64,000 nt of DNA from Clostridia bacterium (GTDB taxonomy: Bacteria; Bacillota; Clostridia; Oscillospirales; Acutalibacteraceae): contig JAFUHX010000020.1 in assembly GCA_017474045.1 (NCBI GenBank), positions 124,001-188,000 on the forward strand, given 5' to 3'. Positions 1 through 64,000 of this stretch are shown in pieces. Position numbers and translations under genes: made by a program. Under the pieces are notes generated by a model, which was not told where the DNA came from, made no database searches, and saw nothing but the letters and a program-made list of their open reading frames with translations. How positions within the stretch are numbered: position 1 is the stretch's first letter; each line of letters starts with the position of its first letter.

Positions 1-1814
1 GCAAAGGTAATTGCTGAAACCGTTGACAGCTCGGTTAAGGCTGAATGTTTGGTTAAAGTAAGCATCAGAACGGAAAAAGTTGAATTTACAGAAAGCTCTG
101 TTACTCTTGAAAAAGGTCAGAGCAAAACCGCTGTTGTTACTGTTTACCCGGAAGATGCAACATATAAAGAAGTAAGCTTTTGTTCCTCAGATGAAGCCGT
201 TGCAACTGTTTCAGCCAAAGGGGAAATAACAGCTCTTTCCGTTGGAACAGCAACAATTACCGCTGAAACTGTTGAAGGCGGAAACAAAGCTGAGCTTAAG
301 GTTAATGTTATTCAAAAGCCAACAGCTCTTGAAGCTGAAAAAACAGAAATTCGCCTTGATGAAGGTCAGAGCGAAACAGCAGCTGTTGTTTTTGCTCCTT
401 CAGACACAACAGAAAAGGCTCTTGAATGGTTCAGCTCAGACGAAAAAATTGCCACAGTTTCTCAAAGCGGTGAAATTACTGCTGTTTCAAAAGGCGTTGC
501 GGTTATTACTGCAACAAGCAAAGAAAACAGCGACGTTAAAACTGAAATTACGGTTAATGTTATCAGAAGAGTCAAGGCTTTTGACATAAAAGAAGACGAG
601 ACTGTTCTTTACATAGGAAAAACAGCAAATCTTTCAACTGTAATCGATCCCGCTGAGGTTTCAGACAGCTCAATAAAATGGTCTGTCAGCGACGAAGAGG
701 TTTGCAGCGTTTCACAAAGCGGCGAAATAACAGCTCTTTCTGTTGGAACAGCAATTGTTTTTGGTGAAACAAACGACGGCAGCTTCATGGATTTCTGCCT
801 TGTAACCGTTAAGCGTGAAATTGATTCTGTTTCTTTTGACAAAGAAGCTCTTTCAATGAGAAAGCGCGATAAGGCAACAATTCTGGCAACTGTTCTGCCG
901 TCAGAAGCCGATAGTGAAGACCTTTTGTGGATTAGTGACAACGAAGATGTTGCAACCGTTAAAAACGGAGTTGTTACATCTAAGGAAACACCGGGCAAAG
1001 CAACCATTAAGGCTGTTTCAAAACAAATAATGAAGTTTTTGCCCAATGTGAAGTAACTGTTATTCAGAGTATTGATAACTTCGCTCTCAGCGATGAAAGC
1101 CTCAGACTGAGAAAAGGAAGCGAATATACTCTTGGAACAATTATTCTTCCTTCAAACGCAACAAATAAAACTGTTGAATGGTCAACAAGTGACGAAAGCG
1201 TTGCAACAGTTACCTCTGACGGAACTGTTACCGCGGTTTCAGCCGGAACAGCAACCATCGTTGCCAAAACCGTTGACGGCGGTCTGACTGCAGTTTGCGC
1301 GGTCAAGGTTCTTAAGGAAATTGAAAGTCTTTCAGCTTCAAGCGAAAAAGAAATTCTTTGGAACGGTGAAGAGGTAGTAATCAACCTCTCTGCTGAGCCG
1401 TCTGATCATGATGAAGATTTTGTTTATGAAAGCAGCGATTCAGAGGTTCTCAAGGTTGATTCTGACGGAAGGGTTACTGCAATTAAGTCAGGTGAAGCCA
1501 AGATAACAATCAAGTCTTCCGTCAGCGGAAAAACTTCTGAAATAAGCTTCACTGTCAGACAAAAGGTTGAAAGCGTTGAGTTTTCTCAGGAAGAGTATCA
1601 GTTCTATGTTTCAAATAATGTTGCTCTTTCCTACAGAGTAAATCCCTCTGACGCCTATAATAAGGCGATTGTTTGGAACAGCTCTGATGAAAGTGTTGTT
1701 AAGGTTGATGAAAACGGAATGCTCACCTGCTTAAAGGCAGGAAAAGCCACAATCACCGTTACCACAGTTGACGGTGGCCACACGGCAACCTGCGTTGTAA
1801 CAGTTATTGATTGA
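1..1814 (+). pseudogene. Multi-domain Big_2 (bacterial Ig-like) surface protein, 5'-partial and frameshifted
   Basis: The reading frame is open from base 1, so the N-terminus lies outside the window. It encodes the tail of one Ig-like repeat followed by seven full bacterial Ig-like (Big_2) repeats of about 83 residues. Each repeat shows the family pattern of a valine-rich first strand, a W/F-x-SSDE-x-VATV core, G-x-(I/V)-TA and G-x-ATITA. A single A appears to be missing in the A-run near base 1021: the first frame stops at 1056, while the homologous repeat continues in the next frame to the TGA at 1812-1814. Such repeats usually form stalks of secreted or surface-attached proteins. No anchor motif follows the last repeat. 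It could be a true pseudogene or an intact gene with an assembly error in a short homopolymer. Family confidence is high; the status of the frameshift is open. Confidence 0.85.
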
Positions 1815-1875
1815 TAAAAGAAAAAACGGGCTGTAAAAAGTGCAGACCGCATTAAACAAAACGGATAAAACAGAT

Positions 1876-1922
1876 AAAGGGTTTCTTTGGTAGCTTGAAC
1901 TGCAAAAGAAACCCTTTAAAAC
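1876..1922 (+). terminator. Intrinsic terminator of the Big_2 gene
   Basis: The arms AAAGGGTTTCTTT and AAAGAAACCCTTT form a strong hairpin (1876-1917). It follows a GGGCTGTAAAAAGTGCAGACCGC segment at about 1828-1850. The same two-part intergenic unit recurs near 4.9, 32.85, 37.95 and 46.27 kb. Confidence 0.7.
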
Positions 1923-1934
1923 TTATAAAAATCA

Positions 1935-1976
1935 CTAAAAAAACAAAAAGAGGCATTCCTGCTTGAAATGCCTCTT
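1935..1976 (-). terminator. Intrinsic terminator of the small HTH gene
   Basis: Read on the minus strand, AAGAGGCAT pairs with ATGCCTCTT (1949-1976), followed by a long T-run. It lies 12 bases beyond the stop codon of the HTH gene. Confidence 0.8.
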
Positions 1977-1987
1977 AATTCAGAAGA

Positions 1988-2233
1988 TTATTCTCTTCCT
2001 AAAAGCCAACTAACAGAAACGCCGAGAACATCTGCAATAGCAACTATTTCATAGTCACAAACACTTCTGATCTGACCTTCGAGCTTTGAAAGACCGGAAG
2101 CAGTTAACTCAACGCCCTTGATCTGAAGTTGGGTCAGAAGGTCAATTTGTTTCATTCCGAGTTCTTTTCTTTTAGCTTCAATTTTTGCTCCGACGATATT
2201 GCGGTCGCCAAGCGGTTGTTTTCTAATTCTCAT
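1988..2233 (-). CDS. Small XRE/Cro-type helix-turn-helix regulator (81 aa)
   Basis: This 81-residue protein is almost entirely one HTH_3 (lambda Cro/C1-like) domain. It has an initial helix (IEAKRKELGMKQIDLLTQL), a recognition-helix region around TASGLSKLEGQ and a closing IADVLGVSVSWLLG motif. The frame is open further upstream, but ATG at 2233 is chosen because AGAGGTG lies seven bases before it, and the alternative N-terminal extension is basic and unlike the family. No effector domain is present, so it probably acts as a simple DNA-binding repressor. It stands alone on its strand between the Big_2 gene and pncB. Its own promoter region carries two TTGTCAACA boxes that could be autoregulatory operators (inference). 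Confidence 0.85.
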   Translation of the reverse strand: MRIRKQPLGDRNIVGAKIEAKRKELGMKQIDLLTQLQIKGVELTASGLSKLEGQIRSVCDYEIVAIADVLGVSVSWLLGRE

Positions 2234-2303
2234 CTTTAAACACCTCTTAATTCGCGTAATAATTATTTTGCAATTTTGCGAAAAGTTGTCAACAACACGA
2301 ATG

Positions 2304-2333
2304 ATTTTAACACATTTGTTCACAACTTGTCAA
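2304..2333 (-). promoter_or_regulatory. Sigma-A-type promoter for the small HTH gene
   Basis: On the minus strand, TTGACA (2333-2328) and TAAAAT (2309-2304) are separated by 18 bases. A second TTGTCAACAA box lies at 2287-2296, so repeated TTGTCAAC half-palindromes flank the start region. Confidence 0.55.
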
Positions 2334-2548
2334 CATTATAAATGTGAAATTAATCAGATAAATTGGTTACATAATTGTATTTATTGGCTTTTTTTGCGTT
2401 TTTTATATCATTTTTAAAACTTGATAGGTTTAATTTATGTAAATAAATTTTTAATAACATCTTTTCTTCTTTGAAAAAAGGTAGTATAATGAAAAAAATC
2501 TTTTAAAAGCTGACCGAAAGGAAGGCATGTTTTTCAGAGGTGAATGAT

Positions 2549-4012
2549 ATGGGTAACACTCTTGAATCCAGAAATTTAACAATGCTTATGGACTTTTATG
2601 AGCTATCAATGGCAAACGGCTATTTCTGCGAAAACATGAAAGATAAAATCGCATGGTTTGATATGTTTTTCAGAAGAGTTCCCGATGAAGGCGGTTTTGC
2701 TATTATGGCGGGAATACGCCAGCTTGTTGATTATCTTGAAAACTTAAAATTCAGCGACGAAGACATCGAAATGCTCAGAAAGCGTAATTTTGACGAAGGC
2801 TTTCTTGATTACCTTAAAAATTTTGAATTCGTTTGCGATGTCTGGGCAATTCCCGAGGGAACACCGATTTTCCCCGGTGAACCTATTGTAACCGTAAGAG
2901 GTCCGATTATTCAGGCTCAGCTTATTGAAACAATGGTGCTGCTTACGGTTAACCACCAAAGTCTGATTGCCACTAAGGCAAACAGAATAAAGCGAGCCGC
3001 CGACGGAAGAACTGTTATGGAGTTCGGTTCCAGAAGAGCTCAGGGCTATGACGGCGCGGTTTACGGTGCAAGAGCAGCCTATATCGGAGGCTGCGACGCA
3101 ACAGCTTGCGCAATTTCAGAAAGAGACTATTATGTTCCTGCTGTGGGAACGATGGCTCACAGCTGGATTCAGCTTTTTGAAGATGAGCTTGAAGCATTTT
3201 GCGCCTATGCTAAAAGATACCCCGACAACTGCACCTTGCTTATTGATACCTATAATGTTTTGAAGTCCGGAATTCCGAACGCTATTGAGGCTTTCAGGCG
3301 CGAGGTGCTTCCCAGAGGCTTCAGACCAAAGGGAGTAAGAATAGACAGCGGTGACATCACCTATCTTTCAAAAAAGGCAAGGAAAATGCTTGACGAAGCC
3401 GGTTTTCCCGATTGTCAGATTGTGGCAAGCAACTCTCTTGATGAATACCTCATAAGAGATATGCTGATTCAGGGCGCTAAAATCGACTCTTTCGGTGTTG
3501 GTGAAAGACTGATAACAGCCGCCTCTAATCCTGTTTTTGGCGGAGTTTATAAAATTGTTGCCGTTGAAGAGGAAGACGGAACCTTAAGTCCGAGAATCAA
3601 GCTTTCGGAAAACGTTGCCAAAATAACAACTCCCTGCGCCAAAAAGGTGTGGCGACTTTTTGATAACGAAACCGGCAAGGCTCTGGGTGATGTTATTACT
3701 CTTTTTGATGAAGAAATTGATTGGTCAAAGCCCTATGAGCTTTTTGATCCTATATATACATGGAAAAGAAAATTGGTTTCAGATTATACTGCCAAGCCTC
3801 TTCTTGAAAAAATGTATGAAAATGGAAAAAGAGTTTATCAATGCAGAGAAATTTCAGAAATCAGAGAATATTGCATGAAGCAGGTTGACGAAACCTTGTG
3901 GGAAGAGCTTAAGCGTTTTGAAAATCCCCATAAATATTATGTTGACCTTTCTGAAAATCTCTGGAAAGAAAAGCAAAGGCTTCTCAATCTCCACGGAAGC
4001 GGTAAAAACTGA
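2549..4012 (+). CDS. pncB: Nicotinate phosphoribosyltransferase (NAD salvage)
   Basis: Cytosolic enzyme that joins nicotinate to PRPP to make nicotinate mononucleotide in the Preiss-Handler route. The 487-residue length is normal for the bacterial family. Visible signatures are the N-terminal LMDFYELSMANGYF, the central EFGSRRAQG with the following YIGGCDATA, and the phosphate-binding region RIDSGDITYLS. ATG at 2549 is preferred to the GTG at 2540 because AGAGG sits eight bases before it and overlaps the GTG. TATAAT at 2485-2490 is a plausible -10 box, but the -35 is weak. The pseudouridine synthase gene starts two bases after the stop, so the two are co-transcribed. Confidence 0.95.
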   Translation: MGNTLESRNLTMLMDFYELSMANGYFCENMKDKIAWFDMFFRRVPDEGGFAIMAGIRQLVDYLENLKFSDEDIEMLRKRNFDEGFLDYLKNFEFVCDVWAIPEGTPIFPGEPIVTVRGPIIQAQLIETMVLLTVNHQSLIATKANRIKRAADGRTVMEFGSRRAQGYDGAVYGARAAYIGGCDATACAISERDYYVPAVGTMAHSWIQLFEDELEAFCAYAKRYPDNCTLLIDTYNVLKSGIPNAIEAFRREVLPRGFRPKGVRIDSGDITYLSKKARKMLDEAGFPDCQIVASNSLDEYLIRDMLIQGAKIDSFGVGERLITAASNPVFGGVYKIVAVEEEDGTLSPRIKLSENVAKITTPCAKKVWRLFDNETGKALGDVITLFDEEIDWSKPYELFDPIYTWKRKLVSDYTAKPLLEKMYENGKRVYQCREISEIREYCMKQVDETLWEELKRFENPHKYYVDLSENLWKEKQRLLNLHGSGKN

Positions 4013-4014
4013 AA

Positions 4015-4872
4015 ATGAGAGTTCTGGAATTTGTAATAGACGATGAATATTCCAACAGAAAGCTCTATAGCTTTCTGAGAAGAAATGTTCAGCTTTCCTT
4101 GCGTCTTGTCAGAAGGCTGAAAACTTTGCCGGAAGGAATTCTTTGCAATGGTGTTCCCATAAGAACGGTGGATATAGTCAAAAAGGGCGATGTTATAACG
4201 CTCAATCTTCCTGAAGATAACGTAAATATTACCCCTTGCGAGCTGATGCCCGACGTTGTTTATGAAGACAGCGATCTTCTGATTGTCAATAAGCCGCCGA
4301 TGCTGCCTATTCATGAGTCACACAATCATCAGGGCGACACTCTTCAAAACAGCGTTTCGGCTTACTTAATGAAAAAGGGAATAAACTGCGCCTTCAGAGC
4401 AATAGGAAGGCTTGATAAGGGAACCAGCGGTCTGGTGGTGTGCGCTTTAAACAGCCACACGGCTTCAAGACTTTCCGGAAACATTGAAAAAGAATATCTT
4501 GCTGTTGCAACAGGTATCTATGAGGGCGAAGGAACAATTGACGCTCCGATTTATCGTCCGGACCCCATGAAAACCTACAGAACTGTTGACGAAAGAGGCG
4601 ACAGGGCGGTAACTCATTGGAAGGCTGTGGAGAGAATTGGAAACTGCACTCTTTTAAAAATCCGGCTTGAAACAGGAAGAACCCATCAGATAAGGGTGCA
4701 TTTTGCTCATTTGGGAACGGCTCTTTTCGGCGACACTATGTATGGCTGCGTGAGTGAAAAACTCTGCCATCAGGCTCTTCATTGCCACAAGGTCAGCCTT
4801 GTTCATCCCGTTACCCAAAAGGAAATTGTTTGCGTTACTGAGCCGCCGTGGAACAAAGAAATTTTTGAATGA
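4015..4872 (+). CDS. RluA-family RNA pseudouridine synthase with S4-like N-terminus
   Basis: Converts uridine to pseudouridine in rRNA or tRNA. The first 65 residues form an S4-like RNA-binding domain (SLRLVRRLK, CNGVPIRTVDIVKKGDVI). The catalytic domain follows with YEDSDLLIVNKPP, the active-site segment GRLDKGTSG carrying the catalytic Asp, and TGRTHQIRVHFAHLG near the C-terminus. At 285 residues it matches RluC/RluD-type enzymes, but the exact target base cannot be read from sequence. It follows pncB by two bases. A second, shorter family member without an S4 domain is present at 39.9 kb. Confidence 0.92.
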   Translation: MRVLEFVIDDEYSNRKLYSFLRRNVQLSLRLVRRLKTLPEGILCNGVPIRTVDIVKKGDVITLNLPEDNVNITPCELMPDVVYEDSDLLIVNKPPMLPIHESHNHQGDTLQNSVSAYLMKKGINCAFRAIGRLDKGTSGLVVCALNSHTASRLSGNIEKEYLAVATGIYEGEGTIDAPIYRPDPMKTYRTVDERGDRAVTHWKAVERIGNCTLLKIRLETGRTHQIRVHFAHLGTALFGDTMYGCVSEKLCHQALHCHKVSLVHPVTQKEIVCVTEPPWNKEIFE

Positions 4873-4901
4873 TGGCGAAAAATAAATTCTAATATTTTTT
4901 T

Positions 4902-4978
4902 AAGGGCTTCTTTCGGCTTTTGAGCTGCCAAAGAAACCCTTTTTTATGCGGTCTGCATTTTTTGCAGTCCGTTTTTTC
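4902..4978 (+). terminator. Tandem terminator hairpins after the pncB operon
   Basis: AAGGGCTTCTTT pairs with AAAGAAACCCTT (4902-4941), followed by T6. A second small hairpin, CGGTCTGCA/TGCAGTCCG, is followed by T6. This is the clearest copy of the dispersed two-hairpin intergenic unit seen five times in the window. Confidence 0.8.
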
Positions 4979-5030
4979 TTTTGCTGTATATAAATAACAG
5001 AATAAAAATCGAAAATTTTAAAAAAAGGTA

Positions 5031-5059
5031 TTGACTTTTTTTGGCAATCGATGTATATT
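5031..5059 (+). promoter_or_regulatory. Sigma-A promoter of the hrcA heat-shock operon
   Basis: TTGACT (5031-5036) and TATATT (5054-5059) are separated by exactly 17 bases. The CIRCE operator begins 12 bases after the -10 box, where a bound repressor would cover the transcription start. Confidence 0.85.
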
Positions 5060-5070
5060 TATGACAAGGA

Positions 5071-5097
5071 TTAGCACTCGAACGAATAGAGTGCTAA
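5071..5097 (+). promoter_or_regulatory. CIRCE operator (HrcA binding site)
   Basis: TTAGCACTC (5071-5079), a nine-base spacer and GAGTGCTAA (5089-5097) form a perfect match to the CIRCE inverted repeat. It is the only copy seen in the window and lies directly between the promoter and hrcA, giving classic HrcA autoregulation of the chaperone operon. Confidence 0.97.
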
Positions 5098-5137
5098 ACA
5101 TTAGCAAACAATATTAATAAAGAAAAGAGGCGAAGAA

Positions 5138-6163
5138 ATGGAGCTTGGAAAACGAAAAGAGCTTATTCTCGCTGCAATCGTTGAGCAATATATTAAAACC
5201 GGTGAGCCTATCGGCTCAAAAATGCTGATGGCAACCTTGCCGATTTCTGTTTCTTCGGCAACTATAAGAAACGAAATGAGCGAGCTTGCTGAAATGGGTC
5301 TTCTTGATCAGCCCCATACTTCATCGGGAAGAATTCCTTCTCAGGCTGGCTACAGATATTATATTGATCACCTGATGAATCGCTATGAGCTTTCTGAAGA
5401 TGAAAAAGCCGCAGTTAAGTTTGAGCTTGAAAAAGCTTCGGGCGATCCTGACCGTCTTTTAGAAAAAGCAGGTGAGGTTCTGGCAAGGCTGACAAATTGC
5501 GCCGCTTTGGCAACCAGCCCAACAGATGAATGCGCAACGGTTAAGCGAATTGAAATTGTTCCCGTGGGAACACGGCTTGCGATGATTGTTCTTATGACTT
5601 CAACGGGAATAATCAAAAACGGAATCTGTCGGACCGATGTTGAAATAACAAACGAAATGCTCTCAGATTTCACAAGAATAACAAACGATTGCTTTATCGG
5701 AAAGCCCGTTTGTGATATCGGAACGGTAATGATTCAGACGCTTGTGGCTTCTCTCGGCTGCAATGCTCTTGCAATGAGTCCGATGTTCGTTGTTCTTGCC
5801 GATCTGGCAACAGCGGCAGTCAGCGCAGAGATTCATCTTGAGGGTGAACAAAACCTTCTTCACCACAGAGAGCTTGGCGACAGTATTTTTGAAACGCTTG
5901 CTTTCCTCGATGAAGAAGAAAAGCTTGAAAGAGCCGTTTCCGGAGCAAAAAATGCACTAAGCATAACTATCGGAAAAGAGAATATGTTCCGTCAGCTTGA
6001 AAACACAAGTATGATTGTTGCAAGATATAACATTCAGGGACGAGACGGCGGAGCAATAGGAATAATCGGCCCCACAAGACTTGATTACGCAAGGCTGATT
6101 CCCAGCGTTGAATATTTAACATCTTTAGTTGGGAAACTTTTAACAGATACATTTGAGGAATAA
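5138..6163 (+). CDS. hrcA: Heat-inducible transcription repressor HrcA
   Basis: Repressor of class I heat-shock genes; it binds CIRCE and needs GroEL for activity in characterised relatives. The 341-residue protein has an N-terminal winged helix (LILAAIVEQYIKTGEPIGSK, then SSATIRNEMSELAEMGLLDQPHTSSGR), the most conserved family segment. A GAF-like central region and a C-terminal segment with GAIGIIGPTRLDYARLIP follow. ATG at 5138 has AAGAGGCG at suitable spacing. It is the first gene of hrcA-grpE-dnaK-dnaJ, with grpE starting 11 bases after its stop. Confidence 0.97.
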   Translation: MELGKRKELILAAIVEQYIKTGEPIGSKMLMATLPISVSSATIRNEMSELAEMGLLDQPHTSSGRIPSQAGYRYYIDHLMNRYELSEDEKAAVKFELEKASGDPDRLLEKAGEVLARLTNCAALATSPTDECATVKRIEIVPVGTRLAMIVLMTSTGIIKNGICRTDVEITNEMLSDFTRITNDCFIGKPVCDIGTVMIQTLVASLGCNALAMSPMFVVLADLATAAVSAEIHLEGEQNLLHHRELGDSIFETLAFLDEEEKLERAVSGAKNALSITIGKENMFRQLENTSMIVARYNIQGRDGGAIGIIGPTRLDYARLIPSVEYLTSLVGKLLTDTFEE

Positions 6164-6174
6164 GGTGAAAAATT

Positions 6175-6702
6175 ATGGCGAAAAAGAAAAATGAAACCAC
6201 AGCAGCTCAGGAAAATCAAACAGAAGAAACTATTGAAGAAGCAGTAAAAGACGAAGAAAGCTCAAAGGTTGAGGAGCTTGAAAAAGAGCTTGCCGCAGCC
6301 AAAGAGGCTCACATGAGAACTCTTGCTGAATACGACAACTATCGCAAACGCTCAACAAGAGAAAAAGAGGCTTTATATGGTGATGCAAAGGCTTCAAGCC
6401 TTGCCGAGCTTCTTCCTGTTTTTGATAATTTTGAAAGAGCTCTTGCAACAACCGACAGCGACTTTGAATCTTTCAAAAAAGGAATGGAAATGATATATTC
6501 CAATCTTCAGGAACTTTTCAAAAAATTAGGCGTTGAGCCCTTTGGCGAAAAAGGTGAACAGTTTGATCCGAATATTCACAACGGCGTAATGCATATTGAA
6601 GACGACGAATTGGAAGAAAACGTAATTGCTGAGGTTTTCAGCAAGGGATACAAGCTGGGCGAAAGAATACTTCGTCCTGCAATAGTAAAGGTAGCTAACT
6701 GA
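6175..6702 (+). CDS. grpE: Nucleotide exchange factor GrpE
   Basis: Releases ADP from DnaK in the chaperone cycle. The 175-residue protein has an acidic, low-complexity N-terminus, then a long coiled-coil dimer helix (residues about 25-70, including LAEYDNYRKRSTREKE). The compact beta domain has the family signature NPNIHNGVMH-like (DPNIHNGVMHIED) and a closing GYKLGERILRPAIVKVAN. It lies between hrcA and dnaK in the CIRCE-controlled operon. Confidence 0.97.
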   Translation: MAKKKNETTAAQENQTEETIEEAVKDEESSKVEELEKELAAAKEAHMRTLAEYDNYRKRSTREKEALYGDAKASSLAELLPVFDNFERALATTDSDFESFKKGMEMIYSNLQELFKKLGVEPFGEKGEQFDPNIHNGVMHIEDDELEENVIAEVFSKGYKLGERILRPAIVKVAN

Positions 6703-6716
6703 TATCAATCAGATAA

Positions 6717-8651
<1,935 letters not shown>

Positions 8652-8711
8652 AAGGCTCGGATGAAATAAAGCCGATTGAAAAGGCTTTGTTGAGTATTAC
8701 GCTCGAAGAAA

Positions 8712-8742
8712 GGGCTGTAAAAACTTGGTTTTTTACAGCCCC
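8712..8742 (+). terminator. Terminator-like hairpin between dnaK and dnaJ
   Basis: GGGGCTGTAAAAA-type arms (GGGCTGTAAAAA and TTTTTTACAGCCC) make a strong hairpin, but the following bases are CTTAAAG rather than a T-run. It may lower, rather than stop, transcription into dnaJ or stabilise the dnaK transcript end. It belongs to a second dispersed terminator family in the window. Confidence 0.55.
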
Positions 8743-8767
8743 TTAAAGCGATTTTATACATATAAAG

Positions 8768-8805
8768 AAAGGTGACTCGTTCCGCTTTCGGAATGAGCTT
8801 ATATG
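8768..8805 (+). promoter_or_regulatory. dnaJ ribosome binding site split from its start codon by a hairpin
   Basis: AAAGGTG (8768-8774) is the only Shine-Dalgarno sequence before the dnaJ ATG at 8803, but lies 28 bases away. CTCGTTCCG (8776-8784) and CGGAATGAG (8789-8797) pair over all nine bases (one G-U) with a CTTT loop. Folding removes 22 bases and leaves an effective spacing of about six. Confidence 0.6.
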
Positions 8806-9987
8806 GCTATGGCAGAAAATAAACGCGATTATTATGAAGTTTTAGGCGTGAGCAAAACCGCTTCTGCAGATGAAATTAAAAAAGCATACAGAAGATGCGC
8901 AAAGCAATATCATCCCGACTTAAATCCCGGTGATGCTCAGGCAGAAGCAAAATTCAAAGAGGCCAACGAAGCTTATGAAGTCCTTTCCGATGAGCAGAAA
9001 AAAGCAAGATATGACCAATACGGCCACGCAGGTGTTGACCCTAACTTCGGTGCCGGTGGCGGTGGATTCGGAGGCTTTGATTTTGGCGGCGGAATTGACC
9101 TTGGCGATCTTTTCGGCGATCTTTTCGGTTTTGGCGGCTTTGGCGGAGGCTCAAGAAGACAGGCTAATCCTAATGCACCCCGTCAGGGCTCAACTATTAC
9201 AAGCAATGTAACGATTTCTTTTGAGGAGGCTGCAAAGGGCTGCAAAAAGACAGTTAAAGTAACAAAAATAGACACCTGCAAGGAATGTGGAGGTAACGGT
9301 TGTGAAAAAGGAACATCACCTGAAACCTGCTCACATTGCGGAGGAAGAGGTCAGGTTTCTCAACAGCAAAGAACTCCATTTGGTGTTATTAACACTTCAA
9401 CTCAGTGTCCTCAATGCGGTGGTAAAGGAAAAATAATAAAGAACCCCTGCAAAAAATGCAGAGGAACGGGCTTTGAAAGCAAGGCTGAAACCGTTGAAAT
9501 CAATATTCCTGCCGGAATTGACGACAGACAGTCGCTGTCTGTCAGAGGAGCCGGAAACAAGGGAATCAACGGAGGCCCTGCAGGCGATTTGAGAATAAAT
9601 GTTAATGTCAGACCTCATCCTTTCTTTGAAAGAGACGGCTATGATGTCTGGTGTGAATTTACTGTAACTTATGCGCAGGCAGCTTTGGGAGATACTGTTT
9701 ATATTCCCACTCTTGACGGTAAGGTGAAATATGACCTTCCTGCAGGAACACAGCCCGGAGAGGTATTCCGCTTCAGAGGAAGAGGTATTCAGCAGCTCAA
9801 CGGAAGAGGCAGAGGTAACCAGTTTGTTAAGATTATTGTTGATGTTCCACGCAATCTCAACTCAAGACAAAAGGATCTCTTAAAGCAGTTTGATGCAACG
9901 CTTGAAAACAAGCCTCGAAACAATGTTGATGACGGTGACACGGTCAACGACGAAAAGAAGGGCTTTTTCAGTAAGTTTAAAAACTGA
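8803..9987 (+). CDS. dnaJ: Chaperone DnaJ (Hsp40)
   Basis: Co-chaperone that stimulates DnaK ATP hydrolysis and delivers substrates. Domains in order: J domain (residues about 5-70) with the essential HPD in QYHPDLNPG; a Gly/Phe-rich linker; a zinc-binding domain with four CxxCxGxG motifs ([32 protein letters not shown]); and C-terminal substrate-binding domains. The length of 394 residues is typical. A second in-frame ATG at 8809 could also serve. It lies 151 bases after dnaK, beyond a terminator-like hairpin, so its expression relative to dnaK may be reduced. Confidence 0.97.
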
Positions 9988-10022
9988 AGAATGTGAAAAA
10001 TTTAAAAATCATCTTTTAAATA

Positions 10023-10056
10023 AGAGCCGAGGATTTTCAGGTCCGCGGCTCTTTCT
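10023..10056. terminator. Hairpin between convergent dnaJ and ybaK-like genes
   Basis: AGAGCCG (10023-10029) pairs with CGGCTCT (10046-10052), followed by T-rich sequence. It sits between the two converging stop codons and could serve both strands. Confidence 0.6.
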
Positions 10057-10065
10057 GCTGTTTTT

Positions 10066-10542
10066 TCAGTTTTCTTCGGGAATTTTGCAAACATCAACCC
10101 ATTTTTCAAAACGGGAATATTTTTCAAGCTCTTCAATGTTTAATTCAATAGCACTGTTACTGCTTCCGCAAGCGGGAAAAACAGTTTCAAACCTTTTAAG
10201 GCTTTCGTCAAGAAAAACTCTGACGCCCTCATTTATTCCGAAAGGGCAAACTCCGCCAATGCTGTGGCCGATAAGTGAATACACCTGGTCTGGAGTCAGC
10301 ATTTTTGCCTTTGTGTGAAATTCTGCTTTGAATTTTCCGTTGTTTATTCTTGCGTCACCGGCAGCAATAACAAGAATTGCAGCTTCGTCCACAAGAAAAG
10401 AAAGGCTTTTGGCAATTCTTTTTCCTTCAACACCCAGGGCTTGTGCTGCAAGCTCAACTGTTGCGCTGGAAACAGAAAACTCCAAAATTCTCTCTTCCAT
10501 TCCAAAAGCTTTAAAATATTCTCTAACCTTTTCAATAGCCAT
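10066..10542 (-). CDS. YbaK/EbsC-family aminoacyl-tRNA deacylase
   Basis: Members of this family hydrolyse mischarged aminoacyl-tRNA (for example Cys- or Ala-tRNAPro) in trans. The 158-residue protein shows the family features: VEGKRIAKSLSFLVD, AILVIAAGDARINNGKF, and the glycine-rich HSIGGVCPFGI segment that lines the active site. AGGAGA lies eight bases before the ATG. It is a single gene convergent with dnaJ. The exact amino acid removed cannot be assigned. Confidence 0.88.
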   Translation of the reverse strand: MAIEKVREYFKAFGMEERILEFSVSSATVELAAQALGVEGKRIAKSLSFLVDEAAILVIAAGDARINNGKFKAEFHTKAKMLTPDQVYSLIGHSIGGVCPFGINEGVRVFLDESLKRFETVFPACGSSNSAIELNIEELEKYSRFEKWVDVCKIPEEN

Positions 10543-10669
10543 TTTTGTGTTCTCCTCTTTTTAAACATAAATTGATTTTATTATAAATGGCGAAATGTGT
10601 CAAGCATTTTTATCAGATGTTTAATATATATTATAAGTCTATAAAATTTTATTTTTTATTCATTAACAG

Positions 10670-10698
10670 TTGAGTTTTCTTTTGGAATATTGTAAAAT
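10670..10698 (+). promoter_or_regulatory. Sigma-A promoter of pcrA
   Basis: TTGAGT (10670-10675) and TAAAAT (10693-10698) have a 17-base spacer. Transcription would start near 10705, which excludes the upstream ATG at 10702 and supports the pcrA start at 10729. Confidence 0.7.
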
Positions 10699-10728
10699 AA
10701 AATGAATATATACATAGGCGGTAAACAA

Positions 10729-13119
10729 ATGATATCAGAAGAATTTTTTTCCTTAAGAAAAAAAATAATTGAAAAAGATTTCAGTCGGATGAACGATATG
10801 CAAAAAAAGGCGATTTTTCAAATCGAAGGGCCTCTTTTGATTCTTGCGGGAGCCGGAAGCGGAAAAACAACAGTTCTTGTTAACCGAATTGCAAACATCG
10901 TAAAATACGGCAATGCATATAACAGTCGTCAGGTTGCCTTCAAGCCCAATGAAAGAGACATTGCTTTAATGAAAGAATATCTTGAGGGCAATGAAGAGGT
11001 TTTGTTTGATATTGAAGATCTTCTTTGCGATGAACCGGCGAAGCCCTGGCAGATTCTGGCAATTACTTTCACCAACAAAGCGGCAAACGAGCTTAAAGAA
11101 AGACTTGAAAAAATGCTTGGAAGTGAAGCTGATGAAATCTGGGCAAGCACCTTTCACTCCTGCTGTGCAAGAATTCTCAGACGAAACGCTGAAAAAATCG
11201 GCTATACATCTTCTTTCACTATTTATGACACCGACGACCAGAAGCGTCTTATTAAAGAATGTCAGCGCCAGCTTGAAATAAAAGATGCAATTCTTTCTCA
11301 TAAAACCATTTTAAACGAAATAAGCAGGGCAAAGGACTGTCTGATTACTCCTGAAGAATATATTCGTCAGGGTGAAAAGGACGCAAGAATGGCGCTTATC
11401 GGCAAGGTTTATAAAAAATATCAGGAAGAGCTTCTCAAAGCCAACGCAATGGATTTTGACGATATGATTGTCAATACCGTAAGGCTTCTTGAAGCGAATA
11501 AAGATGTTTGCGAATACTATCAGCGCCGTTTTAAATATATTATGGTTGATGAATATCAGGACACAAACCACGCTCAGTTCCGTCTGACCCAGCTTCTTGC
11601 CGATGGCTACAGAAACATTTGTGTTGTGGGCGACGATGACCAGAGTATCTATCGCTTCAGAGGGGCAACAATTGAAAATATTCTCAGCTTTGAGTTCCAA
11701 TACCGAAATGCAGTTACAATAAGGCTTGAACAGAACTATCGTTCAACCCAGACAATTCTCGATGCAGCAAACTCGGTAATTTCAAACAACGAAAACAGAA
11801 AAGGAAAAAACCTTTGGACCGATAACGGTCAGGGCGAAAAAATTTCTGTTCATTCAGCCTCGGGTGAAAAAGAAGAAGCGATGTATATTGCTGATAAAAT
11901 TTCTGAAAACGTGGGAAGCGGAGAATTCAAGTTCGGCGATCACGCGGTTCTTTACAGAATGAACGCTCAGTCAAATGCCATTGAAAGCTGCCTGATAAGA
12001 GCCGGTATTCCCTACAGAATAATAGGTGGCTTCCGCTTTTATGAAAGAGCTGAAATCAGAGACGCCATTGCTTATTTAACCGTTGTCAACAATCCCGACG
12101 ACAATATGCGTCTGACAAGAATAATTAACGTTCCCAAAAGGGCAATAGGTTCCACCACCGTAAATCACGCAATGGAAATCGCTTCGGGTCTTGGACTCAG
12201 TCTTTTTGAAGTTCTCAGCCACGCTGATGAATATGAGGCATTAAAAAGAAGCGCACAGAAGCTTATGGCTTTTTGTGAATTAATAAACAGCCTCAGCGCT
12301 TTGGTCGATAAGGTTCCTCTTGATGAGCTGTTTAAAGAAATTCTTGAAAAAACCCAATATATTTCTTATCTTGAAGCTGATAAAGAAAAGGGTGTTGAAA
12401 GAATTGAAAATATTAACGAGCTTGTTTCTAACCTTGTGACCTATGAGGCAGAAAACGAAGAGTCCAGCCTTGCGGGCTTTCTTGAAGAAGTTTCGCTTAT
12501 GACAGATATTGATAATTATAACGCTCAGACCGACGCAGTTGTTATGATGACTCTTCACTCAGCCAAGGGTCTTGAGTTTCCGGCTGTTTTTATTCCCGGA
12601 ATGGAAGAAGGAATTTTCCCCGGAATGCAGAGCATGTATGTTCCTGCTGAGGTTGAAGAAGAAAGACGTCTTGCTTATGTCGGAATAACAAGAGCGAAGA
12701 AAAAGCTTTATCTTCTGAATGCAAATTCAAGAATGCTGTTCGGAATGACTTCCAGAAATCTGCCTTCAAGATTTTTGAGCGAAATTCCCAGAGATCTTAT
12801 TGAAAAAACAGGAAGCCTCTTTGCCTCATACAGCGGTCAGAGACAAAGAAGAGACGACGACATTCCTTTTTCAAAAGACGATATTTTTGCTCCGAAGAAA
12901 AAAACTGTTGCAAGTCAGGCAAGACCTTCGGCAAAGCCACAAGCAACATCTGTTCGCTACACTCCGGGCGACAGCGTTTTAAGCAAGGTTTTCGGAAAGG
13001 GAACAGTTATTTCTGTCAAGCCTATGGGTAATGATTTCATGCTTGAAATTGCCTTTGATAAGGTTGGAACAAAGAAGCTTATGGCTAATTTTGCAAGACT
13101 TGAAAAAGTCAGCAATTAA
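10729..13119 (+). CDS. pcrA: ATP-dependent 3'-5' DNA helicase, UvrD/PcrA type
   Basis: Superfamily 1A helicase for nucleotide excision repair, recombination control and conflict resolution. Motifs in order: a Q-motif-like region (MNDMQKKAI), Walker A AGAGSGKTT, motif Ia (LAITFTNKAANEL), Walker B region VDEYQDTN, motif III GDDDQSIYRFRGA, YRS motif IV, motif V (MTLHSAKGLEFPAVF) and motif VI (EERRLAYVGITRAKK). The C-terminal 60 residues resemble the Tudor-like PcrA tail (GKGTVISVKPMGNDFMLEIAF). An insert of about 50 residues lies between motifs I and Ia. ATG at 10729 has AGGCGG seven bases upstream and is downstream of the predicted transcription start; it gives 796 residues. Confidence 0.95.
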   Translation: MISEEFFSLRKKIIEKDFSRMNDMQKKAIFQIEGPLLILAGAGSGKTTVLVNRIANIVKYGNAYNSRQVAFKPNERDIALMKEYLEGNEEVLFDIEDLLCDEPAKPWQILAITFTNKAANELKERLEKMLGSEADEIWASTFHSCCARILRRNAEKIGYTSSFTIYDTDDQKRLIKECQRQLEIKDAILSHKTILNEISRAKDCLITPEEYIRQGEKDARMALIGKVYKKYQEELLKANAMDFDDMIVNTVRLLEANKDVCEYYQRRFKYIMVDEYQDTNHAQFRLTQLLADGYRNICVVGDDDQSIYRFRGATIENILSFEFQYRNAVTIRLEQNYRSTQTILDAANSVISNNENRKGKNLWTDNGQGEKISVHSASGEKEEAMYIADKISENVGSGEFKFGDHAVLYRMNAQSNAIESCLIRAGIPYRIIGGFRFYERAEIRDAIAYLTVVNNPDDNMRLTRIINVPKRAIGSTTVNHAMEIASGLGLSLFEVLSHADEYEALKRSAQKLMAFCELINSLSALVDKVPLDELFKEILEKTQYISYLEADKEKGVERIENINELVSNLVTYEAENEESSLAGFLEEVSLMTDIDNYNAQTDAVVMMTLHSAKGLEFPAVFIPGMEEGIFPGMQSMYVPAEVEEERRLAYVGITRAKKKLYLLNANSRMLFGMTSRNLPSRFLSEIPRDLIEKTGSLFASYSGQRQRRDDDIPFSKDDIFAPKKKTVASQARPSAKPQATSVRYTPGDSVLSKVFGKGTVISVKPMGNDFMLEIAFDKVGTKKLMANFARLEKVSN

Positions 13120-13171
13120 CAAATAATCAATCAAGGCGAATTTTTAAACGCTTTATTTCAGGAGGTTTATT

Positions 13172-14755
13172 ATGAAGAAAGTTTTAGCAGTTATTTTAAG
13201 TTTTGTTATGTTATTTTCAGTTTCTTCTGTAGCTTTTGCCGCAGAAAACGAAGTAACACCTGTAATTGTTGTCAGCGGAATGAATGCTTTTCCTCTGGTT
13301 GATGAAAACGGAGAAAACGCTTTTCCTGTTGCAACAGACATAATCGTCAGCAATGTTATAAAAATGCTTCCTCCCACCTTCGGAAGTATTCTGCTTGACG
13401 ATTGGAGTATTTTTAATGAATACGGAATAGATCCTCTTTATAATATTTTTGAGCGCATCAGCTGTGACGAAAACGGCGAAAGTGTTAATGACATTCACCC
13501 TGTAGTGTTCCCGGGCAATGCGGGGCAATATAAAGAAGAGTTTTCCGATGCCGAAAGCAGTGAGCAGGGAGTGGTTCGTCTTGTTGCTGAAAAAATCGGC
13601 TGGGAAAACACCTATTATTTCTATTATGATTGGCGAATGAATCCTCTTGACATCGCTGATGAGCTTAATGAAACGGTCAACAGAGCTCTTTCAGAAACAG
13701 GAAGCGACAAGGTTTCTCTTTTTGCAATGAGCTTTGGCGGAATGATTGCTTCAAGCTATCTTTATAAATACGGCAACGAAAACATTAAAAATATCGTTTA
13801 CGGAACAACTGCTTTTCAGGGCTGCGAAATGGTTGGAAAGCTTTTTTCAAACCAGATTGACCTCAATGTTTCCGATGCTCTTGAATTTTTGCAATGCTCC
13901 GTTAACGACAATGCCTTCCTTGCTGCGATAATCGGTTTCAGTGCTGAAGGCTTCAAAAAATACGGCTCTCAGGGCATGAATGTCATTGACGATTATCTTA
14001 AGTATATGGAAGATGAGATTTCTCTTGCCCTTTATCAGAATATGTTTGCCGATACCTACGCTCATTTTAAGGGAATGTGGTGTCTTACTCCCGTTTCTTA
14101 TTATGAGGGCGCAAAGGCATATATGAGTGAAGCCTGCCCGGTTAGTGAAACATTCTTTAACAGCGTTGATGAATATATCTATAATGTTCAGGCAAGGACC
14201 GATAAGCTCTTTGAAAAAGCCCAGGCTAACGGAACAAATATTTATGTTATCGGTGCCTATGGTTACAGCGATATTCCCGTTACTGACGGAAAAACAGGTC
14301 ACAGCGATATGATGCTTGACACAAAGGGAATGTCAGGCGGCTGTGCAGTTGCCGAATTCGGAAAAACACTCACTCAGGAAGATTATCTTCGTCTTCCTCT
14401 TTGCTCAAACAAGAGCCACTATCACCGTTCAACAGATGATGTTGTTGATGCGTCAACAGCTCTTCTTCCTGAGCAGACATGGGTAATTAAAAACATGAAG
14501 CACGTTGAGTTCAACCACGCTCATGAAAGCAGCGATCTCGCTTTATGGCTTATTACTTCAGATGAAAGAATGGATGTCTATTCAAATCCATCCTATCCTC
14601 AGTTTGTTGAAATCAACAGAGAAACCGGCGAATTTATTTCTTTAACAGAGGGTGTTACCCTTGCTGAAAAAGAAGGCTCAGACTTTGGAAATATTTTTTC
14701 CTTTATCATGGAATTTGTTATGAAAATTCTTGATAAATTTGCTTTAGGTAAATAA
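13172..14755 (+). CDS. Secreted LCAT-like alpha/beta-hydrolase (lipase/acyltransferase family)
   Basis: A signal peptide is clear: MKK, a hydrophobic core, then cleavage near VAFAA-EN. The mature protein shows the order seen in lecithin:cholesterol acyltransferase-like lipases: VIVVSGMNAF near the N-terminus, a YFYYDWRMNP segment, and a nucleophile elbow FAMSFGGMIASSYLY with Ser in A-M-S-F-G-G. Late Asp/His-rich stretches (HYHRSTDD, KHVEFNHAHESSDL) could supply the rest of the triad. It is exported and probably acts on lipids or esters, but the substrate is unknown. AGGAGG lies ahead of the start. GH28 follows 23 bases later. A distant second family member lies in the island at 60.5 kb. Confidence 0.8.
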   Translation: MKKVLAVILSFVMLFSVSSVAFAAENEVTPVIVVSGMNAFPLVDENGENAFPVATDIIVSNVIKMLPPTFGSILLDDWSIFNEYGIDPLYNIFERISCDENGESVNDIHPVVFPGNAGQYKEEFSDAESSEQGVVRLVAEKIGWENTYYFYYDWRMNPLDIADELNETVNRALSETGSDKVSLFAMSFGGMIASSYLYKYGNENIKNIVYGTTAFQGCEMVGKLFSNQIDLNVSDALEFLQCSVNDNAFLAAIIGFSAEGFKKYGSQGMNVIDDYLKYMEDEISLALYQNMFADTYAHFKGMWCLTPVSYYEGAKAYMSEACPVSETFFNSVDEYIYNVQARTDKLFEKAQANGTNIYVIGAYGYSDIPVTDGKTGHSDMMLDTKGMSGGCAVAEFGKTLTQEDYLRLPLCSNKSHYHRSTDDVVDASTALLPEQTWVIKNMKHVEFNHAHESSDLALWLITSDERMDVYSNPSYPQFVEINRETGEFISLTEGVTLAEKEGSDFGNIFSFIMEFVMKILDKFALGK

Positions 14756-14778
14756 GCCAAAAAGAAAGGTCAGTTTTT

Positions 14779-16080
14779 ATGAAGGAATATAACGTTTTGT
14801 CTTTCGGTGCTGTAGGTGACGGAAAAACCGATGATTCAAAGGCAATTCAGGCAGCAATTGATTGCTGCGCCGGAAACGGCGGAGGAAGAGTTGTTTTAGA
14901 AGGGGGAAAAACCTATTTTTCCTCAAGCATTAAGCTTAGAAAAAACATTGAGCTTTATGTTCAGAAGGGTGCGGTTTTGAAGGCGACCGACAAAATTGAA
15001 AACTATATCCGCCCCTGCGAAACAATAAACGATCCGAAAACTGCCCTTGTGGGAAATCCCGTTACGGGAAAACCCTCTTTCGCCTTTATATACGGCTATG
15101 AAGCAGACGGTGCAACAATTTGCGGCGAAGGAATTATTGACGGAAACTGCTATGCTTTTGTTGAAAGAAAAGACCAATATTATGTAACCGGAAATTTTTA
15201 TCCCAGACCAACAGTAATATACATTGAAAAAAGTAACCACATAACCGTGAAAGACGTAACAATAAGAAACGCACCCTTCTGGACTCTTCATCCGGCAGGC
15301 TGCGACGATGTTCTGATTTCAAAAATCAGAATACTTAACCCTCTTGATGTCGCCAACAGCGACGGAATTGACCCTGACCATTGCTCAAACGTAAGAATTT
15401 GCGACTGTCATGTGGTTTGTGCCGATGACTGTATCTGTCTTAAAACCTCAAAAGGTAACGCAGAATACGGCCCTTGCGAAAACATTATTATTTCAGGCTG
15501 TACTCTTGTTTCAACCTCAGCCGCAATAAAAATCGGTACTGAGGGCGTGGGTGATTTCAGGAATGTTTTGGTTGATAATTGTGTTATTTCAAAAAGCAAC
15601 CGCGGAATTTCTATTCAGATAAGAGACGGAGGAAATGTTGAAAACGTTTCTTATTCCAATATCATAATTGAAACAAGGCGCTTCTGTCCTGATTGGTGGG
15701 GAACAGCTGAGCCTATTGCAATAACTGCCTTCAGAAGAGACGAAAACACCGTCTGCGGCCACATTAAAAATATCCGCTTTAAAAACATTACCTGCAAAGG
15801 AGAAAACGGTGTTCTTATTCATGGAACGGAAAACAACCTCATTGAAAATGTTTCTTTTGAAAATGTGAGCGTAACTCTTGAAAAAACATCAAAATGGCCT
15901 TGCGGAAAATATGATCTTCGTCCGTGTATTGATTTTGGAATTGAAGAGAGCAAAAACTCCTGCTTCTATATAAGAAATGCAAAGGAAATTTCCCTTAAAA
16001 ATTGCAAAACCGAAATTGTTGGTAAAAGCGAATTTTATAATACTGATATTGATTTCGAAAATGCAACATTTATTTCATAA
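14779..16080 (+). CDS. Glycoside hydrolase family 28 (polygalacturonase-like), no signal peptide
   Basis: Right-handed beta-helix glycosidase. The N-terminus has the pectate-lyase-superfamily start VLSFGAVGDGKTDDSKAIQAAID. GH28 active-site segments follow: NSDGIDPDHCSNV, ADDCICLKTSKG with the catalytic Asp pair, and ISIQIRDGG near the expected RIK position. The usual GHG segment is replaced by AIKIGTEG. Length is 433 residues. There is no signal peptide, so it probably acts in the cytosol on imported pectic or other uronic-acid oligosaccharides. AAAGAAAGGT precedes the start. It may share a transcript with the preceding secreted hydrolase. Confidence 0.88.
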   Translation: MKEYNVLSFGAVGDGKTDDSKAIQAAIDCCAGNGGGRVVLEGGKTYFSSSIKLRKNIELYVQKGAVLKATDKIENYIRPCETINDPKTALVGNPVTGKPSFAFIYGYEADGATICGEGIIDGNCYAFVERKDQYYVTGNFYPRPTVIYIEKSNHITVKDVTIRNAPFWTLHPAGCDDVLISKIRILNPLDVANSDGIDPDHCSNVRICDCHVVCADDCICLKTSKGNAEYGPCENIIISGCTLVSTSAAIKIGTEGVGDFRNVLVDNCVISKSNRGISIQIRDGGNVENVSYSNIIIETRRFCPDWWGTAEPIAITAFRRDENTVCGHIKNIRFKNITCKGENGVLIHGTENNLIENVSFENVSVTLEKTSKWPCGKYDLRPCIDFGIEESKNSCFYIRNAKEISLKNCKTEIVGKSEFYNTDIDFENATFIS

Positions 16081-16096
16081 AAGTTTGAAAAAAGGC

Positions 16097-16125
16097 TTTA
16101 CACAGAAGCTTATATTTAGTAAAAT
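16097..16125 (+). promoter_or_regulatory. Sigma-A promoter of the pyrH-frr cluster
   Basis: TTTACA (16097-16102) and TAAAAT (16120-16125) are separated by 17 bases, 71 bases before the pyrH start. Confidence 0.65.
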
Positions 16126-16196
16126 ATTACAGAGTATAGGTCTGTTTGAGCTTTTTATTCTTAAAACTTTGTGTTAAAACTATGGAGGTGTTTGCA

Positions 16197-16904
16197 ATGC
16201 AGGCAGTTTATAAAAGAATCCTTTTGAAGCTTTCAGGCGAAGTTCTTGCCGGAAACGACAAAAAGGGTATTGATTTTGAAATAGTTAACAGCATCTGCAA
16301 AGCGGTTAAGGAAACCGCTGAACTGGGTGTTGAAATCGGTCTTGTTGTTGGCGGCGGAAACTTCTGGCGAGGAAGAAGCAGCGGAGAGATGGACAGAACC
16401 AGAGCTGACCACATGGGAATGTTGGCAACGACCATGAATTCTCTTGCTCTTGCTGATTCCCTTGAACAAATGGGCGTTGATGTCAGAGTTCAAACGGCTA
16501 TTACCATGCAGCAGGTTGCTGAGCCCTATATCAGAAACAAGGCTGTTCGCCATCTTGAAAAGGGAAGAGTTGTAATTTTTGGTTGCGGAACCGGAAATCC
16601 TTTCTTCTCAACCGACACAGCTGCAGCTCTTCGCGCGGCAGAAATCGGTGCTGAAATAATTTTCAAGGCAACAAATGTTGACGGCGTTTATGATAAAGAC
16701 CCCAATAAATTCTCTGACGCAGTAAAATACGACACTCTGACCCACACAGAAATTCTCAAAAAGGGTCTTGCTGTTATGGATAGCACAGCAGCTTCTCTTT
16801 GCAGAGATAACAACATCGGAATTCTTGTTTTCAACCTTGATAAGCCTGAAAACATTGTCAAGGCAGCTCTGGGTGAAAACATTGGAACAATAGTTAAAGA
16901 ATAA
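16197..16904 (+). CDS. pyrH: UMP kinase
   Basis: Phosphorylates UMP to UDP; cytosolic hexamer of the amino-acid-kinase fold. Visible motifs are [39 protein letters not shown] and the ATP/UMP region [16 protein letters not shown] at 16197 is used because GGAGGTG lies seven bases upstream; 235 residues is standard. It heads the pyrH-frr-uppS-cdsA-dxr-rseP-ispG-polC cluster, an order common in Firmicutes. Confidence 0.97.
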
Positions 16905-16926
16905 TTATAAGGAAGGTATTATATCT

Positions 16927-17481
16927 ATGAAAACCGTTTATGAATTTGCTAAAACAAAAATGGGAAAAACTGTTTCTGCTTTGCAGTCTGAATTCGGTGC
17001 AATCCGCGCCGGAAGAGCTAATCCTCAGGTTCTCGACAGAGTAACAGTTGACTACTACGGAACTCCCACTCCTGTTGGCCAGCTTGCTTCAATCGCTGTT
17101 TCAGAGGCAAGAGTTCTCACAATTCAGCCCTGGGATAAATCAGTACTCAAAGGAATTGAAAAAGCAATCCAGACCTCTGATATCGGAATTAATCCTCAGA
17201 ATGACGGTTCTGTTATTCGCTTAACATTCCCTCCTCTCACAGAAGACAGAAGAAAAGAGCTTGCTAAAGATATTCAAAAGCTTGCTGAAGGCTCAAAGGT
17301 AGCCGCCCGTTCAATCCGTCGCGACGCCATTGAAAAGCTTAAGGCTATGAAAAAGGCTTCTGAAATAACAGAAGACGACCTCAAAGACGGTGAAAAAGAA
17401 GTTCAGAAAATTACTGATAACTGCATTAAAGAAATTGATGCTCTTGCAGCAGCAAAAGAAAAAGAAATTCTTACCGTATAA
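16927..17481 (+). CDS. frr: Ribosome recycling factor
   Basis: Splits the post-termination ribosome together with EF-G. The 184-residue protein is a full-length family member with GAIRAGRANPQVLDRVTVDYYG, GTPTPVGQLASIAV-type and RLTFPPLTEDRRKELAK signatures, the last being the most conserved hinge. It starts 22 bases after pyrH. Confidence 0.98.
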   Translation: MKTVYEFAKTKMGKTVSALQSEFGAIRAGRANPQVLDRVTVDYYGTPTPVGQLASIAVSEARVLTIQPWDKSVLKGIEKAIQTSDIGINPQNDGSVIRLTFPPLTEDRRKELAKDIQKLAEGSKVAARSIRRDAIEKLKAMKKASEITEDDLKDGEKEVQKITDNCIKEIDALAAAKEKEILTV

Positions 17482-17489
17482 ACAATATC

Positions 17490-17521
17490 GGCTGTCTTGC
17501 TGTCAGGCAAGGCAGCCTTTT
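17490..17521 (+). terminator. Weak hairpin between frr and uppS
   Basis: GGCTGTCTTGC pairs with GCAAGGCAGCC around a short loop, followed only by TTTT. It may attenuate rather than end transcription into uppS. Confidence 0.5.
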
Positions 17522-17554
17522 GGGCATTTATTTGCCACTTAAGGAGCGTTTGTT

Positions 17555-18277
17555 ATGAAAAATAAATTTCCATTTCTTCCAAAGCATATTGCAATTATAA
17601 TGGACGGAAACGGCAGATGGGCAAAAAAAAGAGGCCTTGAAAGAACTGAGGGCCACAAGGTTGGCGCAGAGGTTTTCAGAAAAATCTGTCAATACGCTTC
17701 AGATTTAGGAATAGAATATATGACCTTCTATGCTTTCTCAACAGAAAATTGGAAGCGATCAGCCACAGAAGTTGAAAAAATTATGGATCTTCTTCGTGCC
17801 TATCTCGGCGAAATGCAGGAAAGAGAAGAAGAAAACGAAGACGCAGGCTATAATATTCACTTCATCGGCTCAAGAGAAGGAATGCCTGAAGACATAACAA
17901 CTTTAATGGATATTGTTGAAGCTCGCTCAAGCGACAAAAACAAAATTCATATTAACATTGCCGTCAATTACGGCGGCAGAGCCGAAATTGTGAAATCTGT
18001 TAAAGATATTGCAAAAAGGCTTCAGTCAGGAGAAATTTCCGTTGAAGATATAACAGAAGAAATGCTCAGCGAAAATTTATACACAGCGGGTCAGCCTGAC
18101 CCCGATTTAATTATAAGACCCAGCGGCGAACAGCGCCTTTCCAATTTCCTGATCTGGCAGGCAGCCTATGCTGAGTTCTATTATGACGACGTAATGTGGC
18201 CTGACTACACCGGCGAAGACCTTGACAGAGCCATTGAGGCTTATTTAAAAAGAAACCGACGCTTCGGAGGCGTTTAA
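17555..18277 (+). CDS. uppS: Isoprenyl transferase (undecaprenyl diphosphate synthase)
   Basis: Cis-prenyltransferase that makes the C55 lipid carrier precursor for cell-wall synthesis from IPP. Motifs: HIAIIMDGNGRWAKKRG with the catalytic Asp, GHKVGAE, YMTFYAFSTENWKR, and the C-terminal PDLIIRPSGEQRLSNFLIW. The 240-residue length is typical. AAGGAGCG precedes the ATG. It is followed by cdsA, placing lipid carrier and phospholipid precursor synthesis together. Confidence 0.97.
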   Translation: MKNKFPFLPKHIAIIMDGNGRWAKKRGLERTEGHKVGAEVFRKICQYASDLGIEYMTFYAFSTENWKRSATEVEKIMDLLRAYLGEMQEREEENEDAGYNIHFIGSREGMPEDITTLMDIVEARSSDKNKIHINIAVNYGGRAEIVKSVKDIAKRLQSGEISVEDITEEMLSENLYTAGQPDPDLIIRPSGEQRLSNFLIWQAAYAEFYYDDVMWPDYTGEDLDRAIEAYLKRNRRFGGV

Positions 18278-18283
18278 TTAATT

Positions 18284-19228
18284 TTGAAAGGTAAGGCTTA
18301 TTTTAAGTCTTTGGTATATATTATGAGTAAAAGTGAAGGAAAGAAAAAATTTCAGTTCAAGGGTGAAAGAACGAAATCAACAATTATTATTATTGCGGTC
18401 CTTGTTGTTTTTTTAGCCCTTGTTATAATTAATTTTGTTCCCGGCTATACATTTATTCTCGCTGCTGTTTCCGCGATTGCAACGAGTGAGCTTATTAAGG
18501 CGGTTGGAGCAAAAAACAAAATTCTGTTAGCCGTTTCCTGCGCAGTGAGCTTTTTTTCAATTTGCGCCGTTGGCTTTAAAATCGAAATTCCCAACGTTAC
18601 CGTTTATTTAAGCTTTTATGTTCTCTTTTTGTTGTTCCTGTCAGTTATGTTCAACAAAACCATTAAATATATCGACAGCGTAATGGCGTTTTTCGCTTCG
18701 GTTGCCTTGCCCTATGCCTTTTCATGCATTTTGAGACTCAACGATTTAAGCAGCATTAATCCCCATTTTACCCGTTGGGAAGAAACATTTTTTGTGGGAA
18801 TCGGCTTTGCTTGCTCATGGGTAACAGACAGTGGGGCTTTCATTATCGGAAGAAAGCTCGGAAAACACAAAATGACCCCCAACATCAGCCCGAAAAAGAG
18901 TGTTGAAGGAGCAATCGGAGGAACAGTTGTTGCAGCAATTTTTAATGTTGTTCTTATGTTTATTTTTCAATGCATTGCCAAGAAATACGGTCATGAAGTT
19001 TTCATTTCCGCCTCAAACTCAAAATATCTTGCAATAATTCCCATTTCATGTGTTCTTTCTGTTGTCAGTATGTTTGGCGACCTTGCCGCATCTGTTCTTA
19101 AAAGAAATGTCGGAATTAAAGACTATAGCAATCTTCTTCCCGGACATGGCGGAATAATGGACCGCTTTGACAGCATAGTTTTTGTTTTGCCTGTTCTTTA
19201 CGGAATATCTGTTTTAATTTTCAGCTGA
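18284..19228 (+). CDS. cdsA: Phosphatidate cytidylyltransferase
   Basis: Integral membrane enzyme that makes CDP-diacylglycerol from phosphatidate and CTP. Several membrane segments follow a basic N-terminal stretch. The family signature near the C-terminus is intact: GDLAASVLKRNVGIKD followed by PGHGGIMDRFDS. The start is uncertain: TTG at 18284 has GGAGG 13 bases upstream (overlapping the end of uppS), while ATG at 18323 has no clear ribosome binding site. The TTG would add a short basic cytosolic tail. Confidence 0.93.
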   Translation: MKGKAYFKSLVYIMSKSEGKKKFQFKGERTKSTIIIIAVLVVFLALVIINFVPGYTFILAAVSAIATSELIKAVGAKNKILLAVSCAVSFFSICAVGFKIEIPNVTVYLSFYVLFLLFLSVMFNKTIKYIDSVMAFFASVALPYAFSCILRLNDLSSINPHFTRWEETFFVGIGFACSWVTDSGAFIIGRKLGKHKMTPNISPKKSVEGAIGGTVVAAIFNVVLMFIFQCIAKKYGHEVFISASNSKYLAIIPISCVLSVVSMFGDLAASVLKRNVGIKDYSNLLPGHGGIMDRFDSIVFVLPVLYGISVLIFS

Positions 19229-19262
19229 AAAATCACTTTTTAGTTTTAAAGGAATGATTTAA

Positions 19263-20423
19263 ATGTGTGAAACAAAAAAACTTTCAATTCTCGGCTCTAC
19301 GGGTTCAATCGGAACTCAGGCTCTCGATGTTTGCGACAAAAGAGGCTATGAGGTGGTTGCTTTAACTGCCAATTCCAATGTTGAGCTTCTGGAAAAGCAA
19401 ATCAGAAAATATAAGCCTTCCATGGCAGCTTTGGTTGACGAAAAAGCGGCAGCAGAGCTGAAAAAAAGAGTTTCAGACACAAAAACCAGAATTCTTAGCG
19501 GTCTTGAGGGTGTTTGCGAATGTTCAATGGCAAAAGAGGCTGACACGGTTTTAAACAGCATTGTTGGAATGGCAGGACTTGAGCCTACTTTGGCGGCAAT
19601 AAAATCAAAGAAAAAAATTGCTCTTGCCAACAAAGAAACTCTTGTTGCCGGCGGAAGACTTGTTACGAAAACCGCCGAAGAATACGGCGTTTCAATTCTT
19701 CCTGTTGACAGCGAACACAGCGCAATTTTTCAATGCCTTGAAAGCATGAATAAAAAAGAAGAGCTCAAGTCAATTATATTAACAGCTTCAGGCGGCCCGT
19801 TTTTCGGCAAGACAGCCGAAGAACTGAAAAATGTTACCGTAAAAGAAGCCTTGAAGCATCCAAACTGGAGTATGGGCGCTAAAATTACAATTGACAGCGC
19901 AACAATGATGAATAAGGGTCTTGAACTTATTGAAGCTGTTTGGCTTTTTGATGTTAAGCCCTGCGATGTTGACATTGTTGTTCATCGCGAGAGCATTGTT
20001 CACTCCCTTATTGAATATGTTGATAACAGCGTTATTGCTCAGTTAGGCGTTCCTGATATGAGAATACCTATTCAATATGCATTAACCTATCCGGAAAGGT
20101 TTCCGTCACCGGTCAGAAAGCTTTCACTCAGCGAGTTTTCAACCCTGAGCTTTTATAAGCCCGATTACAAAACCTTCAGGTGCATAAATATCTGCCGTAA
20201 TGCCATTGAAAAAGGCGGACTGTATCCTGCCATTGCCAACGGAGCCAATGAGAGAGCCAACGAGCTTTTCCGTCAGGGAAAAATCGGTTTTCTTGAAATT
20301 GCGCAGCTTGTTGAAGCGGCTGTTAATAACGGCAAATCCAAAGAAGACTATGGCTTGTCAGATGTTCTTGAAGCTGACAGAAACGCAAGATTATATGTTT
20401 CAGAGGCTGTTGGAATATTTTAA
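19263..20423 (+). CDS. dxr: 1-deoxy-D-xylulose 5-phosphate reductoisomerase
   Basis: Second step of the MEP isoprenoid pathway, using NADPH. The 386-residue protein has the nucleotide-binding LSILGSTGSIGTQALDV, LANKETLVAGG, PVDSEHSAIFQCL with metal/substrate residues, GGPFFG, and HPNWSMGAKITIDSATMMNKGLE. AAAGGAA precedes the start. It is co-directional with ispG, so two MEP pathway enzymes flank rseP. Confidence 0.98.
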   Translation: MCETKKLSILGSTGSIGTQALDVCDKRGYEVVALTANSNVELLEKQIRKYKPSMAALVDEKAAAELKKRVSDTKTRILSGLEGVCECSMAKEADTVLNSIVGMAGLEPTLAAIKSKKKIALANKETLVAGGRLVTKTAEEYGVSILPVDSEHSAIFQCLESMNKKEELKSIILTASGGPFFGKTAEELKNVTVKEALKHPNWSMGAKITIDSATMMNKGLELIEAVWLFDVKPCDVDIVVHRESIVHSLIEYVDNSVIAQLGVPDMRIPIQYALTYPERFPSPVRKLSLSEFSTLSFYKPDYKTFRCINICRNAIEKGGLYPAIANGANERANELFRQGKIGFLEIAQLVEAAVNNGKSKEDYGLSDVLEADRNARLYVSEAVGIF

Positions 20424-20437
20424 TTTGAGGTGATTTT

Positions 20438-21742
20438 TTGTTTTTTCAGTTATTATCAATTGCAACAAATGTTTGGTCGAAGGTCTGGCCGATTGCTATA
20501 GCAATTTTGTTTTTCGGCTTTATAATTTTTATTCATGAATTCGGCCATTTCATTTTTGCCAAGCTTTTTGGCGTAAAGGTCAATGAGTTTGCGCTGGGAA
20601 TGGGGCCCACAATTTTAAAAAAACAAGGAAAAGTAACAAAATATGCCCTTCGTCTTTTCCCGATAGGTGGCTTTGTCAGCATGGAGGGCGAAGACGAAGA
20701 AAGCGAAGATGAAAATGCTTTCGGAAAAAAGAAGGTCTGGCAAAGAATGATTATTGTTGTTGCCGGAGCAACCTTCAATCTGATTTTGGGCGTTATTATC
20801 TGTTGCTTTATTGTTGGAAGTCAGGAATATGTCGGAACAAACAGAATTCTCAATTTCTATGAAGGCGCAGTAAGCAGCAGTCAACTTCAGCCTGACGATA
20901 AAATTATTGAAATTGACGGAAAAAAGATTTTTTCTGATTATGATATCAGCTTTTTAATGACAAGAAACAACAGCGGAAAATATAGCTTTGTTGTTGAAAG
21001 AAACGGAGAAAAGCTCAGCCTTCCCGAAGTGAATTTTTCAACTAAAACCGGCGGAAATTTTGCTTTTGACGAAAACGCTGCGATTTCATCTTTGAGCGCC
21101 GCAATTACCAAACAGGGACTTGAAGAAGGCGACAAGGTAATAAAAGTCAATGAAACTGAAATAGCTTCCGGAGAAGATCTTGTCCTGGCAATAAACAGCG
21201 ACAGCGACAGAATAATAGATTTCACCGTAATAAGAAATCAAGGTGAAGTCAGCGTTGAAAAAGTAAAGCTCAACACCGTAACAGTTCTTGATTTTGTAAT
21301 TCTTGGCGAAGAAAAAAATGTTTTTAACGTTTTGTCCGGTGGCTTTAAATATGCTGTTTCCATGTCCAGAATGGTTTATCTCAGCCTTTTTGATTTAATC
21401 AGCGGAAAATATGGCTTCAATGAAATTTCAGGACCTATCGGAACTGTTTCTGTTATAACCGAGGTTGCTCAGTCAAGCGCGGCTGTTGCTGATTGGTCTT
21501 CAATGTTTATGATGATGGCTCTTATAACAATCAACATCGGGCTTTTCAATCTTTTACCGATACCTGCTCTTGACGGCGGAAGATTTTTCTTCATGCTTGT
21601 TGAGCTTGTTTTCAGAAAGCCGATTCCTGCAAAATATGAAAACTGGATTCATGCGGCAGGAATGATTCTTCTTCTCGGCTTTATGGCCATTGTTTCTTTC
21701 AGCGATATTTGGAAGCTTGTTTCAGGAATAGGATTTTTTTAA
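20438..21742 (+). CDS. rseP: Site-2 protease RseP (M50 intramembrane metalloprotease)
   Basis: Membrane zinc protease that performs regulated intramembrane proteolysis, for example of anti-sigma factors or leftover signal peptides. The first transmembrane helix carries the zinc motif IHEFGHFIFAK. A PDZ domain follows at residues about 130-260 (DDKIIEIDGKKI, GDKVIKVNETEI), with the second site motif NLLPIPALDGGRFFF in a late helix. TTG at 20438 is the start, with GAGGTG five to six bases before it and no other candidate. It may be relevant to the sigma/anti-sigma pair in the island, though nothing in the sequence proves that link. Confidence 0.96.
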   Translation: MFFQLLSIATNVWSKVWPIAIAILFFGFIIFIHEFGHFIFAKLFGVKVNEFALGMGPTILKKQGKVTKYALRLFPIGGFVSMEGEDEESEDENAFGKKKVWQRMIIVVAGATFNLILGVIICCFIVGSQEYVGTNRILNFYEGAVSSSQLQPDDKIIEIDGKKIFSDYDISFLMTRNNSGKYSFVVERNGEKLSLPEVNFSTKTGGNFAFDENAAISSLSAAITKQGLEEGDKVIKVNETEIASGEDLVLAINSDSDRIIDFTVIRNQGEVSVEKVKLNTVTVLDFVILGEEKNVFNVLSGGFKYAVSMSRMVYLSLFDLISGKYGFNEISGPIGTVSVITEVAQSSAAVADWSSMFMMMALITINIGLFNLLPIPALDGGRFFFMLVELVFRKPIPAKYENWIHAAGMILLLGFMAIVSFSDIWKLVSGIGFF

Positions 21743-21768
21743 TTAAGAAGTTTTAAAGGGGTGTTTTT

Positions 21769-22818
21769 GTGGAAAGACGACAAACAAAACAGGTTAAGGT
21801 TGGTTCCTTTATAATGGGAAGCGGAAACAAAATTACCGTTCAGTCAATGCTTAATGTTCCTGCTCATGATGTTGAAGGAAATGTTAAGCAGGCGTTGGCT
21901 CTTGAAAAGGCAGGTTGCCAGATAATTCGCGCCGCCTGTCCTGATATGGAGGCAGTTAAAACCATTGCCGCCCTTCGCGAAAACCTCTCTGTTCCCGTTG
22001 TGGCAGATATTCATTTTGACCATAAGCTTGCTCTTGCCTGCGTAGATGCAGGCGTAACAAAAATCAGGATTAATCCCGGAAATATCGGTTCAGATGAAAA
22101 TGTTAAGGCAGTTGCCAAAAAATGCAAGAATGCATCAGTTCCCATAAGAATTGGTGTTAATTCCGGCTCTGTTGAAAAAGAAATTCTTGCAAAACACGGC
22201 GGTCCGACACCGCTTGCCATGGCTGAAAGCGCCATGTATCATGTCAGACTTCTTGAAAAATATGATTTTGACGATATTGTTATTTCAATCAAGTCTTCAA
22301 ATGTTCAAAATATGATTGAAGCCTATAAAATTGTGGCTTCGCTTTGCGATTATCCTCTTCATCTCGGCGTTACGGAGTCGGGAACAGAAAGAATGGGTCT
22401 TATTAAGTCTTCAATCGGAATAGGTGCTCTTCTGGCTCAGGGAATTGGCGACACAATTCGTGTTTCGCTCACTGCAGACCCCGTTAAAGAGGTGTATGCC
22501 GGTTATGATATTCTCAAAGCCGCCGGAATTGAAACTGAAACACCGTCGCTGGTTTCTTGCCCCACTTGCGGAAGAACAAAAATTGACCTTATTTCTCTTG
22601 CTAATGAGGTTGAAGAAAGACTCAGAACAATTAAAAAACCGATTAAGGTTGCTGTTATGGGTTGCGTTGTTAACGGACCAGGCGAAGCCCGTGAGGCAGA
22701 CATCGGAATTGCCGGCGGAGACGGCTGCGGAATAATTTTCAAAAAGGGCGAGGTTTTAAAAAAGGTCAGCGAAAACGCGATTGTTGAAGAGCTGATGAAA
22801 GAAATTGAAAAATTATAA
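21769..22818 (+). CDS. ispG: 4-hydroxy-3-methylbut-2-en-1-yl diphosphate synthase
   Basis: Iron-sulfur enzyme of the MEP pathway that converts MEcPP to HMBPP. GTG start with AAGGGGTG upstream. Signatures: VQSMLNVPAHDVEGN, PVVADIHFDHKLAL, RINPGNIG, and the [4Fe-4S] ligands in SCPTCGRTKIDL and GCVVNGPGEAREADIGIAGG. The 349-residue length fits the short bacterial form. Confidence 0.98.
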   Translation: MERRQTKQVKVGSFIMGSGNKITVQSMLNVPAHDVEGNVKQALALEKAGCQIIRAACPDMEAVKTIAALRENLSVPVVADIHFDHKLALACVDAGVTKIRINPGNIGSDENVKAVAKKCKNASVPIRIGVNSGSVEKEILAKHGGPTPLAMAESAMYHVRLLEKYDFDDIVISIKSSNVQNMIEAYKIVASLCDYPLHLGVTESGTERMGLIKSSIGIGALLAQGIGDTIRVSLTADPVKEVYAGYDILKAAGIETETPSLVSCPTCGRTKIDLISLANEVEERLRTIKKPIKVAVMGCVVNGPGEAREADIGIAGGDGCGIIFKKGEVLKKVSENAIVEELMKEIEKL

Positions 22819-22833
22819 TCCTGGAGAAAAGAA

Positions 22834-25800
22834 ATGAATTCAAATTTTATTTCGCTTTTCGGCGGAATTTTTAATGATGAAAAAATTAAAGAGCTCATAA
22901 GCAACTTTGAGCTTCTGAGCATGAAGATATATAAAGACAAAAACTTAATGAAAATGGAAATTTTTTCTGATCGAATTGTTAAGGGCGGCGACGCAGAAAA
23001 AATTCAAGGTGAAATAGAAAAAGCTCTCGGAATCGGAACCGTAGAGCTTATTATTACTATGCCTTCTCAGATTTTCAGCGAAGAATATTATTCAACTCTT
23101 GTCAAAGAGGTTAACACAGCCATTGCCGCAAGTAACGGCTTTTTTAAAGACAGCAACGCTTCTTTTGACGGAACAACACTAAAAATCAATCTTGCCCACG
23201 GCGGAATTGAAATTCTGAAGGAATGTGGCTGCGACACTTTTATGTCCGGCCTTATAAAAAGGCGCTTTTCAAGAGATGTTGAAATTCAGTTCTGCGGAGA
23301 AGAGGTAAGCCTTGAAGATAAAAGAGTAATTTCTATGATAAAAGAGGCTGAGGCAAACATTCCTGAAAGCGTTTTAGAAAAGCTTTCTTCTTCAAAAGCT
23401 CCTTCAAAGCCAAAGGAACACAAAATAATCGAGGGAATTCCTCTTTATTTGGAAACGGCAAAGTCTGTTTATGGCTACGACATTAAAAAGCCTCCCGTTC
23501 CCATTTCTTCAATTTCAGCTGAAGACGGAAGCTGTGTTGTCTGGGGCGATGTTTTTTCCCTTGAAACAAGAGAAACAAGAGATAAGAGAAGCTATATTAT
23601 AACATTTAATATTTCAGACGATACCTACGCTTATTCCTGCAAGATTTTTGAAAAGAAACAAAACTGCGAAACAGTTCTTGATAAAGTGAAAAACGGTGTA
23701 ACGGTTCTGATAAGAGGCGACATCACCTTTGATAAATTTTCAGGAGAAAACATTATTGTTCCTCGGGCAATTTCAACTATTGAAAAAATCAAGCCTGTAG
23801 ATAACGCTGAAGAAAAGCGTGTTGAGCTTCATCTTCACACAAAAATGTCGATGATGGACGGAATGACAGATCCTGCCACTCTTGTTAAACGCGCAATTTC
23901 CTGGGGACATAAGGCCATTGCAATAACTGACCATGGTGTTGTTCAGGCCTATCCCGAGGCTGTTTCTGCTGCCGGCGACAAAATTAAGCTCATTTACGGA
24001 ATGGAAGCTTATTATATAAACGACAGCGAAACCTCTTTTGATGAGTGGAAAAAGGTTAAAAAGGCAAAATATTTCCACATGATAATTCTTGTCAGAAACA
24101 GCAAGGGACTTAAAAATCTCTATAAGCTGATTTCTCTTTCTAATCTGAAATATTTCCACAGAAGGCCGATTATTCCGAGAAGTGAGCTTGTTAAATATCG
24201 AGAAGGGCTGATAATCGGTTCAGCTTGCGAGGCAGGAGAGCTTTACAGAGCAATGGTTCAGGGCGAAAGCGACGAAAAGCTTCTTGAAATTGCTTCATTC
24301 TATGATTATCTTGAAATTCAGCCTTGCGGAAATAATGAATACATGATAAGAAGTGAAAACATTCCTTCTGTTAACAGCATTGAAGATATTCAGAATCTTA
24401 ACCGAAAGGTTATTCATCTTGCAGATAAGCTCGGAAAAATGGTCTGCGCCACTTGTGACGTTCATTTTATTGACCCCGGAGACAGTAAATACAGGGCAAT
24501 TCTTATGGCGGGTCAGGGCTTCAGCGATGCTGACAAACAAGCTCCGCTTTTCTTCAGAAATACTGAAGATATGCTTGCTGAATTTTCATATCTTGGCGAA
24601 GAAACAGCCTATGAGGTCGTTGTAACAAATACCAATAAAATTGCAGATATGATTGAAAAGCTCATTCCTATTCCTTCGGGCAATTTTCCACCAAGCATTG
24701 AAGGCGCCGACGATGAGCTCAGATCTCTTTGCTGGGAAAAAACAAAAAGGCTCTATGGCGAAAATGTTCCCGAATATGTTGCAAATCGCCTGACAAGAGA
24801 GCTTGAGTCGATTATAAAGCATGGCTTCGGCGTTCTTTATATGATTGCCCAGAAGCTTGTTAAAAACTCTGAAGATAATGGTTATCATGTTGGCTCAAGA
24901 GGCTCTGTTGGTTCCTCTTATGTTGCCAACGCTGCGGGAATTTCTGAGGTTAATCCTCTTGCGCCGCATTACCGCTGTCCAAAATGTAAACACAGCGAGT
25001 TTTTCCTCGATGGTTCAGTAGGCTCGGGCTATGACCTTCCGCCGAAGAACTGTCCGGAATGCGGAACCTTTATGAAACGCGACGGACACGATATTCCCTT
25101 TGAAACCTTCCTTGGCTTTAAGGGCGATAAGAGCCCTGATATTGACCTTAACTTTTCAGGTGATTATCAGTCAAGAGCTCACAGATATACTGAAGAGCTT
25201 TTCGGAACTGACCACGTTTTCAAAGCGGGAACAATAGCAACCGTTGCCGATAAAACTGCTTTTGGCTATGTAAAAAAATATCTTGATGAGCGTCAGCGAA
25301 AAGAGAGCAAGGCCGAAGAGGGAAGGCTGACAATCGGTTGCACCGGTGTTAAGAGAACAACGGGACAGCACCCGGGAGGAATGGTTGTTATTCCAAACGA
25401 TTATGAAGCTGAAGACTTTACTCCTGTTCAGCATCCTTCTGACGATGCAACAAAAGGAACAATTACAACCCATTTCGACTTCCACGCACTTCATGACACA
25501 ATACTTAAGCTTGATAATCTGGGCCATGATGTTCCCACACTCTATAAGCATCTTGAAGACCTGACGGGAGTACCCGTTATGGAAACAGACATTTGTGACC
25601 CGAAAATCTATGAGCTTCTTCTTTCGCCGGAACCGTTGAATGTTACGGCAGAAGACATTGATTGCCCAACAGGAACGCTTTCAATTCCGGAGCTGGGAAC
25701 TCCCTTCACAATTCAGATGCTTCTTGATGCTCAGCCTAAGAATTTTTCCGATATGCTTCAGATTTCAGGTCTTTCTCACGGAACTGATGTTTGGCTTGGC

Positions 25801-26568
25801 AACGCGCAGGATCTTATCAAAGAAGGAATTTGCACTATTTCTGAAGTAATCGGAACCCGTGACAGCATTATGGTTTATCTTATGCATAAGGGTGTTGAAC
25901 CCAGTATGGCATTTAAGATTATGGAAATTGTCAGAAAGGGTAAGGCAACGAAGCTTCTGACTCAGGAGCATATTCAGGCAATGAAGGACCACGGCGTTGA
26001 GCAGTGGTATATTGATTCCTGCATGAAAATCAAATATATGTTCCCGAAAGCTCACGCGGCTGCTTATGTCAGCGCTGCGTTGCGACTTGGTTGGTATAAA
26101 ATCTATTATCCCCTTGAATACTATGCGGCTTATATGACTGTTCGAGGCGGAGAAATTGACGCCGAAGCTGTTATAAAGGGAAGAAACGCAGTCAAGTCAA
26201 GAATGTTGGAAATTAAGCAAAAAGGAAAAGAGGCAGCACCGAAGGAACAAAATATGTATCCGGGTCTTCAGGTAGTTAACGAAATGATGGCCAGAGGAAT
26301 TGAATTTCTTCCGGTTGATATATATAAATCAGACGCTACTGTTTATAAGATTGAAGACGGGAAAATCAGAATGCCCTTCTCTGCATTAAGCGGAGTAGGT
26401 GAAAACGCTGCAATCGGTCTTGCTCAGGCAGCTCAAAGCGGCGAAAAATTTGTTTCCATTGAAGACTACGCTTTAAGAGCGAAGGCTTCATGTGCAGTTA
26501 TTGATGCTCTCAAAGCGGTTGGAGCTCTGACCGATATGCCTGAAACCCGTCAGATCAGCTTTTTCTGA
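22834..26568 (+). CDS. polC: DNA polymerase III alpha subunit PolC, lacking the exonuclease domain
   Basis: Gram-positive type replicative polymerase. Domains in order: N-terminal domain (1-190), OB fold (about 225-325; CVVWGDVFSLETRETRDKRS), PHP domain starting VELHLHTKMSMMDGMTDP (about 330), zinc-binding CPKCKHSEF/NCPECG (about 715), and the palm with PDIDLNFSG, TTGQHPGGMVVIP and LKLDNLGHDVPTLY. The tail contains SGLSHGTDVWLGNAQDLI. The protein is 1244 residues, about 190 shorter than Bacillus subtilis PolC (1437, from memory). In that protein the DEDD 3'-5' exonuclease interrupts PHP after the YGMEA segment; here YGMEAYYIND runs within about 25 residues into HMIILVRNSKGLKNLYKL. Proofreading would need another protein. 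It is the last large gene of the pyrH cluster. Confidence 0.96.
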   Translation: MNSNFISLFGGIFNDEKIKELISNFELLSMKIYKDKNLMKMEIFSDRIVKGGDAEKIQGEIEKALGIGTVELIITMPSQIFSEEYYSTLVKEVNTAIAASNGFFKDSNASFDGTTLKINLAHGGIEILKECGCDTFMSGLIKRRFSRDVEIQFCGEEVSLEDKRVISMIKEAEANIPESVLEKLSSSKAPSKPKEHKIIEGIPLYLETAKSVYGYDIKKPPVPISSISAEDGSCVVWGDVFSLETRETRDKRSYIITFNISDDTYAYSCKIFEKKQNCETVLDKVKNGVTVLIRGDITFDKFSGENIIVPRAISTIEKIKPVDNAEEKRVELHLHTKMSMMDGMTDPATLVKRAISWGHKAIAITDHGVVQAYPEAVSAAGDKIKLIYGMEAYYINDSETSFDEWKKVKKAKYFHMIILVRNSKGLKNLYKLISLSNLKYFHRRPIIPRSELVKYREGLIIGSACEAGELYRAMVQGESDEKLLEIASFYDYLEIQPCGNNEYMIRSENIPSVNSIEDIQNLNRKVIHLADKLGKMVCATCDVHFIDPGDSKYRAILMAGQGFSDADKQAPLFFRNTEDMLAEFSYLGEETAYEVVVTNTNKIADMIEKLIPIPSGNFPPSIEGADDELRSLCWEKTKRLYGENVPEYVANRLTRELESIIKHGFGVLYMIAQKLVKNSEDNGYHVGSRGSVGSSYVANAAGISEVNPLAPHYRCPKCKHSEFFLDGSVGSGYDLPPKNCPECGTFMKRDGHDIPFETFLGFKGDKSPDIDLNFSGDYQSRAHRYTEELFGTDHVFKAGTIATVADKTAFGYVKKYLDERQRKESKAEEGRLTIGCTGVKRTTGQHPGGMVVIPNDYEAEDFTPVQHPSDDATKGTITTHFDFHALHDTILKLDNLGHDVPTLYKHLEDLTGVPVMETDICDPKIYELLLSPEPLNVTAEDIDCPTGTLSIPELGTPFTIQMLLDAQPKNFSDMLQISGLSHGTDVWLGNAQDLIKEGICTISEVIGTRDSIMVYLMHKGVEPSMAFKIMEIVRKGKATKLLTQEHIQAMKDHGVEQWYIDSCMKIKYMFPKAHAAAYVSAALRLGWYKIYYPLEYYAAYMTVRGGEIDAEAVIKGRNAVKSRMLEIKQKGKEAAPKEQNMYPGLQVVNEMMARGIEFLPVDIYKSDATVYKIEDGKIRMPFSALSGVGENAAIGLAQAAQSGEKFVSIEDYALRAKASCAVIDALKAVGALTDMPETRQISFF

Positions 26569-26602
26569 TTTTAAAATTTTTCCTTTTTCTCAGGAGAACA
26601 AT

Positions 26603-27355
26603 ATGAAAAACAATGTTGAGCTTCTTTCATCAGAGCGCCTTGAGCCTTTGGGAAAGAATATGAAAATTGTGGTTTCTGATGACCACACCTTCGGAACCGA
26701 TGCGGTTTTACTTTCTGATTTTTCAAAAATCAAAAGAAAAGAAAAGGCTGTTGACCTGGGAACCGGTTGCGGAATTATTCCTCTTTTATGGTGTAAAAAA
26801 GAAACCAACAGCCTGACAGCTGTTGACATTCAGGAAAAAGCTGTTTCTCAGGCAAAAAAATCGGTTCTTTTAAACTCAGTTGAGGAAAGGTTAAATGTTA
26901 TTCAGGCTGACCTGAGAAATCTGAAAGGTGTTTTGCCCTTCGGAGAATTTGATTTAGTAACAATGAATCCGCCATATAAGCCTGTTGGAAGCGGTATTGA
27001 AAGCCTGAGCGAAGCTGATAAAATTGCAAGGCACGAAACCATGTGTAAAATTGAAGACGCAGTTTCTGCGGCGGCTTCATTGCTTCGCTTCGGCGGAAGA
27101 TTCTGTATGTGTCACCGTCCCGAAAGACTTTGCGACATTATTGTTGCAATGAGAGAGGGAAAACTTGAGGTCAAAAGAATCCGCTTTGTTTGCGAAAAAG
27201 AGGGGGTGGCTCCCTGGCTTGTTCTTGTTGAGGGCAAGAGAGGAGCAAAGCCTCATGTTACTGTTGAAAAAAGCCTGATAATGAAAAACAGCGATGGCTC
27301 GGTTTCAGATGAGCTTCGCGAAATATTCGGTGACTACATGGAAGGTCATCAATGA
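26603..27355 (+). CDS. tRNA1(Val) (adenine37-N6)-methyltransferase family (TrmN6/YabB-like)
   Basis: Class I SAM-dependent methyltransferase with the N6-adenine signature NPPY in DLVTMNPPYKPVGSG and the SAM motif VDLGTGCGIIPLLW. The N-terminal FGTDAVLLSDF is typical of this family. CAGGAGAA lies ahead of the ATG. Its stop overlaps the start of rsmI (ATGA), indicating translational coupling of two RNA methyltransferases. The target A37 of tRNA-Val is inferred from family membership. Confidence 0.88.
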   Translation: MKNNVELLSSERLEPLGKNMKIVVSDDHTFGTDAVLLSDFSKIKRKEKAVDLGTGCGIIPLLWCKKETNSLTAVDIQEKAVSQAKKSVLLNSVEERLNVIQADLRNLKGVLPFGEFDLVTMNPPYKPVGSGIESLSEADKIARHETMCKIEDAVSAAASLLRFGGRFCMCHRPERLCDIIVAMREGKLEVKRIRFVCEKEGVAPWLVLVEGKRGAKPHVTVEKSLIMKNSDGSVSDELREIFGDYMEGHQ

Positions 27356-28197
27356 AAGGAAAAGCCATGAGTGGAAAACTCTTTGTTGTGGGAACGCCAA
27401 TAGGAAATCTGGGGGATATTTCTCCCAGAGCCTTAAAAACTCTTGAGGATTGCGACTTTATTGCCGCTGAAGACACAAGAGTAACCTTAAAGCTTCTCAA
27501 TCATTTTGAAATTAAAAAACCAATGATCAGCTATTTTGAACATAACCGAAGAGCAAAGGGTCAGATCATTGCCGACCGAATTCTTGCCGGCGAAACCTGC
27601 GCTCTTGTAACAGATGCGGGCATGCCCGCCGTTTCTGACCCGGGCGAAGATCTGGTTGATCTTTGTCATGAACTGGGAATAACAGTTTGCGCCGTTCCGG
27701 GACCGTCGGCTTTTGTTGCGGCGATTGCTCTTTCAGGTCTTTCTGTGGGAAGATTTTGCTTTGAAGGTTTTTTAAGCATGAATAAGCCTTCAAGAAGAGA
27801 ACATCTTGAAAGTCTGACAGACGAAAAAAGAACAATGGTTTTCTATGAAGCACCCCATAAGCTTTCGGCAACGCTGAAGGATATGTTTTCTTATTTCGGT
27901 CAGAGACGCCTGGTAATTGTTCGTGAAATAACAAAAATTCATGAAGAGGTTATCCGAACTACCTTGAAAGATGCCGTTGAAGCCTATGGTGAAAACTCTC
28001 TGAAGGGTGAAATCGTTTTGGTTGTTGAAGGAAAAAAAGAAACCGAAGACGAAGGCTTCAGCCTTGAAGACGCAGTAAAAATTGCTTCAGAGCTTATGGA
28101 AAAAGAAGAAATGAGTGCTTCATTCGCCGCAAAACAGGCGGCTAAGGAAACAGGAATAAAAAAGGGCGATATTTATAAAGCTCTTTTGGAGGATTAA
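27352..28197 (+). CDS. rsmI: 16S rRNA (cytidine1402-2'-O)-methyltransferase
   Basis: Tetrapyrrole-methylase fold enzyme that methylates the ribose of C1402 in 16S rRNA. Motifs: LFVVGTPIGNLGDISPRAL, AAEDTRVTLKLLNHF, VTDAGMPAVSDPGEDLV and CAVPGPSAFVAAIALSG. ATG at 27352 overlaps the preceding stop and has GGAAGGT five bases upstream. An internal ATG at 27367 also has a possible AAAGGA. The C-terminal helical tail resembles the usual RsmI HTH end. Confidence 0.96.
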   Translation: MKGKAMSGKLFVVGTPIGNLGDISPRALKTLEDCDFIAAEDTRVTLKLLNHFEIKKPMISYFEHNRRAKGQIIADRILAGETCALVTDAGMPAVSDPGEDLVDLCHELGITVCAVPGPSAFVAAIALSGLSVGRFCFEGFLSMNKPSRREHLESLTDEKRTMVFYEAPHKLSATLKDMFSYFGQRRLVIVREITKIHEEVIRTTLKDAVEAYGENSLKGEIVLVVEGKKETEDEGFSLEDAVKIASELMEKEEMSASFAAKQAAKETGIKKGDIYKALLED

Positions 28198-28200
28198 TAA

Positions 28201-28815
28201 ATGCAAGGAATTCAACAATGGTTTTCTCAATATTGGATGTATGCCCTTGGTGTAGTGGGTGCATTGATTGTTTTTCTGATTGTTTTAAAAATGGCTTCAA
28301 AGTCTTATAAGCGCTATTATCAGAACTATCATGCTCAGGAAAAAGAGATTAAAAGACTTATTGAGCTGAAGGGAAAATATAAAGATCTGACTGCAGAAGC
28401 AATTGCTCAGGCAGAGAAGGAAGAGCTTCTTGAAGGAGCTGCGCTATCCTATCAGCTGAAGCTTCAGAAAGAAGAAGACATGGAAAAAGCTTTTTCTCTT
28501 CTTGGAAAAGAAAAGCAATATATCTATGCGTTAGATGTTTTTGTTTCAGAAAAAAGCGTCAGCGATTTTTTCAGAGAAAACGGGAAAATTTTAACTGAAA
28601 TAACTGTTCCTGCCTTGAATTTGATCGGACTTTATTCGGTAGCGGAAGAAACCGAAAAAATGAGGTTGATGTTTGACGAAACTGATGAAACAACCTCAAT
28701 CAGCCAAAAAGAAATTCAGCGAATTGAAGAATTATTTAAGGCTGAAGAAATTTTAACTAAGATTAAATACAAGGCGGCAGAATATATTAAAGAAAATCCG
28801 GAATTTTTCATCTGA
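28201..28815 (+). CDS. Uncharacterised one-pass membrane protein with long helical cytosolic part
   Basis: Not recognised. Residues about 12-32 (WMYALGVVGALIVFLIVLKM) form a single transmembrane helix. The remaining 170 residues are charged and predicted helical, with stretches such as QEKEIKRLIELKGKYKDL and AIAQAEKEELLEG that could form coiled coils. The gene starts three bases after rsmI, with TTGGAGGA just before it, so it is probably translated from the same transcript. A structural or scaffold role at the membrane is only a guess. Confidence 0.75.
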   Translation: MQGIQQWFSQYWMYALGVVGALIVFLIVLKMASKSYKRYYQNYHAQEKEIKRLIELKGKYKDLTAEAIAQAEKEELLEGAALSYQLKLQKEEDMEKAFSLLGKEKQYIYALDVFVSEKSVSDFFRENGKILTEITVPALNLIGLYSVAEETEKMRLMFDETDETTSISQKEIQRIEELFKAEEILTKIKYKAAEYIKENPEFFI

Positions 28816-28868
28816 CCTTGATTTTTCAGCCTTAAAGCCAATGGCTTTTTGGTAATTTTTGAAATCAG

Positions 28869-28897
28869 TTGACAATAATTGATTTTATATGTATAAT
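28869..28897 (+). promoter_or_regulatory. Perfect-consensus sigma-A promoter for the lipoprotein gene
   Basis: TTGACA (28869-28874), a 17-base spacer and TATAAT (28892-28897) match the consensus at all twelve positions. Confidence 0.9.
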
Positions 28898-28931
28898 ATA
28901 ATGTGTTGCTCTAAAGATTCTTTTTAATTTT

Positions 28932-28982
28932 ATGAAAGGAAGCAAATTCGGCTTTTGCCGTTTTGCATATAATCACTTATGA
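28932..28982 (+). promoter_or_regulatory. Possible leader peptide and structured start region of the lipoprotein gene
   Basis: A 16-codon frame (ATG at 28932, ending in TGA at 28980-28982) overlaps the lipoprotein ATG at 28979 as ATGA. It has no clear ribosome binding site of its own. AAAGGAAG (28935-28942) is the only Shine-Dalgarno-like sequence for the lipoprotein, 36 bases away. A hairpin GCAAA..CGGC-TTTT-GCCG..TTTGC (28942-28966) lies between them. Either coupling or a hairpin-bridged site could start translation. Confidence 0.4.
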
Positions 28983-29833
28983 AGAAAACGGCGATTTTTG
29001 CTCTTGTTTTACTTCTGTTGGCGGTTTTTGTTTCTTGCAACGATGAAAAAATCGAAGAAACAACCAACAACACTCTTCCCGTTGCCACAACGGTCGGCTC
29101 TTATGCTACAGAAGAAACAACTGCGGCTCCGACAACAGAGAATGTTGCGCCAACCTATATTCTTACCACACATTACGGTGAAACTATGCCAACGGTTGTT
29201 ACCACGGAGTTTAATCTTGCTAATGAACAGGCTATTCAAATAGTTAACCCCACTTCTCCTGACATCAGTTTTTCTGTTCCGGAGATGAGTGCGCCACAGG
29301 TTGTCAGTTCTTCAATTCCAACAACCAAGCCCACCACTTCAAAAACAACAACTGCTGAGCCTCAGACCGAGGTTGAAGAAACAACGGCTAAAGAAAGCTC
29401 AAGAAGAGCTGTTTCAATCAGTTCCTATAGTGTAGCTTCAAATAACGATATTGTTATTTCTGTTGAGCTTCAGGGCTGGAATGGCGGAATCAGAACCGGA
29501 AAAATTACTTTTGTCAATGTTATTCTTGACGGAGAGAAGAAAACGGTCAGCGGCTATGTTAATGGCTCAGACGACGGAACCGGTTGTGCTACTGTTACTG
29601 TTTATACAAACAAAATTTCTCCTGCAAGCGATTCTTCAATAGAAATTACTGTTCCTGCCGGTTCAATTAAGTCAAAGGCCGGCGACCAAAGCAATATGGC
29701 TTTTTCAATCAGCACAACAATCAGCGGAACAGGTGAAGGCGAAGATTCAGAGGCAACTCAATCGGCTACCTCAACAACAAAATCTGAAACAACTGCTCCC
29801 TCTTCAGAAAGCAGTGTTGCTGAAACAAACTGA
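28979..29833 (+). CDS. Secreted lipoprotein with Thr-rich linker and Ig-like C-terminal domain
   Basis: The N-terminus is a lipoprotein signal: MKKTAIFALVLLLLAVFVSC, with Cys20 as the lipidation site. Residues about 25-140 are a Thr/Glu-rich, probably extended linker, and the C-terminal tail is again Ser/Thr-rich. Between them lies a compact beta-rich segment of about 110 residues (ISSYSVASNNDIVISVEL, VNVILDGEKKTVSGYVNG, SIEITVPAGSIKSKAG) resembling an Ig-like fold. The family is not recognised. It has its own perfect promoter and is followed by two terminators, so it is probably a well-expressed single-gene unit displayed on the outer face of the membrane. Confidence 0.82.
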   Translation: MKKTAIFALVLLLLAVFVSCNDEKIEETTNNTLPVATTVGSYATEETTAAPTTENVAPTYILTTHYGETMPTVVTTEFNLANEQAIQIVNPTSPDISFSVPEMSAPQVVSSSIPTTKPTTSKTTTAEPQTEVEETTAKESSRRAVSISSYSVASNNDIVISVELQGWNGGIRTGKITFVNVILDGEKKTVSGYVNGSDDGTGCATVTVYTNKISPASDSSIEITVPAGSIKSKAGDQSNMAFSISTTISGTGEGEDSEATQSATSTTKSETTAPSSESSVAETN

Positions 29834-29849
29834 AATGAATAATTTTTAA

Positions 29850-29938
29850 AAGGAGACGTAAAACGCGCTTTTACATCTCCCTTTTTTTGGCTGTAAAGAA
29901 TGTGTTTTGCACTTTTTTTACAGCTGTTTTTTGTCTGT
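29850..29938 (+). terminator. Two tandem terminators after the lipoprotein gene
   Basis: AAGGAGACGTAAAA pairs with TTTTACATCTCCCTT (about 29850-29880), followed by T-run. GGCTGTAAAG..CTTTTTTTACAGCT (about 29891-29930) then forms a second hairpin followed by T6. Confidence 0.75.
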
Positions 29939-29970
29939 TAGTGGGAAAAATATAACAAAGAGGTGGTTAA

Positions 29971-30714
29971 ATGATTTTGAGCTTTAAAAGAAGGGCGAAA
30001 GAGCTTTCACGAAAGAATATTATTTCAATAATTCTGATTCAGATAGTTCAGGCTGTTTTTCTCGGTTCATTTTTTGTCTTTTCAAAAACTGCAGATTCCG
30101 CTATTGAAAAAAACGAAGCTTATCTAAGGCTCTTTGTTTTTTCTTTGGTCTGTTTTTTTCTTTTGACATCGTTTTTACTTCTGAAGCTCGGTTCAGACCG
30201 ATATTTTTTTCAAAACGGAAAAAGTGAAAACGAAGGTGTTTTTTCTGTTTTATATTTTTTTCAGACCCCAAAATTCAAAAATGGTTTTTTGTTTTCTTTT
30301 TTTAATTTGTTGTTTTCAGTAATAAATTTTCTTCTCAGCTTTCTTCCCACGGGTGCGTTTTTTCTTGTAATCAGGTCAGCTTTAAAAAATGGAGCCTCCA
30401 AAGAAATCTTTTTGGTTTTTCTTGTGGGGCTTTTATGCTGTTTTCTTGTTTCTTTCTTTTTCTTCTCATCTTTGAGAAGACTCGGCTTTCTTTCAAAATA
30501 TTATTTTTTTGAAAACGAAGATCTTTCGTTTTCTTCATGCTTGGAAAAAAGCATTAAAACCATGAAGCGAAAAGGGAAAAGACTTTTTCTGTTGAAAAAA
30601 AGCTTTATTCCCGAAAAGCTTTTTTGCGTGTTTCTTTTTCCGACTCCTTTTGTCTGGGGAAGTATAAAGCAGAGCTTGGCTCTTTTGGCTCTTGACGAAA
30701 TAAAAGAAAAATAA
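29971..30714 (+). CDS. Uncharacterised Phe-rich polytopic membrane protein
   Basis: Not recognised. The 247 residues contain about four to five membrane segments, at residues about 17-37, 50-70, 105-130 and 145-170. They are exceptionally rich in phenylalanine, written mostly with TTT, giving runs such as VSFFFFSSL. The short loops are basic. GAGGTGG lies ahead of the ATG. A separate promoter follows before the next gene. Function is unknown. Confidence 0.7.
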   Translation: MILSFKRRAKELSRKNIISIILIQIVQAVFLGSFFVFSKTADSAIEKNEAYLRLFVFSLVCFFLLTSFLLLKLGSDRYFFQNGKSENEGVFSVLYFFQTPKFKNGFLFSFFNLLFSVINFLLSFLPTGAFFLVIRSALKNGASKEIFLVFLVGLLCCFLVSFFFFSSLRRLGFLSKYYFFENEDLSFSSCLEKSIKTMKRKGKRLFLLKKSFIPEKLFCVFLFPTPFVWGSIKQSLALLALDEIKEK

Positions 30715-30723
30715 CGCTTTTTA

Positions 30724-30753
30724 TTGACTAGTCTTTAAAAGCTGTGTTAAAAT
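30724..30753 (+). promoter_or_regulatory. Sigma-A promoter upstream of the 108-residue protein gene
   Basis: TTGACT (30724-30729) followed at 17-18 bases by TTAAAAT (30747-30753), 32 bases before the ATG at 30785. Confidence 0.65.
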
Positions 30754-30784
30754 GAAGCGGAAATAAAAAAGAGAGGTTAAAGCA

Positions 30785-31111
30785 ATGGTAAAGATTGAAA
30801 TAAATGTTCCGCGCCTTGATTGGCTTATTGGCGGAAGCAGAATCGGCGGAACATATAATAAATATTTCGGTTCCTTGGGAACCGACAGCAGCTTGGGCTG
30901 TATGCATAACAAAATTTTCAATTACGGAATATGGATTGAAAAAATAATGGAAGACGAAAAAATCGTTGCCGTTGTTTATTATGGGCTTAAAAGCTTTGAT
31001 AATCTTCTTGAAGATGAATATGAAGAGGAATATTTTGATTGCGGAGCTGAAAGCCTTCCTGAAATAGAAAAATGGCTTTTAAACATGGCGGAAAAATATT
31101 TTGAAGAATAA
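30785..31111 (+). CDS. Uncharacterised 108-residue acidic protein
   Basis: Not recognised. Soluble, no signal peptide. The N-terminal half has glycine-rich beta-like segments (WLIGGSRIGGTYNKYFGSLG) and the C-terminal half is acidic and helical (EDEYEEEYFDCG, EIEKWLLNMAEKYFEE). A good AGAGG lies eight bases before the ATG. The PatB-like gene starts 15 bases after its stop, and a sigma-A promoter lies upstream, so this gene probably heads a three-gene unit with the aminotransferase-like enzyme and dut. Confidence 0.75.
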   Translation: MVKIEINVPRLDWLIGGSRIGGTYNKYFGSLGTDSSLGCMHNKIFNYGIWIEKIMEDEKIVAVVYYGLKSFDNLLEDEYEEEYFDCGAESLPEIEKWLLNMAEKYFEE

Positions 31112-31126
31112 AAAGGGGAAGCCGAA

Positions 31127-32299
31127 ATGGATATTTTTGATAAAGTAATTGACCGAAAGGGAACTCACAGCTTAAAGTTCGATTTCCCTGAAAAGCATGG
31201 TCAGAAAAAAGACGCACTTGCTCTTTGGGTGGCTGACATGGATTTCAGCGCACCTGATTGCGTAGTTAACGCTCTTGAAAAAGAAGTTAAAAGGGGAATT
31301 TTCGGCTACGGAGAACCCTTAGACAGCTATTATGAAGCCGTTGAAGGTTGGTTTTTGAAATATTACGGCTGGAAAACAAAGAGAGAATGGCTGGTTAAAA
31401 CGCCCGGAATAGTTTTTGCTCTTGCAATGGCTGTAAGAGCTTTCACAAAAGAGGGTGAAGGAGTTCTTATTCAACCGCCTGTTTACTATCCGTTTTCAAA
31501 TGTTATCCGCAATAATAACAGAAAAATTGTTGAAAGTCCTCTTGTTTATAAAAACGGAAAATATTCAATTGATTTTTCAGATTTTGAAGAGAAAGCTTCG
31601 AGAAGCGATGTTACTCTTTTTATTCTTTGTTCACCTCATAACCCGGTGGGAAGAGTCTGGACTAAGGAAGAGCTTCAGAAATTGGGTGAAATTTGCAAAA
31701 GACATTCCGTGAAAATTGTGGCTGACGAAATTCATTGCGATTTTGCCTTTGAAAATCATCCACACACAAATTTCTGCCTTGCAGTTCCTGAAATGGCTGA
31801 AAATGTCTGCATTTGCACCGCACCAAGCAAGACCTTTAATCTTGCAGGACTTCAGACTTCAAATATTTTTATTCCCGGCGAAGAAATGAGAAAAAGCTTT
31901 CTCGCTGAGATAGACAGTGCAGGCTACACTCAGCCTAATCTTCTTGGAATAACAGCTTGTCAGGAGGCATATTTAAACGGAAGAGAGTGGTTTGAAAAAT
32001 GTAAAAAATATCTTATATCAAACCTTGATTTTATGAGAAGCTACCTTGAAAAAAATATTCCTCAGCTGAAGCTTGTGGAGCCCGAAGGAATGTATTTTGC
32101 CTGGGTGGATTGCAGCGGACTGAAGCTTTCTTCAGACGAATTAGACGATTTGATTTCTAACAAAGCAGGTTTATGGCTTGATTCGGGAAAAATCTTTGGA
32201 GAAAGCGGCGAACAGTTTCAGCGATTTGTTCTTGCCTGCCCGAGAAGTACCCTTGAAAAAGCCCTTTCTCAGCTTGAAAAGGCAATAAAAGAAATGTGA
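31127..32299 (+). CDS. PatB/MalY-family PLP-dependent C-S lyase (aminotransferase fold)
   Basis: Class I/II fold-type I PLP enzyme. The start FDKVIDRKGTHSLKFDF and the ALWVADMDFSAPDCVV segment are the family hallmark of PatB/MalY cystathionine beta-lyase-like enzymes. CSPHNPVGRVW, VADEIHCDFAF and the Schiff-base lysine in TAPSKTFNLAGLQTSN are intact. The 390-residue length is normal. Likely cleaves cystathionine or cysteine conjugates to release homocysteine or thiols; an aminotransferase role is possible. GGGAAG lies ahead of the ATG and dut follows by nine bases. Confidence 0.9.
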   Translation: MDIFDKVIDRKGTHSLKFDFPEKHGQKKDALALWVADMDFSAPDCVVNALEKEVKRGIFGYGEPLDSYYEAVEGWFLKYYGWKTKREWLVKTPGIVFALAMAVRAFTKEGEGVLIQPPVYYPFSNVIRNNNRKIVESPLVYKNGKYSIDFSDFEEKASRSDVTLFILCSPHNPVGRVWTKEELQKLGEICKRHSVKIVADEIHCDFAFENHPHTNFCLAVPEMAENVCICTAPSKTFNLAGLQTSNIFIPGEEMRKSFLAEIDSAGYTQPNLLGITACQEAYLNGREWFEKCKKYLISNLDFMRSYLEKNIPQLKLVEPEGMYFAWVDCSGLKLSSDELDDLISNKAGLWLDSGKIFGESGEQFQRFVLACPRSTLEKALSQLEKAIKEM

Positions 32300-32308
32300 G
32301 GATAAAAT

Positions 32309-32752
32309 ATGAAATATAGTGTCAGAATAAAAAAACTCAGAGAAAATGCAGTTGTTCCTACATACGGAAGTGAGTTTGCCGCCGGAGCAGACATTTATGC
32401 TGCAACAGAAGGCAGTGTTACCATTGAACCGGGCGAAACAAAGTTTATTCCCACCGGGCTTGCATTTGAAATTCCCGTGGGCTATGCCGGTTTTATGCAT
32501 GCTCGAAGCGGTCTTGCTTCAAAAAGAGGACTTGCTCCGGCAAATAAAGTCGGGGTAATCGATTCAGACTACAGAGGCGAGGTTATGGTCGCTCTTCATA
32601 ACCACGGAAAAGAAAGTCAGACTGTTGAAGAAGGAGAAAGAATTGCTCAGATGATAATTGCACCTTATATTACTGCTGAGTTTGTTCTTTCAGAAAGTCT
32701 CGATGATACATCAAGAGGCGAGGGCGGCTTTGGCTCAACGGGAAGAAAATAA
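32309..32752 (+). CDS. dut: dUTP diphosphatase
   Basis: Trimeric dUTPase that removes dUTP and supplies dUMP for thymidylate synthesis. All five motifs are visible: AAGADIYAA, ARSGLASKRGL, GVIDSDYRGEV with the catalytic Asp, GERIAQMII, and the C-terminal loop RGEGGFGSTG. 147 residues. It is the last gene before a strong hairpin and the converging valS. Confidence 0.97.
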   Translation: MKYSVRIKKLRENAVVPTYGSEFAAGADIYAATEGSVTIEPGETKFIPTGLAFEIPVGYAGFMHARSGLASKRGLAPANKVGVIDSDYRGEVMVALHNHGKESQTVEEGERIAQMIIAPYITAEFVLSESLDDTSRGEGGFGSTGRK

Positions 32753-32846
32753 AAATCAGACCTGAAAAAGAGGCTTAACGCGGAAAAACTTTAACAGACA
32801 AACCATGATGTTTTTGTTTTTTGAAAGCTTTAAATTTATAAATGTT

Positions 32847-32890
32847 AAAAGGGTTTCTACAGATTTTTCAATCTATAGAAACCCTTTGTT
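32847..32890. terminator. Bidirectional terminator between dut and valS
   Basis: AAAGGGTTTCTACAGATT and AATCTATAGAAACCCTTT form an 18-base stem with T-runs on both strands. A GCGGTCTGCG..CAGACTG segment follows at 32903-32930, matching the dispersed two-part unit. Confidence 0.8.
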
Positions 32891-32934
32891 ATTTCAGATT
32901 TATGCGGTCTGCGCTTTTTTTCAGACTGTTGGTT

Positions 32935-35556
32935 TTAACCTAATTTTTCAAGACTTTCGTCAATCATTTTGATTTTTTCCTGAAGCTTGTCTCTGTCGGC
33001 CTTCTGACCGTCAATAACCTGCTGAGGAGCTTTTGAAAGGAAACCGGGATTTGAAAGCTTGCCGTTTATCTGAGCCAGTTTCTTTTCTGCGGCTTCTTTT
33101 TCTTTCATAAGGCGCTTTCTTTCAGCTTCGAAATCAACAAGGTCGCCCATTGGAATATAGATTTTTGCATCGGCGGTAACAATGCTTACAGCTCCGGGAA
33201 TTTCAAAGCTGTCTCCGACGGTAACCTCAGAGGCGGAAGCAAGCTTTTGCATAAATACGGCACCAAGCTCAAAAATCTCTTTTTTGTCGGTTGCAACATA
33301 AACGCTTGCCTTCTTTGATGGCGGAACATTCATTTCGCTTCTACGGTTACGAATGGCTTTGATTGCTTCCATAATGATTTCCATTTCTGCTTCATCTTCA
33401 GCGAAAACAAGGTCTTCGTTGAAAACGGGCCAGGGCGATTTCATAATGGTTTCGCCGCTGTGGGGAAGAGTCTGCCAGATTTCTTCAGTAATGAAAGGCA
33501 TAAAAGGATGAAGAAGCTTAAGTGTTTCGCTCATGATATAAACAAGAACGGCTTTAACCTGCTTTGCTTTTTCTCCGCCTTGCTGAAGTCTTATTTTTGC
33601 AATCTCAATATACCAGTCACAGAAAATATCCCAGATGAAGTCATAAAGCTTTGCAACAGCGATACCAAGCTCAAACTTGTCGAGGTTATCTGTTACTTCC
33701 TTTGTGAGCTTGTTGAAAAGGGAAACGATCCATTTATCTTCAAGAGCGAGCTCTTCGGGAAGGTGAGGAGCTTCTTCAGCTTCGTCAAGATTCATAAGAA
33801 TAAATCTTGCAGCGTTCCAAATTTTGTTGGCGAAGTTTCGGCTGGCTTCAACCTTTTTTTCGCTGTATCTCATGTCGTTTCCGGGGCTGTTTCCGGTTGC
33901 GAGAGTGAGACGAAGGGCGTCAGCGCCGAATTTATCAATAACAACAAGGGGATCAATTCCGTTGCCGAGAGATTTACTCATTTTTCTTCCCAGCTCATCG
34001 CGAACAATTCCGTGAATGAAAACGGTGTCAAAGGGAACCTCGCCCATTTGCTCACAGGCTGAGAAAATCATTCTGGCAACCCAGAAGAAAATTATGTCAT
34101 ATCCGGTAACAAGAGTGCTTGTTGGATAATAGTGGGCAAGCTCAGGTGTTTTGTCAGGCCAACCGAGAGTTGAGAAGGGCCAGAGTGCTGAAGAGAACCA
34201 TGTGTCAAGAGTGTCTTCGTCTTGCTTGATTTTTGAGCTTCCACACTTGCAGCATTTGTCGGGTGTAGTTCTTGAAACAGTAATTTCGCCGCATTCTTCA
34301 CAGTACCATGCGGGAATTCTGTGACCCCACCAGAGCTGACGGGAGATACACCAATCGCGGATGTTTTCCATCCAGTTAAAATAGATTTTATCAAATCTTT
34401 CGGGAATGAATTTTGTTTCGCCGTTTCTGACTGCTTTAATTGCAGGTTTGGCGAGGGGCTCCATTTTAACAAACCATTGCTTTGAAACTCGGGGTTCAAC
34501 AACGGTGTGGCAACGGTAGCAGGTTCCCACCTCATGTTTTGTGGGCTCAATCTTAACAAAAGCACCGGCGTCGGTAAGATCCTGAATAATAGCTTTTCGA
34601 CATTCCTTAAGGCTCATTCCGGCGTATTTTCCTGCCTTTTCGTTCATAAATCCGTCGTCTGTCATAACGTTGAGAACGGGAAGATTTGCTCTTAAGCCGA
34701 CTTCAAAGTCGTTGGGGTCGTGGGCGGGAGTAATTTTAACAGCGCCGGTACCCTTATCCATTTTTGCGTAAGTATCGGCAACAATAGGAATTTCTCTTTC
34801 AATAACGGGAATAATAACTGTTTTGCCGATAACGTCTTTATATCTTTCGTCGTCGGGATGAACGGCAACGGCTGTGTCACCGGGAATTGTTTCGGGACGG
34901 GTTGTGGCAACTTCAATATAGCCGCTTCCATCGGTGAAGGGGTAGCGGAAGTGCCAGAAATTGCCGTCATGCTCTTCATATTCAACTTCAGCGTCTGAAA
35001 TTGAAGTTTTGCAGTGTGTGCACCAGTTGATTATTCTTTCGCCTCTGTAAATAAGCCCTTTTTCATAGAGATTGCAGAAAACCTCGCGAACTGCCTTTGA
35101 ACAGCCTTCGTCAAGGGTAAAGCGTTCTCTTTCCCAGTCGCAGGAAGAGCCCATTTTTTTAAGCTGCTGAATAATTCTTCCGCCATATTGTTCTTTCCAT
35201 TTCCATGCTCTTTCAAGAAAGCCTTCTCTTCCCAGGTCTTCCTTTTTGATTCCCTCAGCCTTCATGGCTTCAACAATTTTTGCTTCTGTTGCAATTGAAG
35301 CGTGGTCTGTTCCGGGAAGCCAGAGAGCGTCATAACCCTGCATTCTTCTGAAACGGATAAGAATATCCTGAAGGGTGTTGTCAAGCGCATGACCCATGTG
35401 AAGCTGACCGGTAATGTTTGGAGGGGGAATTACAATTGTATAGGGCTTTTTTTCAACGTCACATTCGGCGTGAAAATAATTTCCGTCGAGCCACATTTGA
35501 TAAATGCGGTCTTCAACGTCTTTCGGATCATATTGCTTTGCGAGTTCTTTTGCCAT
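32935..35556 (-). CDS. valS: Valyl-tRNA synthetase
   Basis: Class I synthetase charging tRNA-Val. The 873-residue protein shows the HIGH-type motif in [21 protein letters not shown], an editing domain containing [20 protein letters not shown], and the KMSKS loop in [14 protein letters not shown]. Zinc-ribbon-like cysteines (CEECGEI, CCKCGSS) lie in the catalytic insertion, and the C-terminal coiled coil ([20 protein letters not shown]) contacts tRNA. AAGGAGTGCAAT precedes the ATG. It is expressed from a T-box leader, so transcription through the gene responds to uncharged tRNA-Val. Confidence 0.98.
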
Positions 35557-35592
35557 TTTATTGCACTCCTTTTGAGAAAATATAAACTAAAA

Positions 35593-35822
35593 AAGCTTCG
35601 CCCCGAAAAAATCAGGACGAAGCAAAACTCCGTGGTACCACCTGAATTCAGAGCCGAAGCTCTGCACTCAAATATTTTCGGGGTCTAATAAGCCAATGCC
35701 GTTCTTCCCGTGGCTCCTAAGCTACCTTCGCGAATTCTTGCCGAAAACTTTCACCAACCGTTTTCTCTCTTAAGGCTCAAAAACGCTACTCCTCTTAATC
35801 ATTGCCTTTAATTTTCGACTGA
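35593..35822 (-). promoter_or_regulatory. T-box leader of valS (tRNA-Val-sensing)
   Basis: Read on the minus strand, the leader starts with AAAGGCAATGATTAAGAGGAGTAGCG, a typical T-box stem I base. It continues with the GGTTGGTGAAA element, a specifier-loop segment GAAGGTAGCTTAGG, and the conserved T-box AGGTGGTACCACGG (complement of 35630-35643). It ends in a terminator hairpin GCTTCGTCC..GGGGCGAAGC followed by T6 (35593-35624). The codon GTA (complement of 35723-35725) at the specifier position fits valine. A promoter was not clearly seen upstream. Confidence 0.9.
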
Positions 35823-35998
35823 AATTTTAACATAATTTCAATTTGGTGTCAAGGGTGAAAGGTGGATTTGTTAACTTGCATTTCAGAAAGAAATGTTATT
35901 TCAGAATAAAAAAACAAAATCCGAGAAAAACGAAGAAAAAATATATTAAATAGCAAGAAAATTTTTAAAAATTTAATTTCATTATCATTTTATTTCTG

Positions 35999-36027
35999 TT
36001 GACTTTGAAGACGAATAGTTGTATTAT
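35999..36027 (+). promoter_or_regulatory. Sigma-A promoter for the large secreted protein
   Basis: TTGACT (35999-36004), 17-base spacer, TATTAT (36022-36027), 78 bases before the TTG start. The 150 bases between the T-box and this promoter hold only AT-rich sequence. Confidence 0.75.
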
Positions 36028-36104
36028 ATATGAGTATAATTGTGTAATTATGGAATCTTGTTATTCAGTTTCGATATATTGATTTTTAAAAGGAGTTGAT
36101 ACCG

Positions 36105-37904
36105 TTGAAAATTAAAAGGCTTTTTGCGTTAGCTGTGGCTGTTATAATAGCTTCGGTTTTAATGCTTAACCCCCTTTGCGCTTTGGCAGCGGTTGAAGTT
36201 AACGAAAACGGAATTGATGTTTTGCCCGGCAACACTCAATCTTCAAATCCCGTTTACAGCATGGCATGGCTTGATAATATCGTAATCAGAGACGGCTCAA
36301 CAGCGGTTCAGACTGTCAGAACAGTTCCTCTCGGAGATTACCCCTACAGCAAAACCTATGATGAATTTATTTCCGAGGTTGAGGACTATAAAAAGCTTAA
36401 TGCCTTAAACGAAGAAACTGTTACTTCCGGCTATATGGAAACTGTTGAGATGCTCTTTTATCTGGTAACTGCTCTTGACATGACAGATGATTTAGACACA
36501 ATGGCTCTTTATCTGAGCAATAACGGAATCAATATGCCTCTTAATATGACGGGAGACGACAAAATCAAAACTGCCGTTGTTTATGCCGCAATGAAATATA
36601 ACGCAATTTATGTTCTTTACGGAAAAAATGTTGAAATCGTCAAAGGAACTACCCTTGATGGCGCGGTTGTTATTATTCTTGCCGAGCTCAGCGCAACAAA
36701 GCTTCCTTCGGGAATTGATACTGTAACGGGCTTTGCCGTTCAGGTTATGAAAACCTATGTTGAACAGTTTGAAGAAATTCCCATGAGCGAAAACCCTGAA
36801 AGCGACGAGGTCTTCTATTGGATCAAGGTTATAACCGCCGCTTCAAATGACTATAAGGTTCCGCTTCTGGATTATGGCGTTACGGAAGAAGTTTATAAGG
36901 TTTATGTTGACTACGCTTATTACGCTTCTCTTTTCAACACTCTCTATGACATTAAGCTTGACCCCATAAAGCTGGCTGAGGCAGATATGTCTAAAGATCA
37001 TACAGCTGTTGCGTCTCTCATTCTTAAAACAATGCTTGATGAAAAAGAGGTTTCATACAAAGACGATTCTTCCTGTGAAAACCTTTTTGCTCTGGCTTGC
37101 ATCAGCGGATGCTTTAATCTTGAAGAAGAGTTTTACAGCGATATTTTCAACTATGATCTTTATGTGAGTACGGATTGCCAAAAGGTCTGGTTTACTCCCT
37201 TCGGTCTTGCTGATGAGCTCGACGGAAGCAACGAATATATAACAGTTCAGATTCAGGAAAGAAAGATTTCAACCTCCGAAACAACCTACGCCGTTTTGGA
37301 TCCCACCAAAACAAACGAACAGGTTGTTATGGTTGTTACTTATGATGACGGAATAATGCCTCCGGAAAAAATCAGCTATACCTTTAATGTTTATAAAAGC
37401 AATGTTTCAAACAAGGTTGATCCTAACTCAAGTCTGGTTGATCAGATTCAGTCCACCATTGATAGCGCCATTCCCGACGGTGCAAACGAAAAGGTTGACG
37501 CAATCGGCGGCTATGTTATTTCAACCATTGATGAAATCGGTGTTCCCGACTTCAGCTCTGTAAATAATGAAAACATTCTTTCAACTTATCCTGACGAAAC
37601 AACTGTTGAAAACGGTTACACAGGTCAGGCAGAAAAGGCAGAAGACGGAATAGATTTTAACTATCTTAATTCTCTTATCGGAAATACCTATGCTTCAGAA
37701 GAAAACACAACCTACAACATAAACGATTATATAACAGAAAAAGAAGAAAAATCAGCCTTGAAGAATGCTGCGGAAAAAATTAAAGAAAACCCCGAAATTA
37801 TTGCAGCCCCCACAAGCGTTGTGGCTTTGGGCGGAGTTGCAGGACTGATGCTTGGAAAAAGAAAAAAGCCTTCTGATAAAAATGATTTTGATTCTGAAGA
37901 ATAA
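36105..37904 (+). CDS. Large secreted, C-terminally membrane-anchored protein of unknown function
   Basis: Not recognised. TTG at 36105 is chosen because AAAGGAG lies nine bases upstream, while the TTG at 36096 overlaps that site. A signal peptide is clear (basic KIKRL, hydrophobic run, cleavage near CALAA-VE). The mature 570 residues are mostly helical in the middle (residues about 110-300) and beta-rich near YITVQIQERKIS and MVVTYDDG. Near the C-terminus, TSVVALGGVAGLMLG followed by KRKK forms a membrane anchor with a short acidic tail; no LPxTG motif is present. It stands alone between its own promoter and a terminator. Confidence 0.78.
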   Translation: MKIKRLFALAVAVIIASVLMLNPLCALAAVEVNENGIDVLPGNTQSSNPVYSMAWLDNIVIRDGSTAVQTVRTVPLGDYPYSKTYDEFISEVEDYKKLNALNEETVTSGYMETVEMLFYLVTALDMTDDLDTMALYLSNNGINMPLNMTGDDKIKTAVVYAAMKYNAIYVLYGKNVEIVKGTTLDGAVVIILAELSATKLPSGIDTVTGFAVQVMKTYVEQFEEIPMSENPESDEVFYWIKVITAASNDYKVPLLDYGVTEEVYKVYVDYAYYASLFNTLYDIKLDPIKLAEADMSKDHTAVASLILKTMLDEKEVSYKDDSSCENLFALACISGCFNLEEEFYSDIFNYDLYVSTDCQKVWFTPFGLADELDGSNEYITVQIQERKISTSETTYAVLDPTKTNEQVVMVVTYDDGIMPPEKISYTFNVYKSNVSNKVDPNSSLVDQIQSTIDSAIPDGANEKVDAIGGYVISTIDEIGVPDFSSVNNENILSTYPDETTVENGYTGQAEKAEDGIDFNYLNSLIGNTYASEENTTYNINDYITEKEEKSALKNAAEKIKENPEIIAAPTSVVALGGVAGLMLGKRKKPSDKNDFDSEE

Positions 37905-37917
37905 ATAAAATACCAAC

Positions 37918-37998
37918 GATCTGCAAAAAATGCAGACCGCAAAACCTGAAAAGAAAAAGGGTTTCTATGGATTTTAAAATCTGTAGAAACCCTTTTGG
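37918..37998 (+). terminator. Two-hairpin terminator after the large secreted protein gene
   Basis: GATCTGCA-AAAA-TGCAGACC (about 37919-37939) is followed by AAAGGGTTTCTATGGATT/AATCTGTAGAAACCCTTT (37956-37995) and T-rich sequence. The dispersed unit is in its opposite order here, with the GCAGACCGC part first. Confidence 0.75.
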
Positions 37999-38190
37999 TA
38001 TTTGAAAATCTAAAGCTTTCAGAAAGAAAAAATATCACGGTTCCTTATGCGCATTTTTTCGACGCTTATTTTTGTTCTGATGACGGCAAAAAAGAACTGA
38101 TTTTTTGCAATTTGTACATTATTAGTGTTTTAATTTTTCTTAAAAATATTAAAACTGCAAAATAATCCACAAAATAATGCTTAGTTTTAC

Positions 38191-38219
38191 TTGACATATC
38201 GCTTTCTTTGATTTAAAAT
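38191..38219 (+). promoter_or_regulatory. Sigma-A promoter of rny
   Basis: TTGACA (38191-38196), 17-base spacer, TAAAAT (38214-38219), about 105 bases before the start codon, leaving a substantial 5' leader. Nothing else was seen in 38000-38190. Confidence 0.8.
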
Positions 38220-38323
38220 ATTAGAGGTGGTTTTTATACTACTCTATGGGTAACAATGCTGCAATTCTTTTGATGAAGTTATTTTGATTGATTAATTTTT
38301 CAGAAAAAGGAGGTGCTGCTACT

Positions 38324-39880
38324 TTGGTAAAGATTGGAATAGCAATTTTAATTGCTGCTATATGTGCGGTTCTTTTTGCCGTAATCGGTTTTGCATTAGG
38401 CCAGATTTACAGAAAAAATACTGCAGAAAAACTTATCGGCTCTGCTAATGAAGAGGCCACAAGAATAATCAATGCTGCCGCAAACGAGGCTGAAACCCGC
38501 AAGCGTGAAGCAATTCTTGAAGCAAAAGACGAAATTCACAAATCGAGAACTGAAACCGAGCGCGAGCTTCGCGAAAGACGAAACGAGGTTCAACGTCAGG
38601 AAAAGCGTATGGTTCAGAAAGAAGAAAGTCTCGATAAGAAAATAGACGCTATTGAAGCAAAAGAAGAGCAACTTGCTTTAAAAGTAAAGCAGGTTGAAAC
38701 CCAATTATCCGAAGCAGAAAGCATCAAAAGAATACAGTTGGAAAGACTCGAACAGATTTCGGGTTATACTCAGGAACAGGCCAAGGCATTCCTTCTTGAA
38801 TCCCTTGAAGAATCTCTCACAAGAGAAAAAGCCGTTAAGGTTATGGAATACGAAGAAAAAACCCGTAACGAATGTGACGAACTTGCAAAAGAGATTATTA
38901 CTACTGCAATTCAGCGCTGTGCAGCTGACCATGCAGCCGAAGCCACTGTTTCTGTTGTTGTTTTGCCAAACGACGAAATGAAGGGAAGAATTATTGGTCG
39001 TGAAGGCAGGAATATCCGTGCAATTGAAACTATAACCGGTGTTGATCTTATAATCGACGACACACCCGAAGCAATCACCATTTCAAGCTTTGATCCCGTT
39101 CGCCGTGAGGTTGCGAGAATTACTCTTGAAAAGCTTATTGCTGACGGAAGAATTCACCCCGCACTCATTGAAAAGATTTTTGAAAAAGCAAACCGTGAGG
39201 TTGAGCAGGCTATTCGCCAAGCCGGTGACAGAGCAGTTGCCGATGCCGGTGTGGGAATAAGCAACAATGAGCTTATCAAGCTTATCGGCCGCTTGAAATA
39301 CAGAACCAGCTATGGCCAGAATGTTCTCAACCATTCTCTTGAGGTTTCTTATATTGCCGGTCTGATGGCTGCTGAGCTTGGTGCTGATGTTAAGCTTGCA
39401 AGAAGAGCAGGTCTTCTTCATGATATCGGTAAGGCAGTTGATCATTCTCAGGAAGGTTCACATATTGAGCTTGGCGTTGAATACGCAAAGCGCTATAAAG
39501 AAAATGAAATCGTGGTCAACGCAATCGCAGCTCACCACGGTGATGTTGAGCCCAAGAGCATTATTGCTTGCCTTGTTCAGGCAGCTGACGCAATTTCAGC
39601 TGCAAGACCCGGCGCAAGAAGAGAAAACATTCAAAATTATATCAAGCGTCTTGAGCAGCTTGAAGGCCTTTCAAAATCTTTTGACGGCGTATCTGATGCT
39701 TACGCAATTCAGGCAGGTCGAGAGGTTCGAATTATTGTTAAACCCGAAAAGGTTTCAGACGCTGAAATGAGCCTTCTCGCAAGAAAAATCGTTCAGAAAA
39801 TTGAGCAGGAGCTTGAATATCCCGGTCAGATTAAGGTTAATATGATTCGAGAAACAAGAACTGTTGATTACGCAAAGTAA
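38324..39880 (+). CDS. rny: Ribonuclease Y
   Basis: Membrane-bound endoribonuclease that starts mRNA decay. TTG at 38324 is chosen because AAGGAGGTG lies eight bases upstream; the open frame before it contains that site. The N-terminal transmembrane helix is at residues 3-25, followed by a long coiled coil (about 30-190). A KH domain with [15 protein letters not shown] and an HD domain with [11 protein letters not shown] and AAHHGD come next, then the conserved tail [16 protein letters not shown]. 518 residues, usual size. Confidence 0.97.
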
Positions 39881-39885
39881 TAACA

Positions 39886-39923
39886 AAAGGGCTGTAAAAC
39901 TTTGTTTTTACAGCTCTTTTTTA
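39886..39923 (+). terminator. Terminator after rny
   Basis: AAAGGGCTGTAAAA pairs with TTTTTACAGCTCTTTT (39886-39920), followed by T-rich sequence. It belongs to the GGGCTGTAAAAA terminator family. The next gene starts only 11 bases later, so some read-through is likely. Confidence 0.7.
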
Positions 39924-39933
39924 AAGGAGAAAA

Positions 39934-40587
39934 ATGGAAATTCTTTTTGAAGATAAAAGCATTGTTGTTTGCATAAAGCCTGTCGGAGTTTTGTCTCAGG
40001 CAGGAGACGAGGGAGAAGAAAGCATGATAAGCCTTCTTCAAAAGGCTTGTGGCAGCGAAATTTATCCCGTTCACCGCCTTGATAAAGGTGTGGGCGGTGT
40101 TATGGTTTTTGCCAAAACCAAAAAAGCAGCAGCCGACCTTTCAAAACAGGTTTCTGAAAAAACAATGAAGAAACAATATTATGCTGCTGTTTATGGCTGT
40201 TTTGAAGAAAAAGAGGGAATAATGGAAGACCTTCTTTTTAAAGACAGAGCTAAAAACAAAACCTTTGTTGTCAAACGTGAACGAAAAGGAGTTAAAAAGG
40301 CAAAGCTTTCATATTCTGTTGAAAACGAAGGCTTTTTTGAAAACAAACAAGTCAGCGTTGTCAAGGTCAGACTTTATACGGGACGAAGCCATCAGATAAG
40401 GGTTCAGTTTGCTTCGAGAAAACATTCTCTTCTGGGTGATAACCGCTATGGAAGCCACGATAGCGTTTCATCAATTCAGCTTTGGTCATCGGAAATTGCT
40501 TTCGTTCATCCGGAAACTAAGGAAGAGAAAAAATTCAACTGTCTTCCGCCTGAAAATTATATTATAAATCAAATTCTTTTCGGCTGA
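39934..40587 (+). CDS. RluA-family pseudouridine synthase, short form without S4 domain
   Basis: The 217 residues comprise only the catalytic domain. It opens with ILFEDKSIVVCIKPVGVLSQ, has the active-site segment PVHRLDKGVGGVMVFAK with the catalytic Asp, and ends with TGRSHQIRVQFASRKHSLLGDNRYG. The absence of an S4 domain and the QAGDEGE segment place it with the short RluA-like enzymes common in Clostridia. The RNA target is not readable from sequence. AAAGGAGA lies before the ATG. Confidence 0.9.
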   Translation: MEILFEDKSIVVCIKPVGVLSQAGDEGEESMISLLQKACGSEIYPVHRLDKGVGGVMVFAKTKKAAADLSKQVSEKTMKKQYYAAVYGCFEEKEGIMEDLLFKDRAKNKTFVVKRERKGVKKAKLSYSVENEGFFENKQVSVVKVRLYTGRSHQIRVQFASRKHSLLGDNRYGSHDSVSSIQLWSSEIAFVHPETKEEKKFNCLPPENYIINQILFG

Positions 40588-40640
40588 AATTCTTGTGTTA
40601 TTTGACAAAAAATGACGGTTTCTTTTGGCTAAAAAAGCGA

Positions 40641-40669
40641 TTGACAAACCCTGAAAATTATCGTATTAT
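40641..40669 (+). promoter_or_regulatory. Sigma-A promoter of the SigH-like gene
   Basis: TTGACA (40641-40646), 17-base spacer, TATTAT (40664-40669), 38 bases before the start codon. Confidence 0.82.
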
Positions 40670-40706
40670 TGCAATAATAGCAGTTTAAGTAATGAAAGGA
40701 ACAGTA

Positions 40707-41291
40707 ATGCTTGTTGATTATTCTTCCCTGACTGATGAAAAGCTCGTTGAACTATGCCGCGCTGATGATGAAAAAGCTTGGTCAGAGCTTTACTCCAGAT
40801 ATACTGCTGTTTCAAAGGTTATCTCTTCAAAAATCAACTGTGATTCAGTTGAAAAGGACGATTTGATTCAAGAGGGTTTAATCGGCTTTCTCAAAGCGGT
40901 TCATTCTTTCCGCGAAGGAGAAGTCGCCTCTTTTAAAACTTATGCATGGACTTGCATTAAAAACAGAATTCTTTCTGCTGTAACACACAGCAAGTCTAAA
41001 AAGTTCATTCCTGCAGATGATTTTTTATTTCTCGGCGATGAAACAATTATTGATATTCCCAGCGGCGAAAAAAGTCCTGAGGAGCTTGTTATTGCAAAAA
41101 ACGAAGCGAGAATGATTTATGAAATCATTTCTGAAAGCCTTTCTCCGAAAGAACAAAAGGTTTTGCGTTTATATTTAACAGGAAAGACTTACAGCGAGAT
41201 TGCGACTGAACTTCAAACAAGCGTTAAAGCTGTTGACGGAGCTTTGCAAAGGGCGAAGTTAAAGCTGAAAAACGAGCTTGGCGTTCAGTAA
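40707..41291 (+). CDS. Sigma-70 family factor resembling SigH (Spo0H)
   Basis: RNA polymerase sigma factor of 194 residues with only regions 2 and 4. Region 2 contains KDDLIQEGLIGFLKAVHSF and FKTYAWTCIKNRILSAV. Region 4 contains LSPKEQKVLRLYLTGKTYSEIA and VKAVDGALQRAKLKLKNEL, the last closely resembling the Bacillus SigH ending. In sporulating relatives SigH controls the transition to stationary phase. ATG at 40707 has AAAGGA six bases upstream, which itself follows an in-frame ATG at 40692. No anti-sigma gene is adjacent. The zinc-ribbon gene follows after a 94-base leader. Confidence 0.88.
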   Translation: MLVDYSSLTDEKLVELCRADDEKAWSELYSRYTAVSKVISSKINCDSVEKDDLIQEGLIGFLKAVHSFREGEVASFKTYAWTCIKNRILSAVTHSKSKKFIPADDFLFLGDETIIDIPSGEKSPEELVIAKNEARMIYEIISESLSPKEQKVLRLYLTGKTYSEIATELQTSVKAVDGALQRAKLKLKNELGVQ

Positions 41292-41300
41292 CAATATATA

Positions 41301-41358
41301 TGCCTGATTGCTTAAAGAAAGCGCCTTTTAAGGCTACGGTGCAATTCCGTGTTGGGCA
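41301..41358 (+). ncRNA. Candidate cloverleaf-like structured leader before the zinc-ribbon gene
   Basis: Within 58 bases four helices can form at once: TGCC/GGCA closing (41301-41304 with 41355-41358), GCTT/AAGC (41310-41322), GCC/GGC (41323-41334) and ACGG/CCGT with a seven-base loop TGCAATT (41336-41350). They follow each other almost without gaps, as in a four-way junction. The helices are short, so the fold is a hypothesis. The GGTGCAATTCCG segment resembles part of cobalamin riboswitches, but no B12 box was seen. Confidence 0.3.
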
Positions 41359-41385
41359 AAAATAATCAAGCGAGGTTAAAAAATC

Positions 41386-41664
41386 ATGTACGAAGACAAA
41401 ACACTCATTTGCAAAGAATGCGGTCAGGAATTCGTTTTCACCGCAGGTGAACAGGAATTCTATGCTGAAAAAGGCTTCCAGAATGAGCCTCAGCGCTGCA
41501 AGGATTGCCGTCAGGCTCGCAAGAACGCCGGCAAACCTGCAAGAGAAATGCACACCGCAACTTGCGCTAAATGCGGAGGAGAAGCTACTGTTCCGTTCAA
41601 GCCTGTTGAAGGCAGAGATGTTTACTGCAGCAAATGCTTCGAGGAAATGAAGGAACAGGCATAA
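41386..41664 (+). CDS. Small double zinc-ribbon protein
   Basis: The 92-residue protein has two Cys-rich modules. The N-terminal one has CKECGQEF with CKDCRQARK (residues about 8-47), the probable zinc-ribbon type often found at the N-terminus of small clostridial proteins. The C-terminal one has CAKCGG and CSKCFEEM (residues about 62-88). Each module has four cysteines, enough for one zinc ion each. GAGGTT lies 10 bases before the ATG. It may bind nucleic acid, but no function is known from the sequence. It follows the SigH-like gene and may share its transcript. Confidence 0.85.
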   Translation: MYEDKTLICKECGQEFVFTAGEQEFYAEKGFQNEPQRCKDCRQARKNAGKPAREMHTATCAKCGGEATVPFKPVEGRDVYCSKCFEEMKEQA

Positions 41665-41688
41665 GTTATATTTATATATCTAATGCAA

Positions 41689-41718
41689 AACCCGGTCGAA
41701 AGACCGGGTTGTTCTTTT
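41689..41718. terminator. Bidirectional terminator between the zinc-ribbon gene and mnmA
   Basis: AACCCGGTC, a GAAA tetraloop and GACCGGGTT form a perfect nine-base stem (41689-41710), followed by a T-rich tail. It lies between converging stop codons. Confidence 0.88.
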
Positions 41719-42784
41719 ATATAATTGTTCCGCCGCCGACAACATAGTCTCCGCTGTAAAAAACAACTGCCTGACCTTTAGCAATAGCTCTTTGAGGCAA
41801 GTCAAATTCAACATGAACTTTGTTTTCGCCGGTCTGAGTAATCGTTGCCCATTGAGCTGCTTGTTTATATCTGACCTTTGCCATAACACGCATCGGCTCT
41901 TCAAGACGGTCAAAAGGAATAAAGTTGACATTTTCTGCGTCAAGCTCTTTTGAAAAAAGCTTGTCTTCACTTGAAAGAATAACAAGATTATTTTTCAAAT
42001 CTTTTTTATAAACATAAAGAGGGGCGGGAAGGGCAAGGCCTAAACCGCGTCTTTGTCCAATGGTGTAGCGGATTATTCCCTTGTGTGTTCCGAGAATTTT
42101 TCCGTCAGTTGAAACAAAGTTACCCTCGGGGAAGGCTTTTCCGGTCTGCCTTTCAATAAAGGCTGAATAATTTCCGTCGGGAACAAAACAAATGTCCTGG
42201 CTTTCACCCTTTTTTACGCTGAAGAGACCTTCTTTTTCTGCTGTTTCTTTAATTTCGCTTTTCAGAAGCTTTCCCAAAGGAAAAATCGTGTGAGAAAGCT
42301 GAAATTGATTCAGGGAATATAAAACATAGCTTTGGTCTTTTTTTTCGTCAGCGCCCTTTTTTAAAAGGTATCTGTTGGTTTCTTTGTTATATTCAATAGA
42401 AGCGTAATGCCCGGTTGCAATATAATCAAAGCCCATTTCAATAGCCTTTTCAAGCATTTTGTTAAATTTCAGGTGTTTGTTACATTCAATGCATGGGTTA
42501 GGTGTTGCGCCGTTAACGTAGGTATCTATAAAATTATCAATAACATTTTTTCTGAAGGCCTTTGAAAAATCGAAAACATAAAAATCAATGCCAAGGCGTT
42601 TAGCAACTTCTGCAGCGTCTTTAACTGCGTCTTCGCTGCAGCAGGCTTTGTTTGGCGCAACATCTTCCATGTTGAAAAATCTGCAATTTGCGCCGGCAAC
42701 CTCATAGCCATCTTTCAGAAGAAGGTGGGCACACATTGAGCTGTCAACACCGCCACTCATGCCAACAAGAATCTTTTTGCTCAT
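41717..42784 (-). CDS. mnmA: tRNA-specific 2-thiouridylase MnmA
   Basis: Thiolates U34 of tRNA-Lys, -Glu and -Gln using ATP and a sulfur carrier. The 355-residue protein has the PP-loop GMSGGVDSSMCAHLL, a first catalytic Cys region NKACCSEDAVKDA, PNPCIECNKHLKF, ATGHYA, and the second Cys in KGESQDICFV. The C-terminal beta domain includes TIGQRRGLGLA and KVRYKQ. AGGAGGTTAAGA precedes the ATG on the minus strand. It is convergent with the zinc-ribbon gene. Confidence 0.97.
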   Translation of the reverse strand: MSKKILVGMSGGVDSSMCAHLLLKDGYEVAGANCRFFNMEDVAPNKACCSEDAVKDAAEVAKRLGIDFYVFDFSKAFRKNVIDNFIDTYVNGATPNPCIECNKHLKFNKMLEKAIEMGFDYIATGHYASIEYNKETNRYLLKKGADEKKDQSYVLYSLNQFQLSHTIFPLGKLLKSEIKETAEKEGLFSVKKGESQDICFVPDGNYSAFIERQTGKAFPEGNFVSTDGKILGTHKGIIRYTIGQRRGLGLALPAPLYVYKKDLKNNLVILSSEDKLFSKELDAENVNFIPFDRLEEPMRVMAKVRYKQAAQWATITQTGENKVHVEFDLPQRAIAKGQAVVFYSGDYVVGGGTII

Positions 42785-42818
42785 TGCTGTTTCTTAACCT
42801 CCTTTAAAATCTTATATG

Positions 42819-42847
42819 ATTATAAACTTAAAATCAAATGAAGTCAA
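42819..42847 (-). promoter_or_regulatory. Sigma-A promoter of mnmA
   Basis: On the minus strand TTGACT (42847-42842) and TATAAT (42824-42819) have a 17-base spacer. The -35 box overlaps the stop codon of the VanY-like gene. Confidence 0.8.
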
Positions 42848-43554
42848 GACAGAGAGAACTCGCTGCAATATTCTTCAAGGCAAAGACCGTTTTCATAAAT
42901 ATATTTTGCCGCTTTTTTGCCCACATAGCGAAAGTGCCACGGCTCAAAGGAAATTCCCGTAATATCTTCTTTGTCGGCCTCATAGCGCAAAATAAAGCCG
43001 AATTTGTGGCAGTTATTTTTAAACCAGGAATATTCTCCGGTTCCAAGAAAATCTTCACTGGTACCGTTTTCACTATAATAAAGAGCAAGATCAACAGCAA
43101 GACCGGTGTGATGTTCGCTGCTTCCGGGCTTCTGAACATATTTGTCAGCATAGCTTTTTCCAAAAAGAAGCTTTTTTTCAGCGTAAATTTCCTGCTGACG
43201 CTCAACACTTCTGTAGCCGCTTATAACATTGACTGTTTTAAGTTTTGTTTTTTTATAAAAGGCTTCCATCATGTCGTTAAGTGGCTTCATCATCTGCTTC
43301 TGAACCGAAACTCCGGTGTCTCTGACGAGATAGCAGTTGTTTTTGTTTTCATAAACGCTGACAAGGTCAGAGGGCGTTGAATAAAAAGGATTGCTTTTAT
43401 TAACAAGAATCAGAGAATCGGTTTTTGTTGTTTTTCCGGTTTGAACGTTGTTTTTCAAAACTCCTTCGATGTCCAGTCTGTCCATGGCTAACCATATACC
43501 AAAGAAAACAAAAATGAAGAGAAAAATAATAACAATAACTTTTGAAGTTTTCAT
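42844..43554 (-). CDS. VanY-like D,D-carboxypeptidase (peptidase M15B), membrane-anchored
   Basis: Zinc peptidase that trims the terminal D-Ala of peptidoglycan stem peptides or precursors. Residues about 5-25 are an uncleaved signal/transmembrane anchor. The catalytic domain has VISGYRSVERQQEIY, the metal-binding SEHHTGLAVDLAL and the closing EPWHFRYVGKKAA, all intact. Length is 236 residues. It stands alone upstream of mnmA. A VanR/VanS-like pair lies 5 kb away, but no D-Ala-D-Lac or D-Ala-D-Ser ligase is seen, so ordinary cell-wall maturation is the likelier role. Confidence 0.9.
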   Translation of the reverse strand: MKTSKVIVIIFLFIFVFFGIWLAMDRLDIEGVLKNNVQTGKTTKTDSLILVNKSNPFYSTPSDLVSVYENKNNCYLVRDTGVSVQKQMMKPLNDMMEAFYKKTKLKTVNVISGYRSVERQQEIYAEKKLLFGKSYADKYVQKPGSSEHHTGLAVDLALYYSENGTSEDFLGTGEYSWFKNNCHKFGFILRYEADKEDITGISFEPWHFRYVGKKAAKYIYENGLCLEEYCSEFSLS

Positions 43555-43705
43555 TGAAATTCACCCTTTCTTTTGATAGTAAAATTATAAAATCAAGGGA
43601 GAATCAAGTCTTTAAGATTTTCTTAAGGTATTCTTTCAGATAAGTTAAATAAAAAAACGAAACTGCAGAAAACATAAGTTTCCACAGCTTCGATGTAATA
43701 TTTCA

Positions 43706-45412
43706 TTATTGAGGCATCGGATCAGAAAGCTTCATGAAGTCAATTTTTTCCATTTTTGTTCTGGGAAGAAGATCCATAATTTCATACTTTCTGGGTACAG
43801 AAATGCCTTCAAGGTTAGCTTCGCAAAATGCTTTAAGCCTTGCAACAGCTTCTTCGTTTGAAAGGCTTTGGTCTGCAAGAGAAACAACAAGCTTAACAAG
43901 GGGCTTGCCGTTTTCATCATAGCCCTGAACGGCGCAGACCTCGCTGATATAATCAAGCTCATCGATTTTTTCTTCAATGGTTGCAGGATAAATGTTGTAG
44001 CCTGCAATGATGATAATTCTCTTCTTTCTTCCTGAGAAGAAAACGAAGCCGTCTTCGTCAATATATCCCATGTCACCGGTTCTGATCCAGGGAGTTCCGT
44101 TTTCGTCGTAATAAATTCCGTCTTCTTTAATAATATCATCGTGAAGATAGCCGTTCATAATGGTGTCGCCGGTAATAGTCAGCTCGCCAACCTCGCCTGC
44201 GGGAAGCTTGTTGCAATCATCGTCCCAGGCTTCAACAGTAACGCCATAAAGAGGGAAGCCGACTGAGTCTTTGCTGTAGGGGCCGCTGCCTCCGTTTGTT
44301 GAAGCGATTCCGCAAACCTCTGTAAGACCATATCCGCGACAGATTTTTCCTTCAGCGCCGTGTTTTGCCATAACTGAGTCGAATTCATCGGCAAAAGCCT
44401 TGCTTACAATGTCGCCGCCTGCAAAGAGCATTGAAAGATTCTTTGTTCCTTCGTTTTCAAAGTTGTCTTCCTCAAGCATTTTCTGGAACATTTTTGGAAC
44501 ACCGAGAAATTCAATAACGTTATATTTTCTGATAAGCTCGTTTGCCTGACGAGGATCAAACTTAGGAATAAGGAAGGGCTTATATGCGTTGCAGATTCCG
44601 TAGTGAGCTGAGCCTGCAAGACCGTAAGCATGGAAACAGGGGAGAGCGCAAAGAGCGTGAGCAGTTTCGTAATCGTGGGGAATATCAAGAAGATAGAGCT
44701 TGAAAGCAAGGCTGTTGAAGGCGTAGCTGGAAAGTCTGATAGTTTTGCTCTTTCCTGTGGTTCCGCCGCCGTGCATATAGAAAGCATCGGTTTTGCCCAT
44801 GTTTTCAACTTTTTCGCTCTTGGGAAGCTCCATGGCAAGAACTTCTTTATATCTGGTTATTGTTTCAAGCTCGGGAACCTTTGCGTTCTGCATTTCGTTA
44901 TGCATTGCATATTTAAGAGCAACACCGTCGCAAAAATCTGAAGTTGAACAGATGATTGTGGGGTGATTTGCAATAACACTTGCAAAAGGCGCAGCAAAAA
45001 GGTCAAGAGTAATAAGACCCTTTGAATTTGTGTGCTTTATAATCTCTTCAAGAGCCTGAGGAGGAGTCATGGGGTGAACAAAGCTTGCAATAACACCCAA
45101 CTTGTTGAGGGCATACATAGCGGTCATTGCGTGTCCGCAGGTGGGAAGGAAAATAGTGTAAACATCTCCTTTTTTTAGTCCCCTTGAAGCGTAGTAATCA
45201 GCAAGCTTTTCAATGTCTGAAAGAAATCTTGACATTCTGACTGCAGACTCCTGATCAGCAACAGGAACCATGAAGGCAATATAGTCGCCTAAGTCCTTTG
45301 TAATTCTTTCATAACACCCAAGAAGGTATTCATAGCATGATTGTGTTTCGGGAAGTCTGAGATATTGCTCGGGATGTGTTCCATAATCTTCAATTTTTAG
45401 TTTAATAGCCAT
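43706..45412 (-). CDS. AMP-binding acyl-CoA synthetase-like enzyme (ANL family), paralogue 1
   Basis: Adenylate-forming enzyme of 568 residues. The phosphate loop is GGGTTGKSKTIRLS rather than the common SSGTTGxPKG. The other motifs are normal: GYGLTEVCG (A5), RTGDMGYIDEDGF (A7), GRKKRIIIIAGYNIYPATIEE (A8 hinge) and PRTKMEKIDFMKL with the catalytic Lys (A10). It probably activates a carboxylic acid, likely fatty or aromatic, to an acyl-AMP and then acyl-CoA; the substrate is unknown. A close paralogue lies at 46.3-48.0 kb with the TetR gene between them, and TetR-like palindromes precede this gene. Confidence 0.88.
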   Translation of the reverse strand: MAIKLKIEDYGTHPEQYLRLPETQSCYEYLLGCYERITKDLGDYIAFMVPVADQESAVRMSRFLSDIEKLADYYASRGLKKGDVYTIFLPTCGHAMTAMYALNKLGVIASFVHPMTPPQALEEIIKHTNSKGLITLDLFAAPFASVIANHPTIICSTSDFCDGVALKYAMHNEMQNAKVPELETITRYKEVLAMELPKSEKVENMGKTDAFYMHGGGTTGKSKTIRLSSYAFNSLAFKLYLLDIPHDYETAHALCALPCFHAYGLAGSAHYGICNAYKPFLIPKFDPRQANELIRKYNVIEFLGVPKMFQKMLEEDNFENEGTKNLSMLFAGGDIVSKAFADEFDSVMAKHGAEGKICRGYGLTEVCGIASTNGGSGPYSKDSVGFPLYGVTVEAWDDDCNKLPAGEVGELTITGDTIMNGYLHDDIIKEDGIYYDENGTPWIRTGDMGYIDEDGFVFFSGRKKRIIIIAGYNIYPATIEEKIDELDYISEVCAVQGYDENGKPLVKLVVSLADQSLSNEEAVARLKAFCEANLEGISVPRKYEIMDLLPRTKMEKIDFMKLSDPMPQ

Positions 45413-45448
45413 CGGTATCAGTCCTTTTTGTTAAATTTGTTACATAAA

Positions 45449-45463
45449 TTGACAAAGTGTCAA
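45449..45463. promoter_or_regulatory. Candidate TetR operator before synthetase 1
   Basis: TTGACA-AAG-TGTCAA is a perfect inverted repeat 36 bases upstream of the synthetase 1 start, in the intergenic region shared with the divergent TetR gene. TTGTTACA precedes it at 45438-45445. Confidence 0.5.
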
Positions 45464-45543
45464 AAATATGATAAACTGTTACTAAAATTCTATAATATTA
45501 AATTTTTAAAGTCAATTTACAGTTTTTTATCTATCGAAACAAA

Positions 45544-45570
45544 TGTGACAAAGAGAAAAATACTGTCACA
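45544..45570. promoter_or_regulatory. Second candidate TetR operator, near the tetR start
   Basis: TGTGACA (45544-45550) and TGTCACA (45564-45570) form an inverted repeat with a 13-base spacer, 45 bases before the TetR start codon. The half-sites resemble the TGTCA arms of the palindrome at 45449-45463. Confidence 0.45.
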
Positions 45571-45614
45571 AAAGAGTTTAAACTCAACATAAACTTTTTA
45601 TAAAAGGTGATTTT

Positions 45615-46232
45615 ATGTCTAAATCCAAAGAATATAGCTGCGTAAAAAAGACAAAAAAAGCTTTTGAGCTAAGTCTTGTTTCTCTTGCAAAAGATTATCC
45701 TCTTAATAAAATCAGTGTAAAACAAATCTGTGAAAAGGCGGAGCTCAGTCGTAACGCTTTTTATTTTCATTATAGCGACATCAACGCTCTTATTCAGGAT
45801 ATTGAAGACACAATGATAGAGCATATTGTTTCAAAGTTTGATGAATTCCGTTCGGTTGATTTTGCAGACACTGTTCTTGAAATCATCAAGTTTTTAACAG
45901 ATTATCTTTGTGAAAACCGCGACACGACGCTGATGCTTATAGACTCTTCTTATTCAACTTCTTTTACCAAAAGAATTAATAAGGCATTCAGTGACTTCTA
46001 TTTTGAATATTTCAAGCTCTATCATAAAACTGACTTCAGAGGAACCTATGATTTCTTTTATGAGTTTGTTTCCTGCGGCTACTGCGGAATGTTGGTTCAG
46101 TGGCTTCATGATCCCGGTGAAATTTCAAAAAGACATTTCGTTCGCCTTTCATATACTTTCGTTAAAAGACTTATGGTTGTTGATGACTATAAAAATTTTG
46201 ACGATTTTAAAAAGAAAATTGAAAACAACTAA
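45615..46232 (+). CDS. TetR/AcrR-family regulator
   Basis: The 205-residue protein has an N-terminal TetR HTH (residues about 12-58: KAFELSLVSLAKDYPLNKIS, VKQICEKAELSRNAFYFHYSD). The C-terminal ligand domain is all-helical and contains YEFVSCGYCGMLVQWLHDPG, resembling regulators in which the C-terminus senses a small ligand. AAAAGGTG lies before the ATG. It is transcribed away from synthetase 1 and toward synthetase 2. The likely job is acyl-ligand-responsive control of the two flanking synthetases (inference from position and palindromes). Confidence 0.9.
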   Translation: MSKSKEYSCVKKTKKAFELSLVSLAKDYPLNKISVKQICEKAELSRNAFYFHYSDINALIQDIEDTMIEHIVSKFDEFRSVDFADTVLEIIKFLTDYLCENRDTTLMLIDSSYSTSFTKRINKAFSDFYFEYFKLYHKTDFRGTYDFFYEFVSCGYCGMLVQWLHDPGEISKRHFVRLSYTFVKRLMVVDDYKNFDDFKKKIENN

Positions 46233-46236
46233 AAAA

Positions 46237-46316
46237 GGCTGCAAAAAGCTCAGCCGCGTATAAAACAAATAAAGGGTTTCTTTCGGTTTTGAATTACCAA
46301 AAAGAAACCCTTTTTA
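46237..46316. terminator. Bidirectional two-hairpin terminator between tetR and synthetase 2
   Basis: GGCTG/CAGCC (46237-46255) is followed by AAAGGGTTTCTTTCGGT/ACCAAAAAGAAACCCTTT (46271-46313) with T-runs on both strands. Another copy of the dispersed terminator unit. Confidence 0.78.
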
Positions 46317-46317
46317 T

Positions 46318-48018
46318 TTAGTTTGGTATGGGATCTGAAAGCTTCATGAAATCAATTTTTTCCATTTTTGTTCTGGGAAGGAGATCATAAAACTCAATTT
46401 TTCTCGGGCAGGAATAGGATTCAAGCTCTTCTTTGCAAAATGTTTTGAGCTTTTCTTTAATTTCTTCATGATCTAAGCTGTTGTCTGCAAGAGAAACACA
46501 AAGCTTAACGAGGGGCTTGCCTTTTTCGTTGTAGCCCTGAACGGCGCAAACTTCGCTTATGTAGTCAAGCTGGTCAATCTTTTCTTCAATAGTGGCAGGA
46601 TAAATGTTATAGCCTGAAATTATGATTATTCTTTTCTTTCTTCCTGCAAAGAAGAGGAAACCGTCTTCGTCAAGATATCCCATGTCGCCGGTTTTAATCC
46701 AGGGAGTCCGGTTTTCATCAAAATAAATTCCGTCCTCCTGAATAACATCGTCATAAAGATAGCCGTTCATTATAATGTCGCTTGTAAGGCAGATTTCGCC
46801 GATTTCACCTGCGGGAAGGCGATTGCCTTCTTCGTCCCAGATTTCCAGCTTAATGTTATACATGGGGAATCCGGCAGATTCTTTTTTGTAATGTCCCATA
46901 GGTCCGTTGTTGGCTGTTGCGGCTCCGCACATTTCTGTTAAGCCATATCCTCTTGCAAGGCGGGCAACAGCACCGTGTTTTTCCATGTAACCGTCAAATT
47001 TTTCAAGTGTGGCTTCAGTAACAATATCTCCGCCGGCTGAAGTAACCATAAGGTTTTTAAGTCCTTCATTGTCGAAGTTGTCTTCTTCCATCATTTTCTG
47101 AAACATTTTCGGAACGCCCAGAATTTCAACAACATTATATTTTCTGATAAGCTCGTTTGCCTGACGGGGATCAAATTTTGAAAATAAAATCGGCTTATAA
47201 GCGTTGCAGATTGCGTAGTGAATTCCGCCGATAAGACCATAGGCATGAAAACAGGGAAGGCAGGCAAAGCTGTGGCAGGTTTTGAGGTCATGAGGAGGAT
47301 CAAGCAAAAAATATTTATAAGCCAGGCTGTTGAAGCAATAGCTTGAAAGTCTGATGGTTTTGCTTTTTCCTGTGGTTCCGCCGCCTTGCATATAGAAGGC
47401 GTCATCTTTGCCTAAGCTTTTAACTGTTTCAACGGGAGAAAGGTTCATCTTCAGAATGTCTTTATAGAGAACAACGGTTTCAAGCTCCGGAATTTTTGCG
47501 TTCTGAGCTTCGTTATATGCTGCATATTTAAGCGCAACACCGTCGCAATAATCTGAAACTGAGCAAACTATTGAAGGATATTTTGCCATAACAGATTTGA
47601 AGGAATCTGCAAAAAGGTCAAGAATAACAATTCCCTTTGATTTTGTGTTAACCATAATTTTTTCAAGGGCATGAGGCGGGGTCAGAGGATGAACAAAGTT
47701 AACAATAACGCCCAGCTTGTTGAAAGCATAAAAACATATTGCTGCATGAGCGCAAGTGGGGAGGAAGACAGTGAAAACATCGCCTTTTTTTAATCCGGTG
47801 GAGGAAAGATAGGCTGAAAAGCCTTCAATGTCAGAAATAAAACGAGACATAGTGGTGGAAGACTCAACATTTGCCACCGGAACCACAAATGCGTCGTATT
47901 CTCCGATATCCTCTTTATATCTTTCATAACATTCTAACATATATTCATAGCAGGACTGCTCTGAGCATTGAGTCAGATATTCTTTTTCATGTTTTCTTCC
48001 TTTAAATTCAAGAGCCAT
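46318..48018 (-). CDS. AMP-binding acyl-CoA synthetase-like enzyme (ANL family), paralogue 2
   Basis: Close paralogue of the gene at 43.7-45.4 kb; most segments match residue for residue over the full length. It shares the unusual phosphate loop GGGTTGKSKTIRLS and the motifs YGLTEMCG, KTGDMGYLDEDGF, GRKKRIIIISGYNIYPATIEE and PRTKMEKIDFMKL. ATG at 48018 is chosen because AAGGTGG lies eight bases upstream; the 48030 GTG lies within that region. The protein is 566 residues. The duplicated pair suggests related but distinct substrates. TTGTTACA-CAG-TGTTCAA upstream (48059-48076) may be a TetR site. Confidence 0.88.
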   Translation of the reverse strand: MALEFKGRKHEKEYLTQCSEQSCYEYMLECYERYKEDIGEYDAFVVPVANVESSTTMSRFISDIEGFSAYLSSTGLKKGDVFTVFLPTCAHAAICFYAFNKLGVIVNFVHPLTPPHALEKIMVNTKSKGIVILDLFADSFKSVMAKYPSIVCSVSDYCDGVALKYAAYNEAQNAKIPELETVVLYKDILKMNLSPVETVKSLGKDDAFYMQGGGTTGKSKTIRLSSYCFNSLAYKYFLLDPPHDLKTCHSFACLPCFHAYGLIGGIHYAICNAYKPILFSKFDPRQANELIRKYNVVEILGVPKMFQKMMEEDNFDNEGLKNLMVTSAGGDIVTEATLEKFDGYMEKHGAVARLARGYGLTEMCGAATANNGPMGHYKKESAGFPMYNIKLEIWDEEGNRLPAGEIGEICLTSDIIMNGYLYDDVIQEDGIYFDENRTPWIKTGDMGYLDEDGFLFFAGRKKRIIIISGYNIYPATIEEKIDQLDYISEVCAVQGYNEKGKPLVKLCVSLADNSLDHEEIKEKLKTFCKEELESYSCPRKIEFYDLLPRTKMEKIDFMKLSDPIPN

Positions 48019-48058
48019 TGTTATAACCACCTTTATTTTTGTTGATTGATTATTATTT

Positions 48059-48076
48059 TTGTTACACAGTGTTCAA
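48059..48076. promoter_or_regulatory. Candidate TetR site before synthetase 2
   Basis: TTGTTACA-CAG-TGTTCAA is an imperfect palindrome with the same TGT/ACA arms and three-base centre as the TTGACA-AAG-TGTCAA site before synthetase 1. It lies 41 bases upstream of the start codon. Confidence 0.35.
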
Positions 48077-48148
48077 AATTTTACAATCTGTATTATATTA
48101 GATTTTTCTGAAAAAGTCAATAGAAAAAATAAACTAAATTTAAACAAA

Positions 48149-48187
48149 ATATGGCTGCAAAAACTAAGATGTTTCTACAGCCATATT
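48149..48187 (-). terminator. Terminator-like hairpin downstream of the VanS-like gene
   Basis: ATATGGCTG and CAGCCATAT arms flank an AT-rich loop (48149-48186). The hairpin begins immediately after the minus-strand stop codon and is followed by TTTTG. Confidence 0.65.
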
Positions 48188-48188
48188 T

Positions 48189-49397
48189 TTAGTTATCAAA
48201 ATTTTCATCCTCTTCTTCAAAAAAGCTGACTTCTTTGTAAGGAAGAATAACCGTAAAGTCGGTGTGCGCTGCGGTGCTTTTTGCTGTAATAGTTCCGCCG
48301 TGAAGCTCAACGAGCTGTTTTGAAATTGCCAGTCCCAAGCCGGAGCCGCCGGTTAGGGTGCTTCGGGAAGAGTCGAGACGAAAGAATTTATCAAAAAGTC
48401 TGTCAAGCTTTTCTTTGGGAATCTCATCGCAATGATTTCTGAAGCGGATTATTACTTTTGAATCTTTAATCTTAGCACCGATTATAATTTCGCTTCCTTC
48501 ATAGCAATAGTTAACTGCGTTTTTCAGAAGGTTATCAAACACCCTTGCAATTTTATCTGAGTCAGCATACATGAGAATTTTCTCCTGAAGCTGAAGCTTA
48601 TATGAAAGATTTTTTTCTGAAAACATAGGATAAAACTCGTCAGCAATCTGGGAAAGCATCATGCCCAGATCAATGCGGTTGTTTTCAAGCGTAATGCTAT
48701 CTTTATTAAAGCGGGTTATTTCAAAAAATTCTGAAATGAGCTGTTCCAAACGATAAGCCTTGTCTAAGGTTATTCCGATATATTTGCTTCTTTGTATGGC
48801 TGTCAGCTCAGGACATTCCTCCAGAAGCGAAAGGTAGCCGATAATGCTTGTTAAAGGAGTTTTCAGGTCATGAGCAAGATACATAACCAAATCGTTTTTT
48901 CTGTTTTCTGCCTGCGCGGCAAGCTGTTGGTTTTTGAAAACATTGTGTTTAATATCTTTCAAGGCAATCTCTATATCGGAATAGCTCTTTGAAAATTTTC
49001 TGATTTTATAGTCGTCAGATAAGATTCCGCCAAGGCTTCGCCAGGTTTTGTCAAAATTAATCAGCGTTGAAACGCTATAGCCGAAGCAAAGAACCAAAAA
49101 AACCAAAAGATAAACCGCGGCAACGGCAAGAAAGCTGTTGTCAAGAATCCATTGGGCAATGGATTCAGGGAAAAAAGCCTGAAGAAGACCAACAACAATA
49201 TTATAAACGCTGTCGTATTGGTGAGCTGCAAGATAAACAAGAAGCCAGATAAAAACCATCAGACCGAAAACAACAAAATTAACTCTGAGAAAGTCTGAAA
49301 TAATTTTGGTGCTGATTCGCTGCTTTGTTGTTACGGCAACCGCAATTTTTTTCTTATTCTTTTTTTCCTTTGCTTTATTTTTCAATTTTATAGCCAA
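48189..49397 (-). CDS. VanS-like sensor histidine kinase
   Basis: Two transmembrane helices (residues about 39-60 and 90-112) flank a short extracellular loop. The cytosolic part has the H-box MYLAHDLKTPLTSIIGYLSLL, an N-box DNLLKNAVNYCYEGSE, and G-boxes near FFRLDSSRSTLTGGSGLGLAISKQLVELHGG. TTG at 49397 is chosen: the protein then begins (M)AIKLKNK, matching the start of Tn1546 VanS (VIKLKNKK, from memory), and the start overlaps the end of the regulator gene as in vanRS. A GGGGGG run precedes it at short spacing. The H-box context is strongly VanS-like, but no van ligase genes are nearby. Confidence 0.88.
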   Translation of the reverse strand: MAIKLKNKAKEKKNKKKIAVAVTTKQRISTKIISDFLRVNFVVFGLMVFIWLLVYLAAHQYDSVYNIVVGLLQAFFPESIAQWILDNSFLAVAAVYLLVFLVLCFGYSVSTLINFDKTWRSLGGILSDDYKIRKFSKSYSDIEIALKDIKHNVFKNQQLAAQAENRKNDLVMYLAHDLKTPLTSIIGYLSLLEECPELTAIQRSKYIGITLDKAYRLEQLISEFFEITRFNKDSITLENNRIDLGMMLSQIADEFYPMFSEKNLSYKLQLQEKILMYADSDKIARVFDNLLKNAVNYCYEGSEIIIGAKIKDSKVIIRFRNHCDEIPKEKLDRLFDKFFRLDSSRSTLTGGSGLGLAISKQLVELHGGTITAKSTAAHTDFTVILPYKEVSFFEEEDENFDN

Positions 49398-50058
49398 CCC
49401 CCCAGATCGTTTTAATATATCGCGGATTTCTTGAAGGTTCATGAAGCTTTTCGCGAATTCTTCTTATGTGAACAGTAACGGTATTGTTGCTGTCGAGATA
49501 TTTTTCTCCCCAGGCTTTCTCAAAAAGCTCTTCCATTGAAACAACCCTTCCGGCGTTTTCCATAAGGTGACGAAGAATTCTGAATTCAGTCGGAGTCAGA
49601 ATAATCTCTTCATCAAAAAGATAACATTTGTGGGTGTCGCTGTCAACCTTGAGACCCGAGACTTCAATAACACTTTCATTTTCCGGGGCATCGTTATATT
49701 GCTTATAGCGTCTTAACTGAGCCTTGATTCTTGCTGTCAGCTCAAGAGGATTAAAGGGCTTTGTAACATAATCGTCGGCGCCGAGGGTAAGGCCCGAGAT
49801 TTTGTCGGTATCGGCAGTTTTCGCCGTCAGCATGATAACGGGATAATTATGCTTTTCTCTTATTCGGCTGCAAAGGGTAAAGCCGTCAACATCGGGAAGC
49901 ATAACATCTAAAACTGCCAGATCAAAAACCTCTTTTTCAATCAGAGACAGGGCATCTTTTCCGTTATATGCTTTTGTGATTTCAAAATTTTCGTTTTTTA
50001 AAAACAACTCAATAAGCTGAGCAATCTCTTTTTCATCGTCAACAATTAAAATCTTCAT
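49375..50058 (-). CDS. VanR-like OmpR-family response regulator
   Basis: Receiver domain with phosphoacceptor Asp in LAVLDVMLPDVDGF, the acidic DDEKE pocket at the N-terminus and the conserved Lys in DDYVTKPFNPLEL. The winged-helix C-terminal domain (LTPTEFRILRHLMENAGRVV, NTVTVHIRRIREKL) ends in TIWGVGYKIEK, as in VanR. It is 227 residues. The kinase gene overlaps its 3' end. The upstream region has an extended -10 box and TTAAG direct repeats that may be an autoregulatory site. Confidence 0.93.
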   Translation of the reverse strand: MKILIVDDEKEIAQLIELFLKNENFEITKAYNGKDALSLIEKEVFDLAVLDVMLPDVDGFTLCSRIREKHNYPVIMLTAKTADTDKISGLTLGADDYVTKPFNPLELTARIKAQLRRYKQYNDAPENESVIEVSGLKVDSDTHKCYLFDEEIILTPTEFRILRHLMENAGRVVSMEELFEKAWGEKYLDSNNTVTVHIRRIREKLHEPSRNPRYIKTIWGVGYKIEK

Positions 50059-50095
50059 ATTATCTCCATTTTAAAAATGTTGTATTTTCAGCCTT

Positions 50096-50138
50096 ATTAT
50101 ATCACATGAAAAACTTCAGTTTCTTAATATTATCTTAA
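50096..50138 (-). promoter_or_regulatory. Extended -10 promoter and possible response-regulator repeat before vanR-like gene
   Basis: On the minus strand TGATATAAT (50104-50096) is an extended -10 box with no good -35. TTAAG-N6-TTAAG direct repeats (50138-50123) lie where the -35 would be, with 11-base spacing typical of OmpR-family dimers. This fits activation by the adjacent VanR-like protein (inference). Confidence 0.45.
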
Positions 50139-50302
50139 TTTTTGAAAAAAATTGAAAAAAGAGGAATATTATTTCCTTTTAAAAATAATTGCTTATTCCC
50201 CTTTATTTTTAAGTCATTTTATAGTAAAATATATTAAATTATATATTAAAGCAAAATTGTTTGATTTTTGAAAGAATATAGTTTTAGGAAGGAAGTTTAT
50301 TT

Positions 50303-50986
50303 ATGAGCAAGATTTTGATTGTTGACGATGACATCGATATAGCTCAGCTATTGTCTGACTCATTGGAAGATGAGGGCTTTGAGACCCATATTGCTTTTGA
50401 CGGAGAAAGCGCCCTTAGCTTTATTGAGTTAAACAAAGAAGATATTTCTCTGATAACCTTAGATATAATGCTTCCCGGTGTCAGCGGACTTGATGTTTGC
50501 AGGAAAATAAGAAACAGCGTTGATTGTCCGATAATTTTCATTTCTGCCAAAGGAAAAACCATAGACACGGTTTTGGGGCTTGAACTGGGCGGTGACGACT
50601 ATATTTCAAAGCCCTTTGTTGTTGAAGAGCTGGTTGCCAGAGTTAAGGCTCATCTTCGAAGAGAGCAAAGGACAACCGGTTTATCCGATTCTGAAATAAT
50701 CAAAGTCGGAGACATTGAAATCAACACAAGCTCCTTTGAAGTTTTCAAAGGAGGAGAAAGCGTTTCTCTTTCAACAAGAGAGTTTCAGCTTCTTCAATAC
50801 CTCATGGAAAACGCAGGAAAGGTCTTAACAAGAGAACAGATTTTCAGTCATGTCTGGGATACTGAATTTGGTGATATCGGAACGGTTGCCGTTAACATCA
50901 AAAGTATCAGAGACAAGCTTGACCGGAATAATGACTATATAAAAACTGTCTGGGGCGTAGGGTATAAATTCATAAAAGCAAAATAA
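50303..50986 (+). CDS. OmpR-family response regulator, second two-component system
   Basis: Receiver domain with DDDID pocket, phospho-Asp in LITLDIMLPGVSGLDV, and Lys in DDYISKPFVVEEL. The winged-helix domain has LSTREFQLLQYLMENAGKVL, VAVNIKSIRDKL and ends TVWGVGYKFIKAK. It is 227 residues. AGGAAGG lies before the ATG. It is divergent from the VanR-like gene and paired with the kinase starting 14 bases after its stop. Confidence 0.93.
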   Translation: MSKILIVDDDIDIAQLLSDSLEDEGFETHIAFDGESALSFIELNKEDISLITLDIMLPGVSGLDVCRKIRNSVDCPIIFISAKGKTIDTVLGLELGGDDYISKPFVVEELVARVKAHLRREQRTTGLSDSEIIKVGDIEINTSSFEVFKGGESVSLSTREFQLLQYLMENAGKVLTREQIFSHVWDTEFGDIGTVAVNIKSIRDKLDRNNDYIKTVWGVGYKFIKAK

Positions 50987-50999
50987 GGGGCGTTAATTT

Positions 51000-52283
51000 A
51001 TGGGAAGCATCAGGAAAACAAATTTCATAGTTATGTTGGTTTTGCTTCTCATAGTTGCGGTTTTTGCTTTTTCCTATAATACATCTGTCAGCATGGCTCT
51101 TGAGAATGCGGCAATAAGCAACAGAGAAATTCTTCATAACTATAATATCGAAATAATAAGTTCTCTTGCTCAATGTGAAAGCGAGGAGCAATGGCAGGAT
51201 GTTGTTGACCGATATGAAGACATTGTTGTAATCATTGAAAACAGCGAAAACGAAACGGTTGCCGAAACAAAACAAAAAGAAAACAGCTCCTCTTTTGATG
51301 TTAAGGTTCAAAATGTTTTTGAATTCAAGGGAAGGGCATATATTCTCACAAGCTCGGTTTTTATTCTGAAAAACTATATTTCCGACAGCAGCGAGATTCT
51401 GAAGTTTGTTTTCATTGAGTTTATGATCTTCATTTTCTTTTTGTTCTTCCTGTTCCTGATTATTTATACTATTATGCTAAGACCCTATAAGGCGTTTTAT
51501 GTTTCCATTGAGGAATATGAAAAAACAGGTGTTCTGAGAAAAAATAATTTTAAAGGATACATAGGAAGGGTTTATGAGCGCTTTGCCGAAATGACAGAAA
51601 ATCTTGAAAGGCAACAAAAAAGTCAAAGGCAGATTATTGCTTCAATTTCTCACGACATTAAAACGCCCTTAACTTCAATAATGGGCTATGCTGAAAGGCT
51701 GAAAAAAGACGGAATTCCAGAAGAAAGAAGACTGCGCTATCTTGAAACGGTTTATAACAAATCGGCTGAAATCCGTCAGTTAGTTGATGAGTTTGATGAA
51801 TACCTCAGCTTTGAGCTGGAGCAGGATTTTAAAACTGAAAAAACTCAAACGGAAGAAATTTGTGAATTTATCAAAAATGAATACGCCGAAGAGCTGGAGG
51901 CTTCAGAAATAACTTTTGAAATAATCAACTCAGCTAAAAATGTCAGCTGTTTAATTGATATGCAAAAATTCAAGAGAGTTTTTGCCAACATCATAAGCAA
52001 CAGCGTCAAACACTTCAACTCTGAGGTTAAAATTATAAGCGTTGAGCTTACGCAGGAAGATAAGGTTCTGAAAATCAGAATTTCAGACAGCGGAGAAGGC
52101 GTTGAAAAAGACAAGCTCAAGCTGATTTTTGAGCCTCTTTATACTTCCGATAAGGGAAGGAAGGTTGCGGGCTTGGGTCTTGCAATCTGCCGCGAAATAA
52201 TTGAAAAACACGGCGGCAATATTTCAGCTTCTGCTTCTTCGTTGGGTGGTCTTGAAATTTGCATTGAACTTAAAATAATTTAA
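51000..52283 (+). CDS. Sensor histidine kinase, second two-component system
   Basis: Two membrane helices (residues about 8-28 and 138-162) enclose an extracellular sensor loop of about 110 residues. After a HAMP-like linker come the H-box ISHDIKTPLTSIMGYAERL, N-box ANIISNSVKHFNSEV and a G-box region RISDSGEGVEKDKL..GLGLAICREIIEKHGGN. The protein is 427 residues. AGGGGCG precedes the ATG. The LCP protein gene is 51 bases downstream, so this system may respond to cell-envelope state (inference from context). Confidence 0.92.
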   Translation: MGSIRKTNFIVMLVLLLIVAVFAFSYNTSVSMALENAAISNREILHNYNIEIISSLAQCESEEQWQDVVDRYEDIVVIIENSENETVAETKQKENSSSFDVKVQNVFEFKGRAYILTSSVFILKNYISDSSEILKFVFIEFMIFIFFLFFLFLIIYTIMLRPYKAFYVSIEEYEKTGVLRKNNFKGYIGRVYERFAEMTENLERQQKSQRQIIASISHDIKTPLTSIMGYAERLKKDGIPEERRLRYLETVYNKSAEIRQLVDEFDEYLSFELEQDFKTEKTQTEEICEFIKNEYAEELEASEITFEIINSAKNVSCLIDMQKFKRVFANIISNSVKHFNSEVKIISVELTQEDKVLKIRISDSGEGVEKDKLKLIFEPLYTSDKGRKVAGLGLAICREIIEKHGGNISASASSLGGLEICIELKII

Positions 52284-52334
52284 TTAAACAATTTTCAAAT
52301 AACTTTTTCACAGTAGCTTGAATGGGGGATAATT

Positions 52335-53900
52335 TTGGAAAATCAGATTTTTGAAAACGAGAATCAAAATCAAAATGAAAGTCTGGGAAACCTTTCTTTT
52401 GCGGAAAAGCTTACCGAAGTTTTTTCGCGCTTTGCCCATTTTATTTCCAGACATAAGATAATAACCATTGTATTGGCTGTTTTGGTCGTTTTGATTTCCA
52501 CAGTTGTGGTTGTGGGAAACCATTATTTGAGCAAAATAAACTATGTTCCCGCCGAAAACGCAACCAACACCTATCAATCGGCTGAAACGAGAACTCTTTT
52601 AACTCTTTCAACCGGTGAAACTATTGATGTCAGCGGCCTTATAAAAAACTCCGACGGAACCTATACTCTTTCAGACGGAAGACGAATTGACTCCGACGGA
52701 ACAATCTGGAATCTTGACGGAAGCATTGTTTTTTATGACGGCTCATATCTTCGCTCAGACGGAATTGCTGTTCTCAGCGACGGAACAACAATTTACACCG
52801 ATTCAACGGTTGTTTTTCAAGACGGAGACTGCATAAGAAATACCAAAATCACCGTTGACAAAGAGGGATATGCTTCTTTCCCCAGCGGAGAAAAATCTCA
52901 TATAACTGCATTTACCATCAGTAAAGACGGAAAGGTTGTGGCAAAGCCAACAAGTCTTGTTTCACCAAAATATTCAGCAGACGGTGAATGGAATGTTGAA
53001 GACCAGGAGGCTCTGGCTCTTGAACAGGCGAAAAAAGATCCGACGCTGAAAGATGCTATTGAAGAAAACGACAAAAAGATTGAAAGAAACTTTAATGATT
53101 CAAAAATCTGGTTTAATGAAAATGTTAAAAATATAATGCTCTTCGGTGTTGATAACGGCTCAAAAACCTATCCTTACGGAAGGTCAGACGCAATGATTCT
53201 GATTTCTGTTAACCAGAAAACAAAAAAGGTAAACATGATTTCTCTTTCAAGAGCAGCTTATGTAAAAATCAAAGGCTACAGTAATACCCGTTTAAGCCAT
53301 GCTCACGGCTACGGCGGTCCCGCCCTCGCTATTGACACTATTGAAAGAAACTATAAAATCAGAATTGATAACTATGTCAGCACTAATTTCAGTACGTTTG
53401 TTAAAGCCATTGATGCAATCGGCGGAATAACAATCAAGCTGACAAAAAAAGAGGCTGTTGCGCTAAAATCAAAAATCAAACAAAACGGACTTGAATATAA
53501 AGGTGAAGGAAGCTATAAGCTTAACGGAACGCTTGCTCTGGAATATGTCAGGCTGAGAAAAATCGATACCGACAGAGCCCGTACTCAGCGCCAGAGAAAT
53601 GTTCTTGTTGCCATTGCAAACAAAATGGTGAACCTTAGCGTTTTAGAGCTTAACAATATGCTGAACGCTGTTCTTCCATATATAACAACTGACCTGAAAA
53701 AGAGCGAAATTCTCGGTCAGCTGAGATATGTTCCCTCTTATCTTTCAGGAACAGTCAGCCAATATGTAATTCCCTATAAGCATACTTCTCTCAGCCTCAG
53801 AGACGGTTTTGAAGTTCTTCTTCTTGATTGGGAAAGTGAGGTTCAATATCTTCACGATATTGTATATGCCGGGGAGACACCTCTTTATATGGAAAAATAA
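52335..53900 (+). CDS. LytR-CpsA-Psr (LCP) protein with nine DG heptad repeats
   Basis: Family members transfer undecaprenyl-linked glycopolymers such as teichoic acids to peptidoglycan. TTG start with GGGGG upstream. Residues 1-40 are cytosolic and 42-60 a transmembrane helix. Residues 106-168 hold nine uninterrupted seven-residue units of the form x-D-(G)-x4, for example SDGTYTL, SDGRRID and YDGSYLR. The LCP domain begins at NIMLFGVDNG, with RSDAMILISV, SLSRAAYV and the helix around LNGTLALEYVRLRKIDTDRARTQRQ. The repeat block between membrane and catalytic domain is not part of the usual family architecture known to me. The enzyme probably follows control by the adjacent two-component system. 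Confidence 0.92.
   Translation: MENQIFENENQNQNESLGNLSFAEKLTEVFSRFAHFISRHKIITIVLAVLVVLISTVVVVGNHYLSKINYVPAENATNTYQSAETRTLLTLSTGETIDVSGLIKNSDGTYTLSDGRRIDSDGTIWNLDGSIVFYDGSYLRSDGIAVLSDGTTIYTDSTVVFQDGDCIRNTKITVDKEGYASFPSGEKSHITAFTISKDGKVVAKPTSLVSPKYSADGEWNVEDQEALALEQAKKDPTLKDAIEENDKKIERNFNDSKIWFNENVKNIMLFGVDNGSKTYPYGRSDAMILISVNQKTKKVNMISLSRAAYVKIKGYSNTRLSHAHGYGGPALAIDTIERNYKIRIDNYVSTNFSTFVKAIDAIGGITIKLTKKEAVALKSKIKQNGLEYKGEGSYKLNGTLALEYVRLRKIDTDRARTQRQRNVLVAIANKMVNLSVLELNNMLNAVLPYITTDLKKSEILGQLRYVPSYLSGTVSQYVIPYKHTSLSLRDGFEVLLLDWESEVQYLHDIVYAGETPLYMEK
52650..52838 (+). repeat. Nine in-frame heptad (xDGxxxx) repeats in the LCP gene
   Basis: Nine consecutive 21-base units encode seven-residue repeats with Asp at position 2 in every unit and Gly at position 3 in eight of nine. 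Spacing is exact throughout. DNA identity between units is low, so the repeat is constrained at the protein level rather than being a recent DNA duplication. Confidence 0.85.
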
Positions 53901-53920
53901 AAGTTTAAACACGTCAGAAA

Positions 53921-53960
53921 AAGGAGCTGTAAAAAACTCAGTTTTTACAGCCCTTTTTTA
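53921..53960 (+). terminator. Terminator after the LCP gene
   Basis: AAAGGAGCTGTAAAAAAC-type arms (AGCTGTAAAAAAC and GTTTTTACAGC) form a long stem followed by CCTTTTTT. Member of the GGGCTGTAAAAA terminator family. Confidence 0.8.
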
Positions 53961-53981
53961 AGACTGACAGGAGAGATAAAA

Positions 53982-55610
53982 TTGCTGAAAAAAAACGATG
54001 ATATAGTTCTTGAAATAACAGGACTGACTTCAATGGGCAGCGGAGTCGGACATTTTGAAAAAATGGCAGTTTTTGTTGAAGGAGCTGTAATCGGCGACAA
54101 GCTGTCAGTTCATATAATAAAAGTAAAAAGCAGCTATGCTGTTGGAATAATTAATAAAATAATAAAGCCGTCAAAACACAGAATACCTTCTGATTGCGTT
54201 GTTTCTGAAAAGTGTGGAGGCTGTTCCTATCGCCATATAAGCTACTCTCATGAGCTTGAAATCAAAAAACAAGGTGTTCAGGATGCCCTTCAAAGAATCG
54301 GCGGTCTTGATGTTGAGGTTGAAGAAATTCTTTCAATTGAAAAAATAAATAACTACCGTAATAAAGGGCAATATCCTGTGGGGATGAATAGCCTTGGTCA
54401 GACACTTATCGGATTTTATGCCAAAAGAAGCCACAGAATTGTTGATTGCCGAAACTGCGCACTTGCGCCGGCTGAGTTTGAGGCAATTTTAAAAACTGTT
54501 GAACGCTGGTCTGCTATTGCCGGAGTCAGTATATACAGCGATGAAAATAAAAAGGGTATTCTTCGCCACATATATCTGAGAAAAGCTTTTGCCACCAAAG
54601 AAACAATGGTTTGTCTTGTTATAAATTCTGAAACTGTGGCTAAAAAAGAGCTTCTTACAAAAATGCTTCTGGAAGCTGACGAAACAATCGTTTCTGTAAT
54701 ACTCAATATAAACAAAAAAGACACAAATGTAATTCTTGGCGAAGAATGCGAAACTGTTTTCGGAAAAGATTATATTGAAGATATTCTTTGCGGACTGAAG
54801 TTCAGAATATCGCCCCTTTCGTTCTATCAGGTCAATCCTGCAGGAACACAGTTGCTTTATTCAAGGGCGAAGCAATATGCTGAAATTGACAAAACAAAAA
54901 CTGTTTTGGATTTATATTGCGGTGCCGGTACTATCGGTCTTTCCATGGCAGACAGCGCAAAAGAAATAATCGGCGTTGAAATTATTCCTCAGGCTGTTGA
55001 AAACGCCAAAGAAAATGCAAGACTTAATAACATTGAAAATGCCCGTTTCTTCTGTGATGATGCAAGCGGAGCTGCAAAGCGCTTCGCCTGCGAGGGACTG
55101 AAGCCCGATGTTATTATTCTTGACCCTCCCAGAAAGGGCTGCAGCGGCGACGTTATTGATGCTGTTGTTGAAATGAATCCTGAAAGAGTGGTTTATGTTT
55201 CCTGCGACAGTGCAACGCTTGCCCGCGACTGCAAAATTTTTGCCTCAAAGGGCTACAAAACCGTTAATGCCACCGCTGTTGATATGTTTCCCCGAACAAC
55301 CCATTGTGAGACGGTTGTTCTTTTGTCCCAACGCAGACCGGACGCACATATCGACATAAAGCTTGACCTTTCAGAGGTTGATGTTACTGCCGCTGAAACA
55401 AAGGCGACATATCAGGAGATCAAGGATTATGTGCTTGAAAAACACGGTCTTAAAGTGTCAACTCTTTACATATCACAGGTTAAGGCTAAGTGTGGTATCA
55501 TTGAAAGAGAGTGTTATAACAAGGGTGAAGGAAAGAGTAGAGTGCCGCAGTGTCCTAAAGAAAAAGAAGAAGCTATTATGGATGCGTTGAGGCATTTTAG
55601 GATGGTGTGA
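53982..55610 (+). CDS. rlmD: 23S rRNA (uracil1939-C5)-methyltransferase family protein with C-terminal extension
   Basis: TTG start with AGGAGAG upstream. TRAM domain at residues about 5-60, then [4Fe-4S] ligands in CVVSEKCGGCSYRHIS and CRNCALAP. The SAM-binding VLDLYCGAGTIGLSMA, DPPRKGCSGDV and catalytic VYVSCDSATLARD follow. About 85 residues after the normal domain end (from HIDIKLDLSEVD) form an extra helical C-terminal module with TLYISQVKAKCGI and VPQCPKEKEEAI, seen in clostridial relatives. The last about 50 codons shift in codon choice (AGG, GTG, ACA). The gene abuts an AT-rich region with a recombinase, so its 3' end may contain or come from an attachment site. Confidence 0.92.
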   Translation: MLKKNDDIVLEITGLTSMGSGVGHFEKMAVFVEGAVIGDKLSVHIIKVKSSYAVGIINKIIKPSKHRIPSDCVVSEKCGGCSYRHISYSHELEIKKQGVQDALQRIGGLDVEVEEILSIEKINNYRNKGQYPVGMNSLGQTLIGFYAKRSHRIVDCRNCALAPAEFEAILKTVERWSAIAGVSIYSDENKKGILRHIYLRKAFATKETMVCLVINSETVAKKELLTKMLLEADETIVSVILNINKKDTNVILGEECETVFGKDYIEDILCGLKFRISPLSFYQVNPAGTQLLYSRAKQYAEIDKTKTVLDLYCGAGTIGLSMADSAKEIIGVEIIPQAVENAKENARLNNIENARFFCDDASGAAKRFACEGLKPDVIILDPPRKGCSGDVIDAVVEMNPERVVYVSCDSATLARDCKIFASKGYKTVNATAVDMFPRTTHCETVVLLSQRRPDAHIDIKLDLSEVDVTAAETKATYQEIKDYVLEKHGLKVSTLYISQVKAKCGIIERECYNKGEGKSRVPQCPKEKEEAIMDALRHFRMV

Positions 55611-55640
55611 AAAACGATAATGGCGAAGAGCTTTCGATAG
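55611..55640. other. Candidate left boundary of a mobile island
   Basis: Base composition and codon style change around the end of rlmD. From here to the window edge genes are small, AT-rich and accessory. The 3' end of rumA/rlmD-type genes is a known target of integrative elements in Firmicutes (general knowledge). A second copy of the rlmD 3' end is not visible inside the window, so the other boundary must lie beyond it. Exact position is uncertain. Confidence 0.4.
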
Positions 55641-55679
55641 AAAGCATCTAAAAATCAATTAAACACAGCTAAGCACAAA

Positions 55680-55726
55680 AAGAGAGAAACATGATGAAAT
55701 TCAAGTTTCTCTCTTCCTTCTTTTTA
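55680..55726. terminator. Terminator between rlmD and the island's first gene
   Basis: AAGAGAGAAAC (55680-55690) and GTTTCTCTCTT (55705-55715) form a perfect eleven-base stem, followed by CCTTCTTTTT on the plus strand. It can terminate rlmD transcripts. Confidence 0.78.
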
Positions 55727-55778
55727 GTTATTAGGATTTAAAGAACGTTAACAACTTTGGAACCCTTTAAAGTTATAA

Positions 55779-56045
55779 TTAGTTCAAAATCGAAGCAAGT
55801 GTAGAGGAGATGATACCCTTTATACTTTCATGTTTTTCGGGTGCGTAAAACAATAGATAAATAATAAGAGATCCAATTATTGTTTTTAGCAAAAATGATA
55901 GAAACACTGTAAAGGTATCAATGCTATGTAAAATCATAGCAGATATGGAGAATATAATCGATGCAAAAGTAGCTTCTTCAGCGGGAAGAATCAGCCAAAA
56001 CGATGTGATGAAAAAAGCGTAAATTAATTTTTGTTTATCGTTCAT
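55779..56045 (-). CDS. Small membrane protein (88 aa), unknown function
   Basis: Not recognised. ATG at 56045 is chosen because AAGGAGG lies ten bases upstream; a longer in-frame start at 56084 lacks one. Two to three hydrophobic segments occupy most of the protein (LIYAFFITSFWLILP, ASIIFSISAMIL and SFLLKTIIGSLIIYLLFY), with a short charged tail EKHESIKGIISSTLASILN. It is the last of four minus-strand genes headed by an XRE regulator, separated from its neighbour by a long terminator hairpin. Confidence 0.7.
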   Translation of the reverse strand: MNDKQKLIYAFFITSFWLILPAEEATFASIIFSISAMILHSIDTFTVFLSFLLKTIIGSLIIYLLFYAPEKHESIKGIISSTLASILN

Positions 56046-56158
56046 ATTTAAAGAACCTCCTTGTGATTTTTTATATTGTGGCAATTAAACTGATTGTAGT
56101 AAAATTTCTCTTTGAAATTCCTGTATCCGCTAAGCAGTCAGTGGTGTACATCAAACAG

Positions 56159-56226
56159 AAAAAGACGGCAGAGTGTGACATACTAATACTTTTAATCGGT
56201 AGCAATATGTCATCGCACTGCCGTCT
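56159..56226 (-). terminator. Long terminator after the 52-residue gene
   Basis: On the minus strand GACGGCAG..TGACATA pairs with TATGTCA..CTGCCGTC (56164-56225), followed by TTTTT. The stem is long and imperfect with a loop of about 20 bases. Confidence 0.75.
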
Positions 56227-56267
56227 ATTGATTGCGTTCTGGCGGGGTAACTCTTGTTATTATGTTT

Positions 56268-56426
56268 TTAAGCTGCAGGGGTTATTAGCGTGTTCTCAAT
56301 GTTAAGTGTGCCGTCGGGATTAGCTGTAATTCGGGTCTTGCATCCTTTGATTACAATTTCCACAACTTTGTGGTCTTCACTCAGATCACAGACCCGCTTG
56401 TTTTTAAGGTTACGAACTTCAATCAT
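56268..56426 (-). CDS. Very small protein (52 aa), paralogue of the next upstream gene
   Basis: ATG at 56426 with AAAGGAGG eight bases upstream, stop at 56268. The protein begins MIEVRNLKNKRVCDLSEDHK and has the core pattern LSEDxxVVEIVxKG followed by xxITANPDGTLNIENT. The same pattern (LSED, IV-x-G, I-x-x-x-DGTL) is present in the 56-residue protein immediately upstream, so the two are paralogues. Only 37 bases separate its start from the preceding terminator, too little for an independent promoter. Function unknown; small size and island context suggest a regulatory or accessory role of the element. Confidence 0.75.
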   Translation of the reverse strand: MIEVRNLKNKRVCDLSEDHKVVEIVIKGCKTRITANPDGTLNIENTLITPAA

Positions 56427-56463
56427 AGGCAATTCCTCCTTTCTTTAGATTTGGGGTTATTAA

Positions 56464-56512
56464 GAAAAAACGGGGTCAATAACAGCTCATTTCTGAACTG
56501 CTACTGACCCCG
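56464..56512 (-). terminator. Long terminator between the two small paralogous genes
   Basis: On the minus strand CGGGGTCAGTAGCAGTTCA and TGAGCTGTTATTGACCCCG pair over 19 positions with three mismatches and a short loop, followed by T6 (56470-56465). It lies between the 56- and 52-residue genes. Confidence 0.85.
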
Positions 56513-56545
56513 ATTGGTCCTTCATCAATACCGATTTACTGATGG

Positions 56546-56716
56546 TTATTTAATTATCTGTTTCTTTACTTCCATAACAGTAAGGGTGCCGTCTTTCCTT
56601 ATTTTGATTTCTGCATTGTTGCCCCTGGCAACTATCTCACGAATTTTAGACATTATGACAATGTCTTCTGATAGTTTACTGGGGGAGATTGTTTTTGCTG
56701 TGTTTCCATAATTCAT
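56546..56716 (-). CDS. Very small protein (56 aa) in the XRE operon
   Basis: ATG at 56716 with AAAGGAGG upstream, stop at 56546. The sequence has SKLSEDIVIMSKIREIVARG then AEIKIRKDGTLTVMEVKKQ. It resembles the 52-residue product downstream in the LSED and DGTL positions. It begins 14 bases after the stop of the XRE regulator and is followed by a strong terminator. Unknown function; it may be a partner of the regulator. Confidence 0.75.
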   Translation of the reverse strand: MNYGNTAKTISPSKLSEDIVIMSKIREIVARGNNAEIKIRKDGTLTVMEVKKQIIK

Positions 56717-56730
56717 AAGACTTCCTCCTT

Positions 56731-57528
56731 TTATTTGGAAAATTTATTATTAAACTTATTTATAAAACTATAAAGGTCGCTGTCCATATTTGGTGTCTTG
56801 GTTTTCTTTTCAACAACATCGAAAAGTCTATACATGTATACTTCTAAATCGAGGTTACGAGATTTTTCCTCGTTAGATGCATCTTCAAGCAAAGTACAGC
56901 AAATTGGTGTTACTGTTTGTTTCTGACGGTCAATTATATATAACTCATAGTCAATCTCGCAAGCTTTTGCAGCCTCTTGTCGGAAAATTCTGTTATGCAT
57001 ATAACAAATTTCACCCACATCTTCTATCATAGCTGTAAATACATAATCATGGGGAACGGCTATGCAATCTTTATGAAACTTCGAAGGATATACAATTTCG
57101 TTTTTATCGATAAGGTCATATGTTTCATATGCATCATGGTCAAACTGAAAAAGCGGATTGCTTTTGTACTGCTCTGATGCTTTGCATTTAGGGTTAATAA
57201 AAGTATCAGTTACCAATGTTTGCCAGTTTATTTCTCCTCCTTCTGTGAGGCGGATTAAGTTACAAATAAAGTTCAATATGTAAGCTTCACTGGAATTAGA
57301 ATTATTGAGTTTTGTAAATAATAGAGCGTCAACGGATATATCGAATAAATTAGCTACTTTTATTAACGATTCTATGCTCAGCGAGGCTTTATATTTATTC
57401 TTTGCAACTCTTGAGAAGTATCCTGCACTAACACCGGCTTCTTTTTCAACATCACCTATCTTTTTATTGTGTCTTTTGGTTAGTGTAGAAATATTACTGA
57501 ATAAAAGTTCTTTGTTTGAAACAAACAT
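56731..57528 (-). CDS. XRE-family regulator with large C-terminal domain
   Basis: The 265-residue protein has an N-terminal HTH_3 domain (residues about 8-70: NISTLTKRHNKKIGDVEKEAGVSAGYFSRVAKN, split here around KNK, and IKVANLFDISVDALLF). The remaining 190 residues are not recognised; they contain aromatic and Cys/His-rich segments (FQFDHDAYETYDLIDKN, EICYMHNRIFRQEAAKACEID) that may sense a ligand. A perfect TTGACA-17-TATAAT promoter lies upstream. The downstream 56-residue gene follows by 14 bases. In island context it is likely to be the element's main regulator, by analogy to other mobile elements. Confidence 0.85.
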   Translation of the reverse strand: MFVSNKELLFSNISTLTKRHNKKIGDVEKEAGVSAGYFSRVAKNKYKASLSIESLIKVANLFDISVDALLFTKLNNSNSSEAYILNFICNLIRLTEGGEINWQTLVTDTFINPKCKASEQYKSNPLFQFDHDAYETYDLIDKNEIVYPSKFHKDCIAVPHDYVFTAMIEDVGEICYMHNRIFRQEAAKACEIDYELYIIDRQKQTVTPICCTLLEDASNEEKSRNLDLEVYMYRLFDVVEKKTKTPNMDSDLYSFINKFNNKFSK

Positions 57529-57629
57529 AATAAATCATCCTTTCTTTTATGGGTCTTTAAATATCATACATTTATAATTACTAATTTTTCAGATATTTTT
57601 CAACCTCTTTTGCAAGATTTGTTACTTTT

Positions 57630-57658
57630 ATTATACACAAATGTTATGTTGCTGTCAA
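57630..57658 (-). promoter_or_regulatory. Perfect-consensus promoter of the XRE operon
   Basis: On the minus strand TTGACA (57658-57653), 17-base spacer, TATAAT (57635-57630); all twelve consensus positions match. Confidence 0.88.
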
Positions 57659-57877
57659 TAGATAATTTGAAGTAAAATTCAAAGAAAAAAGTGTCGAATA
57701 AAGTCGATTTGAAAAACACTACGAAAAATGTAGAAAAATAATACTATATCTTACTATTTTCGATATAATTTTCATATAGTGGAATTGAGAAAAGTAACAC
57801 CAAAACAAACAAAATTATAGAATTTTAGTAAAAGTGACGAAATTGTTAGATATTACGACACTTTTTGCTAATAATCA

Positions 57878-58020
57878 TTATATGCAATAATGAGCAAATT
57901 CATGTGCAATAGCCAAACTATAACAGTCTCTAACAAAATAATCTATTTTATCAGCGTAAAAAAATCTAATTTTCATATGCAGTATGGAAAGTGTCCAATA
58001 TCATGAAAGAATGCAACCAT
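57878..58020 (-). pseudogene. Two short relics with HExxH-like motifs (possible ImmA/IrrE-type peptidase remnants)
   Basis: On the minus strand two overlapping short frames each end in a zinc-peptidase-like motif. One (57973-58020) reads MVAFFHDIGHFPYCI then stop. The other (57878-57976) reads MKIRFFYADKIDYFVRD, continues CYSLAIAHEFAHYCI and stops. Both resemble the HExxH segment of small ImmA/IrrE (M78) peptidases often encoded near XRE regulators. The 750-base gap between the XRE and sigma genes otherwise shows no gene. The match is short and could be chance. Confidence 0.3.
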
Positions 58021-58135
58021 TCTCAATGTCGGATAAAACCAAACTTTATAATAATATATACGCTTAAGTTGTAAAAATGATAATGAAAATGTATAGGATA
58101 CATTTAGCCTGTTCTTAATTTATGAAAATAAAAAT

Positions 58136-58172
58136 GTTACTTTTTGCATTTTTCGGCACTATATAATAAAGG
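58136..58172 (+). promoter_or_regulatory. Element A: candidate promoter/control element before the ECF-like sigma gene
   Basis: GTTACTTTTTG, then 10-11 bases, then GGCACTATATAATAAAGG. A similar element (GTTACTTTTTG..GAGACTATATAAATAAAGG) lies at 63087-63124. The conserved halves have roughly promoter-like spacing and may be recognised by the sigma factor itself (inference). Confidence 0.4.
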
Positions 58173-58181
58173 TGTATTTTG

Positions 58182-58210
58182 TTGAATATTTGTTTGATTT
58201 GTGCTATCTT
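58182..58210 (+). promoter_or_regulatory. Sigma-A-like promoter before the ECF-like sigma gene
   Basis: TTGAAT (58182-58187), 17-base spacer, TATCTT (58205-58210). It lies 67 bases before the start codon and just downstream of element A. Confidence 0.45.
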
Positions 58211-58276
58211 TATAGCATAAGTGTATTTTTCAAATTTTGCACCTTGCTTTATTATACCAGAAAGTAGATACATAAA

Positions 58277-58816
58277 ATGAATGAAGACAAAAATAAAAAG
58301 TTGGTTGAAAAAATATGGCAAGAATATGAGCCGTACATTCGTAAACTATGTAACTTTAAATTGAAAAGTTTACCGTATTATATAGATGATTGTATTCAGG
58401 ATGTTTTCTTGGATTTGTCGGATGCTTTGAATTCCGGGAAACAAATCGAATATCCAAAAGCTTGGTTAACAAAAGTTGCAAATAATAAGATTAAAGATAT
58501 TTATACTCTAGCAAAAAAAGAAAATGAAAAACTTGTTGCGTTTGAAGCTCAAAATCTTGATGCAACACACTATGGAGTAGTATACGACGAGCCTTTTTCA
58601 GTTGGAGACGAACAAATAGCATTTTTAAAAGATAGAATAATAAATATGCTTGATGAAAAAGACCGGCAATTATTACAGGATAGATACACTAAAGGTAAGA
58701 GCATTGCGCAGATTGCTGAAGAACATAATACGACAGAAAATAATATATATCAAAAACTATTTAGATTAAGAGAAAAAACTAAAATGATAGTAAAAAAGGT
58801 TTTAAATGAAATATGA
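58277..58816 (+). CDS. ECF-like sigma-70 family factor of the island
   Basis: The 179-residue protein has region 2 (YEPYIRKLCNFKLKSLPYYIDDCIQDVFLDLSDAL, here split after KLKSLP) with an acidic DDCIQDVF core, then WLTKVANNKIKDIY. Region 4 has LLQDRYTKGKSIAQIAEEHN and NNIYQKLFRLREKTKMIV. No region 1.1 or 3 is present, consistent with an ECF-type factor. The downstream gene encodes a one-pass membrane protein with an acidic N-terminus, a typical anti-sigma arrangement. No obvious ribosome binding site (AGTAGATACATAAA) precedes the ATG, so translation may be weak. Visibly AT-richer than the core genes. Confidence 0.85.
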   Translation: MNEDKNKKLVEKIWQEYEPYIRKLCNFKLKSLPYYIDDCIQDVFLDLSDALNSGKQIEYPKAWLTKVANNKIKDIYTLAKKENEKLVAFEAQNLDATHYGVVYDEPFSVGDEQIAFLKDRIINMLDEKDRQLLQDRYTKGKSIAQIAEEHNTTENNIYQKLFRLREKTKMIVKKVLNEI

Positions 58817-58888
58817 TTATAAAAAACATAAAAACTTTTGTAAGAAACAAAATTTTTAAGGACTTTATAATTGGAGGTTAGATAAATA

Positions 58889-59686
58889 ATGATTGATGAT
58901 AAAGAGTTTTTAGCCTTCATCAACGACAAGACTCTAGATGGTTCATTAGAAGAAAATCTTAGTAGAATAATTGATGAAGAATTAGAAAAGTCTGAAGAGG
59001 AAATGGACACAGAATTAATTGAGTATTGTTTAGACAAATTAAACGAACTTGAAGTAACGACGCATGATACAGAAGAAAAGAAAGGTAACGGTGATTCCAA
59101 TGATAAACGCGTAAAGATCAAAATTAAAAAGATTATTGCTATCGCTGCCATTATTGCTGTTTTTTTGGTCGGAACATTGTCAGCTTCTGCATTGGTTTTT
59201 GAAGTAAATTTATTTGATGGTATTGTTGAACTTTACAATGACTATATTAGAATTAATTTTGATAAAACCGATGATAATTCTGAAAGTTATGAACTCATTG
59301 ACACAGAGCTTGCAAAGGAACTTGCAAAAAATGGCTTTGATGAGATTCTTTTGCCTGAGGCTCTTTTCAACGGAGAATATGCAATAACAAGTGTTGAATA
59401 TGAGAGAGTAGAATTTATAAGTTCAACTAACATTCAAATTAAATTCAAAGATAAACCAGTAAGTATCTATATTAGTAAATATGATATGGAGGAAATAGTG
59501 CCGGATGTTGAGTTTCTAAATGTAACAAGTGAAATTGAAAAAATTGAAATAGACAACATAACAGTATTTTGCTTTATGCAAAACAAAGAGGCATCTATAA
59601 ATTACAGAGATGGTTTGTCTTTGTACACAATTCAAATTCCACTTGAGTTAAACGATGCTGTAGAATTTGCTAAAACTATTAAATAA
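58889..59686 (+). CDS. One-pass membrane protein, probable anti-sigma factor
   Basis: Residues 1-80 are cytosolic and strongly acidic, with helical EENLSRIIDEELEKSEEE. Residues about 87-110 form a transmembrane helix (IIAIAAIIAVFLVGTLSASALVF), and about 150 residues lie outside, including IDTELAKELAKNGFDEILLP and beta-rich segments resembling DUF4367-type sensor domains. Its position directly after an ECF-like sigma gene supports the anti-sigma role. GGAGG precedes the ATG. Regulated proteolysis by an M50 protease such as RseP would be a possible release step (inference). The next gene follows 15 bases later. Confidence 0.75.
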   Translation: MIDDKEFLAFINDKTLDGSLEENLSRIIDEELEKSEEEMDTELIEYCLDKLNELEVTTHDTEEKKGNGDSNDKRVKIKIKKIIAIAAIIAVFLVGTLSASALVFEVNLFDGIVELYNDYIRINFDKTDDNSESYELIDTELAKELAKNGFDEILLPEALFNGEYAITSVEYERVEFISSTNIQIKFKDKPVSIYISKYDMEEIVPDVEFLNVTSEIEKIEIDNITVFCFMQNKEASINYRDGLSLYTIQIPLELNDAVEFAKTIK

Positions 59687-59701
59687 GGAGTGTTTATTAT
59701 T

Positions 59702-60214
59702 ATGAAGAAAGTTATATCAATGTTTTTAGTTATCTTATCAGTGTTTAGTATGTTTTCTGTTAATGCTTTTGCGAAAGATATATCGTCTGAACAAACACTT
59801 ATTATCAAATCCGGCATAATTGAAGAGGTATATGGTTTGTACAATACAGAAAATGACACTGTTCAGAACACAAGAGCAACCGGATTAATAACAAGTAAGA
59901 GTTTAAAATTATCAAAAACATCAGATAAATTGGTTATAACAGCAAAAACTTCTTGTGCATCAGATGTTGAAAAATGTGGTTTTACTTATATAAAATTACA
60001 AAGATTAATTAACGGTACTTGGACTGATTACACTACCTACTGTTATTATGACCAGTATGCTGAATCAACAACAAAAACATTTTCAAAAAGTATTTCTGCT
60101 CCTACGGGATATACATACCGTGTGATTTGTGAGCATTATGCTGAAAAAACGAAATTGTTAATTTTAAAGGATAAAGAAACAAGTTATAACGAAACATCTT
60201 CATTAGTGTTTTAA
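59702..60214 (+). CDS. Small secreted protein of the sigma module (170 aa)
   Basis: Clear signal peptide: MKKVISMFLVILSVFSMFSVNAFA, cleavage near AFA-KD. The mature protein of about 145 residues has a conserved-looking core RATGLITSKSLKLSKTSD, CGFTYIKLQRLINGTWTDY and GYTYRVICEHYAEK, a beta-rich layout with three cysteines in the mature part. I recall similar small secreted proteins in ruminococci but do not assign a family with certainty. ATG at 59702 is used with AAGGAG 11 bases upstream. It is followed by a terminator and is probably co-transcribed with the sigma and anti-sigma genes. Confidence 0.75.
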   Translation: MKKVISMFLVILSVFSMFSVNAFAKDISSEQTLIIKSGIIEEVYGLYNTENDTVQNTRATGLITSKSLKLSKTSDKLVITAKTSCASDVEKCGFTYIKLQRLINGTWTDYTTYCYYDQYAESTTKTFSKSISAPTGYTYRVICEHYAEKTKLLILKDKETSYNETSSLVF

Positions 60215-60236
60215 ATATTAATAATATCAAAAATAA

Positions 60237-60278
60237 AAGTCTCGTGCTGTTCAAGTTGGAATGGTACGGGACTTTTTT
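60237..60278 (+). terminator. Terminator after the first secreted protein gene
   Basis: AAGTCTCGTGC (60237-60247) pairs with GTACGGGACTT (60264-60274) with G-U pairs, followed by TTTTTT. The 190 bases from here to the next gene hold AT-rich sequence and no further clear gene. Confidence 0.75.
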
Positions 60279-60472
60279 ATATGATATAGCACATTAAATA
60301 ATTTAGCAATAAAAAATTTGGTGATTTTTACTTTGTAAGAATATGATTCTATAAAGACTATATTATTAAACAATATAAAGTCAAATTAAAATGGAGAGGT
60401 GTATGGTGATTCCGATGTGGTAAAAGAAGTAACTATAATAATTTTAAAATTAGATTTAAAAGGAGGATAAAT

Positions 60473-62068
60473 ATGAAACGATTTGTAAGTGTAATAATTT
60501 CTTTTATGATGATTTTTTCAACCGCTATTTTCTCTGTTGGTGCAGAAAATAACGATACGAGGGCAACAAAATCAAAGGCTATCGTAATTATTCCGGGCAT
60601 TGCAGGGTCAAAATTGCAAAATTCGTCATCTCAAGTTGTTTGGTTAAGTACAGCTAACCCTGGACGAATGACACAATTAGAATGTAATGAAAATGGTGCA
60701 AGCGTTAATTCGATCTCAACAATTTCAAATGATACAGATGGTGTTTTAAATACTGGCAAAGAATTATATGATGCATTGGAAAGTGCATATAGTAATTCAT
60801 ATGATATAATTTTCTTTTCATATGATTGGAGAATGAGTTGTTCTGCTGCGGCTTCTTTATTATCTACTAAATTGAGTTCTTATAATGAAGTTATAATAGT
60901 AGCTCACAGTATGGGCGGATTGGTTGCTTCAAAATATTTAGCTACCTCAAATTCGAATAGAAACAAAGTGAGTAAATTTATTTCTATTGGGACTCCATAT
61001 ACTGGATCAGCAAAAGCTTTGCATATGATGGAAACTGGTGAGTTTATTAAAATACCTGTTATTAATATTTCGCCATATAAAAATACAATTAAATCGTTAG
61101 TTTGCAATTTTTCGGCAATATATGAGTTGTTGCCTACAAGCAGATATTTTACAAATAATACCGGATATATAAAAACAGGCACAACTTTACTTTCTAATCA
61201 TACTGATAGTTGGAATTTTATGAAAGCACGAGAGTGGGGTAAAAAATCCAACGGAAGCTCCAAAACAATGTTCAGCAATGCGACATCATTTCATAATTCA
61301 TTATTGGTAAATGGGACTCATGTAGCAAATGGAGGTCTTGTGGATACATATAAAATATATGGTAAAGGTGAGGATACGATTTCAAGGATAATATATGCAT
61401 CAGATGGAACAATAAGCATATCAGTTGTGAATACTGGTGATGGTACCGTGTGTATACAGAGTGCAACAAATACGCTTGGTGCCAATGGAAGTAAAGTATA
61501 TGGATTTAATGCAAAGCATTTAGAACTCATAAAGGACACTGGGGTTATAAATAAAGTTAAATCTATAATAAACGGAACTACTACGGCTTCTTCTTTTTCA
61601 AATGGTACATCCAGTATAAATGTAAATGAAAAAGGTTGGATTATTGGGGAAAATAACAAGCGAACCAATATTATGATATATAACGGAAGCCTTGTAGATA
61701 TTTATAATTCAAAAGATGAAAAGTTGCTTATCGATGGAAACACAGTTTATTACAACGAGGGAGAAAAAAAGATTGAAGTGGGAAGTATCTGGTCATTAGG
61801 TCAAGACTCTTTCCAGTTTGTACTTTATGATGATGAATATATTGTAGATGTAGATAAAATATCAACAAAAAATATCACAGTAAAAATTGAGTATAGTGAT
61901 AGTGGATATTATACAAAATCTGCTACGTTTAACAACATTAACACTTCGTCAAGAATAACGACAACCTCCTCTGACTCAAAAGATATTAAAGTAACAGATA
62001 ATCAGGGCAAAGAATATGTAGCAACAAAAAATTTAACAAAGGCGGAACTTGAATTGCTTAATAATTAA
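60473..62068 (+). CDS. Secreted LCAT-like lipase/acyltransferase of the island
   Basis: Signal peptide: MKRFVSVIISFMMIFSTAIF, cleavage near VGA-EN. The mature protein has IIPGIAGSKLQNSSSQVVWL, typical of lecithin:cholesterol acyltransferase-like enzymes, then FFSYDWRMSC and the nucleophile elbow VAHSMGGLVASKYLA with Ser in AHSMGG. A later catalytic region is likely around GDGTVCIQSA and the His in NAKHLELIKD. The C-terminal about 170 residues form an added beta-rich domain (RTNIMIYNGSLVDIYNSKD, IKVTDNQGKEYVATKNL). It is 531 residues. AAAGGAGG precedes the ATG. Substrate unknown; probably a lipid ester outside the cell. It shares layout with the core-region hydrolase at 13.2 kb. Confidence 0.85.
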   Translation: MKRFVSVIISFMMIFSTAIFSVGAENNDTRATKSKAIVIIPGIAGSKLQNSSSQVVWLSTANPGRMTQLECNENGASVNSISTISNDTDGVLNTGKELYDALESAYSNSYDIIFFSYDWRMSCSAAASLLSTKLSSYNEVIIVAHSMGGLVASKYLATSNSNRNKVSKFISIGTPYTGSAKALHMMETGEFIKIPVINISPYKNTIKSLVCNFSAIYELLPTSRYFTNNTGYIKTGTTLLSNHTDSWNFMKAREWGKKSNGSSKTMFSNATSFHNSLLVNGTHVANGGLVDTYKIYGKGEDTISRIIYASDGTISISVVNTGDGTVCIQSATNTLGANGSKVYGFNAKHLELIKDTGVINKVKSIINGTTTASSFSNGTSSINVNEKGWIIGENNKRTNIMIYNGSLVDIYNSKDEKLLIDGNTVYYNEGEKKIEVGSIWSLGQDSFQFVLYDDEYIVDVDKISTKNITVKIEYSDSGYYTKSATFNNINTSSRITTTSSDSKDIKVTDNQGKEYVATKNLTKAELELLNN

Positions 62069-62089
62069 TTCGATTAAAGGAGAATATCG

Positions 62090-62371
62090 ATGAAAAAGAA
62101 TATTGCATTAAGTTTAATTGATATTTTTTGGGTAATATTTTCAATTCTATTCTTTTTTAGTTTTGCCGAAACTGAATTATTTACATGGTACATATATCTA
62201 ACATATATAACTATAATTGTTATATTTATTTTCAATATAAATGGAGTAATAAATTTAATAAAGAAAAAAACTTCAAACAATAGAATTTTATTTGTAGTAA
62301 CTCATGTTTTAAATATTAGTTTTGTTGTTTTTACATTTTTTTTGATAAGATCAATATTGCAAGCATTTTAA
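62090..62371 (+). CDS. Small three-helix membrane protein (93 aa)
   Basis: Not recognised. Three hydrophobic segments: LSLIDIFWVIFSILFFFSF, WYIYLTYITIIVIFIFNI and VVTHVLNISFVVFTFFLI, separated by short polar loops including LIKKKTSNN. AAAGGAGAA lies before the ATG. It starts 21 bases after the LCAT-like gene, so it is probably co-transcribed with it. It may serve as an immunity- or export-related partner, but nothing in the sequence proves this. Confidence 0.65.
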   Translation: MKKNIALSLIDIFWVIFSILFFFSFAETELFTWYIYLTYITIIVIFIFNINGVINLIKKKTSNNRILFVVTHVLNISFVVFTFFLIRSILQAF

Positions 62372-62391
62372 TATAGAAAAGAGGTATTATA

Positions 62392-62841
62392 ATGATGAAA
62401 AAAACAACTTCATTCTTTTTAGTGTTATTACTTGTTTTTAATTTTTATTCATTTCCAACACTTTATGCTGAAGCTGCGATGATAGGGAACGAAGATACTA
62501 TATTACCAAACTCATATGTACACACAATATATACGGAAATTAATTCATCTTCGTATACAAAAGTTGAAAAATCAGGAAATTATGCAAGGTCAAATAAAAT
62601 AAAGATTGAATATTTGGCCGATACAGATGGTCCTGGGCGTATAGTTAAATTTAAAGTAGTTGAACATTTATTTTTAAATGATGAGGATAACATAACTGTT
62701 TTTAATTTAGAGGAAAACGGTACTCCAAAAACAATTACAATAAGGACAGGCAACAATTTTACTGTTTATGCAAAGTTTAAAGATTCGTCGAGTGGAACAG
62801 GAGAAATTAAGACGCGTGTTTCTTTATATAGAGATGTTTAA
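62392..62841 (+). CDS. Small secreted protein (149 aa)
   Basis: Signal peptide: MMKKTTSFFLVLLLVFNFYSF, cleavage near AEAA-MI. The mature protein is a beta-rich domain of about 120 residues (IYTEINSSSYTKVEKSGNYA, KIKIEYLADTDGPGRIVKFK, ITVFNLEENGTPKTITIRTG), without cysteines. Not recognised. AGAGGT precedes the ATG pair at 62392/62395. Last gene of the cargo block before the strong terminator at 62995. Confidence 0.7.
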   Translation: MMKKTTSFFLVLLLVFNFYSFPTLYAEAAMIGNEDTILPNSYVHTIYTEINSSSYTKVEKSGNYARSNKIKIEYLADTDGPGRIVKFKVVEHLFLNDEDNITVFNLEENGTPKTITIRTGNNFTVYAKFKDSSSGTGEIKTRVSLYRDV

Positions 62842-62994
62842 TGATAGGGATTTGATTTTTTGTTTTTAATTTCGCAATAAAAAAACATTTAATCATAATT
62901 GCCAATATTGTGTGTTTTGTTGAATGATGATTACTATGCATTTGATATCTTTAAATTTTTATTAATCATTGTCTATTGTATTTAAAAAGTAATT

Positions 62995-63037
62995 AAGTGT
63001 AGGCAACAGCAATGTGTGCTGTTGCCTACACTTTTTC
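62995..63037 (+). terminator. Strong terminator at the end of the cargo block
   Basis: AAGTGTAGGCAACAGC (62995-63010) and GCTGTTGCCTACACTT (63018-63033) form a perfect sixteen-base stem with a seven-base loop, followed by TTTT. The 150 bases between the last cargo gene and this hairpin show no gene. Confidence 0.9.
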
Positions 63038-63086
63038 TTGGCAGGGGTGCGTCGTAAAAACTTTTTTTGAAAAATCAAAAAATTGT

Positions 63087-63124
63087 GTTACTTTTTGTCG
63101 TTTTAGAGACTATATAAATAAAGG
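63087..63124 (+). repeat. Second copy of element A, at the right end of the cargo block
   Basis: GTTACTTTTTG..ACTATATAAATAAAGG matches the element upstream of the sigma gene (58136-58172) in its two outer halves, in the same orientation. It points toward the 3' end of the convergent recombinase gene, where no plus-strand gene follows. Confidence 0.4.
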
Positions 63125-63132
63125 GATAATAA

Positions 63133-64000
63133 TTATAGCTTGTTTCTGTAATTATACCTATTCAAAACCTGTTTTTTACGCTTGGTTGTCACCTCGGTGT
63201 AGATTTCTGTAGTTGCCACACTGCTGTGTCCTAAAATTTCCTGCACCGACCTTAAATCAGCTCCGTTTGCTAGCAGGTTAGTCGCAAAGGTGTGTCTTAA
63301 ATAGTGAGGTGTTGATTTCTCATTTATGCCGCAGGCGGTTTTAGCGGAGTTATATATGTACTCAATGCCGTGAATGCTTAATTGCTCACCAAAGCGGTTT
63401 ACAAAGATTTTATCTGTGTTGGTCGGTCTGTTCTTCCGGACTTTTAACCATCGTGTAAGGTTATTCCAGGTTTCATTACAGGATATATAAATAAGCCTTT
63501 GCTTTCGCCCTTTGCCGTGAATGAGAATTGTTCGTTCTGAGTGGATAATATCACCTAAAGAAATGTTTGAAGCCTCGGCTATTCTTATCCCGGTACTTAT
63601 AAGCACATCAATTAAAGCAAGGTTTCGGATGTTCTTCCACTTTTCAAACTCTGTTGTCTCTTTTGCGGCACAGTCAGCAAGATAAGTAAGTAGTTTTGAT
63701 GTCTCTTTCACCGCTAAAGTCTTGGGAAGTCTTCGCTCTTTCTTATAGCGGAAATGGTGATTTTGGTAGTAGTTGACATCAGTATAACCTTGCTCATAAA
63801 GAAAACTGAAAAACATTTTTAGTGTTATCAGCTTTCTGCAAACTGTGTTATCTTTGAGTCCACGCTCTTTGGATAACATCATAACGTATTTCAGGATAAC
63901 CGTTTCGTCAAGCTCATTGCCTTGAAGAAACGCCTGAAAATCATTTAGGTCCGAACGGTAGGCTAATACCGTTTTATCGGATAAATTTTTTGTTGATTGG
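63133..64000 (-). CDS. Tyrosine recombinase/integrase, 5'-partial
   Basis: The frame is open to base 64000, so the N-terminus is cut by the window edge; residues upstream of the ATG at 63882 continue as a typical SAM-like core-binding domain (LAYRSDLNDFQAFLQG). The catalytic domain carries the Arg in LISTGIRIAEASN, a Lys in the LIHGKGRKQR turn, HYLRHTFAT (His-x-x-Arg), GHSSVATTEIYTEV with the second His and the nucleophilic Tyr. It resembles XerC/D-type recombinases of mobile elements. As the last gene before the edge it supports the reading of 55.6-64.0 kb as an integrated element. Whether it acts at the rlmD end cannot be shown here. Confidence 0.93.
   Translation of the reverse strand, partial: QSTKNLSDKTVLAYRSDLNDFQAFLQGNELDETVILKYVMMLSKERGLKDNTVCRKLITLKMFFSFLYEQGYTDVNYYQNHHFRYKKERRLPKTLAVKETSKLLTYLADCAAKETTEFEKWKNIRNLALIDVLISTGIRIAEASNISLGDIIHSERTILIHGKGRKQRLIYISCNETWNNLTRWLKVRKNRPTNTDKIFVNRFGEQLSIHGIEYIYNSAKTACGINEKSTPHYLRHTFATNLLANGADLRSVQEILGHSSVATTEIYTEVTTKRKKQVLNRYNYRNKL

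What the first reader, a model, noticed from the sequence alone, without database searches (positions are those of the whole stretch)
58136..63124. Island cargo: ECF-like sigma, membrane anti-sigma, secreted proteins and an LCAT-like lipase bracketed by a repeated control element
Six consecutive genes form a coherent envelope-signalling module: sigma factor, one-pass membrane anti-sigma-like protein, two small secreted proteins, a secreted LCAT-like acyl hydrolase and a three-helix membrane protein. The block starts after one copy of a GTTACTTTTTG..ACTATATAA element and ends at a very strong terminator followed by a second copy. It lies next to a recombinase, so a signal-controlled lipid-modifying or interbacterial system carried by a mobile element is possible. 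I know of no described system with this layout.
Basis: partly seen in the sequence, partly recalled or inferred. Interest (0 to 1): 0.7.

Follow-up and report, generated by a model that had tools for sequence, protein, structure and literature searches.

The report
Sigma-factor-controlled secreted lipase locus
A bacterium carries a small gene switch (a sigma factor, its membrane-bound inhibitor and an exported protein) that, judging from copies of one promoter, also turns on a secreted lipase; several relatives have the same switch with different exported cargo in that place.

Summary
The six genes, the terminator, both element copies and the recombinase are there. The "repeated control element" reads as an ECF promoter (TGTWAS-N17-ACTWTAT), and the module holds four copies: P1 before sigma, P2 before anti-sigma, P3 before the lipase, P4 beyond the terminator. 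Genome-wide the pattern has 6 matches; the other 2 lie inside coding sequences. A matrix built only from relatives' sigma/anti-sigma gaps gives just these four hits of 12.5 bits or more in 70 kb.

The six genes are not one conserved unit. The core is sigma/anti-sigma/sec1, found together in 18 of 29 non-own loci. Lipase, 3-TM and sec2 genes were found in none of 20 relative loci (five end just after sec1). Some relatives carry other exported cargo behind their own promoter copies.

The element is not the recombinase's site; that is probably a palindrome 5' of the recombinase, which here forms a perfect 33-nt inverted repeat. P4 belongs to the recombinase block and points antisense into it.

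Best reading: an anti-sigma-gated ECF switch with a constant core and exchangeable exported cargo; a new variant of a known kind. Signal, substrate and sec1's role remain unknown.

The parts
58135..58166 (+).
   Evidence: pattern match; 13.0 bits with the relatives' matrix
58277..58816 (+). ECF sigma factor, 179 aa
   Evidence: TIGR02937, Sigma70_r2 and r4_2
58839..58870 (+). P2: ECF-type promoter before anti-sigma
   Evidence: pattern match; 21.7 bits; same place in relatives
58889..59686 (+). one-pass membrane anti-sigma, 265 aa
   Evidence: sub-cutoff DUF4179, one TM, homologues next to sigma in 28 of 29 non-own loci
59702..60214 (+). sec1, exported, conserved third gene of the core
   Evidence: 18 of 29 non-own loci; alignment A4; no Pfam family
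60235..60276 (+). probable terminator after sec1
   Evidence: -23.6 kcal/mol, z -7.2
60334..60365 (+). P3: ECF-type promoter before the lipase
   Evidence: pattern match; 24.9 bits
60473..62068 (+). exported LCAT-like acyl hydrolase, 531 aa
   Evidence: PF02450 59.2 bits, cutoff 21; Ser146/Asp323/His349 invariant in 4 of 4
62090..62371 (+). 93-aa protein with three TM segments
   Evidence: hydropathy; no family
62392..62841 (+). sec2, exported, 149 aa, orphan
   Evidence: signal-like segment; 1 of 300 family genomes, its own
62995..63033 (+). strong terminator
63086..63117 (+).
   Evidence: pattern match; 19.3 bits; shared with G224 as part of the recombinase block
63133..64000 (-). Xer-like recombinase (continues to 64083 outside the window); neighbour, probably not part of the switch
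   Evidence: PF00589; own palindromic site at its 5' end

Best explanation
An accessory ECF sigma/anti-sigma switch with a constant core and exchangeable exported cargo. Inferred working: the membrane anti-sigma holds sigma inactive; an outside signal leads to its proteolysis; freed sigma fires P2 (anti-sigma + sec1: negative feedback plus a conserved exported protein), P3 (exported LCAT-like acyl hydrolase, 3-TM protein, sec2) and probably P1 (its own gene). P4 would send an antisense transcript into the adjacent recombinase. Seen in the sequence: gene identities, promoter copies and positions, terminators, conservation of the core, different cargo in relatives. Inferred: that this sigma uses these promoters, proteolytic activation, enzyme activity, signal.
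For: TGTWAS-N17-ACTWTAT: 6 forward and 0 reverse matches in 2.5 Mb, 4 of them in this 5-kb module, the other 2 inside coding sequences; backwards-read control 2 and 2. Matrix from 12 relatives' sigma/anti-sigma gaps: only 4 hits of 12.5 bits or more in 70 kb, all here; 1000 shuffles of 57601-63200 give on average 0.15 hits of 13 bits or more and 0.003 of 19 or more. Leave-one-out: 11 of 12 training promoters rank first or second in their locus. Promoter-like site in the gap in 15 of 17 relative loci scanned. Six extra copies upstream of downstream ORFs: L078 (2), L079 (1), L080 (2), L081 (1, before a 55-aa ORF near the contig end), all on the sigma strand, 32-280 nt before an ORF. Core triplet in 18 of 29 non-own loci. 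PMC6056542 (passages) notes a T-tract downstream of the AAC triad in the -35 element of ECF promoters, as in P1 and P4. LCAT-like protein above Pfam cutoff with invariant triad; best solved relative group XV phospholipase A2 (E 2.4e-5).
Against: No expression or binding data. The pattern was chosen after seeing the sites, and its control gives 4 matches in all. P1 has only 13.0 bits and, like P4, TGTTAC where P2/P3 have TGTAAG, so it may serve another sigma; the genome has a second sigma/anti-sigma/sec1 triplet with TGTTAC sites. L094's promoter fails leave-one-out. Of 5 relatives with sec1, this promoter class and more than 1.5 kb of sequence after sec1, 2 (L085, L088) have no extra copy. DUF4179 is below cutoff. 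G224 has P4 but no match to this sigma at E 1e-10. 11 of 29 loci lack sec1 in the stretch held. No lipase relative elsewhere has the core beside it (0 of 11 loci, 9 of them with only about 1.5 kb flanks or less), so its membership rests on P3 alone.
Confidence: 0.77

Rival explanations
1. The repeated element is the recombinase's attachment site and the six genes are a mobile cassette between two such sites.
For: Two direct copies bracket the genes; copy 2 lies 16 bp from the recombinase stop codon and is conserved with it in G224.
Against: P2 and P3 share the motif inside the module; relatives have it between sigma and anti-sigma; it is absent 3' of 4 of 6 recombinases printed; a CAATAA-N7-TTATTG palindrome lies 5' of the recombinase in 5 of 6 loci inspected, with one mismatch in the sixth, and forms a perfect 33-nt inverted repeat here.
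Confidence: 0.05
2. Only anti-sigma and sec1 (and sigma) are the regulon; lipase, 3-TM and sec2 are unrelated neighbours and P3 is chance.
For: Lipase relatives elsewhere lie apart from the core (0 of 11 loci; no shared genomes besides the own one); a terminator separates the units.
Against: P3 has the highest matrix score of the 70 kb, 24.9 bits, and relatives have copies in the corresponding place before other cargo.
Confidence: 0.1
3. The switch is an envelope-defence response of RsiV type (sensing a host or rival cell-wall attack) in which the lipase is a repair or modification enzyme rather than an export for foraging or attack.
For: DUF4179-like TM region (sub-cutoff) and an A-x-A at the outer TM end, as in signal-peptidase-cleaved RsiV (PMC6066255, passages).
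Against: No lysozyme-binding domain by Pfam, no RsiV chain among PDB profile hits to E 1; cargo in relatives includes a lectin-metalloprotease and, in a divergent locus, dockerin proteins, which fits exported hydrolases better.
Confidence: 0.2

Closest known systems
SigI/RsgI systems of cellulolytic clostridia (PMC6056542, passages seen)
   Same: Sigma with membrane anti-sigma, own promoter type, control of exported hydrolases, several paralogues per genome; a divergent relative here (L090) carries dockerin proteins.
   Different: ECF sigma rather than SigI; no RsgI domain by Pfam to E 1; promoter has GTWAC/G and ACTATA, not A-tract and CGAA; constant exported third gene sec1.
SigV/RsiV (B. 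subtilis, PMC6066255, passages seen; C. difficile, PMC9044953, search listing only)
   Same: ECF sigma beside a one-pass anti-sigma with a DUF4179-like TM region and a possible signal-peptidase site.
   Different: DUF4179 below cutoff, no lysozyme-binding domain found, exported lipase and sec1 as likely targets.
SigP/RsiP (B. thuringiensis, PMC8844934, passages seen)
   Same: ECF sigma with a membrane anti-sigma cleaved at a signal-peptidase site.
   Different: Controls beta-lactam resistance; its RsiP lacks DUF4179 according to that paper; sequences not compared here.
LCAT / group XV phospholipase A2 family
   Same: PF02450 above cutoff; Ser/Asp/His triad (positions named from recalled family motifs) invariant in 4 of 4; best PDB hit 4x90.
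   Different: Bacterial, exported, with a C-terminal stretch of about 150 aa beyond the aligned hydrolase part; substrate unknown.

Membership tests
ECF sigma-70 factors | Regions 2 and 4 in a short protein | tested here: met
   Sigma70_r4_2 36.7 (cutoff 25.7), Sigma70_r2 24 (cutoff 24), TIGR02937 63.9 (cutoff 42.9); 179 aa
ECF sigma-70 factors | Anti-sigma candidate encoded next door | tested here: met
   28 of 29 non-own anti-sigma loci have the sigma beside it
DUF4179 (RsiV-type) anti-sigma | DUF4179 above Pfam cutoff | tested here: not met
   19.4 bits against 30.1
DUF4179 (RsiV-type) anti-sigma | Cleavage by signal peptidase, then site-2 protease | not testable with these tools
   only a small-x-Ala at the outer TM end is seen, without a control
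LCAT-like lipases (PF02450) | Family model above cutoff and Ser/Asp/His triad | tested here: met
   59.2 bits against 21; triad invariant in 4 of 4
LCAT-like lipases (PF02450) | Acyl hydrolase or transferase activity | not testable with these tools
   needs an assay
SigI/RsgI | RsgI-type domain in the anti-sigma | tested here: not met
   the only Pfam hit to E 1 is sub-cutoff DUF4179
Recombinase attachment site (for the repeated element) | Conserved beside the recombinase across its relatives | tested here: not met
   present 3' of 2 of 6 recombinases printed (G000, G224), absent in G230, G182, G082, G146; a seventh, G076, was not resolved
Known family for sec1 | Match in Pfam, NCBIfam or PDB | tested here: not met
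   none above cutoff: 5 members in Pfam, 1 in NCBIfam; profile against PDB 0 hits to E 1
Anti-phage defence proteins | PADLOC match | tested here: inconclusive
   weak partial matches only: lipase to LmuA (E 3.1e-4, 18.7 bits), anti-sigma to LeoBC (E 0.0055); none for the other four

The most novel reading that the evidence does not exclude
A plug-in expression locus: a constant sigma/anti-sigma/sec1 core, spread through one Clostridia-type family, captures exported weapons or foraging enzymes that each arrive with a copy of the sigma's own promoter; sec1 is the shared exported signal or adaptor of the system, and P4 lets the sigma silence, by antisense, the recombinase of the neighbouring invertible segment.
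Probability: 0.22. Interest if true: 0.68.

Novelty: new variant of a known kind. Interest (0 to 1): 0.45.

Why it matters
It gives a promoter motif that predicts the regulon of an uncharacterised ECF sigma class in this bacterial family, singles out an exported protein family (sec1) for which no database family was found, and offers a way to find co-regulated exported enzymes and peptide clusters from their promoter copies alone. If the constant-core, variable-cargo design holds, it is a regulatory socket for accessory exported functions.

Tried and rejected
Element as attachment site: rejected. Sec1 and sec2 as paralogues: the phmmer matches (E 0.002 in the window, E 0.0044 between sec2 and L081's sec1) come down to the signal peptide in a profile comparison (26 columns, probability 21%), so rejected. 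Sec1 as DUF6147: recalled only; no Pfam hit and no paper with the term, dropped. Sigma in viral contigs and plasmids: no match. Sec1 in phages, plasmids and viral contigs: no match. Sec1 at class level: 5 of 391 genomes at E 1e-6, the own one and one more of the family included, the other three with E 5.6e-11 to 4e-8; one of those three (G348, L168) has sigma and anti-sigma matches beside it, but with sec1 on the other strand. Lipase relatives with the promoter: 1 of 11 loci has a matrix hit (L011, 20.7 bits), which does not lie before the lipase (lipase position). The two further whole-genome pattern matches lie inside coding sequences. Literature: 'DUF4179'+'anti-sigma' 2 papers, 'DUF6147' 0, 'ECF sigma'+'anti-sigma'+'Ruminococcus'+'secreted' 0, and four broader searches with 31, 51, 82 and 5 papers, of which 15, 12, 12 and 5 were listed. 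No listed title or abstract start describes this layout; these are open-licence full texts only and unlisted papers were not seen. Structure prediction of sec1 and the anti-sigma could not be run.
Full report
What is there. The six genes are as described, on the + strand, with a hairpin terminator after sec2 (62995-63033) and a probable one after sec1 (60235-60276). Gene 1 is an ECF sigma factor. Gene 2 is a one-pass membrane protein whose homologues stand beside the sigma gene in 28 of 29 non-own loci. Gene 3 (sec1) is exported by its signal-like N-terminus and belongs to no Pfam family. Gene 4 is an exported LCAT-like hydrolase; Ser146, Asp323 and His349, named as triad from recalled family motifs, are invariant in the four sequences aligned; the best solved relative is group XV phospholipase A2, E 2.4e-5. 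Gene 5 is a 93-aa protein with three TM segments and gene 6 an exported 149-aa protein; neither has a Pfam family.

The control element. PMC6056542 (passages) mentions a T-tract downstream of the AAC triad in ECF -35 elements. With TGTWAS-N17-ACTWTAT the own genome has 6 forward matches and none reverse: window 58135 (P1), 58839 (P2), 60334 (P3), 63086 (P4) and two inside coding sequences elsewhere; the backwards-read control gives 2 and 2. I chose that pattern after seeing the sites, so the fairer test is a matrix made only from 12 relatives' sigma/anti-sigma gaps. It finds four sites of 12.5 bits or more in the window plus the rest of its contig (70 kb): P3 24.9, P2 21.7, P4 19.3, P1 13.0; 1000 dinucleotide shuffles of 57601-63200 give on average 0.15 sites of 13 bits or more, at most 2. 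The training sites were picked by a pattern too; leaving each locus out with its near-duplicate, 11 of 12 rank first or second in their locus, the second places (L079, L081) being behind an extra cargo copy; L094 fails.

Relatives. In 300 family genomes, own included, the anti-sigma has a match in 30 (E 0.001) and the sigma in 31 (E 1e-10). I fetched 20 sigma loci. The gap between sigma and anti-sigma holds a promoter-like site in 15 of 17 loci scanned; L090, L091 and L095 were not scanned. Of the two misses, L088 has a 22.1-bit matrix hit there and L093 a site of a variant type. Sec1 stands next to the anti-sigma in 18 of the 29 non-own best loci, one cut by the contig end and one broken in two; further, weaker matches in the same genomes were not examined. 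Aligned sec1 proteins are 30-72% identical to the window's. None of the 20 loci shows the lipase, the 3-TM protein or sec2 at E 0.01, apart from one signal-peptide-level match of sec2 to L081's sec1; five of the loci (L077, L081, L082, L083, L091) end within about 650 bp after sec1 and say little. Instead, further promoter copies stand before other ORFs: in L078 a radical-SAM/PqqD cluster and a ricin-lectin protein with HExxH; in L079 a ricin-lectin protein with HExxH and a Peptidase_M10 match above cutoff; in L080 two exported proteins without a family above cutoff; L081 ends soon after its extra copy. L085 and L088 have sec1 but no extra copy; L084, L086 and L087 have neither. L093, a divergent relative, has a copy of its own variant before a divergent exported-protein gene. 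In L090 sec1-like domains are part of longer exported proteins, one with a dockerin domain above cutoff, beside a papain-dockerin protein.

The lipase elsewhere. It has a match in 10 of 300 family genomes, own included; the 9 others are none of the 29 non-own genomes with an anti-sigma match. In 11 lipase-relative loci, two with 10-kb flanks and the rest with about 1.5 kb or less, no sigma, anti-sigma or sec1 relative was found at E 0.001. Sec2 has no match in 299 other family genomes at E 0.001. The 3-TM protein was not searched in whole genomes. So this lipase unit is an addition to the core, tied to it by P3.

Is it mobile? The module is AT-rich: G+C 0.291; of 118 windows of 4.9 kb, 2 are as low, the recombinase part in the window has 0.393 and the first 56 kb 0.401. 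None of 8 same-genus loci shows a module gene after rlmD, with 2.2, 2.7 and 4.8 kb of sequence in the three shortest. Sigma and anti-sigma are 69-71% identical to those of another genus (g18) but 47% and 38% to the best same-genus pair, which suggests transfer or paralogy. None of this shows movement by the adjacent recombinase.

The recombinase. It is Xer-like and 96% identical to one in a same-genus species, G224, where rlmD is 61% identical. The shared DNA runs from 63056 to 64146 at 90.3% and includes P4, which differs there at one spacer position. G224 has no match to this sigma at E 1e-10 and a different left neighbour. So P4 belongs to the recombinase block; G230's 88%-identical recombinase lacks it. 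By eye, CAATAA-N7-TTATTG lies 5' of the recombinase gene in 5 of 6 loci printed, with one mismatch in the sixth (G224, at the contig end); the seventh, G076, was not printed. In this genome two copies form a perfect 33-nt inverted repeat at 64127-64159 and 67721-67753 in continued window numbering, the only two matches of its 23-nt core within 3 mismatches. This looks like an invertible segment, and the recombinase most likely acts there.

Mechanism. Seen: parts, promoter copies, order, conservation. Inferred from ECF biology: the anti-sigma holds sigma, a signal causes its proteolysis (RsiV and RsiP are cleaved by signal peptidase: PMC6066255 and PMC8844934, passages), sigma then fires P2, P3 and perhaps P1. 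The window's anti-sigma and 17 of 20 aligned relatives have a small residue-x-Ala at the outer TM end (my count's output, no control), which fits but proves nothing. Signal, lipase substrate and the role of sec1 are unknown. P4 may give antisense RNA against the recombinase or be a relic.

Verdict. As a kind it is an ECF/anti-sigma switch for exported proteins; the constant exported third gene and the exchangeable cargo with promoter copies make it a new variant. The literature searches listed under Tried and rejected showed no description of this layout, within their limits.

Noticed in passing
64127-64159 and 67721-67753 in continued window numbering (L004:2127-2159, 5721-5753): Perfect 33-nt inverted repeat 3.6 kb apart beside the Xer-like recombinase, enclosing a BtpA-family gene and two unknown genes: probable invertible segment.
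   Followed up: partly
L004:5914-6816: TIR-like protein matching the PADLOC model spbK (238 bits), a defence gene, just beyond the inverted repeat.
   Followed up: no
L163:2536-4472 (same genome, contig 56): Second sigma/anti-sigma/sec1 triplet, with its own TGTTAC-type sites at 2160 and 3066.
   Followed up: partly
L156:8632-19126 (G224): Left of the same recombinase block, a different ECF sigma/DUF4367 pair and a 2610-aa protein with signal-like start and weak sub-cutoff RHS and Ig-like matches.
   Followed up: no
L077, L081, L082, L083: Four close relatives' contigs end inside sec1 or within about 400 bp after it, which hints at repeats or strain variation there.
   Followed up: no
L090:4388-8336: Sec1-like domains within longer exported proteins, one with a dockerin domain, and a papain-dockerin protein behind a sigma/anti-sigma pair.
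   Followed up: partly
L092, sites 4466 and 4668 in the sigma-forward orientation used: Two near-identical promoter-like copies between sigma and anti-sigma, with what looks like a cut-off duplicate start of the anti-sigma gene between them.
   Followed up: no
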